Below, piece after piece: positions 1-64,000 of a DNA stretch of 64,000 nt; position 1 is the first letter of the stretch, and each line of letters begins with the position of its first letter. The translations under genes were made by a program, and so were the position numbers. The stretch comes from Streptomyces sp. R44 (lineage in GTDB: Bacteria; Actinomycetota; Actinomycetes; Streptomycetales; Streptomycetaceae): assembly GCF_041053105.1 (NCBI RefSeq), contig NZ_CP163444.1, positions 1,364,001 through 1,428,000 of the forward strand, read 5' to 3'. Under the pieces are notes generated by a model, which saw only the letters and a list, made by a program, of their open reading frames with translations, had not been told where the DNA came from and did not search any database.

Positions 1-2
1 CC

Positions 3-512
3 CGGCCGGGCGCCGTCTGCGTCGACCTGTGCTGCGGCTCCGGCGCGGCGGGCGCGGTGCTGCTCGCCGAGGTCGAGGGCGCGGAGGTGCACGCCTCGGA
101 CATCGAGCCGGCGGCGGTGCGCTGCGCCCGGCGGAACGTCGAGCCGCGCGGCGGCCGCGTGTACGAGGGGGACCTCTTCGCTCCGCTGCCGCGGGAGCTG
201 CGCGGCCGCGTCGGGGTCCTGGTCGCCAATGTGCCGTACGTACCGACCGGCGAGATAGGGCTGCTGCCGCCCGAGGCCCGCGACCACGAGCCGCACGTCA
301 CGCTCGACGGCGGCGCGGACGGGCTCGACGTCATGCGGCGGGTCGCCGCCGAGGCGCCGGAGTGGCTGGCGCCGGGCGGGCACCTGCTGGTGGAGACGAG
401 CGAGCGGCAGGCGGAGACGGCCCTCGCGGTGATGTCCGCGGCCGGTCTGACGGCGCGCGTCGTCACCTCCGAGGAGTGGTGGGCGACGGTCGTCGTCGCG
501 ACCAGGCTGTAG
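3..512 (+). CDS. HemK-like protein N5-glutamine methyltransferase, 3' part
   Basis: The gene enters from the left edge; only its last 169 codons are present. The reading frame opens with a SAM-binding motif I (VDLCCGSGAAGA, bases about 24-59) and carries NVPYVP (bases 228-245), the actinobacterial form of the (N/D)PPY motif that positions a glutamine amide for methylation. It ends in the conserved strand TVVVATRL. Proteins with this motif pair belong to the HemK/PrmC family, which methylates the GGQ glutamine of release factors. This NVPY branch is annotated only as putative, so the substrate is inferred. It is followed by a terminator hairpin and converges on the P450 gene. The true start is outside the window. 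Confidence 0.85.
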   Translation, partial: RPGAVCVDLCCGSGAAGAVLLAEVEGAEVHASDIEPAAVRCARRNVEPRGGRVYEGDLFAPLPRELRGRVGVLVANVPYVPTGEIGLLPPEARDHEPHVTLDGGADGLDVMRRVAAEAPEWLAPGGHLLVETSERQAETALAVMSAAGLTARVVTSEEWWATVVVATRL

Positions 513-521
513 GGGGAGGAC

Positions 522-549
522 GGGGAGCGGCCCGGGCCGGCCGCTCCCC
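522..549. terminator. Bidirectional terminator hairpin
   Basis: A perfect 11-bp inverted repeat, GGGGAGCGGCC and GGCCGCTCCCC with a 6-base loop, fills the 44-base gap between two convergent genes. There is no U-tract, as is usual for streptomycete terminators. Confidence 0.7.
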
Positions 550-556
550 CGCCCGG

Positions 557-1930
557 TCACGCCGTCCTGGGCACCAGCCGGCAGCGGGCCGGGCCGTGCG
601 TGGTGAGGGTGATCGCGGAGCCCACGGGCACCTCCGTGTCGACGGCCTCGAAGTCGTACTTCTGGAGGATCATCGCCAGTGCGATCACCGACTCCAACAT
701 CGAGAAGTGCTGGCCGATGCAGGCCCGGGGGCCGCCGCCGAACGGGAACCAGGCGTACCGGGGCCGGGCCGCCTCCGCCTCGGGCGTGAAGCGGTCCGGG
801 TCGAAGCGCTCCGGGTCCTCCCAGTAGGCGGGGTGCCGGTGGGTGACCCAGGAGGCGACGATGACGTCCGCGCCCGCCGGGATGGTGACGCCGTCGATCA
901 CGGTCTCCGCGACGGCGCGGCGGCCGGTGGCCGGGGCGGCGGGGAAGAGGCGCATGGCCTCCTTGAGCACCTGCGTGAGGTAGGGCAGCGCGTCGAGGTC
1001 GGCGGCGCCGGGGGTACGGCCGCCGAGGACCCGGTCGACCTCCTCGTGGGTGCGCTTCAGCACCTCCGGGTGGCGGGCGAGGAGGTGGAGGGCGAAGCCG
1101 AGGGAGGTGGCGGTGGTCTCGTGCCCGGCGAGCAGGAAGACGAGGACCTGCTCGCGCAGCTCGGTGGCGTCGAAGCTGCCGTCCTCGGCGCTCTCGGCCT
1201 CGACGAGGAGGGTGAGGAGGTCGTCGCCCTCGGCGGAGGCCCGGCCGGAGGCGCGCCGCTCGGCGATGATCCGGTCGCAGACCTCGTACAGCGCCTGGTG
1301 GACGGCGGCGGCCTTGCGGTTGCCGGGGGTGGGCCAGTGGCGCGGGAACTTGACCGGGGAGTAGCCGCGGCGGAGCACGTAGGCACCGAGTTCGGGGAAG
1401 CAGCGCTCGACGATCTCGACGGCCGCGTCCACGTCGGTGCCGAAGAGGATGCGGGCGACCGCGCGCAGGGCGAGGCGGGTCATCTCGTGGAGGACGTCGA
1501 CGGTCTCCGCGCCGGCGTCCTGCCATTCGCCGAGGAGGGTCGTGACCTCGTCGGCGATGGCCCCCGCGTAGCTGTCGACGCGGCGCTTGGTGAAGAGCGG
1601 CTGGACGAGCCGGCGCTGGCGGAGGTAGTCCTCGTCCTGGCTGGTCAGCAGGCCGTTGCCGAACGACTCGCGGATCTCCTGGTAGAAGGCGTTGTCCTTG
1701 CGGAAGTTGGCGGACTCTCCGGCGAGGACCTGCTGGGCGCCCTCGGCGGAGAAGACGCCGTAGAAGGTGGCGCCGATTCCGGGCGGGCCCGCGGTCAGCT
1801 TCACGACGTCGCCGTGCTCGCTCCGGGCGCGCAGGAAGGTGCCCAGCGAGTCCTTCTTGAGGTCGAGCATGGAGCCGAGGAGCGGGCTTCCCGCGAGCCG
1901 GGGCGCTTCGGTTCCGGTGGTGGTGGCCAT
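557..1930 (-). CDS. Cytochrome P450
   Basis: A 457-residue soluble class-I type P450 monooxygenase. All hallmarks are present: the I-helix oxygen-binding motif AGHETT (residues 268-273), the K-helix ExxR (E324/R327, KEAMRLFP) and the heme-ligand loop FGGGPRACIG with the axial cysteine at C404. No membrane anchor or fused reductase is seen, so it needs a separate ferredoxin and reductase, and none is nearby. Substrate cannot be read from the sequence. It stands alone, with a convergent methyltransferase on one side and a divergent VOC gene on the other, so it is not visibly part of a biosynthetic cluster. The ATG start at 1930 gives a normal family length. Confidence 0.95.
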   Translation of the reverse strand: MATTTGTEAPRLAGSPLLGSMLDLKKDSLGTFLRARSEHGDVVKLTAGPPGIGATFYGVFSAEGAQQVLAGESANFRKDNAFYQEIRESFGNGLLTSQDEDYLRQRRLVQPLFTKRRVDSYAGAIADEVTTLLGEWQDAGAETVDVLHEMTRLALRAVARILFGTDVDAAVEIVERCFPELGAYVLRRGYSPVKFPRHWPTPGNRKAAAVHQALYEVCDRIIAERRASGRASAEGDDLLTLLVEAESAEDGSFDATELREQVLVFLLAGHETTATSLGFALHLLARHPEVLKRTHEEVDRVLGGRTPGAADLDALPYLTQVLKEAMRLFPAAPATGRRAVAETVIDGVTIPAGADVIVASWVTHRHPAYWEDPERFDPDRFTPEAEAARPRYAWFPFGGGPRACIGQHFSMLESVIALAMILQKYDFEAVDTEVPVGSAITLTTHGPARCRLVPRTA

Positions 1931-2034
1931 GATCGGTTCCCCCTTGGTCGTCGCTGGCCCGGTGATTGTCCCTCAGGAAGTGACTCACAGGTAGCCTGGG
2001 CCCCGAACAGCGGATCAGTTTCGGCCTGTTGGCG

Positions 2035-2053
2035 CGAACGGCCCGGCCGTTCG
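2035..2053. promoter_or_regulatory. Perfect palindrome in P450/VOC divergent region
   Basis: Arms CGAACGGCC and GGCCGTTCG are separated by a single C, giving a 19-base symmetric site between the divergent P450 and VOC starts, 43 bases before the VOC ATG. The size and symmetry suit a dimeric repressor. No cognate regulator gene is adjacent, so the role is inferred. Confidence 0.35.
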
Positions 2054-2095
2054 TCCTCCCCGCCGTTGTCAGTGGCGTCTGCGAGGCTCGTTCCC

Positions 2096-2563
2096 ATGGA
2101 GCGACCCGAGCTGACACTGCAACTGACCATCGACTGCGCCGACCCCCAGCGCCTGGTGCCCTTCTGGCTGGACGCCCTGCGGTACATCCCGGACCCGCCG
2201 CCCGCCGGTCATGCCACCTGGCGGGCGTACTGGGAGGCGATCGGCGTGCCGGAGGACGAGCTGGGTGAGGACGCCGGGGAGCTCCCGGAGTCCATCGTCG
2301 ACCCGAAGGGTGTGGGCCCCCGGGTCTGGTTCCAGCAGGTCCCGGAGCCGAAGACCGTCAAGAACCGCGTCCACCTGGACCTGAAGGTCGGCGGCGGCCG
2401 CGAGGTGCCCCTGGCGGTCCGGCGCGAGCGCGTGGACGGCGAGGTGGCCCGGCTGACGGCGCTCGGCGCGACCGTGCTCTACGCGATGGACGAGCCGCAC
2501 GGCATGGACTACTACGCGGTGGTCCTCCAGGACCCGGAGGGCAACGAGTTCTGCATCGTGTGA
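2096..2563 (+). CDS. VOC-family (glyoxalase-like) protein
   Basis: A 155-residue protein of the glyoxalase/bleomycin-resistance superfamily, in the sub-type with a single glyoxalase_6-like unit. It shows the typical N-terminal CADPQRLVPFWLDAL helix, KNRVHLDLKV in the middle (a potential metal-ligand histidine) and the family-closing DPEGNEFC near the C-terminus. Function in this branch is unknown: many members are antibiotic-binding or orphan lyases. The start was set at the ATG at 2096 because the homologous part begins immediately after it. A related but shorter paralogue lies at 29522-29866 and shares KNRVHLD and DPEGNEFC. Confidence 0.85.
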   Translation: MERPELTLQLTIDCADPQRLVPFWLDALRYIPDPPPAGHATWRAYWEAIGVPEDELGEDAGELPESIVDPKGVGPRVWFQQVPEPKTVKNRVHLDLKVGGGREVPLAVRRERVDGEVARLTALGATVLYAMDEPHGMDYYAVVLQDPEGNEFCIV

Positions 2564-2707
2564 GGGCGGGCGCGGGGCGACGCCCCGTCCCGGCCGCTTC
2601 CCGGGACGTCCCACGCCTCTTCGGGCCTTGGACGGGCGGTGTCCCCGGGCGAGACTTCCGGCCGCCAGGGGGCTGATTTTCGGCCTCGAAGAGCGAAAGG
2701 GAACACG

Positions 2708-3169
2708 ATGTCCATCACACTGCGTCGCACCGCCGTCAGGTCGCTCATCGCGGCGGCCATGGCCTCCGTCGTCGTGGCGGGGACCGCCGGCAGCGCCTCG
2801 GCGCACTCGTACTCGAACCAGCTCGTGAAGGGGGAGTACCTCGGAGCCGGCGAGTACATCCAGCGTGCGACCTACACGGGAGACGGCGACTTCACCCTGA
2901 TCATGCAGTCCGACGGAAACCTGGTGCTGTACCGCAGCAACGGCTACGGGGCCCGGAAGGTCTGCTGGGCCTCCAACACGCGGTACGCCGGTGGGACGCA
3001 CGTCGTCTACCAGCAGGACGGCAACTTCGTCATGTACCCGGACTGGAGCACCCGCGCCGTGTGGTCGAGCAACACCTACGGCGGCGCCGGAAGCACGGTC
3101 GACATCAACAAGTTCGGCGTCCTGTACGTCGGCACCACGCCGATCAGCAGCAACTGCCCGGCGTTCTAG
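2708..3169 (+). CDS. Secreted bulb-type (mannose-binding) lectin domain protein
   Basis: A 153-residue exported protein. Residues 1-32 form a Sec signal peptide with an arginine-containing n-region and an Ala-rich core ending in ASA before HSYS. The mature part is a B-lectin beta-prism with two good copies of the QxDxNxVxY sugar-binding signature (MQSDGNLVLY and YQQDGNFVMY) and a third degenerate strand repeat near the end (VDINKFGVLY). Two cysteines, one mid-protein and one near the C-terminus, could form a disulfide. A strong SD (GCGAAAGG at 2693-2700) sits 7 bases before the ATG. Such proteins bind mannose-type glycans; in Streptomyces their targets are not established. It is followed by a terminator and appears monocistronic. 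Confidence 0.88.
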   Translation: MSITLRRTAVRSLIAAAMASVVVAGTAGSASAHSYSNQLVKGEYLGAGEYIQRATYTGDGDFTLIMQSDGNLVLYRSNGYGARKVCWASNTRYAGGTHVVYQQDGNFVMYPDWSTRAVWSSNTYGGAGSTVDINKFGVLYVGTTPISSNCPAF

Positions 3170-3179
3170 CCGGGCGCGG

Positions 3180-3209
3180 GCCCGCCGGGCCCTCACGGAC
3201 CCGGCGGGC
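3180..3209. terminator. Terminator between convergent lectin and acyl-CoA dehydrogenase genes
   Basis: A perfect 10-bp stem, GCCCGCCGGG and CCCGGCGGGC with a 10-base loop, occupies the 50-base gap between the two stop codons. Confidence 0.65.
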
Positions 3210-3219
3210 GGGCGTTTCG

Positions 3220-4434
3220 CTACTTGGCGAGCGCGCGGCTGATGACCATGCGCTGGATCTCGCTCGTGCCCTCGAAGATCGTGTAGATGGCGGCGTCGCG
3301 GTGCATGCGCTCCACCGGGTACTCGCGGGTGTAGCCGTTGCCGCCGAGGATCTGGATGGCCTGGGCGGTGACCTTCTTGGCGACCTCGCTCGCGTACAGC
3401 TTGGACATGGAGCCCTCGGCCGCGGTGAAGGGCTTGCCGGCCGTGGCCATCCAGGAGGCGCGCCAGACGAGGAGCCGGGCGGCGTCGATCTGGGTGGCCA
3501 TGTCGGCGAGCTGGAAGGCGACGCCCTGGTTCTCGATGATCGGGCGGCCGAACTGCACGCGGGTCCTGGCGTAGTCGAGGGCGACCTCGTACGCGGCGCG
3601 GGCGGTGCCGACCGCCATGGCGCCGACCGCGGGGCGGGAGGCCTCGAAGGTGGCCATGGCGGCGTTCTTCACGCGCTCGCCGCCCGCCTTGGCCTTCTCC
3701 CGGGCGCGGGCGAGCCGCTCGTCCAGCTTGTCCTTGCCGCCGAGCAGGCAGGAGCCGGGCACGCGGACGTCCTCCAGGACGACCTCGGCGGTGTGGGAGG
3801 CGCGGATGCCGTGCTTCTGGAACTTCTGGCCCTGGGACAGGCCGGGGGTGTTCGGCGGCACGATGAACGAGGCGTGGCCCTTGGAGCCGAGCTCGGCGTC
3901 GACGACGGCGACGACGACGTGGACGTTGGCGATGCCGCCGTTGGTCGCCCAGGTCTTGGTGCCGTTGAGGACCCACTCGTCCTTGGCCTCGTCGTACACG
4001 GCCCGGGTGCGCATGGAGGCGACGTCCGAGCCGGCGTCGGGCTCGGAGGAGCAGAAGGCGGCGACCTTGACGTCGTTCGCGTCGCCGTACATCTGCGGGA
4101 CCCAGGTGCCGATCTGCTCCTCGGTGCCGTTGGCGAGGACGCCGACGGCGGCGAGGCCGGTGCCGACGATGGAGAGGGCGATGCCGGCGTCGCCCCAGAA
4201 GAGCTCCTCCATCGCCATCGGGATGCCGAGGCCGGTCGGGTCGAAGAACTGCTGGGCGTAGAAATCGAGGGAGTAGATGCCGAGCTTGGCCGCTTCCTGG
4301 ATGATCGGCCAGGGAGTCTCCTCACGCTCGTCCCACTCGGCGGCCGCGGGGCGCATCACATCGGCGGCGAAGCCGTGGAGCCAGTCGCGGACCTGCTTCT
4401 GGTCCTCGTTGAGTTCGAGCGTGAACTCGCCCAT
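3220..4434 (-). CDS. Acyl-CoA dehydrogenase
   Basis: A 404-residue FAD-dependent acyl-CoA dehydrogenase that introduces the alpha-beta double bond during acyl-CoA oxidation. Visible motifs are the flavin/substrate signature CSSEPDAGSD, the C-terminal QILGGNGYTREYP, and the catalytic-base region IFEGTSEIQR with the glutamate near residue 388, as in medium- and short-chain enzymes. The start at 4434 is preferred over an ATG five codons upstream because GGGAGGGAAC lies directly before it. The gene is divergent from a TetR regulator, with a clear operator between them, and the operator sits only 20-50 bases upstream of this start. The acyl chain specificity is not decidable. Confidence 0.93.
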   Translation of the reverse strand: MGEFTLELNEDQKQVRDWLHGFAADVMRPAAAEWDEREETPWPIIQEAAKLGIYSLDFYAQQFFDPTGLGIPMAMEELFWGDAGIALSIVGTGLAAVGVLANGTEEQIGTWVPQMYGDANDVKVAAFCSSEPDAGSDVASMRTRAVYDEAKDEWVLNGTKTWATNGGIANVHVVVAVVDAELGSKGHASFIVPPNTPGLSQGQKFQKHGIRASHTAEVVLEDVRVPGSCLLGGKDKLDERLARAREKAKAGGERVKNAAMATFEASRPAVGAMAVGTARAAYEVALDYARTRVQFGRPIIENQGVAFQLADMATQIDAARLLVWRASWMATAGKPFTAAEGSMSKLYASEVAKKVTAQAIQILGGNGYTREYPVERMHRDAAIYTIFEGTSEIQRMVISRALAK

Positions 4435-4452
4435 GTTCCCTCCCAGCATGAC

Positions 4453-4482
4453 GTTACTTGCGGTAACAGCAGTCTGTTACCG
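4453..4482. promoter_or_regulatory. TetR operator between acyl-CoA dehydrogenase and its regulator
   Basis: A perfect inverted repeat, CGGTAACAG and CTGTTACCG with a 4-base centre (4461-4482), is preceded by a third half-site GTTAC at 4453-4457 that pairs with GTAAC at 4463-4467. Three GTTAC-type half-sites in 30 bases of a divergent intergenic region suggest cooperative binding of two TetR dimers and joint repression of both genes. Confidence 0.7.
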
Positions 4483-4596
4483 GCGGGTAGAGGCTGTCAA
4501 CCTGCGGTGGAGCGGCTCGGCCCGACCGACATCGGATCCCGGCCGGGTGTTACGTTGCGACAGCCTCACGAATCGCACGGGCGGGGAGACACGCAC

Positions 4597-5244
4597 ATGG
4601 ACATCGCACACCGGGCCACCGACCAGCAGACGCCCGCCGAGCAGCGGCGCCGCGAGCTGTTGGAGGCGGCGGACCGGGTGGTGCTCCGGGACGGCCCCCA
4701 GGCTTCCATGAACGCGATCGCGGCCGAGGCCGGGATCACCAAGCCGATCCTCTACCGCCACTTCGGCGACAAGGGCGGCCTCTACCGCGCCCTCGCCACC
4801 CGCCACACCGACGCGCTCCTCGCCTCGCTGCGGGCCTCGCTCGACGCCCCCGCCGACCGGCGCCGCCGCGTCGAGGCCACCCTCGACACGTACCTGGCGT
4901 CCATCGAGGCGATGCCCCAGGTCTACCGCTTCCTCATGCACCCCGCGGAGGAGCCCCACCAGACCGAGCAGGGCTTCGACGTCGGCCGCCACTCGGCCCC
5001 GCTGCTGCGCCGCATGGGCGAGGAGCTCGGCCAGGTCATCGCCGAGCGCGTCGACCTGGGCCCGGCCGCCGAGGCCCAGGCCCGGATCTGGGGCCACGGC
5101 ATCGTCGGCATGATGCACGCGGCCGGCGACTGGTGGCTCGGCGAACGCCCCTGCTCCCGCGCGGACCTCGTCAAGAGCCTGGCGGACCTGCTGTGGGGCC
5201 GGCTCGCGGAGGCGGACGACCGCCCGGGCGGACCCGGCTTCTAG
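4597..5244 (+). CDS. TetR-family regulator, probable repressor of the divergent acyl-CoA dehydrogenase
   Basis: A 215-residue TetR/AcrR protein. The N-terminal helix-turn-helix runs over about residues 25-65, with IAAEAGITKPILYRHFGDKG as the characteristic core. The C-terminal ligand domain is helical and contains Trp and His residues, but its effector is unknown. Divergent pairing with an acyl-CoA dehydrogenase suggests that an acyl-CoA or fatty acid is the inducer; this is an inference from context. Its own start lies 115 bases from the operator, so autoregulation is plausible. It converges on peptide deformylase across a short gap carrying a dispersed repeat. Confidence 0.9.
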   Translation: MDIAHRATDQQTPAEQRRRELLEAADRVVLRDGPQASMNAIAAEAGITKPILYRHFGDKGGLYRALATRHTDALLASLRASLDAPADRRRRVEATLDTYLASIEAMPQVYRFLMHPAEEPHQTEQGFDVGRHSAPLLRRMGEELGQVIAERVDLGPAAEAQARIWGHGIVGMMHAAGDWWLGERPCSRADLVKSLADLLWGRLAEADDRPGGPGF

Positions 5245-5268
5245 GCCCCGCGAGCCCGGCAGGATCCG

Positions 5269-5281
5269 AAGGACAGGCCCT
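5269..5281. repeat. Short intergenic repeat, copy 1 (AAGGACAGGCCCT)
   Basis: The 13-mer AAGGACAGGCCCT lies between the convergent TetR and deformylase genes and recurs exactly at 10599-10611, also between convergent genes, each time preceded by GATCC. The surrounding bases can form only a weak hairpin here. It looks like a dispersed terminator-associated element. Confidence 0.45.
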
Positions 5282-5291
5282 GGGCGGTCTT

Positions 5292-5870
5292 CTACGAGAT
5301 CCGGTCCGCTCCGCTCCCCCACGGCTGCTTGCGGATCGTGCGCAGCAGGCGTGACTTGCGCCACCCCGTGACGTGGTCCGCGTAGACCCCGCCCTCCAGG
5401 TGGTCCGTCTCGTGCTGGAGGCAGCGGGCGAAGAAACCCGTGCCCTCGATCCGTATCGGAGTGCCGTCCATCCGGACGCCCTCGACCACCGCGCGGTCGA
5501 AGCGGGGCGTCGGCGCCTCCAGGCCCGGCAGGGAGAGGCAGCCCTCGGGGCCCCGGATCTCGTCGCCGTCCGCTTCCACCAGGCGCGGGTTCACCACATG
5601 GCCCAGGTGGCGGTTGTCCTCGTCGTCGGGGCAGTCGTACACGAAGACCCGCAGGTCCACGCCGATCTGGTTCGCCGCCAGGCCCACGCCGTGCGCCGCG
5701 TACATCGTGGCGAACATGTCCTCGACGAGCCGGGCCAGTTGGGGTCCGAAGTCGGTGACGGGCGCGCAGGGGCTGTGCAGCACGGGGTCGCCGAGGAGCG
5801 TCATCGCTCGGACGAGGCCGGAACTGCCGGGGATGGGGCGGTTTCGCATGGCCGTAAGGGTACGGTCCAC
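5292..5870 (-). CDS. def: Peptide deformylase
   Basis: A 192-residue metalloenzyme that removes the N-terminal formyl group from nascent proteins. All three motifs are intact: GVGLAANQIG (about residues 61-70), EGCLSLPG (metal ligand C111) and QHETDHLEG (ligands H153 and H157, catalytic E154). The GTG at 5870 was chosen because GGGAGGT lies 4-5 bases upstream; an internal ATG at 5849 would also leave every motif intact. The gene is alone, convergent with the TetR gene and divergent from murT. A second, more housekeeping def linked to fmt would be expected elsewhere; which one this is cannot be told. Confidence 0.92.
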   Translation of the reverse strand: MDRTLTAMRNRPIPGSSGLVRAMTLLGDPVLHSPCAPVTDFGPQLARLVEDMFATMYAAHGVGLAANQIGVDLRVFVYDCPDDEDNRHLGHVVNPRLVEADGDEIRGPEGCLSLPGLEAPTPRFDRAVVEGVRMDGTPIRIEGTGFFARCLQHETDHLEGGVYADHVTGWRKSRLLRTIRKQPWGSGADRIS

Positions 5871-5975
5871 TGTGACCTCCCTGTTTCGTGCGGCCGCTCG
5901 ACGGTGCCGCTGTTCGGGCTCCTGGCCGGATCTCGATAGGCTGAGCCCGGACCGACGCAAGGAGGAACAAGAACG

Positions 5976-7223
5976 ATGTCAGGACACCCCGGTAATCCAG
6001 AGCCGCTGTCGCCGCGCGCCAAGCTGGCCGTGACGGCGGGCAAGGCCGCGGCCGCGGTGTCGCGTGCGGCGGGACGCGGCAGCGGATCGGTGATCGGCGG
6101 CCGGGTGGCGCTGAAGCTCGACCCCGACCTGCTGGGCCGGCTCGCGCAGCATCTGGACGTCGTCCTGGTGTCGGCGACGAACGGCAAGACCACGACGACC
6201 CGGCTGATCGCGGAGGCGCTGCGCGCCAGCGGTCCGGTCGTCTCGAACGCCCTGGGCGCCAACATGCCCGCGGGCATCACCTCGGCGCTGGCCGGCGGCT
6301 CGGAGTCCAAGTTCGGCGTGATCGAGGTCGACGAGAAGTACCTCGCCGGCGTCGCCCGGGACACCACGCCCAAGGTGATCGCGCTGCTCAACCTCTCGCG
6401 CGACCAGCTCGACCGCGCGGCCGAGACCCGGATGCTCGCCGAGAAGTGGCGCGAGGGCCTCAACGGCACCAAGGCCGTGGTCGTCGCCAACGCCGACGAC
6501 CCGCTCATCGTGTGGGCCGCCTCCTCCTCCCCGAACGTGGTGTGGGTCGCCGCCGGCCAGGAGTGGAAGGACGACGCCTGGTCGTGCCCCGCCTGCGGCG
6601 GTGTGATGCAGCGCCCGGGCGACGACTGGTTCTGCGGCGAGTGCGGCTTCCGCCGTCCCGCGCCGAGCTGGGCGCTCAGCGGCGACCACGTGCTCGACCC
6701 GCACGGTTCGGCCTGGCCGATCCGGCTCCAGCTGCCCGGCCGCGCCAACAAGGCGAACGCCGCGACCTCGGCCGCCGTCGCCGCCGTCTTCGGGGTGCCG
6801 CCGCAGGTGGCCCTGGAGCGCATGTACCAGGTGCAGGCCGTCGCCGGACGCTACGACGTGGTCTCCTTCCAGAACCGCGACCTGCGTCTGCTCCTGGCGA
6901 AGAACCCGGCCGGCTGGCTCGAAACGTTTTCCCTCATCGACGGGCCGCCCGCCCCGGTGATCCTGTCCGTCAACGCGCGCGGCGCCGACGGCACGGACAC
7001 CTCCTGGCTGTGGGACGTGGACTACGGCCGGCTCGCCGGCCACCCGATCATGGTGATCGGCGACCGGAAGCTGGACCTGGCGGTCCGCCTGGAGGTCGCG
7101 GGCGTGGACTTCCGCGTCTGCGAGACGCTCGACGAGGCCGTCGCGATGGCCCCGCCCGGGCAGATCGAACTGATCGCCAACTACACCGCCTTCCAGGACG
7201 TCCGCCGCCGCGTCGGCAACTGA
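5976..7223 (+). CDS. murT: Lipid II isoglutaminyl synthase, MurT subunit
   Basis: A 415-residue Mur-ligase-like subunit that, with GatD, amidates the D-glutamate of lipid II to D-isoglutamine at the inner membrane face. The Mur-type ATP loop SATNGKTTTTRL is at residues 66-77 (K71). A rubredoxin-like zinc ribbon follows, with C204, C207, C220 and C223, a feature of MurT but not of MurC-F. The C-terminal third corresponds to the DUF1727 domain that contacts GatD. An SD (AGGAGGA) sits before the ATG. gatD follows after 19 bases, so the two are almost certainly co-transcribed, matching the standard murT-gatD order. Confidence 0.95.
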   Translation: MSGHPGNPEPLSPRAKLAVTAGKAAAAVSRAAGRGSGSVIGGRVALKLDPDLLGRLAQHLDVVLVSATNGKTTTTRLIAEALRASGPVVSNALGANMPAGITSALAGGSESKFGVIEVDEKYLAGVARDTTPKVIALLNLSRDQLDRAAETRMLAEKWREGLNGTKAVVVANADDPLIVWAASSSPNVVWVAAGQEWKDDAWSCPACGGVMQRPGDDWFCGECGFRRPAPSWALSGDHVLDPHGSAWPIRLQLPGRANKANAATSAAVAAVFGVPPQVALERMYQVQAVAGRYDVVSFQNRDLRLLLAKNPAGWLETFSLIDGPPAPVILSVNARGADGTDTSWLWDVDYGRLAGHPIMVIGDRKLDLAVRLEVAGVDFRVCETLDEAVAMAPPGQIELIANYTAFQDVRRRVGN

Positions 7224-7242
7224 CCCGTAGAGGACTTGCAGC

Positions 7243-7971
7243 ATGAGTGACAGCAGCCTGCGCCTGGTCTGGGTCTACCCGGACCTGCTCAGCACCTACG
7301 GCGACCAGGGCAACGTCCTCGTCGTCCAGCGCCGTGCCGAACAGCGCGGCCTCAGCGTCGAGCGCGTCGACGTCCGCAGCGACCAGCCGGTGCCGACCTC
7401 GGGCGACATCTACCTGATCGGCGGCGGCGAGGACCGTCCGCAGCGGCTCGCGGCGGAGCGGCTCCGGCGGGACGGCGGCCTGAGCCGGGCCGCCTCCAAC
7501 GGCGCGATCATCTTCTCGGTCTGCGCCGGGTACCAGATCCTGGGCCACGAGTTCATCAACGACCTCGGCGAGCGCGAGCCCGGCCTCGGGCTCATCGACG
7601 TGATCTCGACCCGCGGCGAGGGCGCCCGCTGCGTCGGCGACGTCCTCGCGGACATCGACCCGCGCCTGGGCCTGCCCCAGCTGACCGGATTCGAGAACCA
7701 CCAGGGCATCACCCATCTCGGCCCGACGGCCCGGCCGTTCGCCCGGACCGTGTTCGGCAACGGCAACGGGACCGGCGACGGCACCGAGGGCGCGTACAAC
7801 GACACCGTCTTCGGCACGTACATGCACGGCCCCGTCATGGCGCGGAACCCGCAGATCGCGGACCTGCTCCTGAAGCTGGCCCTCGACGTGAACGCACTGC
7901 CGCCGACCGACGACCGCTGGTACGAGGCGCTGCGCGCGGAGCGCATCGCGGCGGCGACCCAGCCCGCCTGA
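7243..7971 (+). CDS. gatD: Lipid II isoglutaminyl synthase, glutaminase subunit GatD
   Basis: A 242-residue class-I glutamine amidotransferase of the CobB/CobQ type that supplies ammonia to MurT. It begins with the family-typical YPDLLSTYGDQGN. The nucleophile is C94 in FSVCAGYQILGH, equivalent in position to the catalytic Cys of characterised GatD proteins, and the catalytic His is H195 in GTYMHGPV. A Gly/Asn-rich insert (NGNGTGDG) before the catalytic His resembles other streptomycete sequences. The 19-base gap after murT carries an SD (AGAGGA). The downstream gap contains palindromes and a hairpin ahead of pfkA. Confidence 0.94.
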   Translation: MSDSSLRLVWVYPDLLSTYGDQGNVLVVQRRAEQRGLSVERVDVRSDQPVPTSGDIYLIGGGEDRPQRLAAERLRRDGGLSRAASNGAIIFSVCAGYQILGHEFINDLGEREPGLGLIDVISTRGEGARCVGDVLADIDPRLGLPQLTGFENHQGITHLGPTARPFARTVFGNGNGTGDGTEGAYNDTVFGTYMHGPVMARNPQIADLLLKLALDVNALPPTDDRWYEALRAERIAAATQPA

Positions 7972-8041
7972 GTCAATCCGCGCACCGCCGTCGGTCCCTC
8001 GTACGAACGTACGTTGTCCACTGTGCGGACATCCGGTTCGG

Positions 8042-8073
8042 CCCCGCCACCCTGCGACGATAGGGTGGCGGGG
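8042..8073. promoter_or_regulatory. 12-bp hairpin upstream of pfkA
   Basis: Perfect arms CCCCGCCACCCT and AGGGTGGCGGGG flank an 8-base loop in the 158-base gap between gatD and pfkA. It may terminate murT-gatD. Alternatively TAGGGT (8061-8066), a good streptomycete -10, lies inside it, and the hairpin would then overlap the pfkA promoter. Just upstream, CGTACG occurs twice (8000-8013) around AACGTACGTT. Confidence 0.5.
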
Positions 8074-8129
8074 ATCCAGCCGGACGACGTGGTCCGGGAG
8101 TCGGCCCACGTTGCAAAGGTTTTTGGGCT

Positions 8130-9155
8130 ATGCGCATTGGCGTGCTCACCTCCGGCGGAGACTGCCCCGGTCTGAACGCTGTCATCCGTTCCGTCGTGCA
8201 CCGCGCCGTCGTCGATCACGGCGACGAGGTCATCGGCTTCCACGACGGGTGGAAGGGCCTCCTGGAGTGCGACTACCGCAAGCTCGATCTCGACGCGGTG
8301 GGCGGCATCCTGGCCCGGGGCGGCACCATCCTCGGCTCCTCGCGGGTCCAGCCCGCGCACCTCGTCGACGGCGTCGAGCGGGCCAAGGGCCACGTCGCCG
8401 ACCTCGGTCTCGACGCCATCATCCCGATCGGCGGCGAGGGCACCCTCAAGGCGGCCAACCTGCTCTCCCAGGCGGGCCTCCCGATCGTCGGCGTCCCCAA
8501 GACGATCGACAACGACATCGCCTCCACCGACGTCACCTTCGGCTTCGACACCGCCGTCACCGTCGCCACCGAGGCCCTCGACCGGCTGAAGACCACCGCC
8601 GAGTCGCACCAGCGGGTCCTCGTCGTCGAGGTGATGGGCCGCCACACCGGCTGGATAGCGCTGCACTCCGGCATGGCCGCCGGCGCGCACGCCGTGGTCG
8701 TCCCCGAGCGCCCCTTCGACATCGACGAGCTGACCGCCCGGGTCGGCGAGCGCTTCGAGGCCGGCAAGCGGTTCGCGATCGTGGTCGTCGCCGAGGGCGC
8801 GAAGCCGCGCGAGGGCTCGATGGACTTCAAGACCGCCGGCACCGACATCTACGGCCACGAGCGCTTCACCGGCATCGCCAACCAGCTCTCCGCCGAGCTG
8901 GAGGGACGCCTCGGCAAGGAGGCCCGCCCGGTCATCCTGGGTCACGTCCAGCGCGGGGGCACCCCGACCGCGTACGACCGCGTCCTCGCCACCCGCTTCG
9001 GCTGGCACGCCGTCGAGGCGGCGCACCGCGGCGAGTTCGGCATGCTGACCGCGCTGCGCGGCACGGAGATCACGATGGTCCCGCTCGCGCAGGCCGTCGA
9101 GACCCTCAAGACGGTCCCGGCCGACCGCTACGCCGAGGCGGAGTGCGTGCTCTGA
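8130..9155 (+). CDS. pfkA: 6-phosphofructokinase (ATP-type by residue 104)
   Basis: A 341-residue phosphofructokinase of the actinobacterial group. Donor-specificity positions fall exactly on family numbering: GGEGT gives G104, expected for ATP use (pyrophosphate enzymes have Asp there), while PKTIDND gives K124, a residue shared with pyrophosphate enzymes. This mix is known for S. coelicolor ATP-dependent enzymes. Catalytic D127 and D129 are present, as is the substrate-binding MGRHTGW. Streptomycetes carry three paralogues; from the murT-gatD and ctaG neighbours this is most likely the pfkA3 locus, which is inference. It ends at a terminator hairpin and seems monocistronic. Confidence 0.95.
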   Translation: MRIGVLTSGGDCPGLNAVIRSVVHRAVVDHGDEVIGFHDGWKGLLECDYRKLDLDAVGGILARGGTILGSSRVQPAHLVDGVERAKGHVADLGLDAIIPIGGEGTLKAANLLSQAGLPIVGVPKTIDNDIASTDVTFGFDTAVTVATEALDRLKTTAESHQRVLVVEVMGRHTGWIALHSGMAAGAHAVVVPERPFDIDELTARVGERFEAGKRFAIVVVAEGAKPREGSMDFKTAGTDIYGHERFTGIANQLSAELEGRLGKEARPVILGHVQRGGTPTAYDRVLATRFGWHAVEAAHRGEFGMLTALRGTEITMVPLAQAVETLKTVPADRYAEAECVL

Positions 9156-9174
9156 CGGCTCCCGTCCGTGACAT

Positions 9175-9206
9175 CCGCCCCCGGTCGCAGTCGCGGCCGG
9201 GGGCGG
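9175..9206 (+). terminator. Terminator after pfkA
   Basis: A perfect 10-bp stem, CCGCCCCCGG and CCGGGGGCGG, begins 19 bases after the pfkA stop. TAGTCT at 9210-9215, a plausible -10 for the next gene, follows immediately. Confidence 0.65.
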
Positions 9207-9257
9207 TTCTAGTCTGGTGCGGACAACAAGCGCGAATCGGGCTCCAGGAGTGTACGG

Positions 9258-10208
9258 ATGGATCACAGCGGGCACGGCATGACCACGGATCTGCCGCCGT
9301 TCACGCTGGGGCGGGGCCTGGAGTTCTCTCCCGACCTCTTCTTCCTGATCGGCTGCCTCGCGGCGCTCGGTCTGTACGGGTGGGGAGTGGCGCGGCTGCG
9401 GCGGCGCGGTGACGCGTGGCCGGTCAGCCGGACGGTCCTCTTCACCGTCGGCGTGCTGACCGTCGCCCTGATGATGTGCACCAAGCTCAACGACTACGGC
9501 ATGGTCATGTTCAGCGTGCACATGGTGCAGCACATGGTGATCTCCATGCTGTCGCCGATCCTGCTGCTGCTCGGCGCTCCGGTGACCCTCGCCCTGCGGG
9601 CGCTGCCGGTGGCGGGCCGGGGCTCGACGGGGCCGCGCGAGCTGCTCCTGAAGCTGCTGCACAGCCGGTACATGAAGGTGATCACGCACCCGGCGTTCAC
9701 CATCTCCATGTTCATCGCGAGCCTGTACGGGCTGTACTTCTCGCCGCTCTTCGACTTCCTGATGGGCTCCAGGGTCGGGCACATCGGGATGATGGTGCAC
9801 TTCCTGATGGTGGGCCTGATCTTCTTCTGGCCGATCATGGGCGTGGACCCGGGTCCGCACCGGCCGGGGTACGTGATGCGGATGCTGGAGCTGTTCGCGG
9901 GCATGCCGTTCCACGCGTTCTTCGGCATCGCCATGATGATGGCGACGCAGCCGATGGTGGAGGCGTACAAGAACCCGCCGGCCTCGCTCGGGATCGACGC
10001 GCTCGCCGACCAGAACGCGGCGGGCGGCATCGCCTGGGCGTTCAGCGAGATCCCGTCGGTGCTCGTGCTGATCGCGCTGGTCTACCAGTGGTACCACTCC
10101 GAGCAGCGGCAGGCCGTCCGCAAGGACCGGGCCGCCGACCGGGACGGCGACAAGGAGCTGGAGGCGTACAACGCCTATCTGGCGAGCCTGCAGGGGCGGA
10201 GCAGCTGA
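9258..10208 (+). CDS. CtaG-type cytochrome c oxidase assembly membrane protein
   Basis: A 316-residue integral membrane protein of the caa3_CtaG family. About seven hydrophobic segments are visible between residues 26 and 275. Conserved polar features inside the membrane include HMVQHMVISMLSP in the third segment and a second His/Met-rich patch around PFHAFFGIAMMM, consistent with metal (copper) handling. The N-terminus MDHSGHGM is His/Met-rich, as in copper-linked proteins. Members are thought to help insert CuB into terminal oxidase subunit I, but the actinobacterial branch is not well tested. A small membrane protein follows after a strong hairpin, so the two may be only partly co-transcribed. 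Confidence 0.88.
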   Translation: MDHSGHGMTTDLPPFTLGRGLEFSPDLFFLIGCLAALGLYGWGVARLRRRGDAWPVSRTVLFTVGVLTVALMMCTKLNDYGMVMFSVHMVQHMVISMLSPILLLLGAPVTLALRALPVAGRGSTGPRELLLKLLHSRYMKVITHPAFTISMFIASLYGLYFSPLFDFLMGSRVGHIGMMVHFLMVGLIFFWPIMGVDPGPHRPGYVMRMLELFAGMPFHAFFGIAMMMATQPMVEAYKNPPASLGIDALADQNAAGGIAWAFSEIPSVLVLIALVYQWYHSEQRQAVRKDRAADRDGDKELEAYNAYLASLQGRSS

Positions 10209-10228
10209 CCTTCTCCGGCCTCGCTTCC

Positions 10229-10258
10229 GGGTCCGGTGCCGCGCGCGGCGCCGGGCCC
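10229..10258 (+). terminator. Terminator after the CtaG-like gene
   Basis: Complementary 15-base arms (GGGTCCGGTGCCGCG pairing with CGCGGCGCCGGGCCC through two G-U pairs) form a tight stem followed by TTT, starting 21 bases after the stop codon. Confidence 0.6.
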
Positions 10259-10369
10259 TTTCGCGTCCCGGCGCACGCCGGAGCGTCCGGGGAGTAGCGC
10301 GCGCCCCTCTCGGGGGGTCACGATGGGCTGAACGGCTTCCGCGGCCCCGGTCGGGAGGAGGGCGGGCTG

Positions 10370-10570
10370 ATGTCCGGTCCCACGAAGACGATGACGGTGC
10401 TCACGTGCGCCGCGCTGGTGCTGACGACGGCCTACACGGTGGCGCTCGGCAGCAGCGGCTGGCTCTGGTTCGGCCTGGTGGTCCTGATCGTGGTGACGAT
10501 CGGGATGGCGGCGGCGGACAGCTCCGTACCACCTTCTCCACGGTCCCGCCCGCCGGGCACCACCTCCTGA
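10370..10570 (+). CDS. Small two-helix membrane protein
   Basis: A 66-residue protein with two hydrophobic helices (about residues 8-26 and 30-48) and a short Pro/Ser/Arg-rich tail. A very strong SD (GGGAGGAGG at 10353-10361) lies 8 bases before the ATG, which with typical GC3 bias supports real coding. The function is unknown. Proximity to the ctaG-like gene hints at a membrane or respiratory role, but a hairpin separates them. Confidence 0.7.
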   Translation: MSGPTKTMTVLTCAALVLTTAYTVALGSSGWLWFGLVVLIVVTIGMAAADSSVPPSPRSRPPGTTS

Positions 10571-10585
10571 CCGGCGGCACGCGCC

Positions 10586-10611
10586 AGGGCCTGATCCCAA
10601 GGACAGGCCCT
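10586..10611. terminator. Terminator hairpin with dispersed repeat copy 2
   Basis: AGGGCCTG and CAGGCCCT pair across a 10-base loop between two convergent genes; the right arm overlaps the stop codon of the DUF3048 gene. Its AAGGACAGGCCCT segment is identical to that at 5269-5281. Confidence 0.65.
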
Positions 10612-11638
10612 AGCCGCGCGGGGCCAGGACGATCCAGGTCTGGCCCGGGGCGAAGGGCAGGGGCTTTCCGGCCGGGGTGGCGAAGGTGGTGCCGGACGCG
10701 GCCGAGGGGCGGGACCAGCGGGCCTCGTAGGCGCGTCCGTCGCGCAGGACGAGCGCCGTACCGCTGCCCACGGTCTCGCTGTACGGGGAGACCGAGCCGA
10801 AGCGGTCGTGGAAGCGCGAGGGACGGATCGTGACGCGCTGGACGACGACCGTCTCCGGGGTGAGCGGGCCGGTGTCGGTGGCACGGGCCTGGCGGCCGTC
10901 CATGGCCACCCGCCAGGCGTGGTCGGCGGCGGACCACGTGAAGGTGTAGCGGGCCGCCGGGTAGCGGACGGCCGAGGTCTTCACCGGGGTGCCGCCGGGC
11001 GGGGCGGGACCGAAGCGGAAGCCGATGTCCCGCGGGTCGTCGGCGCCCGGGGCGGCCGCGAGGGCGCGGCCGGGGCGCAGGTACAGGTTGTGCGGGACGG
11101 GGCGGTCCGCCGAGCGCCGGAAGGCCTGGGGTGTGGTGCCCTCCGTGACGAGGTGGAGGGGCGCGGCCCGCAGCAGCGGGTTGAGGGCCGACTGGGCGCC
11201 GGAGTAGGCGAGGACGGGGTGGCCGAAGTCGCTTAGCAGGGCGATGTCGGATTCTCGGGCGCTGCGGACGGGGCCGGTGAGGGCGGGGAGGTGGGAGGAG
11301 TAGACGGCCATGAGCCGGGTCACTCCGCCCTCGACCTGTTCGACGTAGACGAGGTCGGCCGCGCCGAGTCCGGTGTGGGGGCGGGCCGCCGGCACGTTGT
11401 CGAGCTTCACGGCCAGGACGGGGGCCGGCCGGGCAGGGAGTCCCGTGAAGGGCGAGAGGCCGGTGCGCGTGGGGGCGGGCGTCGTGGGGGCGGGCGTCGT
11501 GGCGGGCGCGGTCGTCGGCGTGGGGCTGGGCTCCGACGGGCCCGAGCCGGAGCAGCCGTGGAGCCCGGCCGCCGTCAGCGCGCACAGCAGCGCGGTGAGG
11601 ACGCGGCCGGGGCGCCTGACCCCGCGCTCGCCTGTCAT
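10610..11638 (-). CDS. DUF3048 domain lipoprotein
   Basis: A 342-residue exported lipoprotein. Residues 1-29 form a type-II signal peptide with lipobox LHGC (lipidated C29), followed by a Pro/Thr-rich linker of about 30 residues containing PAPTTPAPT-like repeats. The rest matches the DUF3048 pattern, with N-terminal LAVKLDNVPAARPHTGL, central GPVRSARESDI and later PHNLYL. Structure and role are unknown; homologues such as YerB are cell-surface proteins. The start at 11638 is chosen because GGGGGAG sits 6 bases upstream; a GTG at 11653 overlaps that SD and is less likely. It is monocistronic, divergent from the acyltransferase gene. Confidence 0.88.
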   Translation of the reverse strand: MTGERGVRRPGRVLTALLCALTAAGLHGCSGSGPSEPSPTPTTAPATTPAPTTPAPTRTGLSPFTGLPARPAPVLAVKLDNVPAARPHTGLGAADLVYVEQVEGGVTRLMAVYSSHLPALTGPVRSARESDIALLSDFGHPVLAYSGAQSALNPLLRAAPLHLVTEGTTPQAFRRSADRPVPHNLYLRPGRALAAAPGADDPRDIGFRFGPAPPGGTPVKTSAVRYPAARYTFTWSAADHAWRVAMDGRQARATDTGPLTPETVVVQRVTIRPSRFHDRFGSVSPYSETVGSGTALVLRDGRAYEARWSRPSAASGTTFATPAGKPLPFAPGQTWIVLAPRG

Positions 11639-11717
11639 GTGACGCTCCCCCACCAGTGGACCACGGGCGCGCGCGGGGATACAACGGGGCGTGACGGACG
11701 ACGAACGGGGGTCGCGC

Positions 11718-12401
11718 GTGTTCTACCAGCTGATGAAGTACGTCCTGCTCGGACCGCTCCTCAGGCTGCTCTTCCGGCCGCGGATCGAGGGGCTCGAACA
11801 CATCCCGGAGGAGGGGGCCGCGATCGTCGCGGGCAATCACCTCTCCTTCTCCGACCACTTCCTGATGCCGGTCGTGCTCGACCGGCGGATCACCTTCCTC
11901 GCGAAGCAGGAGTACTTCACGGGGCCGGGGCTCAAGGGCCGGTTGACGGCCGCCTTCTTCCGGGCCGCCGGGCAGATCCCGGTGGACCGGTCGGGGAAGG
12001 AGGCCGGCAAGGCGGCGATCCGGGAGGGGCTCGGCGTCCTCGACCGGGGCGAGCTGCTCGGGATCTATCCCGAGGGGACGCGTTCGCACGACGGCCGGCT
12101 CTACAAGGGCAAGGTGGGGGTGGCGGTGATGGCGCTGACGGCCGGGGTGCCGGTGGTGCCGTGCGCGATGGTGGGGACCTTCGAGATCCAGCCGCCGGGG
12201 AAGGTCGTGCCGAGGATCCGCCGGGTCACCATCCGGTTCGGGGCACCGCTGGACTTCTCCCGGTTCGCCGGGTCGGCGGGTGAGAAGGCCGTGGTCCGCG
12301 CGGTGACGGACGAGATCATGTACGAGTACGTGGACGAGTACGCGGCGGTGGTGAAGGCCGCGGAGTCCGCCTCGGAGAAGTTCCCGGACGGGGAACGCTG
12401 A
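11718..12401 (+). CDS. 1-acyl-sn-glycerol-3-phosphate acyltransferase (PlsC family)
   Basis: A 227-residue PlsC-type acyltransferase for phospholipid synthesis at the membrane. The catalytic HX4D box is NHLSFSDHF (His and Asp invariant), FLAKQEYF and PVDRSG form the glycerol-phosphate region, and YPEGTRS is the substrate-binding block III. The start was set at the GTG at 11718, since homologues begin MFYxxxKYVLLGP exactly there; a GTG nine codons upstream (11691) is possible. The gene is divergent from the DUF3048 lipoprotein and followed after 64 bases by an epimerase on the same strand. Streptomycetes have several PlsC paralogues, so which acyl acceptor is used is open. Confidence 0.9.
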   Translation: MFYQLMKYVLLGPLLRLLFRPRIEGLEHIPEEGAAIVAGNHLSFSDHFLMPVVLDRRITFLAKQEYFTGPGLKGRLTAAFFRAAGQIPVDRSGKEAGKAAIREGLGVLDRGELLGIYPEGTRSHDGRLYKGKVGVAVMALTAGVPVVPCAMVGTFEIQPPGKVVPRIRRVTIRFGAPLDFSRFAGSAGEKAVVRAVTDEIMYEYVDEYAAVVKAAESASEKFPDGER

Positions 12402-12465
12402 GGGCGGATCCGCGCACGGCGCAATTCTCTGTGCCGCCGCCCCGGGCGGCCGTAGCGTCCCGGTC

Positions 12466-13500
12466 ATGACCAAGGGAAACGCGTTCGTGCTGGGTGCGAC
12501 GGGACAGGTGGGGCGGGCGGCCGTGCGGGCGCTCGTCGCGGACGGCTGGGAGGTGACGGCCGCCTCGCGGGGCGGTGCCGGGGACGACAGGTGGCCGGAC
12601 GGGGTCCGGTCGGTCGCGCTCGACCGGAACGAGGAGGGGGCGCTGGCGGCGGCGCTCGGTGAGGGCACCGACGTCCTGGTGGACGTGGTGGCGTACGACG
12701 CCGGGCACGCCGCCCAGTTGACCGGGCTCGCGGACCGGATCGGCTCGGCGGTGGTGATCTCCAGCGGGGCGGTGTACGAGGACGCGCAGGGGCGCAGCTT
12801 CGACACCCAGGACCAGCCGGACGGCTTCCCGCGCTATCCGGTGCCGATCCCGGAGTCGCTGGCGACGGTGGCCCCGGGCGACGGCACGTACAGCACGCGG
12901 AAGGTCGCCCTGGAGCAGGCGCTGACGGCGGCCGGGGAGCTGCTGCCGACGACGCTGCTGCGCGCGGGCTCGATCCACGGCCCGCACTGCCGGTCGCCGC
13001 GGGAGCTGTTCTTCGTGAAACGGGCCCTCGACCGGCGGCCGGTGCGGGTGCTCGCGTACAACGGCCTGTCGCAGTTCCACCCGGCGAACGTGGACAATCT
13101 GGCCGAGCTGATCCGGCTCGCGGCGGCGCGGCCGGGCACGCGGGTCCTCAACGCCGGCGATCCGGACGTGCCGACGACCGCGGAGATCTCCGCGGCGGTG
13201 GACGCGGTCGTGGGCGTGGAGAGCGAGCTCGTGCTCGTGGACGGGCCGCCGCCGGTGGGCATCGTGGGCGAGACGCCGTGGGGCCTGGACGCGCCGATCG
13301 TGTACGACATGACGGCGGCGGAGCGGGAGCTGGGCTACCGGCCGGTGGTGGGGTACGCGGAGTCGCTGTCGGCGACGGTGGAGTGGCTGACGGAGCGGCT
13401 CGCGGGCCGGGGGTGGCTGGAGGCGTTCCCGAACCTGGCGAAGTACGGGCAGGACTGGTTCGACTACGCGGCCGAGGACGCCTGGCTCGCCTCGCGTTGA
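12466..13500 (+). CDS. NAD(P)-binding epimerase/dehydratase-like protein
   Basis: A 344-residue extended short-chain dehydrogenase. The Rossmann dinucleotide loop GATGQVGRA is at residues 9-17, with the second-strand basic end near SRGG. The catalytic-type YSTRK is around residue 144, and a serine of SSGAVYED precedes it, so a Ser-Tyr-Lys arrangement is possible. The family includes nucleotide-sugar epimerases and reductases; the specific substrate is not recognisable. It lies downstream of the PlsC gene and converges on the tripeptidyl aminopeptidase gene across a terminator. Confidence 0.85.
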   Translation: MTKGNAFVLGATGQVGRAAVRALVADGWEVTAASRGGAGDDRWPDGVRSVALDRNEEGALAAALGEGTDVLVDVVAYDAGHAAQLTGLADRIGSAVVISSGAVYEDAQGRSFDTQDQPDGFPRYPVPIPESLATVAPGDGTYSTRKVALEQALTAAGELLPTTLLRAGSIHGPHCRSPRELFFVKRALDRRPVRVLAYNGLSQFHPANVDNLAELIRLAAARPGTRVLNAGDPDVPTTAEISAAVDAVVGVESELVLVDGPPPVGIVGETPWGLDAPIVYDMTAAERELGYRPVVGYAESLSATVEWLTERLAGRGWLEAFPNLAKYGQDWFDYAAEDAWLASR

Positions 13501-13522
13501 CACCCGCGCGGCGACGCGCGGA

Positions 13523-13550
13523 GGGGCGGCCGCCGTGTGGCGACCGCCCC
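13523..13550. terminator. Terminator between convergent epimerase and aminopeptidase genes
   Basis: GGGGCGGCCGCC and GGCGACCGCCCC pair at 11 of 12 positions across a GTGT loop, filling the 71-base convergent gap. Confidence 0.6.
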
Positions 13551-13571
13551 CCCTGTTCCGTGGTGCGGGTG

Positions 13572-15149
13572 TTACGGCTTGGGCGTGGCGTGCGGCGCGC
13601 ACGTCACGTCCTGGCTGTCCACCTTGCCGGTGAGCAGGTACGTCTCGACCCGCGGGTTGATGCAGGAGTTCACCAGGCCGGTGACGCCGTGCGAGCCGGC
13701 GTTCTGCTCGGTGATGAGACGCGAGCCCTTGAAGCGCTTGTGCAGCTCGACCGCGCCGGCGTACGGCGTCGCCGCGTCACGCTCGGACTGGACGATGAGC
13801 ACCGGCGGCAGGCCCTTGCCGGTCTTGACCTCGGTCGGCTTCTGGCGCGGCGCGGACCAGGTGGCGCACGGCAGGTTCATCCAGGCGTTCGCCCAGGTCA
13901 TGAACGGGTACTGCTCGTGGAGGCGGGAGTTGTCCCGGTCCCACTTGTTCCAGTTCGTCGGCCAGGGCGAGTCGGCGCACTCGACGGCGGTGTAGACGGC
14001 GTTGCCGTTCTCCGACGCGATGTTGCCGGCGGTGTCGGTGAGGTCGGCGGCGGCGCCGTCGATGAGCGGCTGCGGGTCGCCCGCGGCGTACGCGCTCCAG
14101 GCCTCCGCCACCGGGACCCACGAGGAGTCGTAGTACGGGGCGCTCTGGAAGAAGCCGATGAGCTCGGCCGGTCCGACCTTGCCGCCCAGGGGCTCCTTCT
14201 TGGCGGCGGCGCGCAGGGTCACCCACTGCTGCTGGACCTTCGCCAGGGTGTCGCCGAGGTGGTACGTGGCGTCGTTCTGGGCGACCCAGTTCATCCAGTC
14301 CTCGAGGCGACCCTCGAAGGCGATGTCCTGCTCCAGGTTGGCCTGGTACCAGATGTTGCTCTTCGCCGGGTTGACCACGCTGTCGACGATCATGCGGCGC
14401 ACGTGGTTCGGGTACAGCGTGCCGTAGACGGCGCCGAGGTAGGTGCCGTACGAGACGCCGATGAAGTTGAGCTTCTTCTCGCCGAGCGCGGCCCGGATGA
14501 CGTCGAGGTCACGGGCGGTGTTGCGCGTCGTCATGTAGGGCAGCATGTCGCCGCTCTTCTCGGCGCAGCCCTTGGCGTACTCGGCGGCCAGCTTGCGCTG
14601 GGCGAGCTTGTCGGCCTCGCTGTCCGGGACCGGGTCGAGCTTCGGGCCCTTGACGAACTCGGTCGGGTCGACGCAGGAGATGGGCGCCGAGTGGCCGACA
14701 CCGCGCGGGTCGAAGCCCACGAAGTCGTACGCCTTCGCGGTGTTCACCCAGAGCGGGTTGTTGGTGGTGACCCGGCGCGGGAAGCGCAGGCCGGAGCCGC
14801 CGGGGCCGCCCGGGTTGTAGAGCAGAGCGCCCTGGCGCTCGGCGGGCGTGCCGGTGGACTTGGCGCGGTCCACGGCGAGCTTGATCTTCTTGCCGTGAGG
14901 CTCGGCGTAGTCGACCGGGACGGTGACCCAGCCGCACTGGATGGGCTTGGCGAAGCCCCAGTCCGCCGGACAGTCCTGCCAGTCGATGCCGGCCTTCGCG
15001 GCCTCGGCGGCGGCGATGGTCGCGCCGCGCGCCTCCTCGTCACGGTCGTGGCCGGTGACCGCACCGGCCGTCGGCGCCGCGAGCGCGGTCGCCATGAGCG
15101 TGCCCGCTATCAGAGTGCCGGCCGAGCCGAGCACTGCTGTGCGTCTCAA
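13572..15149 (-). CDS. Exported tripeptidyl aminopeptidase (Tap/Slp-type alpha/beta hydrolase)
   Basis: A 525-residue secreted serine peptidase that removes N-terminal tripeptides. A signal peptide covers about residues 1-32 (RRTAVLGSAG start, Ala-rich core). The alpha/beta-hydrolase oxyanion region is NPGGPGGSG, the nucleophile is S233 in GVSYGTYLG, and the later acid/base candidates are the Asp in QSERDAATP and the His in NAGSHGV, within the C-terminal TAP-like domain. The start is a TTG at 15149, preceded by GGGGGAGGA; a GTG five codons on is the alternative. Paired cysteines suggest extracytoplasmic disulfides. It lies 142 bases downstream of the urease operon and probably has its own promoter. 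Confidence 0.9.
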   Translation of the reverse strand: MRRTAVLGSAGTLIAGTLMATALAAPTAGAVTGHDRDEEARGATIAAAEAAKAGIDWQDCPADWGFAKPIQCGWVTVPVDYAEPHGKKIKLAVDRAKSTGTPAERQGALLYNPGGPGGSGLRFPRRVTTNNPLWVNTAKAYDFVGFDPRGVGHSAPISCVDPTEFVKGPKLDPVPDSEADKLAQRKLAAEYAKGCAEKSGDMLPYMTTRNTARDLDVIRAALGEKKLNFIGVSYGTYLGAVYGTLYPNHVRRMIVDSVVNPAKSNIWYQANLEQDIAFEGRLEDWMNWVAQNDATYHLGDTLAKVQQQWVTLRAAAKKEPLGGKVGPAELIGFFQSAPYYDSSWVPVAEAWSAYAAGDPQPLIDGAAADLTDTAGNIASENGNAVYTAVECADSPWPTNWNKWDRDNSRLHEQYPFMTWANAWMNLPCATWSAPRQKPTEVKTGKGLPPVLIVQSERDAATPYAGAVELHKRFKGSRLITEQNAGSHGVTGLVNSCINPRVETYLLTGKVDSQDVTCAPHATPKP

Positions 15150-15291
15150 TGGTCCTCCCCCAGAAGGAGTCTGTGTGTCCGGGGGATCCTTTCGTCCCTG
15201 GGGCTCGCGATGAAAGAGCGAACGCCTGTTTCTTTGCCGAACCAATAACCGGTGACAGGTGTACCGCTGAGCGGTGAACATGAGGAGTCGG

Positions 15292-16031
15292 TCAGAACGG
15301 GACGATTCCGGCAAGTACTTCGTCGAGGAGCCGGCGCAGCGCGAGCGCGTCCGGGGCGACGGCGGTGGCGAGGGCGGCGGGCCCGGCGAGCGGGCTGACC
15401 ACCGCGTTCTCCCCGTACCGCCGCGCCTCCACCGGCTTCTCGGCGAACGCCAGGTCGACGACAAGCAGTTGGCCGGTGGCCCGGTGGCCGCCGAGGACCG
15501 CGCCGCCGTCCCAGCCGCCGGGCGCACCGGGTCCGAAGGCCAGCTCCTGGTCGAGCAGGGGGCGGCCGGCGCGGCGCACGGTGAGGCGGGTGCTGAGGGT
15601 GCCGGGCCCCTCTCCGTGCCGGCCGAGGACCTGTTCCTCGCGGAGGACGAGCCGGGCGGTGGGCGCGAGGTCGACGGTGGTGCGCATCCGCAGGTGCGAG
15701 CCGGCGGCGGAGACGAGCTGTTCGGGCAGCCAGCGGAGCACCGCGTCCTCGCCGACGGCGATCCGGACGTCGTACGCGGCGGGCTCGGCGCTCCGGCCGG
15801 GCAGGGCGAGGGTGGCGGCGGCCGAGTCGACGAGGAGCCGGGCCCCGTCCCGCACCTCGGTCTCGATCGCGAGCCGGTCCCCGCCCAGCGGTGCGCTCAT
15901 CGCCCCGACGACGGTGACCCGGGTGTACGGTCCGGCGGCCCGGGTGCGACGCAGGGCGAGGGGGCCGTCGCTCACCAGGAGCGGCAGTCCGCCGTCGGCG
16001 TCGGCGGCGATCCGGGCGGTGGCGCGCAGGC

Positions 16032-16044
<13 letters not shown>
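15292..16044 (-). CDS. ureD: Urease accessory protein UreD
   Basis: The 250-residue UreD/UreH chaperone that docks on apo-urease and, with UreF and UreG, delivers nickel. The family pattern is visible: [10 protein letters not shown] near residue 30, [11 protein letters not shown] in the middle and a divergent C-terminal half. It is the last gene of the leftward urease operon and overlaps the end of ureG by 13 bases if the GTG at 16044 is used; a second GTG at 16035 would give the classic 4-base GTGA overlap and is equally credible. The downstream gap contains a small palindrome (ACCGCT-G-AGCGGT at 15263-15275) but no strong terminator. Confidence 0.9.
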
Positions 16045-16709
<665 letters not shown>

Positions 16710-16736
16710 GGGGAGGCTCCTGGGAGGTTCTGCGTG

Positions 16737-17399
16737 CTATGACGCGAAGAGGCGGACGGGCCAGGCCGCGTGCTGTTCGGCGGTGAGGTCGAGCAGCGGG
16801 GCGGAGGCGGCGGGCAGGGCGTCGACGCCCTGCCGGGCGGCAGCGGCGGCGCGTTCGGCGACCTGATCCATCTCGGGTGCGAGGCGGGCGAGGACGGCGG
16901 TGGCCTGGTAGGGGTCGAGGCTGAGGAGGCGGACGGCCGCGGTCGCCGGGCCGCCGACCGTCTCGTACGCGACGCAGTGCGCCGCGTCCTCGGGGCCGAG
17001 GCCGGCGGCTCGTGCGGCGGTGCCGAGGACGACGGGCTGGTGCGCGCCGCGCGGGAACGCGGCGGCGAGCGCGTCGAGTTCGGGGCTCGGCCAGGTGGCG
17101 CGGGCGGCCCGCATCAGCTGGCGGCCGAGCTTGCGGGCGGCGGCGCGCAGGGCCTCCGAGGGCGTGCGGGCGTCGGCCGCCGCGTCGAGCGCGTACGGGT
17201 CGAGTCCGTGCGCGGCCCCGGCGGCGAGGGCGGCCGAGGTGAGGCCCGTGGTGTGCAAGCGGCCCCGGCAGAAGGCCTCGAGCCCGGCGGCGTCCTTGAT
17301 GCGGCCGGCCTTGACGGCGGCCTCGGCGCCGCCGGAGTGGGCGTGCCCGCCGGCGGGGAAGCGCCCGTCGGCGAGCACGAGGAGGGCGGAGCGCGACAT
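16737..17399 (-). CDS. ureF: Urease accessory protein UreF
   Basis: A 220-residue, all-helical UreF that joins UreD and activates UreG during urease maturation. It begins with the recognisable LLVLADGRFPAGGHAHSGG block, in which the FPxGxxxHSxG pattern is the family signature. The rest is Ala/Arg-rich helices typical of actinobacterial UreF. The start codon ATG (17399-17397) shares one base with the ureC stop (TGATG), so it is translationally coupled. Length and position are as expected. Confidence 0.94.
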   Translation of the reverse strand: MSRSALLVLADGRFPAGGHAHSGGAEAAVKAGRIKDAAGLEAFCRGRLHTTGLTSAALAAGAAHGLDPYALDAAADARTPSEALRAAARKLGRQLMRAARATWPSPELDALAAAFPRGAHQPVVLGTAARAAGLGPEDAAHCVAYETVGGPATAAVRLLSLDPYQATAVLARLAPEMDQVAERAAAAARQGVDALPAASAPLLDLTAEQHAAWPVRLFAS

Positions 17400-19120
17400 C
17401 AGAAGAGGAAGTAACGCTGGGCCATGGGGAGTTCGGCCGCCGGTGCCGGTTCGACCGTCTCGCCGTCGATGGACACCGAGAAGGTGTCGGCGTCGACCTC
17501 GACCCGGGGCAGGGCGTCGTTCTCGCGCATGTCGGCCTTGGTGACCCGCCGGGTGGAGCCGATGGCGGTGAACTCCTTGTGCAGCCCGAGCTTCCGCGGC
17601 AGGTCGTCCTCGATCGCCGCCTGGGCGACGAAGTTGACCGAGCCGGCCGCCGCGGCCCGGCCGAGCGCGCCGAACATCGGGCGGGGCAGGACGGGCTGGG
17701 GCGTGGGGATGGAGGCGTTGGCGTCGCCCATCTGCGCGTACGCGATCTGGCCGCCCTTGACGACGACGAGCGGCTTCACGCCGAAGAAGGCGGGCTCCCA
17801 GAGGACCAGGTCGGCGAGCTTGCCGGGCTCGACCGAGCCGATGAGGTGGCCCATGCCCTGGGCGACGGCCGGGTTGATCGTGTACTTGGCGACGTAGCGG
17901 CGGGCCCGGTGGTTGTCGGCGGCACCGTCGCCCGGCAGGGCTCCGCGGCGCTTCTTCATGACGTGGGCGGTCTGCCAGGTCCGCATGATCACCTCGCCGA
18001 TCCGGCCCATGGCCTGGGAGTCGGAGGAGATGATCGAGATGGCCCCCAGGTCGTGGAGGACGTCCTCGGCGGCGATGGTGGAGGGCCGGATGCGGGACTC
18101 CGCGAAGGCGAGGTCCTCGGGGACGGCCGGGTTGAGGTGGTGGCAGACCATCAGCATGTCGAGGTGTTCCTCGATGGTGTTGACGGTGTGCGGCCGGGTC
18201 GGGTTGGTCGAGCTGGGCAGTACGTACGGCTCGGAGACCACCGTGATGATGTCGGGGGCGTGCCCGCCGCCGGCGCCTTCCGTGTGGTACGCGTGGATCG
18301 TGCGTCCGGCGATGGCGGCGAGGGTGTCGCCGACGAAGCCCGCCTCGTTCAGGGTGTCGGTGTGGATGGCGAGCTGGGCGCCCGTCTCCTCGCACACGCT
18401 CAGACAGGCGTCGATGACGGCGGGGGTGGCGCCCCAGTCCTCGTGGATCTTGAAGCCGAGCGCGCCGCCGCGCAGCTGGGAGTGCATCGCCTCCCGGGAC
18501 GTCGTGTTGCCCTTGCCGAGGAGGCCGATGTTCACGGGGAAGGTGTCCAGGGCCTCGAACATCCGGGCCATGTGCCAGGGGCCGGGGGTGATCGTGGTCG
18601 CCTTGGTGCCCTCGGCGGGGCCGGTGCCGCCGCCGACGAGGGTGGTGACGCCGGTGGCGAGGGCCTGCTCGACGACGGTGGGCGAGATGAAGTGGACGTG
18701 GGTGTCGACGGCGCCCGCGGTGACGATCCGGCCGTTGCCGACGATGATCTCGGTCTCGGGCCCGATGACGAGGTCGGGGTGGACGCCGTCCATGGTGTCC
18801 GGGTTGCCGGCCTTGCCGAGGGCCGTGATGCGGCCGTCCCGGATCCCGATGTCCGCCTTCACGACGCCCCAGTGGTCGATGACCACGGCACCGGTGATGA
18901 CGGTGTCGGGGGCGCCCTCGGCGCGGGTGGTGCGGGCCTGGCCCATGGACTCGCGGACGACCTTGCCGCCGCCGAAGACGGCCTCCTCGCCGGCGCGGCC
19001 CGGGCCGCCGCAGCGGTCCTCCTCGATCTCGACGAGGAGGTCGGTGTCGGCAAGGCGGATGCGGTCGCCGGTGGTGGGGCCGAACAGGTCGGCGTAGACG
19101 GCGCGGTGGAGGTCAGGCAC
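17399..19120 (-). CDS. ureC: Urease alpha subunit UreC
   Basis: The 573-residue catalytic subunit of urease, hydrolysing urea to ammonia and carbamate at a dinuclear nickel site. All active-site elements are intact: DTHVHFISP (two His ligands), GFKIHEDWG (the Lys that is carbamylated plus a neighbouring His), [10 protein letters not shown], the flap MVCHHLNP with its catalytic His, ESRIR, and the Asp ligand in [10 protein letters not shown]. The GTG start at 19120 overlaps the end of ureB by 8 bases, the usual coupling. The subunits are separate (ureA, ureB, ureC), as in most bacteria. Confidence 0.98.
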
Positions 19121-19454
19121 GGTCGCCGTCCTTGTCGTGGGCGGTGCTGTCGAGGGGTCCGGCGGTCTCGCCGCGCAGGCCGGGCACGATCCGGCGGCCG
19201 GCGATCGGGACGAGTTCGACCTCGACGGGGATGCCGGGCTCGAAGCGGACGGCGGTCCCGGCGGCGATGTGCAGCCGCTGCCCGTGGGCGGCGCCGCGGT
19301 CGAAGTCCAGGCCGGGGTTGACCTCGGCGAAGTGGTAGTGGGAGCCGACCTGGACGGGCCGGTCGGCCGCGTTGAGGACGGTGAGGCGGGTGACGGGGCG
19401 CCCTTCGTTGAGGGCGACGGGGCCGTCCGCGTACAGGATCTCTCCGGGGATCAT
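19113..19454 (-). CDS. ureB: Urease beta subunit UreB
   Basis: The 113-residue beta subunit of urease. It shows the family opening [12 protein letters not shown] and the conserved [18 protein letters not shown] that forms the beta core next to UreC. A C-terminal acidic/basic tail of about 12 residues follows. It is 13 bases downstream of ureA and overlaps ureC by 8 bases. It has no catalytic residues of its own; it stabilises the trimer. Confidence 0.97.
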
Positions 19455-19467
19455 CGGCGGCCGCCCG

Positions 19468-19770
<303 letters not shown>

Positions 19771-19831
19771 TCTTCCACCTCACAGTCGTCGACCGGGACG
19801 GGACCCGGACAGCTGCGGACCCTACCGACCG

Positions 19832-19911
19832 TCAACACTCTGTTGAACTGCGGAGATGCGGTGCGCGGCCAGACATTGCACGTTAGGGCGGAAGTTTTTC
19901 CGGCTCGTTAA
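19832..19911 (-). promoter_or_regulatory. Urease upstream region with GlnR-like and palindromic sites
   Basis: Read toward ureA, TTAAC-n6-GAAAA (19911-19896) differs at one base in each half from the GlnR a-site/b-site pattern (GTnAC-n6-GAAAC). S. coelicolor GlnR is known to control ureA. Closer in, TCAACA-CTC-TGTTGA (19832-19846) is a perfect 6-bp inverted repeat. Only one GlnR a-b pair was found, so this is a candidate. Confidence 0.35.
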
Positions 19912-19933
19912 CTCCGGCTTTGCGTTCTCATGA

Positions 19934-20566
19934 TCATCCGATCGGGCGGGCGTTCCCGGCCACGGACATCGACATCAGGCCACGCAGTCCGTCCTCCAGG
20001 ACCTCGACGGACACGTCGCCGAAGAGGGCCTGCTGGGCGATGAAACCCTGGGCGGTGGCGATCAGGGTGCGTGCCACATGGTCGGAAGGGACGTCGGCGC
20101 GGAGGAGGCCGTTCTCCCGGTAGGCGGTCACGAGCCTCGTCCACGCGTCCCGCATCCCGTGGTAGCCCTCGGAGAGGGTGGCGGCCAGCTGCTCGTTGCG
20201 CAGCGTCTCCGTCCAGACCTGGATGATCAGGCGCGCGAAGGCCTGCCGGTCGGCGCCCACGATCCGCTCCTCCAGGAAGAGCCGGAGGACCGCGCCGAGC
20301 AGGACGTCGGGGGTGGGTGGCGGGGTGGCGCGGGACGCCTCCTCGAAGGCGCCCCGGATGCCGGCGAAGGCCTCGGTCGCGATGGCCGCGATGAGCTCCT
20401 CCTTGCCGCGGAAGTAGCGGTAGACCGCGCCCGCGGACAGGCCCACCTCGGCGAGCACGTCCTGCATGGACGTGGCGTGGAAGCCGTTGCGGGCGAAGCA
20501 GCGCGCGGCGCCGTCGAGGATCTGGCGGCGGCGGGCGTCGAGGTGTTCCTGGGAGACACGTGCCAT
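19934..20566 (-). CDS. TetR-family regulator of the divergent membrane-protein gene
   Basis: A 210-residue TetR/AcrR repressor. The N-terminal DNA-binding domain spans about residues 10-56, with ILDGAARCFARNGFHATSMQ leading into the helix-turn-helix and VYRYFRGKEELI closing it. The C-terminal part is a helical TetR_C-like ligand domain. It is transcribed away from a membrane-protein gene, and two near-identical operator candidates lie in the 104-base gap between them, so it probably represses both. The effector is unknown but, given the partner, may be a small exported molecule. Confidence 0.9.
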   Translation of the reverse strand: MARVSQEHLDARRRQILDGAARCFARNGFHATSMQDVLAEVGLSAGAVYRYFRGKEELIAAIATEAFAGIRGAFEEASRATPPPTPDVLLGAVLRLFLEERIVGADRQAFARLIIQVWTETLRNEQLAATLSEGYHGMRDAWTRLVTAYRENGLLRADVPSDHVARTLIATAQGFIAQQALFGDVSVEVLEDGLRGLMSMSVAGNARPIG

Positions 20567-20576
20567 GGACTGAACC

Positions 20577-20596
20577 TAAAACGAATGTTCATTCTT
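20577..20596. promoter_or_regulatory. TetR operator candidate O1
   Basis: TAAAACGAATGTTCATTCTT contains the palindrome GAATG-TT-CATTC and lies 11 bases from the TetR start. A second copy with 16 of 20 matching bases is at 20634-20653. Confidence 0.6.
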
Positions 20597-20633
20597 GACA
20601 ACTTCCCCGGGGCGGCGCACGCTGGGGCCGACG

Positions 20634-20653
20634 TAAAACGAACGATCCTTCTC
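20634..20653. promoter_or_regulatory. TetR operator candidate O2
   Basis: TAAAACGAACGATCCTTCTC repeats O1 with four changes and sits 18 bases before the membrane-protein ATG, where binding would block its transcription. Confidence 0.55.
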
Positions 20654-20670
20654 TTTGAATCGAGGACGCC

Positions 20671-21672
20671 ATGTCCGCCGCCACCGCCCCCTCGGCCGCC
20701 GCGGGGCGCAGAACCCTCGCGGTGCTCGTACTGATACCGGTCGTCGCCGCCCTCGCCCTCGCGGTCTTCGCCTGGCCCGCCGCGCGCATCGCCCCCCGCG
20801 ACCTGCCGATCGGCGTGGCCGGGCCCGCCGCCGCGGCCGACGCGGTCGAGAAGCAGCTCGGACGGCACGAGGGGGCCTTCGAGATCCACCGGTACGAGGA
20901 CGCCGAAGCCGCCCGGGCCGCGATCGAGGATCGCGACGTATACGGAGCCGTGGTCGTGGGCCCGCGCGGTACGGAGCTCCTCACCGCCTCGGCGGGGAGC
21001 CCGGTCGTGGCCGGGCTGCTGCGCGAGGCCGTGGCCGCGCAGGCCCCGGCGGGAACACCCGTCCCGGTCACGGACGTGGTCGCCGCACCGGCCGACGACC
21101 CCCGGGGCGCCGTGCTCGGCGCGAGCCTGCTGCCCCTCGCCCTCGTCGGGGCGGCCACCGGGGTGGCCACCGTGCTGCTCGGTCTGCGCGGGGCCGGGGC
21201 GGTCGCGGCGCTGGTGGGCGCGTCGGCGCTCGCGGGGCTCGTGGGTGCGGCGCTCGCCGACAGCTGGCTCGGCGCGCTGACCGGCGACTGGTGGGCCGAG
21301 GCCGGGGTCCTCGGTCTGACCGTCCTCGCGATCGGCTCCGCCTTCGCGGGGCTCGCGACGCTGCTCGGCAAGCCCGGCTTCGGACTCGGGGCCGCCCTGA
21401 CGATCCTGCTCGGCAACGCGTTCTCGGGGATGTCGAGCGCGCCGGAGCTGTTGCCCACCGGGGTGGGCGCGCTCGGCCAGTGGCTGCCGCCGGGCGCCGC
21501 GGGCTCGGCCCTGCGGTCCGTCTCCGCCTTCGACGGCGCGGCGGCGGGCGGCCCGCTCCTCGTCCTCTCCCTCTGGGCGGCGGCGGGCCTGGCCGCGACC
21601 GCGTTCGGCGCGCGGCGCCGCCGGGCGGAGGCGGCACCCGCGACGGAGCCCGCACCGGTGCCGGTGGGCTGA
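20671..21672 (+). CDS. Multi-pass membrane protein under TetR control (ABC-2/YhgE-like topology)
   Basis: A 333-residue membrane protein with one N-terminal helix (about residues 17-40), an extracytoplasmic domain of about 100 residues, and then about five transmembrane helices to residue 315. This topology, with a large loop after the first helix, resembles ABC-2 permeases and YhgE/Pip proteins, but no conserved motif allows a firm family call. No ATPase gene adjoins, so it is either a solitary permease or works with an ATPase elsewhere. The pairing with a divergent TetR gene suggests an inducible efflux role; that is inference. It ends at a textbook terminator. Confidence 0.75.
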
Positions 21673-21690
21673 GGCCCGCACCCCAAGACG

Positions 21691-21732
21691 GCCGCGTACC
21701 CCCGCTGTAGCGGACGGGGGTGCGCGGCTTTT
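21691..21732 (+). terminator. Intrinsic terminator with U-tract
   Basis: GCCGCGTACCCCCG pairs with CGGGGGTGCGCGGC at 13 of 14 positions around a 10-base loop and is followed directly by TTTT. It ends the membrane-protein transcript. Confidence 0.8.
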
Positions 21733-21757
21733 CGCGTTGCCCGCCGCAAGAGGCAGG

Positions 21758-22036
21758 TCAGGAGGTGCCGGGCTCCTGGTGGTGCGCGGCGATGCCGAAG
21801 CGGCGCTGTTCGCCGGGAGCGGAGTCGACCGGGTGGAGGCGGGACAGCGAGCTGACCACCTGTTCGTCGGCGGGTTTCTCCGCCGCTTCGAGTTCGGCCA
21901 GGTCAGCGGCGGAGACCAGGGCGACGAGCGGCTTCCCGTGGCGGGTGACCACGACGCGTTCACCGCCGTAGACGACGCGGTTGATGAGGTCGGCGAGCTC
22001 AGCCCGCGCTTGCGTCACCGGGATCTCGTAGGTCAT
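21758..22036 (-). CDS. Phd/YefM-type antitoxin-like protein, no toxin adjacent
   Basis: A 92-residue protein. Its N-terminal 50 residues match the Phd/YefM fold: [20 protein letters not shown], then [17 protein letters not shown], the strand-turn that forms the DNA-binding dimer. The C-terminal half, normally the toxin-neutralising segment, is Ser/Glu/His-rich and disordered-looking. No Doc, YoeB or other toxin gene lies on either side: downstream is a terminator and the other gene is a divergent ClpP homologue. The start at 22036 is supported by GAGGAGC directly upstream. It may act as a stand-alone repressor, autoregulating through the repeats at 22054-22079. The family call is firm, the function is not. 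Confidence 0.8.
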
Positions 22037-22053
22037 GCTCCTCATCTTACGGC

Positions 22054-22079
22054 CTGTACGTCCTGTACATTTTTTACAG
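22054..22079. promoter_or_regulatory. Repeated CTGTAC half-sites between phd-like and clpP-like genes
   Basis: CTGTAC occurs at 22054-22059 and 22063-22068 and, inverted, as TACAG at 22075-22079 across a T-run, in a 63-base divergent gap. The spacing suits an autoregulating Phd dimer that would control both genes. The segment is locally AT-rich. Confidence 0.5.
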
Positions 22080-22099
22080 ACCACTGGAGGTGCTCAGCC

Positions 22100-22717
22100 A
22101 TGGACGCCCGCTACGTTCTGCCCGAGTTCACGGAGCGGACCAGCTTCGGAACCCGCACCCTCGACCCGTACTCGAAGCTCCTCGAATCCCGGATCGTCTT
22201 CCTCGGCACACCCATCGACGAGACCTCGGCCAACGACGTCATCGCCCAGTTCCTGCACCTCGATCACGCGGCCCCCGGCCAGGACATCGCGCTCTACATC
22301 AACTCCCCCGGCGGCTCCATCAGCGCCATGACCGCGATCCACGACACGATGCGGACGCTCTCCTGCGACGTGGAGACCACCTGCCTGGGCCAGGCCGCGT
22401 CCACCGCCGCCGTCCTGCTCGCCGCCGGCACCCCCGGCAAGCGGCTCGTCCTCCCCGGCGCCCGGATCACCCTCCGGCAGCCGACGATGGACGAGCCCCT
22501 CCAGGGACAGCCGAGCGACCTGGACATCCACGCGCGCGAACTGCTCAGGCTGCGCGCCCTGGTGGCCGGGATGCTCACCGAGTACACCGGCCAGGAGCGG
22601 GAGCGGATCGACGCCGACATCGACCGCCTCACCGTCCTGGACGCGCCGACGGCCGTCGCGTACGGCCTGGTGGACCACGTCATCACGAGCCGGCGCGACA
22701 CCGGCGCGGCACGGTGA
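22100..22717 (+). CDS. ClpP-family protein with degenerate catalytic triad
   Basis: A 205-residue homologue of the Clp protease proteolytic subunit. The fold markers are clear: [20 protein letters not shown], and [14 protein letters not shown], which keeps the nucleophile serine. The position of the catalytic His (normally MIHQP) reads ITLRQP, so His is replaced by Arg. The Asp of the usual RDRFLSAPEA segment aligns with Leu in [10 protein letters not shown]. Two of three catalytic residues are therefore missing, and the subunit is predicted inactive or structural unless it mixes with active ClpP subunits. Streptomycetes have several ClpP paralogues, of which one pair also has altered residues. 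It is divergent from the Phd-like gene and followed at 7 bases by a small protein gene. Confidence 0.88.
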
Positions 22718-22724
22718 GCCGGCC

Positions 22725-23030
22725 GTGGTGCCCGAGCTGCCGCCGCTCCCCGCGCTGACCCGCGCCGAGGGCGAGTTGATCGACGCGTACCTCGAAGTCG
22801 TCGACCTCCTCGGGAAGATCAACCCATCCAGGGGTACGCATACCTATGGGGCGCTGCGCGCGGCACAGGCCCTGGTGGGACGCGCGGAGGCGCTGCGCGA
22901 GGCCCTGACGCTCATGCATATGCGGGGCGAGAGCGAGGTCCACGCGGACACTCTGGCGCGCGCCCTGAGGGTGTTGGACGGCGAGCGCCGCGCCGACCGC
23001 GTCACCGTCCCCCGCGCACGGGCGAGTTGA
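22725..23030 (+). CDS. Small helical protein co-transcribed with the ClpP homologue
   Basis: A 101-residue protein beginning at a GTG 7 bases after the clpP-like stop. It is acidic and helical: residues 12-35 (LTRAEGELIDAYLEVVDLLG), a GTHTYGALRAAQALVG segment, then ALREALTLMHMRGESEVHAD and a basic C-terminus. No known domain was recognised. GC3 bias and tight spacing support a real gene; it may be an accessory subunit or regulator of the neighbouring ClpP homologue. It could also have a different function altogether. Confidence 0.65.
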   Translation: MVPELPPLPALTRAEGELIDAYLEVVDLLGKINPSRGTHTYGALRAAQALVGRAEALREALTLMHMRGESEVHADTLARALRVLDGERRADRVTVPRARAS

Positions 23031-23354
23031 CATTCCGGCATGTCGTGTCGAGGTCCGGTCGGCCGACACGGATCGCAGAATCGCTCCCCCGTTCGGCGTA
23101 GTCGACGAGTCGACTTTTGTGTCGGGTGAGTTGCGCAACAGGTGTACACATCTGGCGGAATGGGGTGTTCCACCCCTGGTGCGAGGCTCGTCGGCCAAAC
23201 CTCCGGCGGTCACGAAAGCAGCCTGTCCACCTGAATGGATCAGTCGTGAGGAGCCTCACATATCGCCGTTTCAGCTCGGATTTCGCCCTGGGTGTGGGTC
23301 AAGATCCCTGTCGACGACAAGCCCCCGCCATCCGAGGCGGGGCGGTCCGGGCGG
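23031..23354 (+). other. Non-coding leader/promoter region upstream of the riboswitch
   Basis: About 320 bases without a credible gene. GTCGAC occurs twice at close spacing near 23102-23115, and CCCCGCC-ATCCGA-GGCGGGG (23323-23342) forms a perfect 7-bp hairpin just before the riboswitch. Base composition is less GC-rich than in neighbouring genes. The promoter of the NlpC/P60 transcript must lie here, but no -10/-35 pair was convincing. Confidence 0.5.
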
Positions 23355-23550
23355 ACGCCGAGTCCTGCCGCTGTCCCGGACGTCTGGTCGACAGGAGTGG
23401 ATCGGCAGGAGTGGAGGACCCGAGCAGTACGGGACGTACGCGCTGTTTCTCGCAGCGGGGCCGTCCCTTGGGGTGAAGCCGCAGCCGCGGCCGGGCATCT
23501 TCGCCAGTCCGAACCCGACAGGTCATCCTTCGCAGGCGGCTGACGAAGGG
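23355..23550 (+). promoter_or_regulatory. c-di-AMP (ydaO/yuaA-type) riboswitch
   Basis: The leader of the NlpC/P60 gene matches the actinobacterial ydaO class in order and spacing: TCCTGCCG (23363-23370) pairs with CGGCAGGA (23403-23410), followed by GTGGAGGACCCG, then CTTGGGGTGAAGCCGC (23467-23482), GGGCATCTTCGCC, CCGAACCCGACAG (23509-23521) and the closing stem CCTTCG-CAGGCGGCTGA-CGAAGG (23527-23549). The SD (GAAGGG) is inside that closing stem, so ligand-dependent folding could gate translation. In Streptomyces this class precedes cell-wall hydrolase genes of exactly this kind. Confidence 0.85.
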
Positions 23551-23556
23551 TTGCGC

Positions 23557-24030
23557 ATGACTGCGCAGATGCACGTCCCGTCCCTGCTGTCCCGGGCCGG
23601 AGCCGTCTCGGCTCTCACCCTCGCCGCCGTCGGCGGCACGTTGCTCGCACCAGGTGCGGCACCGGAGGCCCGGGCAGCCACCACATACGCGAACAAGGCA
23701 CTGAGCGTCGCCGCGTCCAAGAAGGGAGCCCCGTACCGGTACGGAAGCGCCGGACCCTCCAGGTTCGACTGCTCCGGTCTGACGCTCTACGCGTACAAGC
23801 AGGCGGGCAAGTCGCTGCCCCGCACCGCGCAGCAGCAGTACAACAAGACCCGGCACATCTCCGCGTCCGGCAGACAGAAGGGGGACCTGGTCTTCTTCCA
23901 CTCCGGTGGAAGCGTCTACCACGTGGGCATCTACGCCGGTGACGGCAGGATCTGGCACTCGCCCAAGACGGGATCCTGGGTGAAGCTCGACAAGATCTGG
24001 ACGTCGAAGGTCTACTACGGCCGCGTCTGA
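23557..24030 (+). CDS. Secreted NlpC/P60 peptidoglycan endopeptidase
   Basis: A 157-residue exported hydrolase. The signal peptide runs to about residue 40 (cleavage after EARA, before ATTY). A single NlpC/P60 papain-like domain fills the rest. The catalytic Cys is C72 in RFDCSGLT, the His is H122 in YHVGIY, and the third polar residue is H134 in IWHSP. Such enzymes cut D-Glu-mDAP-type peptide stems in the wall. No extra binding domain (LysM, SH3) is present. Translation begins 6 bases after the riboswitch, so expression is expected to fall when c-di-AMP is high. The ATG is the first that leaves the riboswitch untranslated. Confidence 0.92.
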   Translation: MTAQMHVPSLLSRAGAVSALTLAAVGGTLLAPGAAPEARAATTYANKALSVAASKKGAPYRYGSAGPSRFDCSGLTLYAYKQAGKSLPRTAQQQYNKTRHISASGRQKGDLVFFHSGGSVYHVGIYAGDGRIWHSPKTGSWVKLDKIWTSKVYYGRV

Positions 24031-24058
24031 CGACGCCCGCCGGGTACTGACCCCGCCC

Positions 24059-24088
24059 CAGGGGTGCGGTGGCGCCGCCGCACCCCTG
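24059..24088. terminator. Terminator between convergent NlpC/P60 and ATPase genes
   Basis: CAGGGGTGCGG and CCGCACCCCTG pair perfectly around TGGCGCCG in the 69-base convergent gap. Confidence 0.7.
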
Positions 24089-24099
24089 CGCCGGGACCT

Positions 24100-24537
24100 C
24101 TACACGTACGAGGCGGCCGCAGACGTCCACGGGAGCGTGATCCAGACCGTCTTGCCGCCCTCCTCGGTCGGCGTGACCGAGAGCCGGCCGCCCGCCTCCG
24201 CCGCCAGGGAGCGGATGATGACCATCCCCCGGCCGTTGTCCTGCTGGACCGCCGCCGGGAGCCTTCGGGGCCAGCGCGGATGGCTGTCCGTGACACCGAT
24301 GTGGAGTCGCTCCTCGCGCTCCAGACGGACGTCGACCGTGAAGGTGGGCGACTGGCCGAAGGTGTGCAGGACGGCGTTGGTGGCCAGTTCCGAGACCATC
24401 AGGCGGATCGCGTCCGCCAGGTCGTCGGCACCGTCGAGGCCCCAGCCGTCGATGACCTCCGCGACGAACCGCCGGGCCGTGGGGACCGACGCGGGCTCGC
24501 TCGGCAGAGTGACGGATGCTTCCTGATGGTCTGCCAT
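24100..24537 (-). CDS. RsbW-like ATP-binding (anti-sigma factor kinase type) protein
   Basis: A 145-residue single-domain GHKL ATPase of the HATPase_c_2 group, a very large family in Streptomyces. The N-box is ELATNAVLHTF (about residues 55-65), and the lid/G2 region is DNGRGMVIIRSLA. The G1 box, usually DxGxG, reads VTDSHPRWP, so the first glycine is replaced by serine; this is common in the streptomycete expansion. No partner sigma factor or STAS anti-anti-sigma gene is nearby. The start is at 24537, where GGGAAAGGGAC precedes MADHQEAS. Its target cannot be deduced. Confidence 0.85.
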   Translation of the reverse strand: MADHQEASVTLPSEPASVPTARRFVAEVIDGWGLDGADDLADAIRLMVSELATNAVLHTFGQSPTFTVDVRLEREERLHIGVTDSHPRWPRRLPAAVQQDNGRGMVIIRSLAAEAGGRLSVTPTEEGGKTVWITLPWTSAAASYV

Positions 24538-24707
24538 GGCGACGCTGTCCCTTTCCCGCCGGGACTTCCGCCCCGGATCGCGCTTCGCGTCAGAATCGCA
24601 CCGATCGTGCCGCCCCGGCAGGCGTTCCACCAAGATATGTCCGCATCTGTCGCCCGAAGCGGTGAACTCTGCTGCCCCTGACCGCCCTTGGACCTCCCGA
24701 CGGCCCG

Positions 24708-25940
24708 TCAGATCTTCGGCGCGGTCCGCAGGATCGTTTCCACCGCGCGCGTGATCTCCGCGTCCGTCAGATCCGCCCGGGCCGTGAGCCGCAGCCGCGA
24801 GATGCCGTCGGGGACCGACGGGGGCCGGAAGCAGCCGACCGCCAGGCCCTGTTCACGGCAGTCCGCCGCCCATCGCAGCGCCGCCTCCGGGGAGGGGGCG
24901 TGCACCGAGACGACGGCCGCGTCGGGCCGGGCCGCGGTGAGACCGGCCTCCGTGAGCAGCCGGTGCAGCGTGGCCGCGACGGTACGGGCCCGCTCGGCGA
25001 GGCCCGGTTCGGCCGCGATCAGCCGCAGGCTCGCGAGCGCGCCGCCGGCGGCGGCCGGGGCGAGCCCGGTGTCGAAGATGAAGGTGCGGGCCGCGTTCAC
25101 CAGGTGCTCGATCACCCTGGCCGGGCCGAGCACGGCCCCGCCCTGGCTGCCGAGGGACTTCGACAGCGTGAGGGTGGCGACGACGTCCTCGTCGCCCGCG
25201 AGCCCGGCCTCGTGCAGGGCACCACGGCCGCCCTCGCCGAGCACCCCGAAACCGTGGGCGTCGTCGACGACCAGTCCGGCGCCGTGCGCACGGCAGGCCT
25301 CGGCGAGCTCGCGGAGCGGCGCCTTGTCACCGTCGACGGAGAAGACGGAGTCGCTGACGACCAGGGCCCGGCGCCCCGGGTGCGCCTCCAGGGTCTTGGC
25401 GACGGCCTCGGGCTCGGTGTGCGGGACGACGGCGGTCTCGGCACGCGCGAGACGGCAGCCGTCCACGATCGAGGCGTGGTTGGAGGCGTCGGACACGATC
25501 AGCGAGTCCCGGCCGCCGAGCGCGGTGAGCGCGGCGAGGTTGGCGGTGTAGCCGGAGGAGAAGACGAGGGCCGCCTCGAAGCCGCAGAACTCGGCGAGTT
25601 CGCGCTCCAGGCGGGTGTGCAGCCGGGTGGTGCCGGTGACCAGACGCGAACCGGTGGAGCCGGCGCCCCAGCGCCCGGCCGCCTCGGCCGCGGCCCCGGT
25701 GACCTCGGCGCGGCGGGTGAGACCGAGGTAGTCGTTGCTCGCCAGGTCCAGGAGGTCCGACTCGGCCGCCCGGGGCCGCAGCGTCCGGACGAGACCGGCC
25801 TCGGCCCGGCGGCGCGCCTCGGCGTCGGTCCAGTCGAAGGCGGTGCGGCGCGGGCCCGCGGCCCGTACGTCGTCGGCGCTCGGGTCCGCGGCCCGTACGT
25901 CGTCGGCCCCTGCGGCGCGTGCGTCCTCGTCCCGTGGCAT
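24708..25940 (-). CDS. bioF: 8-amino-7-oxononanoate synthase
   Basis: A 410-residue PLP enzyme that condenses pimeloyl thioester with alanine in the first step of biotin-ring assembly. The PLP lysine is in [11 protein letters not shown], preceded by the cofactor Asp of VVDDAHGFG and by SNHASIVDG. The ATG at 25940 is used, with AAAGGA upstream. Residues 5-35 form an unusual N-terminal extension containing a duplicated DDVRAA unit encoded by a 30-base direct repeat. The gene is divergent from bioB-A-D, so biotin synthesis is organised around one 143-base regulatory region. Confidence 0.93.
25858..25906. repeat. 30-base-period direct repeat inside bioF
   Basis: GCGGCCCGTACGTCGTCGG is present at 25858-25876 and again at 25888-25906, a period of 30 bases that duplicates ten residues in the N-terminal extension without changing frame. 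Confidence 0.85.
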
Positions 25941-25995
25941 GCGGCGATCCTTTTGTAGGCAGCGCACAGACCCTAACCGCAGGATGCCGAGGTCG

Positions 25996-26012
25996 GGATG
26001 TGGTCATCCACA
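25996..26012. promoter_or_regulatory. Palindromic site in the bioF/bioB divergent region
   Basis: GGATG-TGGT-CATCC (25996-26009) overlaps TGTGG-TCAT-CCACA (25999-26012) near the middle of the 143-base gap. It is a candidate operator for the biotin genes; the regulator (BioQ or BirA type) is not in the window. Confidence 0.4.
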
Positions 26013-26083
26013 CACCTCTATCCGGGCCGTTTGTTCGGATCCTCCTTGGCCCGGGGGCGGGCGGTAGGCAAGGATCTGAGGTT

Positions 26084-27313
26084 ATGGACCTGCTGAACAC
26101 GCTGGTGGAGAAGGGGCTGCGGCGCGAGCTGCCGACCCGTGAAGAAGCGCTCGCCGTGCTGGCGACCTCCGACGACGAACTGCTCGATGTGGTGGCCGCG
26201 GCCGGCAAGGTGCGCCGCCAGTGGTTCGGGCGCCGGGTGAAGCTCAACTACCTGGTCAACCTGAAGTCCGGTCTCTGTCCCGAGGACTGCTCGTACTGCT
26301 CGCAGCGGCTCGGCTCGAAGGCCGAGATCCTCAAGTACACCTGGCTGAAGCCGGACGAGGCCTCCCAGGCCGCGGCGGCGGGTGTCGCCGGCGGCGCCAA
26401 GCGGGTCTGCCTGGTGGCCAGCGGCCGCGGTCCGACGGACCGGGACGTGGAGCGCGTCGGGAAGACGATCGAGGCGATCAAGGAGCAGAACGAGGGCGTC
26501 GAGGTGTGCGCCTGCCTCGGTCTGCTCTCGGACGGCCAGGCGGAGCGGCTGCGGGAGGCCGGCGCCGACGCGTACAACCACAACCTGAACACGTCCGAGG
26601 CGACGTACGGGGACATCACCAAGACCCACACCTACGCGGACCGCGTGGACACCGTGCAGAAGGCGCACGCCGCCGGACTGTCGGCGTGCTCGGGTCTGAT
26701 CGCGGGCATGGGCGAGAGCGACGAGGACCTCGTCGACGTCGTGTACGCGCTGCGCGAGCTCGACTCGGACTCGGTGCCGGTCAACTTCCTCATCCCCTTC
26801 GAGGGCACGCCGCTCGCCAAGGAGTGGAACCTCACCCCGCAGCGCTGCCTGCGGATCCTCGCGATGGTCCGGTTCGTCTGCCCCGACGTCGAGGTCCGCA
26901 TCGCCGGCGGCCGCGAGGTGCACCTGCGCACGATGCAGCCGCTCGCGCTGAACATCGCGAACTCGATCTTCCTCGGCGACTACCTGACCAGCGAGGGCCA
27001 GGCCGGCCAGGCCGACCTGGACATGATCGCGGACGCGGGCTTCGAGGTGGAGGGCGCGGGCACGACCACCCTTCCCCAGCACCGCGCGGACGCGCTCGCG
27101 GCGGCCGGCGCGACGGGCGGCTGCGGCTCGACGGCCTCGGCGGGCTGCGGCTCCGAGGCCTCTTCCGGCTGCGGCTCGCACGCGGAGGAGGGCGCCGGCT
27201 GCGGCCCCTGCGGCGGTCACGCTCCGGCGGCTCCCGCCGTGAACGAGGCCCGCACCGACCTGGTGGCCGTGCGCCGCCGGGGCGCCGGCACGGACCTCGC
27301 GCCGAATGCGTAA
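26084..27313 (+). CDS. bioB: Biotin synthase with Cys-rich C-terminal tail
   Basis: A 409-residue radical-SAM enzyme that inserts sulfur into dethiobiotin. The radical-SAM cluster motif CPEDCSYC holds C65, C69 and C72; the [2Fe-2S] ligands expected later are in [14 protein letters not shown] and RIAGGREV. The catalytic domain ends by about residue 340. It is followed by a 65-residue tail with five further cysteines (about C347, C355, C363, C373, C376) in repeated GCGS/AGCGSE units, then a conserved basic end. Similar tails occur in other Streptomyces BioB proteins; their role is unknown, and metal or cluster delivery is possible. The stop overlaps bioA by 8 bases. Confidence 0.95.
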
Positions 27314-28586
27314 CGACGAACTCCTCGCCCTGGACCGGGCGCACGTCTGGCATCCGTACGGCCCCATGCCGGGCCGGGCGGAGCCGCTGGTCGTCGCGTC
27401 CGCGTCCGGGGTGCGACTCCGGCTCGCCGAACCCGTCGAGGGACAGGACGAGTTGGTCGACGGCATGTCCTCGTGGTGGTCGGCGATCCACGGCTACAAC
27501 CACCCCTTGCTCAACGAGGCGGTGCGCGGCCAGCTGGAGAAGATGAGCCACGTCATGTTCGGCGGCCTCACCCACGAGCCGGCCGTCCGGCTCGCCGCCC
27601 GGCTCGTGGAGATCACCCCGGAACCGCTGCGGCACGTCTTCCTCAGCGACTCGGGCTCGGTCTCCGTCGAGGTGGCGGCCAAGATGTGCCTGCAGTACTG
27701 GCGCTCCCTCGGCCGCCCCGAGAAGCAGCGGCTCTTCACCTGGCGGGGCGGCTACCACGGCGACACCTGGCAGCCGATGTCCGTGTGCGACCCGCAGGGC
27801 GGGATGCACGAGCTGTGGTCGGGGGTGCTCCAGCGGCAGGTCTTCGTGGACGCGCCGCCGGTCTCGTACGAGGAGTCGTACGCCGAACTGCTCCGCTCCC
27901 GGATCGCCGAGCACGCGCACGAACTGGCCGCGGTGGTGGTGGAGCCGGTCGTGCAGGGCGCGGGCGGCATGCGCTTCCACGACCCGGCGTATCTGCGGGT
28001 GCTGCGCGAGGCCTGCGACGCGCACGACGTCCTGCTCGTGTTCGACGAGATCGCTACCGGGTTCGGGCGGACGGGCACGCTGTTCGCCGCCGACCTGGCC
28101 GGGGTCTCCCCCGATGTGATGTGCGTGGGCAAGGCACTGACCGGCGGCTACCTGTCGATGGCGGCGACGCTCTGCACGAGCCGGGTCGCCGACGGGATCT
28201 CGCGCGGCGAGGTCCCGGTCCTGGCGCACGGGCCCACCTTCATGGGGAACCCCCTCGCGTCGGCGGTCGCGCTCGCCTCGATCGACCTGCTGCTCTCCCA
28301 GGACTGGGAGGTCGAGGTCAAGCGGATCGAGACGGGCCTGCGGGAGGGCCTCGCCCCGGCGGCCGGGCTCCCGGGCGTCCGCGAGGTGCGGGTGCTCGGC
28401 GCGATCGGCGTCGTCCAGCTCGACCACGAGGTCGACATGGCGGCGGCGACCCGCGCGGCGGTCCGGGAGGGCGTCTGGCTGCGCCCGTTCCGCGACCTGA
28501 TCTACACGATGCCGCCGTACGTGACGGGGGACGAGGACGTGGCCCGGATCTGCAGAGCGGTCAGGGCAGCGGCAGCGGCGGGCTGA
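27306..28586 (+). CDS. bioA: Adenosylmethionine-8-amino-7-oxononanoate aminotransferase
   Basis: A 426-residue class-III PLP aminotransferase forming 7,8-diaminopelargonate with SAM as amino donor. Recognisable segments are HVWHPYGPM at the N-terminus, [32 protein letters not shown] (PLP-binding Asp) and the Schiff-base lysine in [11 protein letters not shown]. The start overlaps the bioB stop by 8 bases, indicating coupling. A repeat-rich gap separates it from bioD. Confidence 0.96.
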
Positions 28587-28593
28587 CGCCGCT

Positions 28594-28701
28594 CCGTTGT
28601 GGGCGCGCTTCCGCCGTTGTGGGCAATCGTTCCGCTGGGGCGATGGGGGTCCCCCCTGCTCGAGCGAAGCCGAGAGCTTGGGGGAGGGTGGGCACAACGG
28701 A
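28594..28701. repeat. Complex intergenic palindromic repeat between bioA and bioD
   Basis: CCGTTGTGGGC occurs twice (28594-28604 and 28614-28624) and is met by the inverted GGGCACAACGG at the far end. Between them lie GGGGGTCCCCCC and an imperfect stem in which CCCCCTGCTCGAGC pairs with GAGAGCTTGGGGG around GAAGC. This nested architecture resembles a dispersed palindromic element that I recall from other streptomycete intergenic regions. It could form a long stem in the bio mRNA. Confidence 0.7.
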
Positions 28702-28785
28702 ACGGCGCCCTTGCCGGCGCCAGAGGCTCCCGAGCCTGAACCCGCACCGCGACCAAGGCCGCACCGAACAAGAAAGGACGCCCCC

Positions 28786-29517
28786 ATGGGCATCATCGTC
28801 GTGACCGGCACCGGCACGGAGATCGGCAAGACGATCGTCACCGCGGCGGTAGCCGCCGTCGCCACCACCGCCGGAAGATCCGTCGCCGTCCTCAAGCCCG
28901 CCCAGACCGGCGTCACCCCCGACGAACAGGGCGACGCCCACGAGGTCGTCCGCCTCTCCGGCGCCGTGGCCTCCGCCGAACTGGCCCGTTTCCCGGAGCC
29001 GCTGGCCCCCGGGACGGCCGCCCGGCGCGCCGGGCTCGCCCCGGTCGGTCCCCGGGAGGTCGCCGAGGCCGCCCGGAAGCTGGCCGCCGAGCACGACCTG
29101 GTGCTCGTGGAGGGCGCGGGCGGGCTCCTCGTCCGCTTCGACGAGGAGGGCGGCACGCTCGCCGACGCGGCCGCGCTGCTCGGCGCCCCCGTCCTGGTGG
29201 TGACCCCGGCCGGCCTGGGCACGCTCAACTCGACCGCCCTGACGGCCGAGGCGCTGCGGGCCCGCGGGATCGAACAGCTCGGCGTCGTCGTCGGCAGCTG
29301 GCCGGACGCGCCGGACCTGGCGGCGCGCTGCAACCTCGCGGACCTGCCCGAGGCGGCGGGCGCTCCGCTGCTCGGGGCCGTACCGGAGGGTTCGGGGGCG
29401 CTCGACCCGGCGGAGTTCCGGGCGGCGGCGGGCGGCTGGCTGGCGCCGGAGCTCGGCGGCACATGGGACGCGGAGGCGTTCGCGGGCGCGCAGGCGGCAC
29501 CGGTCTCCGTACGCTGA
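28786..29517 (+). CDS. bioD: Dethiobiotin synthetase
   Basis: A 243-residue ATP-dependent carboxylase that closes the ureido ring of dethiobiotin. The P-loop is GTGTEIGKT (residues 8-16), the substrate Lys lies in LKPAQTG, and VEGAGGLLVRF supplies the Mg/ATP loop. Translation starts at the ATG at 28786 behind AGAAAGGA. It is the third gene of the bioBAD set, 199 bases after bioA because of the inserted repeat. A VOC gene follows only 4 bases after its stop, so they may be co-transcribed. Confidence 0.95.
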   Translation: MGIIVVTGTGTEIGKTIVTAAVAAVATTAGRSVAVLKPAQTGVTPDEQGDAHEVVRLSGAVASAELARFPEPLAPGTAARRAGLAPVGPREVAEAARKLAAEHDLVLVEGAGGLLVRFDEEGGTLADAAALLGAPVLVVTPAGLGTLNSTALTAEALRARGIEQLGVVVGSWPDAPDLAARCNLADLPEAAGAPLLGAVPEGSGALDPAEFRAAAGGWLAPELGGTWDAEAFAGAQAAPVSVR

Positions 29518-29521
29518 CGGT

Positions 29522-29866
29522 ATGCGCGCACGAGTTCAGGAGATCGTCTTCGACTGCGCCGCCCCGGCGGCGCTCGTCCGCTTCTGGGCCGGGCTCCTCG
29601 GCGGCGATCCCGTCGACCGGAGCGCCGACTGGTCGTACGTGGATCCGCCGGGGTTCGTACGGATCGCCTTCCAGCGGGTGCCGGAGGGCAAGGCCGTGAA
29701 GAACCGGGTCCATCTCGATGTGGAGGTGGCGGATCCGGCACGGGCGGCCGGGGAGGTGCTGCCGCTGGGGGCGGTGGCGGTCGGCGGCCTCGTCACCGAC
29801 GAGCAGGGCTCCTTCCAGGTCATGCGGGACCCGGAGGGCAACGAGTTCTGCTTCGTGACGGGATGA
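29522..29866 (+). CDS. VOC-family protein (short paralogue)
   Basis: A 114-residue single-domain glyoxalase-like protein. It opens with the CAAPAALVRFWAGLLGG helix, contains AVKNRVHLDVEV and ends DPEGNEFCFVTG. These blocks match the longer VOC protein at 2096-2563, indicating the same subfamily (glyoxalase_6-like). It begins 4 bases after the bioD stop, and the methyltransferase gene follows after 11 bases. The substrate is unknown; the operon-like spacing with bioD is probably not functional. Confidence 0.85.
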   Translation: MRARVQEIVFDCAAPAALVRFWAGLLGGDPVDRSADWSYVDPPGFVRIAFQRVPEGKAVKNRVHLDVEVADPARAAGEVLPLGAVAVGGLVTDEQGSFQVMRDPEGNEFCFVTG

Positions 29867-29877
29867 GGTGACCGACG

Positions 29878-30531
29878 ATGACGCACCCCGGCGCGCCTCC
29901 TCGTGTCCACCACCCTCTGTTCGCCCGCTTCTACGCCCGGTTCAGCGTCTCGGCCGACACGCGCGGCGGGCTCGGTGCCCTGCGGAGCGAGCTGCTGGCC
30001 GGGCTCTCCGGCCGGGTCGTCGAGATCGGCGCGGGGAACGGCCTGAACTTCGCGCACTACCCGTCCGGGGTCACCGAGGTCGTGGCCGTCGAGCCGGAGG
30101 CCCATCTGCGCCGGCTCGCCGAGGAGGCCGCGGGCCGGGCCTCCGTCCCGGTGACCGTGCTGCCGGGGACGGCCGAGGCGCTGCCGGGCCCGGACGGCTC
30201 CTTCGACGCGGCGGTGGCCTCGCTGGTGCTGTGCACCGTACGGAACGTGCCGGAGGTCCTCGCCGAGCTGCGGCGGGTGCTGCGGCCCGGCGGTGAGCTG
30301 CGGTTCTTCGAGCACGGGGCGGCGGACACGCCGGGGCTCGCGCGGCTGCAGCGGGGCCTCGACCGCACGGTCTGGCCGCTGCTGTTCGGCGGCTGCCACA
30401 CCTCCCGTACGCCGCTGGCCGCGATCGGGGCGGCGGGCTTCGAGCTCGTCTCGTACCGCTCCTTCGACGTTCCCGAGCAGGGCCCGCGGCTGCCGTCCTC
30501 GCCCTGCGTCCTGGGCACGGCCCGGCGCTAA
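29878..30531 (+). CDS. Class I SAM-dependent methyltransferase
   Basis: A 217-residue UbiE/Methyltransf_11-type enzyme. SAM motif I is VVEIGAGNGLNF (about residues 45-56), the acidic motif II is VVAVEPEAHLRR, motif III is SFDAAVASLVLCTV and the post-motif strand is LRPGGELRFFEHG. Small-molecule acceptors are usual, but the substrate is not visible. An SD (GAGGTGA) precedes the ATG 11 bases after the VOC gene. The domain is complete and of normal length. Confidence 0.9.
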   Translation: MTHPGAPPRVHHPLFARFYARFSVSADTRGGLGALRSELLAGLSGRVVEIGAGNGLNFAHYPSGVTEVVAVEPEAHLRRLAEEAAGRASVPVTVLPGTAEALPGPDGSFDAAVASLVLCTVRNVPEVLAELRRVLRPGGELRFFEHGAADTPGLARLQRGLDRTVWPLLFGGCHTSRTPLAAIGAAGFELVSYRSFDVPEQGPRLPSSPCVLGTARR

Positions 30532-30571
30532 TCCCTGGCAGGGCCGCCGCGCAACGTGATGGGATCGGGCC

Positions 30572-31000
30572 ATGATCGATGTGAAGATTCGCGCCGCCGT
30601 GACCGACGAGGCGGAGGCCGTCCTGGCCTTCTGGCGGGAGTCCGCCGAGGGCACGTCCATCTCCGACGACGTGCACGGGGTGATCCGGCTCCTGGAGCGC
30701 GATCCCGAGGCGCTGATCCTGGCCACGCTGCCCGACGGGCGGATCGTGGGGTCCGTGATCGCCGGCTGGGACGGCTGGCGGGCCTCGCTCTACCGGCTCG
30801 CCGTGCTGCCCTCGCACCGGCGGCAGGGCATCTCGACTGCGCTGCTGCGCGCTGCGGAGGATCGTTTCGCCGCGCTCGGCGGGCGCCGCGCCGACGCGAT
30901 GGTCCTGGTGGCGAACGAGACGGCGCACGCCGCGTGGGGGGCCGCGGGGTACGAGCGGCAGGAGCAGTGGCGCCGGTGGGTGAAGCCGTTCACGGCGTGA
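30572..31000 (+). CDS. GNAT-family N-acetyltransferase
   Basis: A 142-residue acetyl-CoA-dependent acetyltransferase. The pyrophosphate-binding motif A is LPSHRRQGISTALLRAAE (R/QxxGxG/A type) near residues 84-101. The fold is complete, with ANETAHAAWGAAGYERQ in the C-terminal strand. The substrate is unknown. It lies 40 bases after the methyltransferase gene, so the VOC-methyltransferase-GNAT row may be one transcript. After it comes a 175-base leader region before the CNNM pair. Confidence 0.87.
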   Translation: MIDVKIRAAVTDEAEAVLAFWRESAEGTSISDDVHGVIRLLERDPEALILATLPDGRIVGSVIAGWDGWRASLYRLAVLPSHRRQGISTALLRAAEDRFAALGGRRADAMVLVANETAHAAWGAAGYERQEQWRRWVKPFTA

Positions 31001-31086
31001 TCGCGGGAGTGCGATGATCGCACCGCTTTGCCGATCCTTTACCATGGTGTCTCATCCCGACGACCGAAAGGTGTGAACGTCCGCCC

Positions 31087-31179
31087 ATGGGCGAGCCCCC
31101 CAGTAGCACTGGTTCCGACCATCGACATCGAGCGATCCCTCTCCCGCTGACTGATCATGGGACGGAGGTGAACCGATGA
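31087..31179 (+). CDS. Possible 30-codon leader peptide before the CNNM genes
   Basis: An open frame starting at the ATG at 31087 encodes 30 residues (MGEPPSSTGS to TEVNR) and stops at TGA 31177-31179, which overlaps the ATG of the next gene as ATGA. The same leader carries the self-complementary CGCCCATGGGCG (31082-31093) over the uORF start, so folding would hide it. Coupled leader ORFs often sense ions or amino acids; this one is Pro/His-containing. The SD (AAAGGTG) is far (about 13 bases), so translation is uncertain. Confidence 0.3.
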   Translation: MGEPPSSTGSDHRHRAIPLPLTDHGTEVNR

Positions 31180-32519
31180 CCGAAGTGCTTCTGCTCGTGG
31201 TGGCGCTGCTGCTCGCTCTCGCGTGCGGCGCGTTCGTCGCGGCCGAGTTCTCCCTGACCACGGTCGAGCGCGGCGAGCTCGAGGCCGCCGTCGAGCGCGG
31301 CGAGCGGGGTGCGGCGGGCGCGCTCAAGGCCGTCCGCTCCCTCACCTTCCAGCTCTCCGGCGCCCAGCTGGGCATCACCGTGACCAACCTGGTCGTCGGC
31401 ATGCTCTCCGAGCCCTCGATCGCCAAGCTGATCAGCGGCCCCCTGGAATCCATCGGACTCTCGTCCTCGGCGGCCTCCTCGGTCGCCCTCGTCCTGGGCA
31501 CCGCCCTGTCGACCGTCGTCCTGATGGTCGTCGGCGAGCTGGTCCCCAAGAACTGGGCGATCTCCTCGCCGCTCGCCGTCGCGAAGGTGGTCGCCACCCC
31601 GCAGCGCGTGTTCACGGCCGCCTTCAAGCCGTTCATCAGCCACCTCAACAACACCGCGAACCGGATGCTGCGCCGCCTCGGCCTGGAGCCGACCGAGGAA
31701 CTGGCCTCCGCCCGCTCCCCGCAGGAGCTGGTGGCGCTCGCCCGGCACTCCGCGAAGGAAGGCGCCCTGGAGGCGGACACGGCCGAGCTGTTCGTCCGTA
31801 CGCTCAACCTGGCGGAGCTGACCGCGGAGAACGTGATGACGCCCCGCGTGCAGGTCACCGCCCTGGAGGTGCAGGCCACCGCCGAGGACGTCGCCAACGC
31901 GACCCGCGCGACCGGCCTGTCCCGCTTCCCCGTCTACCGGGGCAGCCTCGACGCGGTCGTCGGCATCGCCCACATCAAGGACGTGCTCGCGATACCGGCC
32001 GAGGACCGGCACCGCCGCCGGATCGGCGAGCTGCTGCGCGAGCCCCTGCTCGTCCCCGAGACGCTCACCGTGGACCGGCTGCTCGACCGTCTTTCGGGCA
32101 AGCAGACGATGGCCGTCGTCATCGACGAGTACGGCGGCACTGCCGGGGTCGTCACCCTGGAGGACATCGTCGAGGAGGTCGTCGGCGAGGTACGCGACGA
32201 GCACGACCCGCACGAGACGCCGGACCTGGCGCGGGCGGGCGAGGACGCGGACGGGCGCGAGCTGTGGTCCGCCGACGGCGCCGCCCGTACGGACCAGCTG
32301 GCCACGATCGGCCTGCGGGTGCCGGACGGCCCGTACGAGACGCTCGCGGGCGTCCTCGCGACGGAGCTCGGCCGCATCCCCACCGCCGGCGACAGCGTGG
32401 AGCTGGCCGGCTGGCGGCTCGACGTCGTCGACGCCTCGGGCCGGCGCGCCGCGCGCGTGCTGCTGCACGCCCCGGCGCGGCACCACACCGATGACGAGGA
32501 CGGGGAGGCCGGCCGATGA
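31176..32519 (+). CDS. CNNM/CorC-type transporter, first paralogue
   Basis: A 447-residue hemolysin-family membrane protein. The N-terminal DUF21 (CNNM) domain has about four transmembrane helices up to residue 150. Two CBS motifs follow (about residues 205-330; VMTPRVQVTALE, HIKDVLAIP and VVIDEYGGTAGVVTLEDI mark them), then a CorC_HlyC domain (about residues 350-440). CNNM proteins are magnesium/divalent exporters or sensors with nucleotide-binding CBS domains. The SD GGAGGTGA is strong. The stop overlaps the next paralogue by 4 bases (ATGA), so the two probably form one heteromeric unit. Confidence 0.93.
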   Translation: MTEVLLLVVALLLALACGAFVAAEFSLTTVERGELEAAVERGERGAAGALKAVRSLTFQLSGAQLGITVTNLVVGMLSEPSIAKLISGPLESIGLSSSAASSVALVLGTALSTVVLMVVGELVPKNWAISSPLAVAKVVATPQRVFTAAFKPFISHLNNTANRMLRRLGLEPTEELASARSPQELVALARHSAKEGALEADTAELFVRTLNLAELTAENVMTPRVQVTALEVQATAEDVANATRATGLSRFPVYRGSLDAVVGIAHIKDVLAIPAEDRHRRRIGELLREPLLVPETLTVDRLLDRLSGKQTMAVVIDEYGGTAGVVTLEDIVEEVVGEVRDEHDPHETPDLARAGEDADGRELWSADGAARTDQLATIGLRVPDGPYETLAGVLATELGRIPTAGDSVELAGWRLDVVDASGRRAARVLLHAPARHHTDDEDGEAGR

Positions 32520-33535
32520 TCGCGATCCAGCTGTTGATCGGTCTGCTGACGCTGGTCGTCAACGCCTTCTTCGTCGGCGCCGAGTTCGCCCTGATCTCGG
32601 TCCGCCGCAGTCAGATCGAACCCCTGGCCGACTCCGGCAACCGGCGGGCGCGCAGCGTCATCTGGGGCCTGGAGCACGTCTCCGCGATGCTCGCGGCGGC
32701 GCAGCTCGGCATCACGCTCTGCACCCTGGTCCTCGGCATCGTCGCCGAGCCGGCCATCGAGCACCTGCTCGAACCGGTCTTCGACGCGGTCGGCGTGCCG
32801 CACGGCGTGGCCGCCACGATCTCGTTCGCGATCGCGCTGGCCCTGGCGACGTATCTGCACATGCTGCTCGGCGAGATGGTGCCGAAGAACATCGCGCTGG
32901 CCGAGCCGACGCGTTCCGCGCTGCTCCTCGGGCCGCCCCTGGTGACGCTGGCGCGGGCGCTGCGGCCGGTGATCTTCGCGATCAACGCCTTCGCCAACGC
33001 CCTGCTCAAGCTGTTGCGGGTGGAGACCAAGGACGAGGTCTCGGCGACCTTCTCGGACGACGAGCTGGCCCGGATGGTCACGGACGCGGGCGACGCGGGT
33101 CTCCTGGACGACCGGGCCGCCGAGCGGCTGCACGACGCCCTGGAGCTGGGCCGGCGTCCCGTGCGGGACGTCGTGATGCCGGCGGAGAAGGTGGTGTACG
33201 CGCAGGTCGGCACCACTCCGGAGCAGCTGGAGGCACTGTCGGCGCGGACCGGGTTCTCCCGCTTCCCGGTGCTCGACGCCGAGCGCCGCATCCTGGGCTA
33301 CCTGCACGTCAAGGACGCCCTCGACGTCACTCCGCGCGATCTGCCGTTCCCGGTGTCGGCGCTGCGGCCGATCGCCCGGGTCCGGGCGGCGACGCCGCTC
33401 GACGACGTCCTCACCGCGATGCGCCGCAGCCGGACGCACCTGGCGGCCGTGCTCGACGAGGACGGCAAGCCGGCCGGCCTGGTGGCGATGGAGGACGTGC
33501 TGCGGGAGCTGGTGGGGCGCCCGGCGGCGCCGTAG
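32516..33535 (+). CDS. CNNM/CorC-type transporter, second paralogue without CorC tail
   Basis: A 339-residue paralogue of the preceding gene. It has DUF21 with four predicted helices (residues 1-150) and a CBS pair (VVMPAEKVVYAQ to AVLDEDGKPAGLVAMEDV) but ends just after the second CBS domain, lacking the CorC_HlyC domain. The two-gene order, long form then short form, is common in actinobacteria and suggests a heterodimer. It ends at a 15-bp terminator shared with the convergent gene. Confidence 0.92.
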   Translation: MIAIQLLIGLLTLVVNAFFVGAEFALISVRRSQIEPLADSGNRRARSVIWGLEHVSAMLAAAQLGITLCTLVLGIVAEPAIEHLLEPVFDAVGVPHGVAATISFAIALALATYLHMLLGEMVPKNIALAEPTRSALLLGPPLVTLARALRPVIFAINAFANALLKLLRVETKDEVSATFSDDELARMVTDAGDAGLLDDRAAERLHDALELGRRPVRDVVMPAEKVVYAQVGTTPEQLEALSARTGFSRFPVLDAERRILGYLHVKDALDVTPRDLPFPVSALRPIARVRAATPLDDVLTAMRRSRTHLAAVLDEDGKPAGLVAMEDVLRELVGRPAAP

Positions 33536-33550
33536 CCCGCGCAACGGAGG

Positions 33551-33584
33551 CGGAGGGCCCCGGGATCGGTCCCGGGGCCCTCCG
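33551..33584. terminator. Strong bidirectional terminator
   Basis: A perfect 15-bp stem, CGGAGGGCCCCGGGA and TCCCGGGGCCCTCCG, with a TCGG loop lies in the 54-base convergent gap. It is the most stable hairpin in the window. Confidence 0.8.
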
Positions 33585-33589
33585 GCGTG

Positions 33590-34621
33590 TCAGAGCGCGG
33601 TGGCGGCGAGCCAGTCGTCGAGCAGGTCGCGGTCGCCGCTGTGGGTGAAGCGGGGGTCGTCGGCCGTGTACCGGCGGTGCAGCAGGAGCAGCAGCTCGCC
33701 GGTGTCGGCCGCGACGCCGGCGGTCGGCTCGCCGCGGTCGCTCCCCCGGCTCCAGGTGAAGCCGCCCCCGCCGAGGGCGAGGGTCCAGACGGTTCCGGTG
33801 TCGCGGGCTTCGAGACGGAGGACGGCGCCGTCGCGGTCGAGGTGGGCGAGGGGTTCGGCGATCCAGGGGATGTACGGGGCGTTCCCGAGGAAGTGGTCGA
33901 TCGCGTCCGCCGCCGTGCCGGGGTCGAGGGGGCCCGTCGTCCCGGCGACGGCGAGTTCGGCGTCGGCGAGGTGGATCACGGTCTCGAAGAGGACGTGGCG
34001 GGGGTAGTGGCGGACGTGCGGGTCGGCGCCGGGCGACCAGACCGGGGCGTCCGGGTCGGCCTCGCGCGCGGTGGCGGCGAACCGCTCGGCGCCCGCGACG
34101 AGCCAGTCGGGGTACGCGGCGGGGTCGGCCGGCAGGTCGAGCGGGACGTCCCGGGCGAGGACCCGGGCGCCGGCCCGGGTCCGTACGAGGTGTTCGGCCC
34201 AGTGGTGCACGGTGCCGAGGTGCCGGGTGAGGTCCGCGAGGGTCCAGCCGGGGCAGGTCGGGACGGGGGTCGCGGGGTCGGCCGCGCGGACGGTCGCGGC
34301 GAAGCGCCGGGCGTGGTCCAGGGCGGCCTCGCACAGGGCGGCGTGGGTGTCGTCGGCGGGCTCCTCGGTGAGTCCGAAGCCCTCGGAGACCTTGAGCAGC
34401 TCCTCCCGCCAGGGGCCCTCGGGCTGCCGCAGCGCGGCCTCGCGGAGGAGTCCGTCGAGGGTGCGGCGGTCGGCGGCACCGAGTCTGCCCAGGGTGTACG
34501 CGGTGCTCTCCAGCCACTTCACGGCCGTGTCCGGGTCGAGGTCCTCGTCGTCGGAGGTCTCGACCGCCGTCACCAGTTCCGCCAGCGCCTCGGTCAGCGT
34601 GCTCAGGAGCGCGTCGCTCAT
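33590..34621 (-). CDS. Maleylpyruvate-isomerase-family (mycothiol-dependent) protein with extra N-terminal domain
   Basis: A 343-residue two-part protein. Residues about 95-340 form an MDMPI/DinB-like unit (AALDHARRFAATVRA, CPGWTLADLTRHLG, GTVHHWAEHLV), in which the His residues are the expected metal ligands of mycothiol-dependent enzymes. Residues 1-85 are a separate acidic helical domain (ALAELVTAVETSDDEDLDPD), a type I associate with small stand-alone streptomycete proteins. The fusion is unusual; its meaning is unknown. The start at 34621 has GGGAGGGG upstream. It is divergent from the SGNH hydrolase over an operator-like palindrome. Confidence 0.8.
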   Translation of the reverse strand: MSDALLSTLTEALAELVTAVETSDDEDLDPDTAVKWLESTAYTLGRLGAADRRTLDGLLREAALRQPEGPWREELLKVSEGFGLTEEPADDTHAALCEAALDHARRFAATVRAADPATPVPTCPGWTLADLTRHLGTVHHWAEHLVRTRAGARVLARDVPLDLPADPAAYPDWLVAGAERFAATAREADPDAPVWSPGADPHVRHYPRHVLFETVIHLADAELAVAGTTGPLDPGTAADAIDHFLGNAPYIPWIAEPLAHLDRDGAVLRLEARDTGTVWTLALGGGGFTWSRGSDRGEPTAGVAADTGELLLLLHRRYTADDPRFTHSGDRDLLDDWLAATAL

Positions 34622-34658
34622 CGGGTTTCCCCTCCCGGGTTCTCCGGGGCAGCGCTCG

Positions 34659-34676
34659 CATACCGCACGGTATGAT
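34659..34676. promoter_or_regulatory. Palindrome overlapping a -10 element before the SGNH gene
   Basis: CATACCG-CA-CGGTATG (34659-34674) is perfectly symmetric and overlaps TATGAT (34671-34676), an excellent -10, only 9 bases from the SGNH ATG. A TetR-type repressor here would block the promoter. A second TACCG-NN-CGGTA site occurs at 41345-41356. Confidence 0.55.
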
Positions 34677-34685
34677 CGCTCCGCC

Positions 34686-35468
34686 ATGGAGATCAATGCC
34701 ACGTACAACAGTCTTGTCGCCGTCGGGGACAGCTTCACCGAGGGTATGTCGGACCTGAGGCCCGACGGCTCCTACGGGGGCTGGGCCGACGTCCTCGCGG
34801 GCCGGCTCGCCGCCCGCTCCCCCGGCTTCCGCTACGCCAACCTCGCCGTGCGCGGCAAGCTCATCGGCCAGATCGTCGACGAGCAAGTCGACCTGGCCGC
34901 AGGCATGAAGGCCGATGTGGTGACCCTGGTCGGCGGGCTCAACGACACCCTTCGCCCGAAGGTCGACATGGTGCGGGTGCGGGACCTGCTCACCGAGGCA
35001 GTGGAACGCCTCACACCCTCCTGCGGGCAGCTGGTCCTGATGCGCAGCCCCGGCCGCAACGGACCGGTCATGGAGCGCTTCCGCCCCCGGATGGAGGAGC
35101 TGTTCGCCCACATCGACGCGCTCGCCGCCGAGCACGGCGCCCTGGTCGTCGACCTGTACGGCGCCCCGTCGCTGGGCGACCCCCGACTCTGGGACGTGGA
35201 CCGGCTGCACCTGACGGCCGACGGGCACCGGCGGGTCGCCGAGGCCGTGTGGCAGACGCTCGGTCTGGCCGCCGAGGAGGACTGGCGCACGCCGCTGCCC
35301 CCGGCGGTACCGCCCGGCTGGGCGAGCCGGCGGATCGCGGACGTACGCTTCGCCAGGGAGCACCTGGGCCCCTGGATCGGACGGCGCCTGACCGGCCGCT
35401 CCTCGGGGGACGGCCGCGCGCCCAAGCGTCCCGAGCTGCTTCCGTACGAGCCGCCGGCCGGTCCGTAG
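34686..35468 (+). CDS. SGNH/GDSL hydrolase
   Basis: A 260-residue esterase/lipase-fold enzyme without signal peptide. The four SGNH blocks are present: block I GDSFTEG (nucleophile Ser), the block II Gly near ANLAVRG, block III VGGLNDT (Asn) and block V DRLHLTADGH (Asp-His). A tail of about 60 residues, Arg/Pro-rich, follows the domain. The transcript is probably nearly leaderless, since the -10 ends 9 bases before the ATG. The natural substrate is unknown; cytoplasmic members in Streptomyces may act on acylated small molecules. Confidence 0.9.
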   Translation: MEINATYNSLVAVGDSFTEGMSDLRPDGSYGGWADVLAGRLAARSPGFRYANLAVRGKLIGQIVDEQVDLAAGMKADVVTLVGGLNDTLRPKVDMVRVRDLLTEAVERLTPSCGQLVLMRSPGRNGPVMERFRPRMEELFAHIDALAAEHGALVVDLYGAPSLGDPRLWDVDRLHLTADGHRRVAEAVWQTLGLAAEEDWRTPLPPAVPPGWASRRIADVRFAREHLGPWIGRRLTGRSSGDGRAPKRPELLPYEPPAGP

Positions 35469-35552
35469 CGGGGGCACGGTCGCACGCGGGTGACCTGCGT
35501 CTCGTAGCAAGCTCCACACCGGACCCTGGCGCTGGCCTGCAGAAACCACCAG

Positions 35553-35558
35553 TAAACT
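35553..35558 (+). promoter_or_regulatory. -10 element of a leaderless purB promoter
   Basis: TAAACT fits the TAnnnT streptomycete -10 and ends 8 bases before the purB GTG, predicting transcription to start at or next to the start codon. No SD sequence precedes that GTG. Confidence 0.45.
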
Positions 35559-35566
35559 CTGTGCAC

Positions 35567-37009
35567 GTGACTGCTGTGACTGCGAAGCCCCGCATCCCCA
35601 ACGTTCTGGCCGGCCGCTACGCCTCCGCGGAGCTCGCCGTCCTCTGGTCCCCCGAGCAGAAGGTGAAGCTGGAGCGTCAGCTGTGGCTCGCCGTGCTGCG
35701 TGCGCAGAAGGACCTCGGGATCGAGGTTCCGGACGCCGCCCTCGCCGACTACGAGCGCGTTCTCGACCAGGTCGACCTCGGCTCCATCGCCGAGCGCGAG
35801 AAGGTCACCCGGCACGACGTGAAGGCCCGGATCGAGGAGTTCAACGCCCTCGCCGGCCACGAGCACGTCCACAAGGGCATGACCTCGCGCGACCTCACCG
35901 AGAACGTCGAGCAGCTCCAGATCCGCCTCTCCCTGGAGCTCATGCGGGACCGGACGGTCGCCGTCCTCGCCCGTCTCGGCAAGCTCTCCGGCGAGTACGC
36001 GGAGCTGGTCATGGCCGGCCGCTCGCACAACGTCGCCGCCCAGGCCACCACCCTCGGCAAGCGTTTCGCGACGGCGGCGGACGAGCTGCTCGTGGCCTAC
36101 GCCCGCCTGGAGGAGCTCCTCGGCCGCTACCCGCTGCGCGGCATCAAGGGCCCGGTCGGCACCGCGCAGGACATGCTGGACCTGCTCGGCGGCGACGCCG
36201 GCAAGCTCGCCGAGCTCGAGCAGCGGATCGCCGGTCACCTCGGCTTCGCGCACGCCTTCACCTCGGTCGGCCAGGTCTACCCGCGCTCGCTCGACTACGA
36301 CGTGGTCACCTCGCTGGTGCAGCTGGCCGCCGCGCCGTCCTCGATCGCCAAGACGATCCGCCTGATGGCCGGCCACGAGCTGGTCACCGAGGGCTTCAAG
36401 CCCGGCCAGGTCGGCTCCTCGGCGATGCCGCACAAGATGAACACCCGCTCGTGCGAGCGCGTCAACGGCCTGATGGTCATCCTGCGCGGCTACGCGTCGA
36501 TGACCGGCGAGCTCGCGGGCGACCAGTGGAACGAGGGCGACGTGTCCTGCTCCGTGGTCCGCCGGGTCGCGCTGCCGGACGCCTTCTTCGCGCTCGACGG
36601 TCTCCTGGAGACCTTCCTCACCGTGCTCGACGAGTTCGGCGCCTTCCCGGCCGTCGTCGCCCGTGAGCTCGACCGCTACCTGCCGTTCCTGGCGACCACC
36701 AAGGTCCTCATGGGCGCGGTCCGCGCCGGCGTGGGCCGCGAGGTCGCCCACGAGGCCATCAAGGAGAACGCCGTCGCCTCCGCCCTCGCCATGCGCGAGC
36801 AGGGCACCGTGCAGAACGAGCTCCTCGACAAGCTGGCCGCCGACGAGCGCATCCCGCTGGACCGGGCGCAGCTCGACGAGCTGATGGCGGACAAGCTGTC
36901 CTTCACGGGCGCCGCCGCCGACCAGGTCGCCTCGGTGGTCTCCCGTATCGAGGAGATCCTCAAGCAGCACCCGGAGGCCGCCGCCTACACCCCCGGGGCG
37001 ATCCTCTGA
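35567..37009 (+). CDS. purB: Adenylosuccinate lyase
   Basis: A 480-residue fumarase/aspartase-superfamily enzyme acting twice in purine synthesis, on SAICAR and adenylosuccinate. The signature loop is GSSAMPHKMNT, with the catalytic His/Ser and Lys-Asn residues typical of the family. HVHKGMTSRDLTEN and AGRSHNVAAQAT are further conserved blocks. The GTG at 35567 was chosen because the conserved N-terminus starts there and a -10 is correctly spaced for a leaderless transcript; a GTG two codons upstream is possible. The mismatch glycosylase gene overlaps its 3' end. Confidence 0.96.
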   Translation: MTAVTAKPRIPNVLAGRYASAELAVLWSPEQKVKLERQLWLAVLRAQKDLGIEVPDAALADYERVLDQVDLGSIAEREKVTRHDVKARIEEFNALAGHEHVHKGMTSRDLTENVEQLQIRLSLELMRDRTVAVLARLGKLSGEYAELVMAGRSHNVAAQATTLGKRFATAADELLVAYARLEELLGRYPLRGIKGPVGTAQDMLDLLGGDAGKLAELEQRIAGHLGFAHAFTSVGQVYPRSLDYDVVTSLVQLAAAPSSIAKTIRLMAGHELVTEGFKPGQVGSSAMPHKMNTRSCERVNGLMVILRGYASMTGELAGDQWNEGDVSCSVVRRVALPDAFFALDGLLETFLTVLDEFGAFPAVVARELDRYLPFLATTKVLMGAVRAGVGREVAHEAIKENAVASALAMREQGTVQNELLDKLAADERIPLDRAQLDELMADKLSFTGAAADQVASVVSRIEEILKQHPEAAAYTPGAIL

Positions 37010-37560
37010 CCCGGACTCCCCGGTTCACCCAGGAGGAGCTGGAGGCCGCCCGTGACCGCGTCGTTCCCGACGTGGTGGCGGGCGGCCTTTCCGTGCTCTT
37101 CTGCGGGATCAACCCGGGTCTGATGACGGCGGCGACGGGCCACCACTTCGCCCGGCCGGGCAACCGCTTCTGGCCGGTGCTGCACCTGTCGGGGTTCACG
37201 CCGAGGCTGCTGCGGCCGGACGAGCAGGAGGAGCTCCTCTCGTACGGGCTCGGGATCACGAACGTGGTGGCGCGGCCGACCGCGCGGGCGGACGAGCTGA
37301 GCCGCGAGGAGTACCGCGAGGGCGGGCGGCTGCTCGTGGAGAAGGTGGAGCGGCTCGCGCCGCGCTGGCTCGCGGTCGTCGGCGTGACGGCGTACCGCAC
37401 GGCCTTCGGGGAGCCGAAGGCGGCGATCGGGCCGCAGGACCGGATGATCGGATCGACCCGGATCTGGGCCCTGCCCAACCCGAGCGGTCTGAACGCGCAC
37501 TGGACGGCGGCGACGATGGCCGAGGAGTTCGGCCGGCTGCGGGCGGCGGCCGAGGTGTAG
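37006..37560 (+). CDS. mug: G/U mismatch-specific uracil-DNA glycosylase
   Basis: A MUG/TDG-family DNA repair enzyme that excises uracil or thymine opposite guanine. The active-site block is FCGINPGLMTAATGHHF (catalytic Asn) and the intercalation block LPNPSGLNAHW. The frame is open through PRFTQEELEAARDRVVPDVVA, which corresponds to the conserved N-terminus of homologues, but that part contains no ATG, GTG or TTG. The only upstream option is a CTG at 37006 forming a CTGA overlap with the purB stop. A GTG at 37072 would remove the conserved N-terminal helix. I therefore favour coupled initiation at CTG, with moderate confidence in the start. Confidence 0.85.
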   Translation: MTRTPRFTQEELEAARDRVVPDVVAGGLSVLFCGINPGLMTAATGHHFARPGNRFWPVLHLSGFTPRLLRPDEQEELLSYGLGITNVVARPTARADELSREEYREGGRLLVEKVERLAPRWLAVVGVTAYRTAFGEPKAAIGPQDRMIGSTRIWALPNPSGLNAHWTAATMAEEFGRLRAAAEV

Positions 37561-37565
37561 GCGCA

Positions 37566-38003
37566 TCAGGGCGGATCGACCTCGGTGATCACGGCGAGGA
37601 GCTCGAACGGCAGCTCCTTGTCGTGCTGGGAGACGCCGATGCCTATCCACCGGCCGTCCACCCGCCACAGCCGCAGGTCCGGTGTGTGGCAGCTGAGGTC
37701 GGCCCACGGCTCCGGCATCCCTTCGTCGTCCAGGATCCGCTCCAGGACGTACCACAGGCTCAGCTCCCGCGGCGGGCCCCAGCGGACGGTGAACAGGGCG
37801 GCGAGTCCGTCCCGCTCCGCCTCGTACTGCTCCGCGACGAGGAGGCTGCGGGTGCCGTCGTCCTCCCAGAAGTCCTCGCTCGTCGCGAGGATCCCTACGT
37901 GGAAGCCCGGGCCGCTCTCGACGCGTCCGGATCTCTCCTGTCCCGCCGGGAAGGCGCGGGTGCGGAGTAAGTCGATCGTCGCCAGGTGCTGTGCCGTGGT
38001 CAT
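37566..38003 (-). CDS. Conserved protein of unknown function
   Basis: A 145-residue soluble protein with many tryptophans (WEDD, FTVRWGPP, LWYVLERI, PWADL, LWRVDGRWIG). The pattern of short beta segments suggests a compact mixed fold. No known domain could be assigned. It converges on mug with a 5-base gap and is divergent from the ROK regulator by 151 bases. The start is the ATG at 38003. Good GC3 bias supports that it is real. Confidence 0.7.
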   Translation of the reverse strand: MTTAQHLATIDLLRTRAFPAGQERSGRVESGPGFHVGILATSEDFWEDDGTRSLLVAEQYEAERDGLAALFTVRWGPPRELSLWYVLERILDDEGMPEPWADLSCHTPDLRLWRVDGRWIGIGVSQHDKELPFELLAVITEVDPP

Positions 38004-38154
38004 GGGTCCAGTAAAGCGGCCGCCACTGACAGTTGGCGTTCCGTCAGGATTCGGGACACGGTCCGCTCAGGGGCGTCGCGGGGGCGGCACTCGCCGCAAC
38101 CGGACCCATTGAGTACCATCCGCCGGAGAGGCGCACGAGCTGGGAGGAAACACT

Positions 38155-39312
38155 GTGGGGCGGCTGACCGGCGGGGATCCGTCTCTGCTGCGGCGGATCA
38201 ACTCCGCGGTGGTACTCCATGCGCTGCGGGGCGCCGACGCGCCCACGCTCACGGATCTGACCCGGATCACGGGCCTTTCGCGGCCCACGGTCGAGGGGGT
38301 CGTCGAGGGCCTCATGGAAGGTGGTCTCGTCGTCGAGTCGGCGCCCGAGGAGGGCGAGGCCCGGCGGCAGGGGCGTCCGGCACGGAGGTTCCGCTTCCGC
38401 GCAGAGGCCGGTCATCTGCTCGGCATCGAGATCGGCCCGCACCGCGTGGCCGCGCTGCTCTCCGGTCTGGACGGGCGCATCATCGGCGCCGGGTCCCGTG
38501 AGGTGTCGGAGACGGCTCCCGAGGACGAGCGCCTCGACCGGGTGCGTACGGTCGTGGCCGACGTGCTGCGCAGGGCCGGGGTCCCCCGGTCCAATCTGCG
38601 GGCCGTCGGCGTCGGCACGCCCGGCATCGTGGAGGCCGACGGCACGGTGCGCCTCGGCACGGCGCTGCCCGGCTGGACGGGGCTCGCGCTCGGCGAGCGG
38701 CTGAGGCGTTCCTTCCGCTGCCCGGTGATCGTGGAGAACGACGCCAACGCGGCGGCCGTCGCCGAGCACTGGAAGGGTGCCGCGACCGACTCCGACGACA
38801 TCGTCTTCGTCCTGGCCGGCCTGAGCCCCGGCGCCGGTTCGCTGATCGGCGGCCGGCTGCACCGCGGCTTCGGCGGGGCGGCCGGGGAGATCGGCGCCCT
38901 GCACCTGCTCGGCCGGGGTGTCACGCCCGAGACCCTGCTGTCGACCACGGACGAGCCGCTGCATCCGCTGGACGAGCAGGCGGTCGCGGAGGTCTTCGCG
39001 CTGGCCCGCAAGGGCGACGCGCGCGCACAGGCGGCGGTGGAGCGGTTCATCCAGCGGCTCGTGCACGACGTGGCGGCCCTGGTCCTCGCCATCGACCCCG
39101 AGCTGGTGGTCGTCGGCGGCTGGGCGGCCGGGCTCGACGGGGTGCTCCAGCCGCTCCGCGAGGAGCTGGCGCGGTTCTGTCTGCGGCCGCCCCGGGTGGT
39201 GCTGTCCCTGCTCGGCGAGGCCGCCGTGGGCACCGGCGCCCTGCGGCTCGCGCTCGACCACGTCGAGGAGCAGCTCTTCGCCGTCGACGGAACGGTGACG
39301 GCCCGCCGCTAG
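38155..39312 (+). CDS. ROK-family transcriptional regulator without zinc motif
   Basis: A 385-residue protein with an N-terminal winged helix (about residues 15-65; LTDLTRITGLSRPTVEGVVE) fused to a ROK domain. The sugar-kinase-fold blocks are LLGIEIGPHRVAALL, VGTPGIVEADG and VIVENDANAAAVAEHW, whose Asp is the catalytic/ligand residue. The CxCGxxGC zinc motif of typical ROK proteins is absent; the equivalent place reads GGAAGEIGALHLLG. It is likely a carbohydrate-responsive repressor, with the target unknown. The GTG start follows GGGAGGAAA. No transporter genes are nearby. Confidence 0.9.
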   Translation: MGRLTGGDPSLLRRINSAVVLHALRGADAPTLTDLTRITGLSRPTVEGVVEGLMEGGLVVESAPEEGEARRQGRPARRFRFRAEAGHLLGIEIGPHRVAALLSGLDGRIIGAGSREVSETAPEDERLDRVRTVVADVLRRAGVPRSNLRAVGVGTPGIVEADGTVRLGTALPGWTGLALGERLRRSFRCPVIVENDANAAAVAEHWKGAATDSDDIVFVLAGLSPGAGSLIGGRLHRGFGGAAGEIGALHLLGRGVTPETLLSTTDEPLHPLDEQAVAEVFALARKGDARAQAAVERFIQRLVHDVAALVLAIDPELVVVGGWAAGLDGVLQPLREELARFCLRPPRVVLSLLGEAAVGTGALRLALDHVEEQLFAVDGTVTARR

Positions 39313-39326
39313 GAAGGTGCCTTCCT
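39311..39326. terminator. Short hairpin at the ROK/GntR convergent junction
   Basis: AGGAAGG-TG-CCTTCCT is a perfect 7-bp inverted repeat beginning inside the ROK stop codon, in a 43-base convergent gap. Confidence 0.4.
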
Positions 39327-39355
39327 GACGACGGGCCGGTGCCGAGGCGCGGCTG

Positions 39356-40096
39356 CTACGAGGCCATGACCAGGTCGACCGAGTCGCCGAAGGTGAGGCG
39401 GCAGGTGTCGGCGCGGTAGGTGGCCACGGAGACGGCGGCGGTGCGCCCGGCGGAGAGGTAGCGGGTCGTCACGACGAGGACGGGCGCGCCCGGCAGCCGG
39501 TCGAGCTCCTTGGCGTCGTCGGCGCGGGCGGAGCCGAGCTCCACGGAGCGGTCCTGGCCGTCGAGGGCGAGGTGCTGGAGTTCACGGAGCACGGCGCGGG
39601 CGCGGGCGGGGCCGGCGGGCGTGTCGATGGCGCTGAGGCCAGGGACGGAGCCGGCCGGCACGTAGAGCAGTTCGGCCGCGACCGGCTGGCCCTGGCTGAT
39701 GCGGATGCGGCGCACGACGTGCACCTGCTCGTCGGTGCCGGTCTCCAGGACGCGGGCGACGGCGGCCGGGGCCACGTCGGCGGCGGAGTCCTGGGGCTGC
39801 CAGACGTCGTCGCCGACGCCGGGCCAGGTGTGCTGGGTGGTGGAGACGTCGACGCCGACGCGGGGCGGGGCGACCGTGGTGCCGACGCCGCGGCGGCGCT
39901 GCAGGCGGCCCTCCAGCTCCAGCTGCTCCAGGGCCTGACGGAGCGTGGCGCGGGCGACGCCGAAGCGGGCCGCGAGCTCGCGCTCGTTGGGGAGGATCTC
40001 CCCGACGGCGAAGTCCGAGTCGAGTGCTTCGCCGATCACTGTCTTGAGGTGCTGGTACTTCGGCTCCGGTACCGATGCCAGCTGCGTGGTCCCCAC
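39356..40096 (-). CDS. GntR-family (HutC/UTRA) transcriptional regulator
   Basis: A 246-residue regulator with an N-terminal GntR winged helix (residues about 10-75; ILPNERELAARFGVARATLR and LELEGRLQRRRGVGT) and a UTRA effector domain beginning near residue 90, ending LVVTTRYLSAGRTAAVSVA...RLTFGD. HutC-type members sense sugars, amino acids or osmolytes; the ligand is not deducible. The start is the GTG at 40096, since GGAGG lies 6 bases upstream; a TTG at 40111 would overlap that SD. It faces the ROK gene tail-to-tail. Confidence 0.9.
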   Translation of the reverse strand: MGTTQLASVPEPKYQHLKTVIGEALDSDFAVGEILPNERELAARFGVARATLRQALEQLELEGRLQRRRGVGTTVAPPRVGVDVSTTQHTWPGVGDDVWQPQDSAADVAPAAVARVLETGTDEQVHVVRRIRISQGQPVAAELLYVPAGSVPGLSAIDTPAGPARARAVLRELQHLALDGQDRSVELGSARADDAKELDRLPGAPVLVVTTRYLSAGRTAAVSVATYRADTCRLTFGDSVDLVMAS

Positions 40097-40292
40097 CCTG
40101 ATCCTCCGCAATTCGCCGTGTCCCGCGGCGTTTTTCCGCGCCCTTGTTTATTAAAGGTTCCTGCACTAACTCTGCGACCATAAGGCGAGCCACCCCCTTG
40201 GTCAAGACCAATCCTCCGTCGAACGCCCCTGAATGTGACCCTCTGACCTAGATCGTTCACAGGACGTTCGCGCCCCCGTGAGGCCCGCGCAG

Positions 40293-40327
40293 CAAAAAGC
40301 CCCGCCTCCCCGGAGGGGAGGCGGGGC
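40293..40327 (-). terminator. Intrinsic terminator of the ECF sigma gene
   Basis: A perfect 13-bp stem, GCCCCGCCTCCCC and GGGGAGGCGGGGC with a 3-base loop (40299-40327), is followed on the minus strand by a TTTTT tract, a classical rho-independent terminator 39 bases after the sigma factor stop. Confidence 0.88.
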
Positions 40328-40365
40328 GAGATCCGGCCGGATGGCGTGATCGTGGAGCGAGGCCG

Positions 40366-41280
40366 TCAGGCGTCCGCGAGGCCCTGGAGCTTGTCGGGGT
40401 TGCGGTGGATGTAGACGCACTGGACGAGCCCGTCGCGGAGCTCGACCTGGAAGACGGTGTCGGGCTTCCCGTCGACGAGGACGAGCACGGCCGGGGTGCC
40501 GTTGAGCTCCAGGAAACGGATCGCGTACCCGGCCCACGAGTCAGGGGCGATCGAGGCGAGGAAGCGGCCGACCTTGTCGGCGCTCTCGATGATCCGCAGC
40601 GGTGCCTTGGACTTGCCGCCGCTGTCGCCGACGAGCCGCACGTCCGGGGCGAGGAGCGCGAGGAGCGCGCCGAGGTCGCCGCCGGCGGCGGCGGAGAGGA
40701 AGCGCTCGGTGACGTCGCGGCGCTCGGCCGGGTCGACGTCGTAGCGCGGCCTGCCCTCGTCGACGTGGCGCCGGGCGCGTCCGGCGAGCTGGCGCACGGC
40801 CGCCTCGGAGCGGTCGAGGGCGGTGGCGATCTCCCCGTACGGGAAGCCGAAGGCCTCGCGCAGCACGAAGACGGCCCGCTCCAGCGGGGAGAGGGATTCG
40901 AGGACCACGAGGACCGCGAGGGAGACGGAGTCGGCGAGCAGCGCGCGCTCGGCGCTGTCGGGGGCGGCGGGGCCGAAGTCGGTGACGAGGGGCTCGGGGA
41001 GCCAGGGGCCGACGTAGGACTCGCGGCGCACCTGCGCCTGCCGGAGCCGGTCGATGGCGAGCCGGGTGGTGATCCGTACGAGGAAGGCGCGCGGTTCGCG
41101 GACGGCGTCCCGGTCGGCGGCGGTCCAGCGCAGCCAGGCCTCCTGGACGACGTCCTCGGCGTCGGCGGTGCGGCCGAGCATCCGATAGGCGACGCCGAGG
41201 AGCATCGGACGGTGCTCCTCGAAGAGTTCGGTGAGGGTGTCGGTGCGGGTGGGAACGGCTGCTGGGATGTCGGTGGGCAC
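40366..41280 (-). CDS. sigJ: ECF41-type RNA polymerase sigma factor with SnoaL-like C-terminal domain
   Basis: A 304-residue SigJ/ECF41 sigma factor. Region 2 spans ADAEDVVQEAWLRWT to TRLAIDRLR; the inter-domain linker carries the group-specific WLPEPL; region 4 is LSPLERAVFVLREAFGFPYGEIA. The fused C-terminal NTF2/SnoaL domain holds a GDSGGK motif (usually DGGGK) and the closing NPDKL, which tune polymerase binding without a separate anti-sigma factor. The start was placed at the GTG at 41280; a GTG at 41298 is possible. ECF41 genes usually sit beside an oxidoreductase or decarboxylase; here the neighbour is a divergent alpha/beta hydrolase. Confidence 0.9.
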   Translation of the reverse strand: MPTDIPAAVPTRTDTLTELFEEHRPMLLGVAYRMLGRTADAEDVVQEAWLRWTAADRDAVREPRAFLVRITTRLAIDRLRQAQVRRESYVGPWLPEPLVTDFGPAAPDSAERALLADSVSLAVLVVLESLSPLERAVFVLREAFGFPYGEIATALDRSEAAVRQLAGRARRHVDEGRPRYDVDPAERRDVTERFLSAAAGGDLGALLALLAPDVRLVGDSGGKSKAPLRIIESADKVGRFLASIAPDSWAGYAIRFLELNGTPAVLVLVDGKPDTVFQVELRDGLVQCVYIHRNPDKLQGLADA

Positions 41281-41344
41281 GCGTCCATCCCAGCCCACGC
41301 CGTCGGCCGTGTCCAGTTTCCGGCTCCCGTCTTGAACTCCTTGC

Positions 41345-41356
41345 TACCGAGCGGTA
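41345..41356. promoter_or_regulatory. TACCG-AG-CGGTA palindrome in sigma/hydrolase divergent region
   Basis: A perfect 5-bp inverted repeat with a 2-base spacer, sharing its core with the site at 34661-34672. It is a candidate TetR-type operator for the hydrolase gene (start 41435), or for both genes. Confidence 0.4.
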
Positions 41357-41434
41357 ATTCTTACTGACGGGACGTCTAAAAGCTGGCGCCTGCCGGTGTT
41401 CACGAAGCGCGTCACGAGGAACCGAGGAGCCCGC

Positions 41435-42265
41435 ATGCCCGCACGGATCGCGTTCACGATCGAGACCCCGACGGGTCCCCGCACCACGGCCATGACGTAC
41501 GAGCGGCGGGGCGCGGGCGAACCCCTGCTGCTGCTCCACGGCATCGGGCACCACTGGCAGGCCTGGGAGCCCGTCCTCGACGTCCTCGCCGCCGAACGCG
41601 AGGTGATCGCCGCCGACCTGCCCGGTTTCGGGGCCTCCGACGGGCTGCCGGAGGGCGTCCCCTACGACCTGTCCACGGTCGTCCCCGTCCTCGGCGCCTT
41701 CTGCGAGGCCGTCGGCTTCGAGCGGCCGCATGTCGCGGGGAACTCGCTCGGCGGCCTGCTCGCCCTGGAGCTCGGCCGGGAGAAGCTGGTGCGCTCGGTC
41801 ACCGCCCTCTCCCCCGCCGGCTTCTGGTCGGAGGCCGAGCGGCGGTACGCCTTCGGGACGCTGCGGGCGATGCGGGGCGCCGCCCTGTCGCTGCCCATGC
41901 CGGTGATCGAGCGCCTCTCCCGTACGGCCGCAGGGCGCACGGTCCTCACCAGCACCATCTACGCGCGGCCCGGCCGCCGGTCACCCGAGGCCGTCGTCGC
42001 CGAGACGCTGGCGCTGCGCGAGGCCACCGGCTTCCACCAGACCCTCGCTGCGGGCCGGACCGCCCTCTTCCGCGACGACGTCCCCGCGGTTCCCGTCACC
42101 GTCGCCTGGGGCAGCCGCGACCGGCTGCTGCTGCGCCGCCAGGGCGTCCGCGCCAAGCACACCCTGCCCGCCGCGCGCCTGGTCCGGCTGCCCGGCTGCG
42201 GGCACGTGCCGATGAACGACGATCCGGCTCTGGTCGCGCGCGTCATCCTGGACGGCAGCCGCTGA
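41435..42265 (+). CDS. Alpha/beta-fold hydrolase
   Basis: A 276-residue hydrolase of the epoxide-hydrolase/esterase type. The oxyanion region is LLLLHGIGHHW, the nucleophile elbow is AGNSLGGLLA (Ser), the acid is in WGSRDRLLL (Asp) and the base in PGCGHVPMND (His). The length is that of a single domain with a cap. The start at 41435 follows CGAGGAGC. It is divergent from the ECF41 sigma gene; its last 285 bases are also covered antisense by the DMT gene. Confidence 0.9.
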   Translation: MPARIAFTIETPTGPRTTAMTYERRGAGEPLLLLHGIGHHWQAWEPVLDVLAAEREVIAADLPGFGASDGLPEGVPYDLSTVVPVLGAFCEAVGFERPHVAGNSLGGLLALELGREKLVRSVTALSPAGFWSEAERRYAFGTLRAMRGAALSLPMPVIERLSRTAAGRTVLTSTIYARPGRRSPEAVVAETLALREATGFHQTLAAGRTALFRDDVPAVPVTVAWGSRDRLLLRRQGVRAKHTLPAARLVRLPGCGHVPMNDDPALVARVILDGSR

Positions 42266-43150
42266 GACGGGCCGGGGCGTCCTCGTGAAAAGGCCGGTGC
42301 CGAGGGCGGCGCCCGCGCCCACGAGGAGGCTGCCGGCCGCCTGCGGGAGGCCGAAGGCGCCGCCTCCGACCAGGGCGGCGCTCAGGGCGGCGGCGATCGG
42401 GATGGCCCCGGTGTAGAGAGTGGCCCTCTCCATGCCGACGCGCTGGACGCCCATGTAGAAGAGGACGAATCCCACGACCGTGGCCAGGGCCGCCTGCCAG
42501 ACCAGGGCCCCCGTCTCCGCGGCCGTCGGCATCCGCACGAACCCCGCGCCGTCCACGACCAGGCCGACGAGGGCCGCCTCGGCCGCGCCGATCCCGCACA
42601 CGGCCGCCGTCAGCAGCTTCGGCCCGAGCAGCCGGAGCACCGGGACGGCGAGGACGGTGAACCCCACCTCGCCGGCGAGCGCCGCCACCGACCAGCCGAT
42701 CCCGGCCAGGTCCGTCCGGCCCCAGCCCTGGACGGTGAAGGCGCCGGCGGCGACGAGCAGCGCTCCGTACAGCACGGCGGGTGCGGGCCTGCGGCCCTCG
42801 GTCAGCGGGACCAGGACGGCGACGACTACGGGGGCGCAGCCGACCAGGACGCCGGGGACGGCGGGCTCGGCGGTCCGCTCGGCGGCGAGCACGGCGAGGT
42901 TGAAGCCGACCATGCCGACGGCCGCGAGGGCGGCGAGCCGTACCCAGTGACGGGCGGTCAGGAGCCGCAGCGGGGCGAGCCCGCCGCGGCCGAGCAGCGG
43001 GAGGAGGAGCAGGCAGGCGGCGCCGTACCGGAGCGCCTGTCCCCCCGCGTACGGGTAGGCGCCGAGCAGGCTGTTGGCGGTGAAGGAGGCTCCGACGAGG
43101 GCGTAGGCGAGGGTCACCAGGAGGACCCCGCGCAGGGCGTTCGCGTTCAT
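41981..43150 (-). CDS. EamA/DMT-superfamily transporter with antisense C-terminal extension
   Basis: A 389-residue open frame. Residues 1-290 form a complete ten-helix drug/metabolite transporter of two EamA halves (ALVGASFTANSLLGAYPYAG at the start; LATVVGFVLFYMGVQRVG and the closing ALGTGLFTR). The frame then continues for about 95 residues, rich in Gln, Gly, Asp and Arg, that lie entirely antisense to the alpha/beta hydrolase gene. Family members normally stop near residue 300, so the native stop has probably been lost, or the tail is a non-functional run-on. It is 48 bases downstream of the GlxA regulator and likely co-transcribed with it. Confidence 0.85.
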   Translation of the reverse strand: MNANALRGVLLVTLAYALVGASFTANSLLGAYPYAGGQALRYGAACLLLLPLLGRGGLAPLRLLTARHWVRLAALAAVGMVGFNLAVLAAERTAEPAVPGVLVGCAPVVVAVLVPLTEGRRPAPAVLYGALLVAAGAFTVQGWGRTDLAGIGWSVAALAGEVGFTVLAVPVLRLLGPKLLTAAVCGIGAAEAALVGLVVDGAGFVRMPTAAETGALVWQAALATVVGFVLFYMGVQRVGMERATLYTGAIPIAAALSAALVGGGAFGLPQAAGSLLVGAGAALGTGLFTRTPRPVSAAAVQDDARDQSRIVVHRHVPAAGQPDQARGGQGVLGADALAAQQQPVAAAPGDGDGNRGDVVAEEGGPARSEGLVEAGGLAQRQRLGDDGLG

Positions 43151-43198
43151 GCCTCCGACGCTAGGAACCGGCGCGGCCCCGTTGAAGGTCCACTTCCG

Positions 43199-44176
43199 TC
43201 ACGCCATCGGGGACCACTTCTCGTCGCGCACGGGCCGGGTCCGGGAGCGGAAGGTGCGGCGGTAGGTGTCCGGGGGGACGCCGACGGTGCGGTGGAAGTG
43301 GCGGCGGAGTGTCGTGGCGGTGCCCATGCCGGTGGCCTCCGCGATGGCGTCGATGCTGTCGTCGGTGGCCTCCAGGAGCTCCTGGGCGCGGCGGATCCGC
43401 TGGGTGAGCAGCCATTGCAGCGGGGTGGTGCCGGTCGCCGCCCGGAAGTGCCGTCCCAGGTGGCGCGAGCTCATCCGCGCCCGGCGCGCCAGGTCCTCCA
43501 CGGTCAGCGGCTCGCCGAGCCGTGCGACGGCCCAGGGCAGCAGCTCGGTGAGCGGGTGGTCCCGCCGGGTGGGTACGGGGGCGGTGACGAACTGGGCCTG
43601 GCCGCCGTCCCGGTGCGGGGGCACGACCAGGCGGCGGGCGGCCGTGTTGGCGATCGCCGAGCCGTGGTCGAGACGGACGAGGTGGAGGCAGAGGTCCATC
43701 GCGGCGGCCTTGCCGGCGGAGGTGAGCACGCTGCCGTCGTCCACGTAGAGGACGTCCGGATCGACCTCCACCCGGGGGTACCGCTCGGCGAGGGCCTCGG
43801 TGTGCGCCCAGTGGGTGGTGGCGCGCCGGCCGTCGAGGAGGCCGGCGGCGGCCAGGACGAACGCGCCCGTGCAGAGGGAGGCCACGCGCGCGCCCGCCTC
43901 GTGGGCGGCGCGGACCGCGTCGACCAGGTCGGCGGGTGGTTCCTCGTCGACGTCGGCCCAGCCGGGGACGATCACCGTGTCCGCGTACGGGAGCCGGTCG
44001 AGCCCCTGGTCGGGTTCCATGCGGAACCGCTCCACGCGCGCGGGGCCCGGCCCGCAGAGGGTCACGTCGTACCAGGGGACGTCCACCGCGTCCGGGGCGG
44101 TGCCGAACACCTCGTAAGCGAGGGAGAGTTCGAAGTGCAGCATGCCGTCGGTGACGGCCAGAGCCAGCGTACGCAT
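43199..44176 (-). CDS. GlxA-family regulator (DJ-1/PfpI domain plus AraC HTH)
   Basis: A 325-residue regulator. Residues 1-190 form a DJ-1/PfpI-like domain with the nucleophile-elbow cysteine in VASLCTGAFVLAAAG. Residues 220-315 are a tandem AraC-type helix-turn-helix (EDLARRARMSSRHLGRHFRA and AIAEATGMGTATTLRRHF). TACAAT (44189-44184) sits 7 bases upstream of the ATG, predicting a leaderless transcript. The adjacent exporter is a likely target. The ligand is unknown. Confidence 0.92.
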   Translation of the reverse strand: MRTLALAVTDGMLHFELSLAYEVFGTAPDAVDVPWYDVTLCGPGPARVERFRMEPDQGLDRLPYADTVIVPGWADVDEEPPADLVDAVRAAHEAGARVASLCTGAFVLAAAGLLDGRRATTHWAHTEALAERYPRVEVDPDVLYVDDGSVLTSAGKAAAMDLCLHLVRLDHGSAIANTAARRLVVPPHRDGGQAQFVTAPVPTRRDHPLTELLPWAVARLGEPLTVEDLARRARMSSRHLGRHFRAATGTTPLQWLLTQRIRRAQELLEATDDSIDAIAEATGMGTATTLRRHFHRTVGVPPDTYRRTFRSRTRPVRDEKWSPMA

Positions 44177-44301
44177 GTCCGTAATTGTACGGGGCATGGC
44201 GTTCCGGACACTCGCGGTCGCCGCCGACAGGCCCCAGGATGGAGGTAGTTCAACATTCGACAACCGGGCACGTGCGATGACCGGGAACGGCGGGAGAAAT
44301 C

Positions 44302-45333
44302 ATGGGATCGGATCAGCGGGTCGTGGTGTTCGGGGCCTACGGCCACACCGGGCGCTTCGTGGTGGCGGAGCTCCTCGAGCGGGGGTTCGTCCCGGTGCTG
44401 TCCGGCCGCGACGCCGACAGGCTCCGGACGCTCGCCGCGTCGCACGAAGGCCTCGACGTCCGCCCGGCGTCGGTCGACGACCCGGCCTCGCTCGACCGCG
44501 CGCTGGCCGGCGCGGCGGCCGTGATCAACTGCGCCGGGCCGTTCGCCGTGACCGGCGCCCCGGTGATCGACGCCGCCCTGCGCGCCGGAATCCCGTACGT
44601 GGACGTGGCCGCCGAGATCGAGGCCAACGCCGACACCTTCGCCCGCTTCACGGACCGGGCCCGCGCCGCCGGAACCGTCGTCCTCCCCGCGATGGCCTTC
44701 TACGGCGGCCTCGGCGACCTCCTCGCCACCACGGCCATGGGCGACTGGACGGCCGCCGACGAGGTGCACGTCGCGTACGGGCTGAACAGCTGGCACCCCA
44801 CGCCGGGCACCCTCGCGGCGGGCAAGGTCTCCCGCGAGCGGCGGAACGGCCGGCACGTCCGCTACACCGGCGGGCGCCTCGAGTACCACGACGACGCGTT
44901 CTCGGTCGTGGAGTGGCCCTTCCCCGCTCCGCTGGGCAGGCGGCCCGTGATCGGCGAGTTCACGATGGCCGACGTGGTGACCGTCCCGAGCCATCTGAAG
45001 GTGCCCGAGGTACGCACGTACATGGCGGTCGACGCGGCCCAGGACCTGTCGGCTCCGGACGCGACGGCACCGGCCGCCGTCGACGAGCGCGGCCGGTCCG
45101 CGCAGACCTTCCTCGTGGACGTCGTCGTGCGCTCCGGGGGCACGGAACGCCGGGCCGTCGCCGCCGGCCAGGACATCTACGCCGTCAGCGCACCGCTCGC
45201 GGTGGAGGCGGTCGACCGCATCCTCACCGGCCGGACCCGCACGACGGGCGTCGCCTCGGCCGGCGCGCTGTTCGACGCGCCGGACTTCCTGCGCGCGCTG
45301 TCCGGGCATCTGACCCTGGACGTGCGACGGTGA
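44302..45333 (+). CDS. Saccharopine-dehydrogenase-like NAD(P)-binding protein
   Basis: A 343-residue oxidoreductase with an N-terminal Rossmann unit (VVVFGAYGHTGRFV, residues 7-20) and the VINCAGPFAVTGAPVIDA segment typical of the saccharopine dehydrogenase/trans-acting enoyl reductase group. The C-terminal half is alpha/beta and specific to this subgroup (YGGLGDLLATTAM). The reaction is unknown. A good SD (CGGGAGAA) precedes the ATG. The pentapeptide gene converges on it with a 3-base gap, which leaves no room for a terminator. Confidence 0.87.
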   Translation: MGSDQRVVVFGAYGHTGRFVVAELLERGFVPVLSGRDADRLRTLAASHEGLDVRPASVDDPASLDRALAGAAAVINCAGPFAVTGAPVIDAALRAGIPYVDVAAEIEANADTFARFTDRARAAGTVVLPAMAFYGGLGDLLATTAMGDWTAADEVHVAYGLNSWHPTPGTLAAGKVSRERRNGRHVRYTGGRLEYHDDAFSVVEWPFPAPLGRRPVIGEFTMADVVTVPSHLKVPEVRTYMAVDAAQDLSAPDATAPAAVDERGRSAQTFLVDVVVRSGGTERRAVAAGQDIYAVSAPLAVEAVDRILTGRTRTTGVASAGALFDAPDFLRALSGHLTLDVRR

Positions 45334-45336
45334 CGA

Positions 45337-46644
45337 TCAGTCCGGGGTGGCGGCGGAGCCGGGCAGCCCGCGAGCGCCTTCGGTGCGGGCGTCGTCGAGC
45401 CTGGCCCCGGTCAGCGTGGCCCCTCTGAGGTCCGCGTCGCTGAGGTCCGCACCCGTGAGGTTCGCGCGGGTCAGGTTCGCCTGGCGGAGGTCGGCGCCGT
45501 GCAGATCGGCGCCGTGCAGGTCCGCGCGGGTCAGGTTCGCGCGGGTCAGGTTCGCGCTCTCCGCCACGGTGCCGGCGACGACCTCGGCCTGCAGGGACCT
45601 GTCGGCCGCGCTGAACCGTGCACCACGGAGATGGGCTCCGGCCAGGGACGCGTCCGTCAGATCGGCATCGGCCAGGATCGCTCCCGTCAGAGTCGATCCG
45701 CCGAGATACGCGCCGGTGAGATCCGCGTCCCAGAGCACGGCACGGGAGAGATCGGACGGCTTGACGCGCAGCGGGGCATCGTCCGTCGTGCCCAGGAACG
45801 TCCCTCGCAGGATCGCACCGCTGAGGTCCGCGCCGACCAGGTTCGTCTCCAGCACGTTCGCCTCGGACAGGTCGGCCAGGCTCAGATCGGCCTCGCCGAG
45901 GTCGACACGCAGGAGCGACGACCTGCTCAGGTTGGCCTCGGCCGCGAACGCGCTCCGCAGGTCGATTCCCGACAGGTCGGCATGGCGCAGGTCCGCGCCT
46001 TCGAGGTTGACGTACGCGAACGGGGCACGCTCGCGCGGGAACGCACCGCCCTCGGGCACCTTCGCGAGGTCCTTGACGGCCCAGCTGGTCAGGAACAGAC
46101 CCCGGAGGTCCGCCCTGCTCCAGTCGACCTGGGTGCCCCCGTCGTGGCGGGGGGCGCGGTGGGCCAGGACGTTCACCACGGCGGTCACGTCCGTCGGCGG
46201 ACGGCGATGGTCGGGCGTCTCCTGTCCTTCCGGCGGTTCCTCCGGCTCCTTCACGAATCCGGTCGCCGGGACGCTCGCATGGCGGCGCACGTACGCCGAG
46301 AGCACCTGGACGACCCTGGGCTGGTCGCGCGGCGAGTCCTGCATGATGCGTTCGAGGGCGTAGATGCCGCCGAAGCGCACGTCGAGCGACGGGGATCCGA
46401 GGTTGGTGATCGCGTCGTTGAACCGGCTCGTGAGCTGGCCCTGTTCCGTGACCCGTACTTCCCGCCAGGTGAAGAGCAGCGCCACCATCGCGGCCAGACC
46501 GGGCAGCACGGCCACCACCAGCACGGGCCACTGCGAGCGGCCGGCACGGCCCGCGCCGGAATCGCTCGCACCCCGGCGCCGGCGCCGGGCTTCGCGCCGG
46601 TCCGCGATCCGTGCCAACAGCCCGCTGCCCGTGCGTCCCCTCAC
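45337..46644 (-). CDS. Membrane-anchored pentapeptide-repeat protein
   Basis: A 435-residue protein. A basic N-terminal region of about 35 residues precedes one transmembrane helix (WPVLVVAVLPGLAAMVALLF). A linker of about 110 residues (LTSRFNDAITNLGSPSLDVR..., RFGGIYALERI) leads into a right-handed beta-helix of pentapeptide repeats (A(D/N)LxxA) covering the last 250 residues. The linker resembles a conserved pattern in other membrane-linked pentapeptide proteins. No function is known. The start is uncertain: the GTG at 46644 is preferred because codon bias falls sharply further upstream; an ATG at 46740 is the alternative. Confidence 0.82.
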   Translation of the reverse strand: MRGRTGSGLLARIADRREARRRRRGASDSGAGRAGRSQWPVLVVAVLPGLAAMVALLFTWREVRVTEQGQLTSRFNDAITNLGSPSLDVRFGGIYALERIMQDSPRDQPRVVQVLSAYVRRHASVPATGFVKEPEEPPEGQETPDHRRPPTDVTAVVNVLAHRAPRHDGGTQVDWSRADLRGLFLTSWAVKDLAKVPEGGAFPRERAPFAYVNLEGADLRHADLSGIDLRSAFAAEANLSRSSLLRVDLGEADLSLADLSEANVLETNLVGADLSGAILRGTFLGTTDDAPLRVKPSDLSRAVLWDADLTGAYLGGSTLTGAILADADLTDASLAGAHLRGARFSAADRSLQAEVVAGTVAESANLTRANLTRADLHGADLHGADLRQANLTRANLTGADLSDADLRGATLTGARLDDARTEGARGLPGSAATPD

Positions 46645-46812
46645 CCGACCATGGCAGTCGACCGACCCCGGAACGGGCCGATGCCACACCGCCGATGCAC
46701 CCGATCGACGTAGCTGCCGCCGCACGGGCCCCGGCATCATGGGTCCCGACCGGGACGGACCGAAGGGCCCGGCGCGGGGGCGGCGCGGGGGCGGCGAGAA
46801 GGGCCATGGGGC

Positions 46813-48222
46813 ATGGGGAGTCAGGGGCAGGCGGCCTGGGAGGTGCTGCTGCCGGCCGTCGGGGCTCCGGCGCGGCGGCGGGGGCGGGCGTTGCAGGAGG
46901 CGCTGCGCGAGGCGGTGCGTTCGGGGCGGCTCGCGGCCGGGACGCGCCTGCCGTCGACCCGTGAGCTCGCCGCCGACCTCGGCGTCTCGCGGGGGCTCGT
47001 CACCGAGGCGTACGAGCAGCTGACGGCCGAGGGATATCTGCGCAGCGACCGGGGCGCGGGGACCTGGGTGGGCGGTGCGGCCCGCGCGGCCGTGCCCGGG
47101 GCCCGTGACCTGGCCGCCGGGACGCCGGGCGTCCGGGTGGACTTCCGCCCGGGGACCCCCGACCTGTCGCTGTTCCCGAGGAGCGCGTGGGCGGCGGCGC
47201 AGCGGTCCGTGCTCACGCGGCTCCCCCACCCGGCGCTCGGCTACCCGGACCCGCGCGGACTCCCCGGGCTGCGCGAGGCACTGGCCGCGATGCTGGCACG
47301 GCGCCGGGGCGTGGTCGCCGATCCGGAGCGGCTCGTGGTCTGTTCGGGCGTGGCGCAGGCGTCGACGCTCCTCGGCTTCGTCCTGCGCGCGCGTGGACTG
47401 CGTCAGGTGGGGATCGAGGATCCCGGCAGCCCGGAGCACGGACGGCTGTTCGCCTCCACCGGCATGGAGACGGTGTGGCTGCCGCTCGACGAGGAGGGAC
47501 TGCGTCCGGGGCCGCTCGCCGACTCCGGGGTGCGGGCGGTGGTCGTGACGCCCTCGCACCAGTTCCCGTCCGGCATCAGCTGGTCGGCGGAGCGCCGGGC
47601 CGCGCTCCTCGACTGGGCGCGCGCGGTGGACGGATACGTCCTGGAGGACGACTACGACGGCGACTTCCGCTACGACCGAGCCCCCGTCGGCGCGCTCCAG
47701 GGCCTCGACCCCGAGCGGGTCGCCTACGCGGGCTCTGTCAGCAAGTCGCTGGCCCCGGGGCTGCGGCTGGGCTGGATGCTCGTGCCGGAGGCGCTGCTCG
47801 CCGAGGTCGTCGAACGCAAGCGGACCATGGACCTCGGCAATCCCGTACTCGACCAGGCCGTCCTCCAGGAGTTCGTGACGCGCGGCGGGTACGACCGGCA
47901 GCTGCGCCGCTGCCAGCGCGCCTACCGGGAACGGCGGGACGCGCTGCTCGCGGCGCTCGCGGAGCATCTGCCCGGCACCCGGGTGAGCGGAATCGCCGCC
48001 GGCCTGCACGTCATCGCGCGCGTACCGGGGCGGTTCGGGCCTCCCGAGCGGTTCCAGGCACGGGCGGCGGAGGCCGGGGTCGCGCTGCGGCCCCTGGAGG
48101 AGTACGGCACGGCACGGCCGGCGGACGGGGACGTACGGCTCGTCATCGGGTACGCGCACTTGGCACCTTCGGCCATCGACACCGGGATCAGGCTGGTGGC
48201 GGAGGCGTGTGGGAGGGGGTGA
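46813..48222 (+). CDS. MocR-type (GntR/aminotransferase) transcriptional regulator
   Basis: A 469-residue fusion of an N-terminal GntR winged helix (residues about 20-85; LPSTRELAADLGVSRGLVTEA) and a class-I aminotransferase-like domain. The PLP-binding lysine is in GSVSKSLAPGLRLGW, preceded by LEDDYDGDFRY and SHQFPSGISWS. Such proteins sense PLP or amines; PdxR (vitamin B6) and GabR are examples, and this sequence could be either. The next gene on this strand is phoD, after the 48.2-kb repeat tract; no transporter or aminotransferase target adjoins. Confidence 0.9.
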   Translation: MGSQGQAAWEVLLPAVGAPARRRGRALQEALREAVRSGRLAAGTRLPSTRELAADLGVSRGLVTEAYEQLTAEGYLRSDRGAGTWVGGAARAAVPGARDLAAGTPGVRVDFRPGTPDLSLFPRSAWAAAQRSVLTRLPHPALGYPDPRGLPGLREALAAMLARRRGVVADPERLVVCSGVAQASTLLGFVLRARGLRQVGIEDPGSPEHGRLFASTGMETVWLPLDEEGLRPGPLADSGVRAVVVTPSHQFPSGISWSAERRAALLDWARAVDGYVLEDDYDGDFRYDRAPVGALQGLDPERVAYAGSVSKSLAPGLRLGWMLVPEALLAEVVERKRTMDLGNPVLDQAVLQEFVTRGGYDRQLRRCQRAYRERRDALLAALAEHLPGTRVSGIAAGLHVIARVPGRFGPPERFQARAAEAGVALRPLEEYGTARPADGDVRLVIGYAHLAPSAIDTGIRLVAEACGRG

Positions 48223-48230
48223 GGCGGAGG

Positions 48231-48373
48231 CTTTGGATCCGGGATCCGGGATCCGGGATCCGGGATCCAATGTCCTGGATCCCGGATTCAAAGTCAGGAT
48301 CCAATGTCCTGGATCCCGGATCCGAGGTCCTGGATCCCGGATCCGAGGTCCTGGATCTCGGACATTGGATCCA
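48231..48373. repeat. GGATCC-rich tandem and inverted repeat tract
   Basis: Starting in GGATCC, the unit GGGATCC repeats four times (48241-48268). A 21-base unit, beginning GGATCCCGG and ending GAGGTCCT, occurs twice in tandem (48311-48331 and 48332-48352), with a partial third copy at 48353-48361. Flanking TTGGATCC and ATTGGATCC close the tract. Because GGATCC is itself a palindrome, the whole 143 bases can fold into many alternative hairpins. It lies just after the MocR gene and 149 bases before phoD. Confidence 0.85.
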
Positions 48374-48521
48374 AGCCCCAGGCCCCCAAGGACGTTCTGT
48401 TCACGCGGGGTTCGCGCGGGAGCCGCACCCGGCCGTTAGGCATGGGTCGGCGCCCCGGCCGTGCAGGCACGGGGCGGCGCACCGTCCGCGACCGGAACGA
48501 CCCGACCCCGGAGGCCTTTTC

Positions 48522-50114
48522 ATGTCCCTTCCCGTGCCCGGCTCCTCCCCTTCTCCCGCCCGGCGCAGCGTCCTGCGCGGCTCGCTGGCCGCGTCGGCGG
48601 CGCTCACCCTCGGCGGCACCGGTCTCGCCGCCCCCGCGTTCGCGCTGTCGGGCCGGCCCCGGGCCGAGTGGGGGGTGCAGGCGGGTGACGTCACGGCCTC
48701 CTCCGGTCTGGTGTGGGTGCGTGCGGACCGGCCGGCGCGGATGCTGGTGGAGACCTCGGCGACCGAGTCCTTCCGGCACGCGCGCCGCCACCTCGGGCCG
48801 CTGATCGGCGCGGACACGGACTTCACCGGCACGACCGCCCTGCGCGGCCTGCCCGCCGGCGAGCAGGTCCACTACCGGGTCACCCTCGTCGACCCGGACG
48901 ACCCGCGCCGGGCGGGAGAGCCGGTCCTCGGCACCTTCCGTACGGCCCCGGACCGGCGCCGCGACGGGGTCCGCTTCCTCTGGTCCGGCGACATCGCGGG
49001 GCAGGGCTGGGGCATCAACCCGGACATCGGGGGCTTCCGCGCGTACGAGGAGATGCGCCGGCTCGACCCGGACTTCTTCCTGTGCAGCGGCGACACGATC
49101 TACGCCGACGGGGTCATCCAGCCGAGCGTGACCCTCCCGGACGGGCGGATCTGGCGGAACGTCACGACGCCGGAGAAGTCGAAGGTCGCCGAGACCCTCG
49201 ACGAGTACCGGGGCAACTTCCGCTACAACCTCCTCGACCACAACGTCCGGGCCTTCAACGCCCAGGTCCCCTCGGTGGTGCAGTGGGACGACCACGAGGT
49301 GCGGAACAACTGGTACCCGGGCCAGATCCTGGACGACGCCCGCTACACGGAGAAGGACGTGGACGTCCTCGCGGCCCGCGCCTCGCGCGCGTTCGGCGAG
49401 TACTTCCCGGTCTCCACCCTTCACGCGCGCGGTGAGGGGCGCGAGCGGCGGATGCACCGGGTGGTGCGGTACGGGCCGCTGCTCGACGTGTTCGTGCTCG
49501 ACATGCGCTCCTACCGGAACGCCAACTCGCCCGGCCGGCAGGCCGACGACACCACCGGGATCCTCGGGGCCGAGCAGCTGGCGTGGCTCAAGCGGGAGCT
49601 GGCCGCGTCCAGGGCGGTGTGGAAGGTGCTCGCGGCGGACATGCCGATCGGTCTCGTCGTCACGGACGGCGCGACGAACTTCGAGGCGATCGCACAGGGC
49701 GACCCGGGTGCGCCGCTCGGCCGGGAGCTCCAGATCGCGGAGCTGCTGCGGTTCGTGAAGCACCGGCGGATCACCGGCACGGTGTGGCTGACGGCGGACG
49801 TCCACTACACCTCGGCGCAGCACTACGCGCCGGAGCGGGCCGCGTTCCAGGACTTCGCCCCCTTCTGGGAGTTCGTGTCCGGGCCGCTGGCGGCCGGCGG
49901 GTTCCCGGCGAACGCCCTCGACGCGACCTTCGGCCCGGAGCGGGTCTTCGTGCGGGCGCCGGAGCGGGCGAACCTGTCGCCGATGGAGAGCCCGCAGTAC
50001 TTCGGCGAGGTCGACATCGACGGCGGGAGCGGGGAGCTGACGGTACGGCTGCGGGCCGAGGGCGGGACGGTGCTGTTCAGCAAGGTCCTGCAGCCGGGGC
50101 GGGTCGGGCAGTAA
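48522..50114 (+). CDS. phoD: Tat-exported PhoD-type alkaline phosphatase/phosphodiesterase
   Basis: A 530-residue enzyme. Residues 1-42 form a twin-arginine signal (ARRSVLRGS, then an Ala-rich core). A PhoD N-terminal beta domain (about residues 45-145, EWGVQAGDVTASSGLVWVRAD) precedes the metallophosphatase domain, where SGDIAGQGWG, CSGDTIYADG, WDDHEVRNNW and TADVHYTSAQ provide the Fe/Ca ligands. A closing RVFVRAPER segment is typical. PhoD hydrolyses phosphodiesters of teichoic acid and other substrates and is normally PhoP-controlled, but no PHO box was identified. The SD is CGGAGG. Confidence 0.93.
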   Translation: MSLPVPGSSPSPARRSVLRGSLAASAALTLGGTGLAAPAFALSGRPRAEWGVQAGDVTASSGLVWVRADRPARMLVETSATESFRHARRHLGPLIGADTDFTGTTALRGLPAGEQVHYRVTLVDPDDPRRAGEPVLGTFRTAPDRRRDGVRFLWSGDIAGQGWGINPDIGGFRAYEEMRRLDPDFFLCSGDTIYADGVIQPSVTLPDGRIWRNVTTPEKSKVAETLDEYRGNFRYNLLDHNVRAFNAQVPSVVQWDDHEVRNNWYPGQILDDARYTEKDVDVLAARASRAFGEYFPVSTLHARGEGRERRMHRVVRYGPLLDVFVLDMRSYRNANSPGRQADDTTGILGAEQLAWLKRELAASRAVWKVLAADMPIGLVVTDGATNFEAIAQGDPGAPLGRELQIAELLRFVKHRRITGTVWLTADVHYTSAQHYAPERAAFQDFAPFWEFVSGPLAAGGFPANALDATFGPERVFVRAPERANLSPMESPQYFGEVDIDGGSGELTVRLRAEGGTVLFSKVLQPGRVGQ

Positions 50115-50182
50115 CCGCAGGTCAGAGGCGGTCGGAGGCGCGGTCCGGTTGATTGTCAGTGGCGGGTCCTAACGTCGTTCCC

Positions 50183-51347
50183 ATGACGCGATCCGTTCAG
50201 GCGCTCGCCTACGTCCGCCCGTCCGCGCTGGAGTCCACGGGCTCCGGCCAGCTGCTCGGCGTGGAGACGGCGGGGGGCCTGACGCCCACGGGGGCGCAGG
50301 CCCATCCGCGCTTCTTCTCGGGCTTCCTGGCCGCACCGCGGATCGCCGCCCGGGGTCTGCTGGCGGTCGCCGACGTGGCCGCGGCCCGCTACCACCAGCG
50401 GATGCGGCCCGGCTCGCTCGACCCGGTGGTGACGGGGAGCGGGGACCGGCTGCGGTTCGAGTCCTTCTCCGGCTGCGGCGGGGTGTACGCGCGCCTGGAC
50501 GTGCTCGACGAAGGACTCGGCGGTACGGAGACGGGGCACGGCACGACCCATGTCGACGTGAACGCCCCGCTGCGCGAGGCCCTGTCCCGGATGACCGGGG
50601 ACGATCCGCCGCATCTGCGGGTCGGCCCCGAGGAACTGGCCGTGACCACGCTCGCCGGCGCGGTCGTGGAGAAGAAGGTCCCGCTGCCGGACCGCTGGCT
50701 GCGGGGCTTCGCGGAGGCGCAGGTCGCCTCGGCCCGCTTCGACCTGCGGGCCGAGCTCGGCGGGCCGGAGGCCGTCCGGTTCCTGCGGTCCCTGCCGCGG
50801 GGGCGGGCCCGGGGGCGCGGCCCGCTGTGGGTCGCGCAGTCCGGCCGGGCCCTGCGCCCGACGACCCGGCCGGGCGCGGGCGCGGTGTGCCTTCCGGGGC
50901 CGGACCGGCTCGCCGCCCTGGAGCGGGTACTGCGGTACGCGACGGGGCTGCGGGTGTACGGCCCGGTGCCCGACGGGACCCTGGCCACGGCGAGCGCCTG
51001 GGAGGCGACCCTGCCGGGCATGCGGCTCACGTGGACGCTGTCGCCGGACCCCGCGCGGGGCTTCTCCGGCGAGGGCGGTGTCCTGGAGGCGCTGGCGACG
51101 GAGGAGGCGGCGCGGGACGCCGAGCCTGCCGGCGGACGGGGCGGTGGAGCTCGACGGGGAGCTGGCCGCGGTGACCTCGGGCGAACGGCGCTACCGCGTG
51201 CGCGAGTCGTCCGGGGCGCTGACCTGCACGTGCCCGTGGTGGGCGGACCACCAGGGCCGCCGGGGCCCGTGCAAGCACGCGCTCGCGGTCCGGATGGCAC
51301 GCCGGGGCGCGACGGCCACAGCGACGACCACAGCGGGGGCGTCGTGA
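50183..51347 (+). pseudogene. SWIM zinc-finger protein gene with a one-base frameshift
   Basis: The first 313 codons (from the ATG at 50183; MTRSVQALAYVRPSAL) encode a streptomycete SWIM-protein N-terminus. The C-terminal part of the same protein, including the zinc motif CTCPWWADHQGRRGPCKH, lies in the next frame (+1) and ends at TGA 51345-51347. Removing one C of the CC at 51125-51126 joins them perfectly, reading RDAELPADGAVELDG, a 387-residue protein of expected length. The C is extra, or two bases are lost. In the present sequence the first frame instead runs on into the next gene. It could be a sequencing artefact or a true lesion. Confidence 0.85.
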
Positions 51348-54166
51348 GCGCGGAGGTGCGGGCGGAACAGCAGGGCGTGGAGAGCGGGACGGGGGACGGC
51401 ATGGGGAACGGGACAGGGGGCGCCATGGGGAACGGGCCGGGGAAGGACGTGGGGACGGGGATGAGCAAGGTGGAGGACGTGGCTGCCGACACGCCGCAGG
51501 GGCCGGATTCGGGAACCGGCGCGGAGCGCCTGTCCGGTGTCGACCGGCTGCTCGCCGCGGTGCTCGCCGGGGAGTCCGACCGGGTGCCGGGACTTCTGGA
51601 GCCGCTCGACGCCGCCGAGCGCAAGGTGGCGTTCGCACGGCTGAAGGTGCTGCGCGCCGAGGTGCGTGCCGGGAAGTGGGCGACACCCCCGCACGTGCCG
51701 AACCGCATCCGCAGCGCGCTGTACGTGGCGGGCGCCGGCTGTCTCCCGACGCCGGCGGGCGCCGCGAGCTGGCTCGGCGCGCGCGACCTCCAGATCTGGG
51801 AGGAGGACAAGCCCCTGGCCCTCGCGGCGCTCGGCGATCCCGACCCGGAGTGGGCCGCGGACCTGGCGGTGCGTCTGGCCGGGCGCCGGGCGGTGGCGGA
51901 GAACAGCTACCCCCTCCTCCACGGGCTGATCGTCCGCGCCGGACACACCGTTCCCCCGACCGACGGCTACGTCACCGGGTGGACCTGGCACCTCACCGAC
52001 GACCGGCTGGTGGAGCGGCTCCGGGAGGACCCGCAGACACCCGCCCTGGTGGCGCACGCGCTCGCGATGGCCGAGCCCCCCGAGCGGCTGACCCGGCCGG
52101 TCGGGCGCCGGCCGGAGAGGCACTGGCCGTCGGCGCTGCGGACGCTCGTCGAGGAAGGGGTCCTGGACCGTACGCGGGTCCTGGACCTGTGCGTGTCCCG
52201 GCTGCTGCGCGGCGGCCTCCTCCGGAACCTGCGCCTCCCGCTGGAGACGGTGCGGCTCCTGGCGCCGGACGCGGAGGAGCTGCGGGCGCGGATCCCGGAC
52301 TGGGTCGGGATCGCGGCCGACGCGCCGTCGGTCGTCGCCGGATACGCCCAGGACGTCCTGGTGGAGCTCGCCTCGGCAGGGTCGGTGCCGGTCGGGGCGC
52401 TGGCGGAGATGACGTCCGGCGTTCTCTTCCGTACCGAGAAGAAGCTGGTGCGGGCCCAGTTGGCGCTGGTCGGCAAGGTGCTCGCGCGGGAGCCGGGCGC
52501 GGCCGGGGAGCTGCTGCCCGCGGTGACGGAGGCCTTCGGGAACGAGGACACCGATCTCCAGGAGCGGGCCCTCAAGCTGGTGGGCCGTCATCTGGACGCC
52601 GTGGACGAGGGCGTGCGCCGCGAGCTGGCCGAGGCCGCCGGGCTGTTGAGCCCGACGCACCGGCAGGCCGCCGGGGAGCTGTTCGGCGCGGACCTGGAGC
52701 CGGAGCCGGCACCCCCGTACGAGGAGATCCTGCCGCCGGTGCCCGGGGCGCAACTGGTCCCGCCCCCGGCGACGACGGTCGAGGAGCTGGTGGCCGAGCT
52801 GGTGGTGAAGCGGCTCTCGGAGGACCCCGTGGCGTTCGAGCGGGCGCTCGACGGCCTGGTGCGGCACGCGCACCGGGACCGGGCGGCGGTCGAGGAGGCG
52901 GTGCGGGAGGCTTTCCCCTCGGCTCCGTGGGAGCAGCGGACCCACTACTTCACGCACACCGCCCAGGGGATCCACGTGGTGCTCGCGGGGGTCCTCGGGC
53001 TGCTCGACCCGACGCTCGTCGAGTTCCATCGGACCAAGGGGCACGGCGCGGACTCCTGTCTCCATCAGGCGCTGTCGGCGGTCCTCGACGCCCGTCTGTG
53101 GGAGGCCGCCGCCCTCGTCGGCACCGACGCGCTGCCGTTCCTCCTCGCCACACCCACCTGGCACACGGGTGCGATCGACCCGCTGGTCCTGGTGGAGCGG
53201 CTGCGGCAGTACCGGGAGGCGGACGTCGAGCCCGCCCCGGCCGATCTCGCGCAGGCCCTGCTCCGGGTGCCGCGGGCCGATCCTTCGGCGGGGCGGGCGG
53301 CCGGGGAGGCGGATGCGCTCGGCACCGCGGCCGGCCGGGGGCTCGCCGCCTGGCTGAGGGAAGAGGCGGCCGTGGGCGCGACCGTACGGTTCCTGCGGCG
53401 GGACGAGGACAAGACCCTGCGGCGGTACCACCTGGTCGACCGGCTCGTGGTCGACGCCGGCGAGCACCGGGCGGTGCGGGCGGAGTTCCCGCCCGCCTTC
53501 CAGTGGCTCGGTGGCGCCCTGGAGGCGACCCCCCGTCGCTGCCACCACTGGATCGAGGACCGCGCGCAGTGGGCTCCCGTGCTGCCGGCCGACCGTGAGC
53601 TGCTCGCGGCCTGTCTCCTGCCGACGCTCGTGGGTGCCGAGGGGGACGCGCGCGGCGCGACCGAACCGCTGACCGCGCTGGTCGAGGCCGAGGGCCCGGT
53701 GGGCCGGGCGGTGCTGCTGGCCCTGGCGTGCGGTCTCGGCTGCGTGGACGCGGACGACCGGCTGCGCGCGGTGGACGCCGTGCTCGTCCTGGCGGCGCGG
53801 GGCGAGCTGGACGCCCGTGGGCTCGGTGAGGAGCTGGCGTGGCTGGTCGCGGAGGGCTCGGTCAAGCCGAACCGGCTGGCGGACGCGGCCCGTACGGCGG
53901 CCGCCACGGGGGCGTACGGGACGGTCTGGGCGATCCTCGGGGCGCTGCTCGCGGCGCTGCCGGCGCAGGCGAAGCCGGTCCGCGGGCTCGGCGAGATCCT
54001 GGCGGTCGCCGCCGACTGTGTGGAGCGGTGCGGGGCGCGCGGTGAGGTCTCCGGGCTCGATGCGCTCGCCTCCGGGCGGGGTTCCTCGCAGCTGATGGTG
54101 CAGGCCAAGCGGCTGCTGAGCGCACTCCACCAGGGAGCCGATCAGCCTCTGACAGAAACGGCCTGA
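51344..54166 (+). CDS. DUF6493-like large protein, coupled to the SWIM gene
   Basis: A 940-residue soluble protein starting at a GTG that overlaps the SWIM stop (GTGA). The first 60 residues are low-complexity Gly/Met-rich (GDGMGNGTGGAMGNGPG). The remainder is helical, with repeated leucine-rich units resembling HEAT/TPR solenoids (AERLSGVDRLLAAVLAGESD onward; ALVAHALAMAEPPE; TLVEEGVLDRTRVLDLC). The family assignment to DUF6493 is from pattern memory. With the intact overlap, the SWIM and DUF6493 proteins would be produced together; their joint function is unknown. A stem-loop follows. Confidence 0.75.
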   Translation: MSAEVRAEQQGVESGTGDGMGNGTGGAMGNGPGKDVGTGMSKVEDVAADTPQGPDSGTGAERLSGVDRLLAAVLAGESDRVPGLLEPLDAAERKVAFARLKVLRAEVRAGKWATPPHVPNRIRSALYVAGAGCLPTPAGAASWLGARDLQIWEEDKPLALAALGDPDPEWAADLAVRLAGRRAVAENSYPLLHGLIVRAGHTVPPTDGYVTGWTWHLTDDRLVERLREDPQTPALVAHALAMAEPPERLTRPVGRRPERHWPSALRTLVEEGVLDRTRVLDLCVSRLLRGGLLRNLRLPLETVRLLAPDAEELRARIPDWVGIAADAPSVVAGYAQDVLVELASAGSVPVGALAEMTSGVLFRTEKKLVRAQLALVGKVLAREPGAAGELLPAVTEAFGNEDTDLQERALKLVGRHLDAVDEGVRRELAEAAGLLSPTHRQAAGELFGADLEPEPAPPYEEILPPVPGAQLVPPPATTVEELVAELVVKRLSEDPVAFERALDGLVRHAHRDRAAVEEAVREAFPSAPWEQRTHYFTHTAQGIHVVLAGVLGLLDPTLVEFHRTKGHGADSCLHQALSAVLDARLWEAAALVGTDALPFLLATPTWHTGAIDPLVLVERLRQYREADVEPAPADLAQALLRVPRADPSAGRAAGEADALGTAAGRGLAAWLREEAAVGATVRFLRRDEDKTLRRYHLVDRLVVDAGEHRAVRAEFPPAFQWLGGALEATPRRCHHWIEDRAQWAPVLPADRELLAACLLPTLVGAEGDARGATEPLTALVEAEGPVGRAVLLALACGLGCVDADDRLRAVDAVLVLAARGELDARGLGEELAWLVAEGSVKPNRLADAARTAAATGAYGTVWAILGALLAALPAQAKPVRGLGEILAVAADCVERCGARGEVSGLDALASGRGSSQLMVQAKRLLSALHQGADQPLTETA

Positions 54167-54173
54167 ATCGGTC

Positions 54174-54199
54174 GTTAAGCCGCCAGATCGGCGCTTAAC
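54174..54199 (+). terminator. Terminator after the DUF6493-like gene
   Basis: GTTAAGC-CGCC and GGCG-CTTAAC pair with one bulged base around a 5-base loop, just after the stop codon at 54166. Confidence 0.5.
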
Positions 54200-54254
54200 C
54201 CGTCAGTCACAAAGCGTTCGTGATCACGCAACACCGCTGGGTCACAGTGAAGCC

Positions 54255-55691
54255 ATGACCGATGTGACGTCCTCGAAGAGCACCCGCCGTCCGCACCACT
54301 GGCGGCACGACCTGATCGAGCTCGCCGCCATGTTCACCGCCGTGGTGGTGGCCGACTCGATCGCCAAGACCATCGCCAAGGGCCCCGACGGCCCCTCCCT
54401 CCTGGTCTTCTCGGCGATCGCGCTGGTCGCCACCGCCGCGTTCCACACCTGGTGGGCGCGGCGGCACAGTCATGCCAGCCATGCCCCGCCCGCCGGTGAG
54501 ACCGACGGGCGCGCCACCGCGGAGGCCGTGACCTCACCCGTACGCGACGAGAAGGAGGAGTCCGCGCCGCCCGCCGAGACGACGCTGTGGCGGATGCGGA
54601 CCACCGTCGCCGACACCCCGGGCAGCCTGGCCGCGCTGTGCACGGTCCTCGCCCGCCTGGGCGTGGACATCCTCACCCTCCAGACCCACCCGCTCGGCGA
54701 CGGCACGGTCGACGAGTTCCTGCTGCGCGCCCCCGCCGACCTCTCCGCGCAGGCCCTCGCCCGCGAGACGGCGGCGGCCGGCGGCCGCGACACCTGGACC
54801 GAGCGGGCCGACGCCCACGACCTGGTGGACACCCCCACCCGGGTCCTCGGCCTGGCCACCCGTACCGCCCTCGACGCGGCCGAACTGCCGCTCGCGCTGC
54901 GCCAGCTGCTGGGCCGCTGCACCCTCCACTCGGTGCCGGCGGTCTCCCTCACCGGCCGCCCCACCGGCGAACAGGCCCCGGTCGAGGGCGTCCTGGAGGA
55001 GACCGTGATGCGGCTGCGCGACCCGCACGGCGGCACCCTCATCATCGAGCGGCCCTATCTGCCGTTCACCCCGACCGAGTTCGCCCGGGCCCGCGCCCTC
55101 GTCGAGCTCGACGCCCGGCTCGGCCCCCGTGTGCCGCGCAGCCAGGACGTGCTGACCCTGCCCGAGGGCAACGAGATCACCGTCCGCCGGGCCGACCAGC
55201 GCGACCTGGCCGCCGCGCGCGCCATGCACGACCGCTGCTCGGCCCGCACGCTGGGCCTGCGCTACCACGGCCCGGTCGGCGACGCCGAACGCTATCTCGA
55301 CCACCTGCTCAGCCCCCGCTTCGGCCGCACCCTCGCCGTCCAGACGGCCTCGGGCCGGCTCGTCGCCCTCGGCCACCTGCTGTGGGACGGCGACGAGACC
55401 GAGGTCGCCCTCCTCGTCGAGGACGACTGGCAGCGGCGCGGCATCGGCTCCGAGCTCCTCGGCCGCCTGGTGGCGATGGCCGAGGAGACCGGCTGCGACA
55501 GCGTGTACGCCGTGACGCAGTCCTCCAACACGGGGATGGTGGCCGCGATGCGGGCGCTGAACCTCCCCCTCGACTACCAGATCGAGGAGGGCACCCTGGT
55601 CATCACCGCCCGGCTGGCCCCGGCACCGCGACCGGCCGCCCGGACGCAGCAGGAGCAGCCGCACGAAGGGGCGCGCCGGGCGGAGCGCTGA
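54255..55691 (+). CDS. Membrane-anchored ACT-GNAT protein (amino-acid-regulated acetyltransferase type)
   Basis: A 478-residue protein in three parts. Two hydrophobic helices lie near residues 20-65 (DLIELAAMFTAVVVADS and SLLVFSAIALVATAAF). An ACT domain follows at about residues 113-180 (MRTTVADTPGSLAALCTVLA). A GNAT domain occupies residues 300-450 (LPEGNEITVRRADQRDLAAA; the acetyl-CoA loop is WQRRGIGSELLGRL). ACT-GNAT proteins characterised in actinomycetes are lysine acetyltransferases whose activity depends on amino acids bound to ACT. The two-helix anchor here would place that activity at the membrane, which I have not seen described. It converges with the lyase gene, overlapping by 89 bases. 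Confidence 0.85.
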   Translation: MTDVTSSKSTRRPHHWRHDLIELAAMFTAVVVADSIAKTIAKGPDGPSLLVFSAIALVATAAFHTWWARRHSHASHAPPAGETDGRATAEAVTSPVRDEKEESAPPAETTLWRMRTTVADTPGSLAALCTVLARLGVDILTLQTHPLGDGTVDEFLLRAPADLSAQALARETAAAGGRDTWTERADAHDLVDTPTRVLGLATRTALDAAELPLALRQLLGRCTLHSVPAVSLTGRPTGEQAPVEGVLEETVMRLRDPHGGTLIIERPYLPFTPTEFARARALVELDARLGPRVPRSQDVLTLPEGNEITVRRADQRDLAAARAMHDRCSARTLGLRYHGPVGDAERYLDHLLSPRFGRTLAVQTASGRLVALGHLLWDGDETEVALLVEDDWQRRGIGSELLGRLVAMAEETGCDSVYAVTQSSNTGMVAAMRALNLPLDYQIEEGTLVITARLAPAPRPAARTQQEQPHEGARRAER

Positions 55692-56829
55692 GCGCCTGGG
55701 TCAGGTCGCGCCACAGGTCCTCGACGTCCTCCAGGCCGACCGACATGCGCAGCAGCCGGTCGCTGACGCCCGCCGAGCGCCGGTCTCCCTCGGCCACGAT
55801 CCGGTGGCTGATGGAGGCCGGGTGCTGGATGAGGGTGTCGACGCTGCCGAGGCTGACCGCCGGGGTGATGAGCCGCACGCCGCCGATCACGTCGTGCGGG
55901 TCCCCGTACACCTCGAAGGCGATCATCGCGCCGCCGATCCGCGGGTAGTGGACGCGGGCGATCCGGGGGTCGGTGGCGAGCCGCCGGACGAGCTCCGCGG
56001 CCGTCGAGGACGCCGCCCTGACCCGTACCGGAAGGGTGGAGAGACCGCGCAGGAGCAGATAGCCGGCGAGCGGGTGGAGCACCCCGCCGGTGGCGAAGCG
56101 GACCTGGCGGAGCGTACGGGCGAACTCCTCGTCGCAGGCGACGACTCCGCCCATGACGTCGCCGTGGCCACCGAGGTACTTGGTGGCGCTGTGCAGCACG
56201 ATGCGGGCGCCCTGCTCGACGGGGCGCTGGAGCACCGGTGTGGCGAAGGTGTTGTCGACGAGCAGCGGGACGGAGCCGCAGGAGTGGGCGATGGCCCGTA
56301 TGTCGGCCTCGGCGAGGGTCGGGTTGGCGGGCGACTCGACCATGACGAGGCCGGTGTCGGGACGGATCGCGTCGGCGATGCCCGCCGGGTCGGTCCAGGT
56401 CACCTCGGTGCCGAGCAGCCCCGCGTCGAGGAGGTGGTCGCTGCAGCCGTACAGCGGGCGGACCGCGACGACGTGGCGCAGGCCCTGGCTCGCGCGGGCG
56501 AGGAGCACGGCGGTGAGGGCGGCCATGCCGCTGGCGAAGGCGACGGCGGCCTCGGCACCCTCCAGGCGGGCGAGGGCCTCCTCGAAGCGGGCCACGGTCG
56601 GGTTGTCGAGCCGGGCGTAGACGGGCGGACCGTCGAGCCGGGCGCCCGTGGTGGCGAACTCGTCGATGCGGGCGGCCTCGGCCCGGGCGTCGTACGAGGG
56701 GTAGGTGGTGGACAGGTCGAGCGGCGGGGCGTGCAGCCCGAGTCCGGCGAGGTCTTCGCGGCCGGCGTGCACGGCTTCGGTGGCAAGGGCCCTCGGGGTG
56801 ACCGAGAGGCCGTGATCCATGGCGTCCAT
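55603..56829 (-). CDS. Trans-sulfuration family PLP enzyme (gamma-lyase/synthase type)
   Basis: A 408-residue Cys/Met-metabolism PLP enzyme. Diagnostic blocks are YARLDNPTVARFEEALA, AVAFASGMAALTAVLLA, VESPANPTLAEAD, NTFATPVLQRP and the PLP lysine in LHSATKYLGGHGDV. It may be a methionine gamma-lyase or a cystathionine gamma-lyase/synthase; the sequence alone does not decide. Divergence from an Lrp gene is the standard context for amino-acid degradation, favouring a catabolic lyase. The start is the ATG at 56829, with another ATG three codons on. Its 3' end overlaps the ACT-GNAT gene antisense by 89 bases. Confidence 0.9.
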   Translation of the reverse strand: MDAMDHGLSVTPRALATEAVHAGREDLAGLGLHAPPLDLSTTYPSYDARAEAARIDEFATTGARLDGPPVYARLDNPTVARFEEALARLEGAEAAVAFASGMAALTAVLLARASQGLRHVVAVRPLYGCSDHLLDAGLLGTEVTWTDPAGIADAIRPDTGLVMVESPANPTLAEADIRAIAHSCGSVPLLVDNTFATPVLQRPVEQGARIVLHSATKYLGGHGDVMGGVVACDEEFARTLRQVRFATGGVLHPLAGYLLLRGLSTLPVRVRAASSTAAELVRRLATDPRIARVHYPRIGGAMIAFEVYGDPHDVIGGVRLITPAVSLGSVDTLIQHPASISHRIVAEGDRRSAGVSDRLLRMSVGLEDVEDLWRDLTQALSAPPGAPLRAAAPAASGRPVAVPGPAGR

Positions 56830-56888
56830 GGCGGCACTGTGAACGGATACCGGGAAGTAGTGGGAATCGGCCGTGCTACGTTCGCCAG

Positions 56889-57386
56889 ATGGCCGATTCT
56901 GTCGTACTGGACGCGGTCGATCTGCACATTCTTCGCCTCCTGCAGAACGACGCCCGGAGCACCTACCGCGAACTCGCCGCCGAGGTCGGCGTCGCACCCT
57001 CCACCTGCCTGGACCGGGTGGCGCGGCTGCGCCGCACCGGGGTGATCCTCGGACACCAGCTACGACTGGATCCGGCCAAACTCGGGCGTGGGCTCGAAGC
57101 GCTGCTTCTGGTCCAGGTCCGACCGCATCGGCGTGAACTGATCGGTCCGTTCGTCGACCGGATCCGGGCCCTGCCCGAGTCCCGGGCGCTCTTCCACCTG
57201 ACCGGTCCCGACGACTACCTGGTGCACGTGGCCGTGGCGGACCCCGCCGACCTGCAGCGTCTCGTCCTGGACGAGTTCACCTCGCGCCGCGAGGTGGCCC
57301 GCGTGGAGACCCGGCTGATCTTCCAGCAGTGGGAGTGCGGCCCCCTCCTGCCACCCTCTCCCGGCCCTTCCTTGTCAGCCGACTGA
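56889..57386 (+). CDS. Lrp/AsnC-family regulator (partner of the PLP lyase)
   Basis: A 165-residue Lrp/AsnC protein with an N-terminal HTH (residues about 5-62; LRLLQNDARSTYRELAAEVG and APSTCLDRVARLRRTG) and a C-terminal RAM/ACT-like ligand domain (LLLVQVRPH to HVAVADPADLQ). TACGTT (56877-56882) ends 6 bases before the ATG, a leaderless promoter. The 59-base gap to the divergent PLP lyase shows that it is the expected local regulator, probably sensing a sulfur amino acid. Confidence 0.93.
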   Translation: MADSVVLDAVDLHILRLLQNDARSTYRELAAEVGVAPSTCLDRVARLRRTGVILGHQLRLDPAKLGRGLEALLLVQVRPHRRELIGPFVDRIRALPESRALFHLTGPDDYLVHVAVADPADLQRLVLDEFTSRREVARVETRLIFQQWECGPLLPPSPGPSLSAD

Positions 57387-57426
57387 GCCCGGACGAGGGT
57401 GACGCGGGCCCGTCGGAGGCATCAGG

Positions 57427-59139
57427 ATGACCCCCATGCCAGACACTTCCAGCAGCCCGCTGCCCCGCCAGGTCGCCGACGACCACGTCGACGCCCTCAT
57501 CGCCCTCGACCCGATCATCGGTACGTACCTGGGAGTCAAGGAGAGCGCCGGACGGCTGCCGGACTTCTCGCCCGCAGGGCAGCGCGAGATGGCCGACCTC
57601 GCCCGCCGCACGCTCGCCCGGCTCGACGAGGCGGAGCGGGCCCCCGGCGCGGACAGCGACGCCGAGCGGCGCTGCGCCCGGCTGCTGCGGGAACGGCTCG
57701 CGGCGGAACTCGCCGTGCACGAGGCCGAGGAGTACCTCTGCGCGGTCAGCAACATGCGCTCGCCCGCGCACAGCGTCCGGATCGTCTTCACCGTGATGCC
57801 GACGGAGACCGAGGCGGACTGGACGGCGGTCGCCGCCCGGCTGCGCGCCGTCCCGGCCGCTTTCGAGGGCTATCGCGCCGCGCTCGCCCTCGGCCTGGAG
57901 CGCAAGCTCTACGGCGGGCCGCGCCCCACCGCCACCTTCATCGGCCAGCTCACCGAATGGGCGGGCGACGGCACCGGGAAGCCCGGCTGGTTCGAGGAGT
58001 TCGCCGCCGCCGGCCCCGACACGCAGCCGGAGGAGCTGCGGGCCGAGCTCGCGGCGGCCGCCAAGGATGCCACCGCGGCTGTCGAGACGCTGCGGGACTG
58101 GATGCGGGACGTGTACGCGCCGGCCGTCACCGACGCCCCGAACACGGTGGGCCGCGAGCGCTACCAGCGCTGGACCCGCTTCTTCAACGGCACCGATCTG
58201 GACCTCGACCAGGCGTACGCGTACGGCTGGGCCGAGTACCACCGGCTCCTCGGCGAGATGCGGACCGAGGCCGAGCGGATCCTGCCGGGCGCCGACCCGT
58301 GGGAGGCGCTCGCCCACCTCGACGAGCACGGCACCCACATCGAGGGCGTCGAGGAGGTCAGGGTCTGGCTCCAGGAGCTCATGGACGAGGCCATCGGGGC
58401 GCTCGACGGCACCCACTTCGAACTCGCCGAGCGGGTACGGCGGGTGGAGTCCCGGATCGCCCCGCCGGGCGGCGCCGCCGCGCCGTACTACACCGGCCCC
58501 TCCGAGGACTTCGCGCGCCCGGGCCGCACCTGGCTGCCCGTGGACGGCACCACCCGATTCCCGGTGTACGACCTGGTGTCGACCTGGTACCACGAGGGCG
58601 TGCCCGGCCACCACCTCCAGCTCGCGCAGTGGGTGCACGTCGCCGACCGGCTCTCCCGCTACCAGGCCACGATCGGCAAGGTCAGCGCGAACTCGGAGGG
58701 CTGGGCGCTGTACGCGGAGCGCCTCATGGACGAACTCGGCTTCCTGCCCGACGCGGAGCGCCGCCTCGGCTACCTCGACGGCCAGATGATGCGCGCGTGC
58801 CGGGTGATCGTGGACATCGGCATGCACGTCGGCCTGGAGATCCCCGCGGAGTCGCCGTTCCACCCGGGCGAGCGGTGGACGCCGGAGCTCGCCCAGGAGT
58901 TCTTCCAGCTGCACAGCAGCCGCCCGCCGTCGTTCGTGGAGAGCGAGATGACCCGCTACCTGTCGATGCCGGGCCAGGCGATCGGCTACAAGCTGGGCGA
59001 GCGCGCCTGGCTGCTCGGCCGCGCCAACGCGCGGGCCGCGCACGGCGACGCCTTCGACGCGAAGGCCTGGCACATGGCGGCGCTCTCCCTGGGCCCGCTG
59101 GGCCTGGACGACCTGGTGGACGAGATCTCCCGCCTCTGA
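57427..59139 (+). CDS. DUF885-family putative metalloprotease
   Basis: A 570-residue protein of DUF885. The zinc-peptidase-like motif WYHEGVPGHHLQ (HExxxxHH-type) and the downstream EGWALYAERLMDELG supply likely ligands. No signal peptide or transmembrane helix is present, so it is cytoplasmic. Substrate peptides are unknown; dipeptidases and carboxypeptidase-like folds have been proposed for the family. It follows the first Lrp gene by 40 bases and is followed by a hairpin and a second Lrp gene. The start is the ATG at 57427; an ATG three codons later is possible. Confidence 0.9.
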   Translation: MTPMPDTSSSPLPRQVADDHVDALIALDPIIGTYLGVKESAGRLPDFSPAGQREMADLARRTLARLDEAERAPGADSDAERRCARLLRERLAAELAVHEAEEYLCAVSNMRSPAHSVRIVFTVMPTETEADWTAVAARLRAVPAAFEGYRAALALGLERKLYGGPRPTATFIGQLTEWAGDGTGKPGWFEEFAAAGPDTQPEELRAELAAAAKDATAAVETLRDWMRDVYAPAVTDAPNTVGRERYQRWTRFFNGTDLDLDQAYAYGWAEYHRLLGEMRTEAERILPGADPWEALAHLDEHGTHIEGVEEVRVWLQELMDEAIGALDGTHFELAERVRRVESRIAPPGGAAAPYYTGPSEDFARPGRTWLPVDGTTRFPVYDLVSTWYHEGVPGHHLQLAQWVHVADRLSRYQATIGKVSANSEGWALYAERLMDELGFLPDAERRLGYLDGQMMRACRVIVDIGMHVGLEIPAESPFHPGERWTPELAQEFFQLHSSRPPSFVESEMTRYLSMPGQAIGYKLGERAWLLGRANARAAHGDAFDAKAWHMAALSLGPLGLDDLVDEISRL

Positions 59140-59159
59140 TCGCACGGACCACTCCCCGA

Positions 59160-59195
59160 GAATCCCCGGTCGTTCACTTGATCGACCGGGGATTC
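59160..59195 (+). terminator. 13-bp hairpin between DUF885 and Lrp genes
   Basis: GAATCCCCGGTCG and CGACCGGGGATTC are fully complementary around a 10-base loop, 20 bases after the stop and 18 bases before the next ATG. It is probably the DUF885 terminator; since it is so close to the Lrp start it may instead act as a 5' regulatory stem. Confidence 0.7.
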
Positions 59196-59213
59196 CCCTG
59201 CACGCTCTCCCCC

Positions 59214-59663
59214 ATGAGCACCGAATACACTCCGGACGCCACCGACTGGCGCATCCTCGAAGCCCTCCAGTCCGAGGGCCGCGCCAGCTTCGCCGAACTC
59301 GCCCGCGCGGTGTCCATGTCGCCGTCGGCCGTGACCGAGCGGGTGCGGCGCCTCGAGGACGCCGGGGTGATCACCGGGTACACGGCGATCGTCGACCAGG
59401 ACCGTCTGGGCCTGCCCATCCTCGCGTTCGTACGGCTGCGCTACCCGCACGGCAACTACAAGCCGTTCCACGACCTGCTCGACACCACGCCCGAGGTCCT
59501 GGAGGCCCATCACGTCACCGGCGACGACTGCTTCGTCCTCAAGGTCGCCGCCCGTTCCATGAAGCACCTGGAGGCGACCACGGGGAAGATCGCCACGCTC
59601 GGCGCGGTGACCACCAGCGTCGTCTACTCCTCCCCGCTGCCCCGGCGCTCCCTCAGCCGCTGA
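59214..59663 (+). CDS. Lrp/AsnC-family regulator, second paralogue
   Basis: A 149-residue Lrp/AsnC protein. The HTH is at residues about 10-58 (ILEALQSEGRASFAELARAVSMSPSAVTERVRRLEDAG), and the RAM domain follows from about residue 65 (FVRLRYPHGNYKPF, ATTGKIATLGAVTTSVV). It differs strongly from the 56889 paralogue, so it is not a recent duplication. The ATG at 59214 is only 18 bases beyond the hairpin. It overlaps the sbcC stop by 11 bases, tail-to-tail. The target is unknown. Confidence 0.92.
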   Translation: MSTEYTPDATDWRILEALQSEGRASFAELARAVSMSPSAVTERVRRLEDAGVITGYTAIVDQDRLGLPILAFVRLRYPHGNYKPFHDLLDTTPEVLEAHHVTGDDCFVLKVAARSMKHLEATTGKIATLGAVTTSVVYSSPLPRRSLSR

Positions 59664-62600
59664 GCGCTTCCCCTCCGGTGCGCAGCCGGACCGCCGAGCC
59701 CTGTCGTGCCTTGACGACCTCCAGCTGGGCCGGGATGCGGCGGCGCAGGTCTCCGACGTGGCTGACGATGCCGACGCTGCGGTCCCGCTCGCGCAGCGAG
59801 TCGAGGACGTCGAGGACCTCGTCGAGCGTCTGGTCGTCGAGGCTTCCGAAGCCCTCGTCGATGAAGAGGGTGTCGAGCCGGACCCCGCCGGCCTCGTCGG
59901 TGACGACGTCGGCGAGGCCGAGGGCGAGCGCGAGGGAGGCGAAGAAGGTCTCGCCGCCGGAGAGCGTGGCCGTGTCGCGCTCGTTGCCGGTCCAGGAGTC
60001 GACGACGTGCAGCCCGAGGCCGGACCGCTTGCCGCCGGAGCGCGCGTCGGAGTGGACGAGGGTGTAGCGGCCCGAGGACATGCGCTGGAGGCGGGCGCTC
60101 GCGGCGGCCGCGACCTGTTCGAGCCGGGCGGCGAGCACGTACGACTCCAGGCGCATCCGGCGCTCGTTCTCCGCGGAGGTGCCGGCGGTGAGGGCGGCGA
60201 GGCGGGCCACCCTGTCGTACTCCTCGCGCAGCGGCCCGAGGCGGCGGACCTCGGTGACGGCCTGCCGGGAGAGTCCGTCGAGGCCGGTGGCCCGTTCGCG
60301 GGCCGCGGCGAGCGCGGAGTCCGCCTCGCGGAGCGCGCGTTCCGCCGCCGTGTGCGCGGTCTCGGCGCTCGCGGGGTCGGCGGGCGGCAGGGCGGCGGCC
60401 TCGGCCGTGCCGGGTTCGGCGAGCCGGTCCGCGACGGCGGCGGCCTCGGCCTGCCAGGCGTCCACGCGCCGCTGGAGCTCGCGTCGTTCGCTCTCGCCGA
60501 GGAGTGCGCCTGCCGCCTCGGCGGGCGTGGCGAATCCCGCCCGGTAGGCGGCGTCGGCGAGCCGGTCGTCGGCCTCCTTGAGGCGCTGGGCGGCGAGTTC
60601 GGCGGTGCGTACGGTTCCGGCGGCGTCGACCAGGAGGGCGATGCGCCGCTCCAGGAGGGTGGCGTGTTCGGCCACGCTGGCGAACGCGCCGCGTCCCCGG
60701 GCGAGTTCCTCGTCGAGCGCGGACTGCTCCCGCTCCAGGGCCTCCCGGCGCGAGGTCCGCGCCGCGACCCGCCGCTCGGCCTCCCGCTGCGCGCCGACCC
60801 GCTCCTCGTACTCCCGCTCGGCGCGCGCGAGCGCCTCCCGTGCGCTGTGCGTCTGTCCGGCGAGCGCGTGCGCCTCGGCGTGCTGCCGGGCCAACTCGTC
60901 CACCTCGTCCGCGAGTTCGCGAGCGGTGGGCTCCGGTGACTCAGGGCCTGCCAGGACCTCCGTACGCGCCGCGGACCAGGCCTCGCGGGTGACGGCCAGG
61001 TCGCGTTCGGCGGCCGTGCGGTGCTCCTCGGCGCGGGTGTAGGCCGCGTAGGCGGCGTCCTCGGTGGCGCGGTCCACGTGGTCGGCGGTGGTGCGGGCGG
61101 GCGCCGGGTGGGCGGTGGAGCCGCAGACCTGGCAGGGGTCGCCCGGGGTGAGGGTGACCGCGAGTTCGGCGGCGATGCCCTCCAGACGGCGGGACTTGAC
61201 GTCGAGCCAGCTCTCGTGGGCGGAGTTGCGCCGCTCGCGGGCCTCCGCGAGGCGGGTCTCGGCCGTCCGGGTGTCCTCGGCGAGGGCGTCGCGGCGGCGG
61301 GCCGCGGCGAGCCGGCGGCGGGCGGGGTCGAGACGGCCGGCGAGGTGCTCGGCGCGGGCGGCGGCGTCGCGGGCGGCCTCGACGCGTTCGGTGAGCGCGG
61401 CGCGGCGCGGTTCCCAGCCGGCGAGCCAGTCGGCCGCGTCCCGGAGGACGTCCTCGTCGGCGCGCGCCTCCCGGGCGAGTACGGTGCGCTCCTCGGCGAC
61501 GGCGGTCGCGCGCTGCTCGGCGCGGCGGGCCGCGTCGAGGCCGCCGAGCTCCTCGCGCAGCCGGTGTTCGAGGGCGGAGAGGTGTTCGGCGCCGGCGTCG
61601 GCGAGCTCGGGCGGCAGCTGGCCGCGGGCCCGCTCCCGGGCCGTGTGCGCGGCGGTGTGCTCGCGCTCGGCGTCCCGGCGCAGTCCGAGCGCGGGGGCGA
61701 CCCGGTCGGCCTTGAGGCTCCGGTCGAGGGAGTCCTGGAGGCGGTCGCGCTCGGGGGCCCGCTCGGCGAGCCGCTCGCGGCGGCGGAGGGCGTCGGCGTG
61801 CCGTGCCTGCCGGGCGGCGAGGTCGTTCGCCGCGTCGAGGGCGGCGCGCGCGACGGCCCGGACGCCCTCGGCCGCGGCGAGGCGCAGACCCGTGATGTCG
61901 AGGGCCTCGCGGGCCTCGGTGCGGGCGACGGCGGCCCAGGTCAGGACGGAGTCGGCGAGCCCGGGGTCGCCGGGCCGCCCCTCGACGGGGCCGCGGGCGG
62001 CGTCGAGGCCGCCGGCGGCCTGGGTCATGCGGTGGGCGAGGGTCAGCAGCCGTGCGTCCCCGTCCTCGACCTGCTGCTGGGCGGTGCGGCGCAGTTCGGC
62101 GAGGCGTTCCTCGACGGCGGCGAAGCGGCGGGTGTCGAAGAGGCGTCCGAGGAGCTTGCCGCGGGCCTCGGCGTCGGCCCGCAGGAAGCGGGCGAAGTCG
62201 CCCTGCGGAAGAAGGACGACCTGGCAGAACTGCTCCCGGCTCATGCCGACGAGCTGGGTGATCTCCTCGCCGATCTCCTGGTGGGAGCGGCTGAGGCCGG
62301 CCCACTCGCCGGTGGCCGGGTCGTACGCGCGGAGCCAGGTCTGGGCCTTCTCGGTGGTGAAGCCGCCGCCGCGCTTCTTGGGCCGCTGCTGGGCCGGACG
62401 GCGGGTGATCTCCAGGCGCCGGTCCCCCACGGTCAGTTCGAGGAGGACCTCGGTGTACGTGCCGACGGGGGCGTGGTCGCTGCGCAGGGTGGCGCCGCGG
62501 GTCTGGCGCTCGCCGGGCACGCTCCCGTACAGGGCGAAGCAGACGGCGTCGAGGACGGAGGTCTTGCCGGCGCCGGTCGGCCCGTGGAGGAGGAAGAGCC

Positions 62601-62685
62601 CGGCGGAGGACAGGGCGTCGAAGTCGATCCGCTGCGTGGTGCCGAACGGCCCGAACGCGGTGATCTCCAGGCGGTGCAGCCTCAC
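59653..62685 (-). CDS. sbcC: Exonuclease complex ATPase subunit SbcC (SMC-like)
   Basis: A 1010-residue Rad50-type ATPase that works with SbcD to open DNA hairpins and process ends. Walker A is GPTGAGKT at residues 35-42 (K41). Long Arg/Ala/Glu-rich coiled coils flank the zinc-hook CQVC (C518 and C521), which bridges dimers. The ABC signature is LSGGETFFASLAL, and Walker B is LFIDEGFGSLD. Domain order and length are standard. The GTG start overlaps the sbcD stop by 4 bases (GTGA), so the two are coupled. Confidence 0.96.
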   Translation of the reverse strand: MRLHRLEITAFGPFGTTQRIDFDALSSAGLFLLHGPTGAGKTSVLDAVCFALYGSVPGERQTRGATLRSDHAPVGTYTEVLLELTVGDRRLEITRRPAQQRPKKRGGGFTTEKAQTWLRAYDPATGEWAGLSRSHQEIGEEITQLVGMSREQFCQVVLLPQGDFARFLRADAEARGKLLGRLFDTRRFAAVEERLAELRRTAQQQVEDGDARLLTLAHRMTQAAGGLDAARGPVEGRPGDPGLADSVLTWAAVARTEAREALDITGLRLAAAEGVRAVARAALDAANDLAARQARHADALRRRERLAERAPERDRLQDSLDRSLKADRVAPALGLRRDAEREHTAAHTARERARGQLPPELADAGAEHLSALEHRLREELGGLDAARRAEQRATAVAEERTVLAREARADEDVLRDAADWLAGWEPRRAALTERVEAARDAAARAEHLAGRLDPARRRLAAARRRDALAEDTRTAETRLAEARERRNSAHESWLDVKSRRLEGIAAELAVTLTPGDPCQVCGSTAHPAPARTTADHVDRATEDAAYAAYTRAEEHRTAAERDLAVTREAWSAARTEVLAGPESPEPTARELADEVDELARQHAEAHALAGQTHSAREALARAEREYEERVGAQREAERRVAARTSRREALEREQSALDEELARGRGAFASVAEHATLLERRIALLVDAAGTVRTAELAAQRLKEADDRLADAAYRAGFATPAEAAGALLGESERRELQRRVDAWQAEAAAVADRLAEPGTAEAAALPPADPASAETAHTAAERALREADSALAAARERATGLDGLSRQAVTEVRRLGPLREEYDRVARLAALTAGTSAENERRMRLESYVLAARLEQVAAAASARLQRMSSGRYTLVHSDARSGGKRSGLGLHVVDSWTGNERDTATLSGGETFFASLALALGLADVVTDEAGGVRLDTLFIDEGFGSLDDQTLDEVLDVLDSLRERDRSVGIVSHVGDLRRRIPAQLEVVKARQGSAVRLRTGGEALSG

Positions 62686-63860
62686 CGGCCCACCTCGCGC
62701 TCGGCCGTGTCGACGCGGACGTCGTCGAACGCCCCGTACAGGACGGCCCGTTCGGCACCGTCGAGGGCGGCTCCGCCGCGGACGTGGGCCACGAAGTCCT
62801 CCGCGATCTGCTGGTCGCTGCGGTCCCGGAGCCGCTGGGCGTAGGAGGCGCCGGTGTCGTCACCGGTCCGCTCGGGGTCGAAGACCAGATGGAGGGTGTG
62901 CGGGAAGCGTTCGGTGAGCCGCGCCATGGGCTCGGCGGGGCGCACGGGGTCGGTGAGGGTGGCCTCGACCCAGGACTGCTCGTGCGGGGCGAGCGCGGGG
63001 TCGTCGAGGAGGTCGTCGAGCCGGCCGCGGATGCGGGCGAGGGGGCGCGGAACGGGGCAGTCGAGCCGTACGTCGCCGGTGATCGTCCCGTCGGGACCGC
63101 TGGGGCCCAGGTCGATCAGCCACATCGTCTTGCGGTGGTCGGCCTCGGAGAAGGAGTAGGCGAGCGGCGAGCCGGAGTAGCGGACGCGCGGGCTGAGGGT
63201 CTGACTGCCGTGGAGGTGGCCGAGGGCGACGTAGTCGACGCCGTCGAAGATCCCGGTGGGGACGGCGGCGACACCGCCGACGGTGATGTCCCGCTCGCTG
63301 TCGCTGGGGGCGCCGCCCGCGACGAAGGCGTGGGCGAGGACGACGGAGCGGGTCCCGGCGGGCCGCCCGGCGAGGTCGGCGCGGACCCGGTCCATGGCGG
63401 CGGCGAGGACCGCCTCGTGGCCGGCCTTCTCGGCGCCGAGCCGCTCGCGGACGAGTGCGGGTTCGAGATAGGGCAGCCCGTAGAGGGCGACCTCGCCGTG
63501 CGCGTCGGAGAGGACGACGGGGGTGCCGATGCCGTCGGGGTCGGTACGGAGGTGGATGCCGGCCCGTTCGATGAGGCCGGCGCCGACGCCGAGCCGGCGG
63601 GCCGAGTCGTGGTTGCCGGAGATCATGACGGTGGGCACCCCGGCCTCGGCGAGGCGGTGCAGCGCGGTGTCGAAGAGCTCGACCGCGGGCAGCGGGGGCA
63701 CGGCCCGGTCGTAGACGTCCCCGGCGACGAGGACGGCGTCCACGTCGTGCGCGTGGACGGTCGCCACGAGGTGGTCGAGGAAGGCGGCCTGGGCTTCGAG
63801 GAGGCCGACGCGGTGGAAGGACCGGCCGAGATGCCAGTCCGAGGTGTGCAGGAGCCTCAC
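62682..63860 (-). CDS. sbcD: Exonuclease complex nuclease subunit SbcD
   Basis: A 392-residue Mre11-type metallophosphoesterase. The phosphoesterase motifs appear in order: DWHLGR, GDVYDRAVP, SGNHDS, VLAHAFVAGG and GHLHGSQT. The C-terminal third is the capping/SbcC-binding region. The start at 63860 is a GTG with GGAG upstream. The nuclease is manganese-dependent and cuts DNA ends and hairpins with SbcC. It is first in the two-gene operon. Confidence 0.96.
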   Translation of the reverse strand: MRLLHTSDWHLGRSFHRVGLLEAQAAFLDHLVATVHAHDVDAVLVAGDVYDRAVPPLPAVELFDTALHRLAEAGVPTVMISGNHDSARRLGVGAGLIERAGIHLRTDPDGIGTPVVLSDAHGEVALYGLPYLEPALVRERLGAEKAGHEAVLAAAMDRVRADLAGRPAGTRSVVLAHAFVAGGAPSDSERDITVGGVAAVPTGIFDGVDYVALGHLHGSQTLSPRVRYSGSPLAYSFSEADHRKTMWLIDLGPSGPDGTITGDVRLDCPVPRPLARIRGRLDDLLDDPALAPHEQSWVEATLTDPVRPAEPMARLTERFPHTLHLVFDPERTGDDTGASYAQRLRDRSDQQIAEDFVAHVRGGAALDGAERAVLYGAFDDVRVDTAEREVGR

Positions 63861-63944
63861 GATGCCGTCCCACCCCGCATGTGCCCCGCTCCTCGCCGCC
63901 GGTTCCCGTTGATGCGCGCTTCGCCGCCGCGTCGATGCCGCTTC

Positions 63945-63999
63945 GATGCGCGCTTGCGCTGCGCGCTTCCGTTGCGCGCTTCAGTTGTGCGCTTTCGTT
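63945..63999. repeat. 13-base tandem repeats at the right edge
   Basis: GCGCGCTTCCGTT (63961-63973), GCGCGCTTCAGTT (63974-63986) and GTGCGCTTTCGTT (63987-63999) are three imperfect tandem units, preceded by GATGCGCGCTTGCGCT. They sit upstream of sbcD; the array continues outside the window. Confidence 0.8.
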
Positions 64000-64000
64000 G

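Follow-up and report, generated by a model that had tools for sequence, protein, structure and literature searches.

The gene that begins at position 50183 of the window, which is the whole stretch of 64,000 nucleotides of Streptomyces sp. R44 that was analysed, is very probably an ordinary SWIM zinc-finger gene broken by a net loss of 221 bases, most likely through repeat-mediated slippage or micro-homology deletion. The lesion is an ordinary kind of gene break, and probably a recent one. This loss removed a winged-helix segment and shifted the reading frame, and the SWIM finger is presumably no longer made. The features of the locus are as follows:

50183..51124, + strand: surviving N-terminal part of a SWIM family protein, 314 codons (open frame; 90–92% identity to the closest homologues)
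51125..51126, + strand: deletion junction, with 221 bases of relatives missing (DNA matches break; GFSGEG-to-first-Cys spacing)
51126..51347, + strand: out-of-frame C-terminal remnant with the SWIM zinc finger (Pfam PF04434, 22.9 bits; 58 codons compared)
51344..54166, + strand: intact downstream DUF7824/DUF7825 gene, 940 aa (Pfam; orthologs beside the SWIM gene; its GTG start overlaps the old SWIM stop)
50183..54166, + strand: long accidental frame of 1327 codons (N-terminal domain followed by about 73 out-of-frame codons and the DUF7824/DUF7825 protein)

Reading frames and the intact form of the gene

From the ATG at 50183, the frame stays open past 51124 to 54166 with no stop in between, while the SWIM motif CTCPWWADHQGRRGPCKH occupies the +1 frame of that strand, with its first Cys codon at 51225 and its last His codon at 51276–51278. 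The original prediction had placed an N-terminal frame through 51124 and the SWIM motif in the +1 frame, and both were reproduced, as was the overlap between the end of the SWIM frame (TGA, 51345–51347) and the start of the next gene (GTG, 51344). The N-terminal frame is not due to chance, since its 314 residues share 90–92% identity with the closest homologues. On the out-of-frame piece, PF04434 (SWIM, CxC...CxH) scored 22.9 bits, above the curated cut-off of 19.6; a whole-genome scan with the same profile (E ≤ 0.001) gave three matches, and the out-of-frame piece was not among them.

For comparison with other genomes, 140 of 143 loci were matched, 116 were distinct after identical copies and the strain's own genome were dropped, and 113 of these had the full N-terminal part. 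The three left aside were L023, matched from residue 111 onward, and L028, lying at a contig edge, both of which have SWIM in frame, together with L118, which looks broken, its frame ending at residue 153 in a genome (G398) that is 55% complete. A second homologue that looks broken is L186 (G454), in which similarity stops at about residue 363, shortly before FHRELPYD. In all 113 full-length loci, the SWIM motif follows in the N-terminal frame before the stop. The distance from GFSGEG to the SWIM motif is 129 residues in 64 loci, 130 in 41, 131 in 5, and 132–134 in 3; in nucleotides, GFSGEG is separated from the first Cys by 166 nt in the window versus 387 nt in those 64 loci and 390–402 nt in the other 49. 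The final TGA is preceded by A in 97 loci, G in 15, and T in 1, which is the pattern of a stop overlapping the next start. A segment of about 74 codons that the window lacks is absent from none of the 113. That the lesion is particular to this genome, as originally proposed, is borne out by these in-frame motifs and by the lack of any listed match spanning the junction, while the one-base cause assigned to it did not hold.

The lost part can be placed by an alignment of 36 homologues, in which it sits between the N-terminal domain and the SWIM finger, contains an invariant YFHRELPY, and forms a winged-helix and FHRELPYD segment that is present in all 36 and absent in the window. Winged-helix matches from Pfam to this part are weak but widespread, with DprA_WH found in 35 of 36 homologues (best 7.7e-6) and HTH_24 in 24 of 36, and in the model of an intact homologue the stretch is helical, partly with pLDDT below 50. 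The original gene belonged to the ordinary SWIM zinc-finger family genes of Streptomyces, was about 450–500 codons long and overlapped the DUF7824/DUF7825 gene, with a predicted PCNA-like N-terminal domain, a winged helix, the conserved FHRELPYD helices, and the SWIM finger. It was probably translationally coupled to the DUF7824/DUF7825 gene. The family profile is matched in 10 of 396 genomes of the phylum, two of them only over a short C-terminal stretch with E of about 1e-4.

The deletion junction and the age of the loss

Relative to the syntenic genome G015, one DNA match stops at window position 51125 and the other starts at 51132, 6 bases apart, where G015 has 227 bases, giving a net loss of 221. 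This junction was read from BLAST coordinates against G015 together with a fixed-offset comparison of close relatives; the automatic alignment misplaced the left flank of the window. When 392 genomes of the genus were searched at the DNA level, the strain's own match covered the whole query, whereas among the matches listed, the N-terminal matches of other genomes ended at query base 954 or earlier, mostly at 941–946 (window 51123–51128), and none from another genome crossed the junction. No second intact copy was found in the genome, where the protein search gave one match and the profile search two, both being pieces of this gene. Likewise, no same-species copy, intact or broken, was recognised in genome contigs, the protein database, or plasmids, the best identity being 92% in collections from which very near records may be omitted.

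The repeat (G)CTGGTCGCGG, of 10–11 bases, flanks the lost part at a spacing of 222 in 8 of 29 close relatives, which share ancestry and are thus not independent. Ten shared bases were reached in 1.4% of 5800 random same-distance placements in these genes. The longest word common to both ends (6–11 bases) is spaced exactly 222 in 11 of the 29. In L045 and L039, the closest in the tree, the repeats are only 9 and 7 bases, though this placement is weakly supported (0.417 and 0.855). The cause would most likely be replication slippage or a micro-homology deletion between short direct repeats about 222 bases apart, and it is because of this flanking repeat that the two halves read seamlessly across the junction. 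What counts against this best explanation is that repeats spaced 222 apart predict an in-frame loss of 222 bases, leaving one base unexplained. A net loss of 221 can have come about in one imprecise event or by an exact 222-base slippage together with one extra base.

The latter course, in which an exact in-frame 222-base slippage deletion was joined by one extra base at the junction through mutation or a base-calling error, is quite possible without being the probable one; it arises because the net loss is 221 and the flanking repeats lie 222 apart, and it would make the odd base originally reported real but secondary. The exact 222 spacing of the longest shared word speaks for it, as does the identity of the junction base. 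Directly ahead of the right-hand CTG-type codon, 14 of the 16 taxa nearest in the tree (L045 and L039 among them) have G, one (L046) has C, and one has A; a plain 221-base join would carry over G, whereas the window has C. Small private indels also occur in this window. However, two events in one place are demanded, and since C precedes the right-hand repeat in L046 and in several more distant relatives, a single 221-base event is possible as well.

Deletion in the living strain was further weighed against loss in the assembly, in which case the gene of the strain would be intact. This is an improbable reading. The lesion is known from a single genome, GC around the junction is 77–81%, and the remnant is without clear decay, as an artefact would also show. 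On the other side, the genome consists of a single 8.89 Mb contig with a completeness of 100%, and repeats no longer than 11 bases would not collapse in assembly. The private 1–2-base indels of the window, 12 compared with 9, 2, 10, 24, and 7 in five relatives, are within range. In a check of the 64 kb across six regions, the window had the most candidate frame breaks (9 vs. 5, 5, 6, 5, and 4), which favours an artefact in that base errors are therefore possible; those seen against at least two genomes numbered 4 in the window vs. 1, 2, 0, 2, and 1. In the downstream gene, a seemingly private +1 at 53967 was rejected, being compensated nearby. Elsewhere in the window, a minus-strand gene at 560–2505 is one frame in G015 and G167 and has a frame change near 1939 in the window, and a minus-strand gene at 10613–12806 is one frame in G292 and G167 and has a frame change near 11681 in the window. 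G015 also breaks relative to G292 and G167, possibly in the same gene as 10613–12806.

The age of the loss was approached through the substitution pattern of the 58 remnant codons. The ratio of dN in the C-terminal part to dN in the N-terminal part is 2.13 in the window, the second highest of 27 taxa (0.94–3.13 in the other 26); this comparison left out 3 of the 29 close relatives (L049, L121, and L127), whose motif pattern did not fit. Median dN/dS of the window is somewhat raised in both parts compared with the values among relatives, at 0.34 vs. 0.215 in the C-terminal part and 0.17 vs. 0.125 in the N-terminal part. Conserved columns are changed in 1 of 37 positions of the C-terminal part (rank 9 of 36) and in 7 of 238 positions of the N-terminal part (rank 7 of 36, median 2). 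Decay of the SWIM remnant was thus not confirmed, as relaxation of the tail alone is not clear when both parts are somewhat raised. The remnant has kept most of its constraint, which makes the loss either recent or an artefact.

The downstream gene and the joined reading frame

A DUF7824/DUF7825 ortholog lies beside the SWIM gene on the same strand in 79 of 80 loci from named organisms, the remaining one (L038) ending at a contig edge, and the upstream neighbour, a PhoD-like gene, is retained in 61 of the 80. The stop of the downstream gene has the same position as in four of five aligned relatives. This DUF7824/DUF7825 neighbour (51344–54166) evolves fast, with a median best-match identity of 44% over 79 loci vs. 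69% over 68 loci for the next gene (54255–55691). In the window, positions 50183 and 51344 share one reading frame, and the N-terminal frame, which now continues into the DUF7824/DUF7825 gene, has lost the old stop-start overlap. Ribosomes would now either make a fusion of the clamp domain with the DUF7824 protein or start at the downstream GTG. The long frame from 50183 to 54166 is accidental.

Programmed frameshifting, or a fusion of the clamp domain with the DUF7824 protein kept by selection, is a highly unlikely explanation. It can draw on the absence of any stop from 50183 to 54166 and on the long proteins P0123 and P0124 described below, but stop-free long frames are common at this GC content and are many among the open reading frames of the window. 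The junction is common to no listed relative, the roughly 73 linker codons are out-of-frame sequence, and a programmed ribosomal frameshift was rejected since the frame change it should conserve occurs in 0 of the 113 full-length homologue loci. A search for fusions among proteins of about 730–2320 residues with the N-terminal domain, in which 7982 candidates were scored, yielded two long proteins, P0123 and P0124, neither of them an intact fusion in the same order. P0123 (1274 aa) is a natural fusion in reverse order, with DUF6493 (1e-19), DUF7825 (9e-5), and SWIM (2.9e-6). P0124 (994 aa) has the same order as the window, starting as a SWIM protein and passing into one that resembles the DUF gene product of the window (E 2e-8); it is 46% identical to P0003 in the first part and 48% around the SWIM motif, though out of frame in places. 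Both proteins speak for a putative working partnership of the SWIM and DUF families.

The original claim, which put the whole lesion down to one extra base in the CC at 51125–51126 and gave the true protein 387 residues, fits the meeting of both frames there one base out of step but can practically be dismissed, since about 74 codons of relatives are missing (net 221 bases vs. G015), no full-length locus lacks this segment (0 of 113), and the repaired protein, which would miss the whole winged-helix/FHRELPYD segment, is the counterpart of none of these relatives, the 120 listed of 2078 database homologues all being 423–481 aa long. The repaired protein looks seamless because in many close relatives a similar L-V-A stretch is encoded at each end of the missing segment. 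A seamless-looking one-base explanation can thus mask a loss of 221 bases, and only relatives reveal it.

The predicted clamp fold and known systems

The finding worth keeping is that a common Streptomyces protein family is predicted to have a clamp-like fold. In an AlphaFold2 model of residues 1–294, residues of about 43–290 (within window 50183–51064) are predicted to adopt a PCNA-like sliding-clamp fold. Matches of the N-terminal model by Foldseek and VIA-align are PCNA and beta clamps, where VIA-align only re-ranks the Foldseek matches and other folds are possible. The repeated clamp-domain fold is seen in predicted models only, with mean pLDDT of 65.8 and 70.6. At the sequence level, no clamp family was among the Pfam matches of the 36 homologues under filters that drop most weak matches, hhalign of the N-terminal domain against 30 DnaN-like proteins gave a probability of 0.5%, local alignment to DnaN was no better than shuffles, and no PDB sequence matched at E ≤ 0.1. 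Sequence homology of the domain to DnaN was not found, there being neither a profile nor a pairwise signal; a recognisable clamp sequence profile was likewise lacking in a profile comparison made with DnaN-like proteins. A second DNA_pol3_beta (DnaN-like) gene lies at G000:C1:6038552-6038902 besides the main one at C1:4350349, and second DNA_pol3_beta matches are also found in several relatives.

The intact protein may serve as a DNA-associated scaffold with the shape of a clamp, binding nucleic acid or a partner through its wHTH and SWIM modules and working with the DUF7824/DUF7825 protein. More tentatively, the models raise the idea that Streptomyces and some other Actinomycetota carry a second clamp type besides DnaN, made of a two-domain PCNA fold, a winged helix, and a SWIM finger. 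It would work with a DUF7824/DUF7825 protein translated alongside it, perhaps as a clamp for repair or checkpoints in the manner of RAD9-RAD1-HUS1; this strain would just have lost the DNA-reading modules, leaving a clamp–DUF7824 fusion. If the N-terminal domain is truly of the PCNA type, a common Streptomyces gene pair becomes a candidate bacterial DNA-clamp system, and if the clamp reading is true, this strain offers a natural mutant in that system.

No study of the SWIM-family/DUF7824–DUF7825 gene pair was found in the open-access literature, nor any paper there on DUF6493 or linking SWIM proteins with PCNA, sliding clamps, winged helix, or MoxR in bacteria. In the excerpts concerned, SWIM appears as a figure-legend abbreviation (PMC10910872), 'swim' occurs as a word in a reference (PMC4858521), and the evolution of clamps is treated with no mention of Streptomyces or zinc (PMC8357120).

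The nearest relatives of the broken gene are the Streptomyces 'SWIM zinc finger family proteins' P0003 (470 aa) and P0006 (469 aa), to which its N-terminal 314 residues are 91–92% identical. The SWIM motif and the stop overlapping the start of the next gene are shared with them; unlike them, the window has its SWIM motif out of frame and is without the wHTH segment. Possible kin of the SWIM gene are E. coli yehQ and its neighbours. The DUF6493-SWIM fusion P0123 joins the same kinds of partner as the window pair in one chain, but in reverse order and with the SWIM part intact, and its partner is weakly similar to the DUF protein of the window (91-residue match, E 3e-6). PCNA (archaeal, eukaryotic, and RAD9) and the DnaN beta clamp share 6–14% identity with the N-terminal domain among the 50 structural matches listed, and unlike these clamps, the intact SWIM homologues also carry wHTH and SWIM modules.
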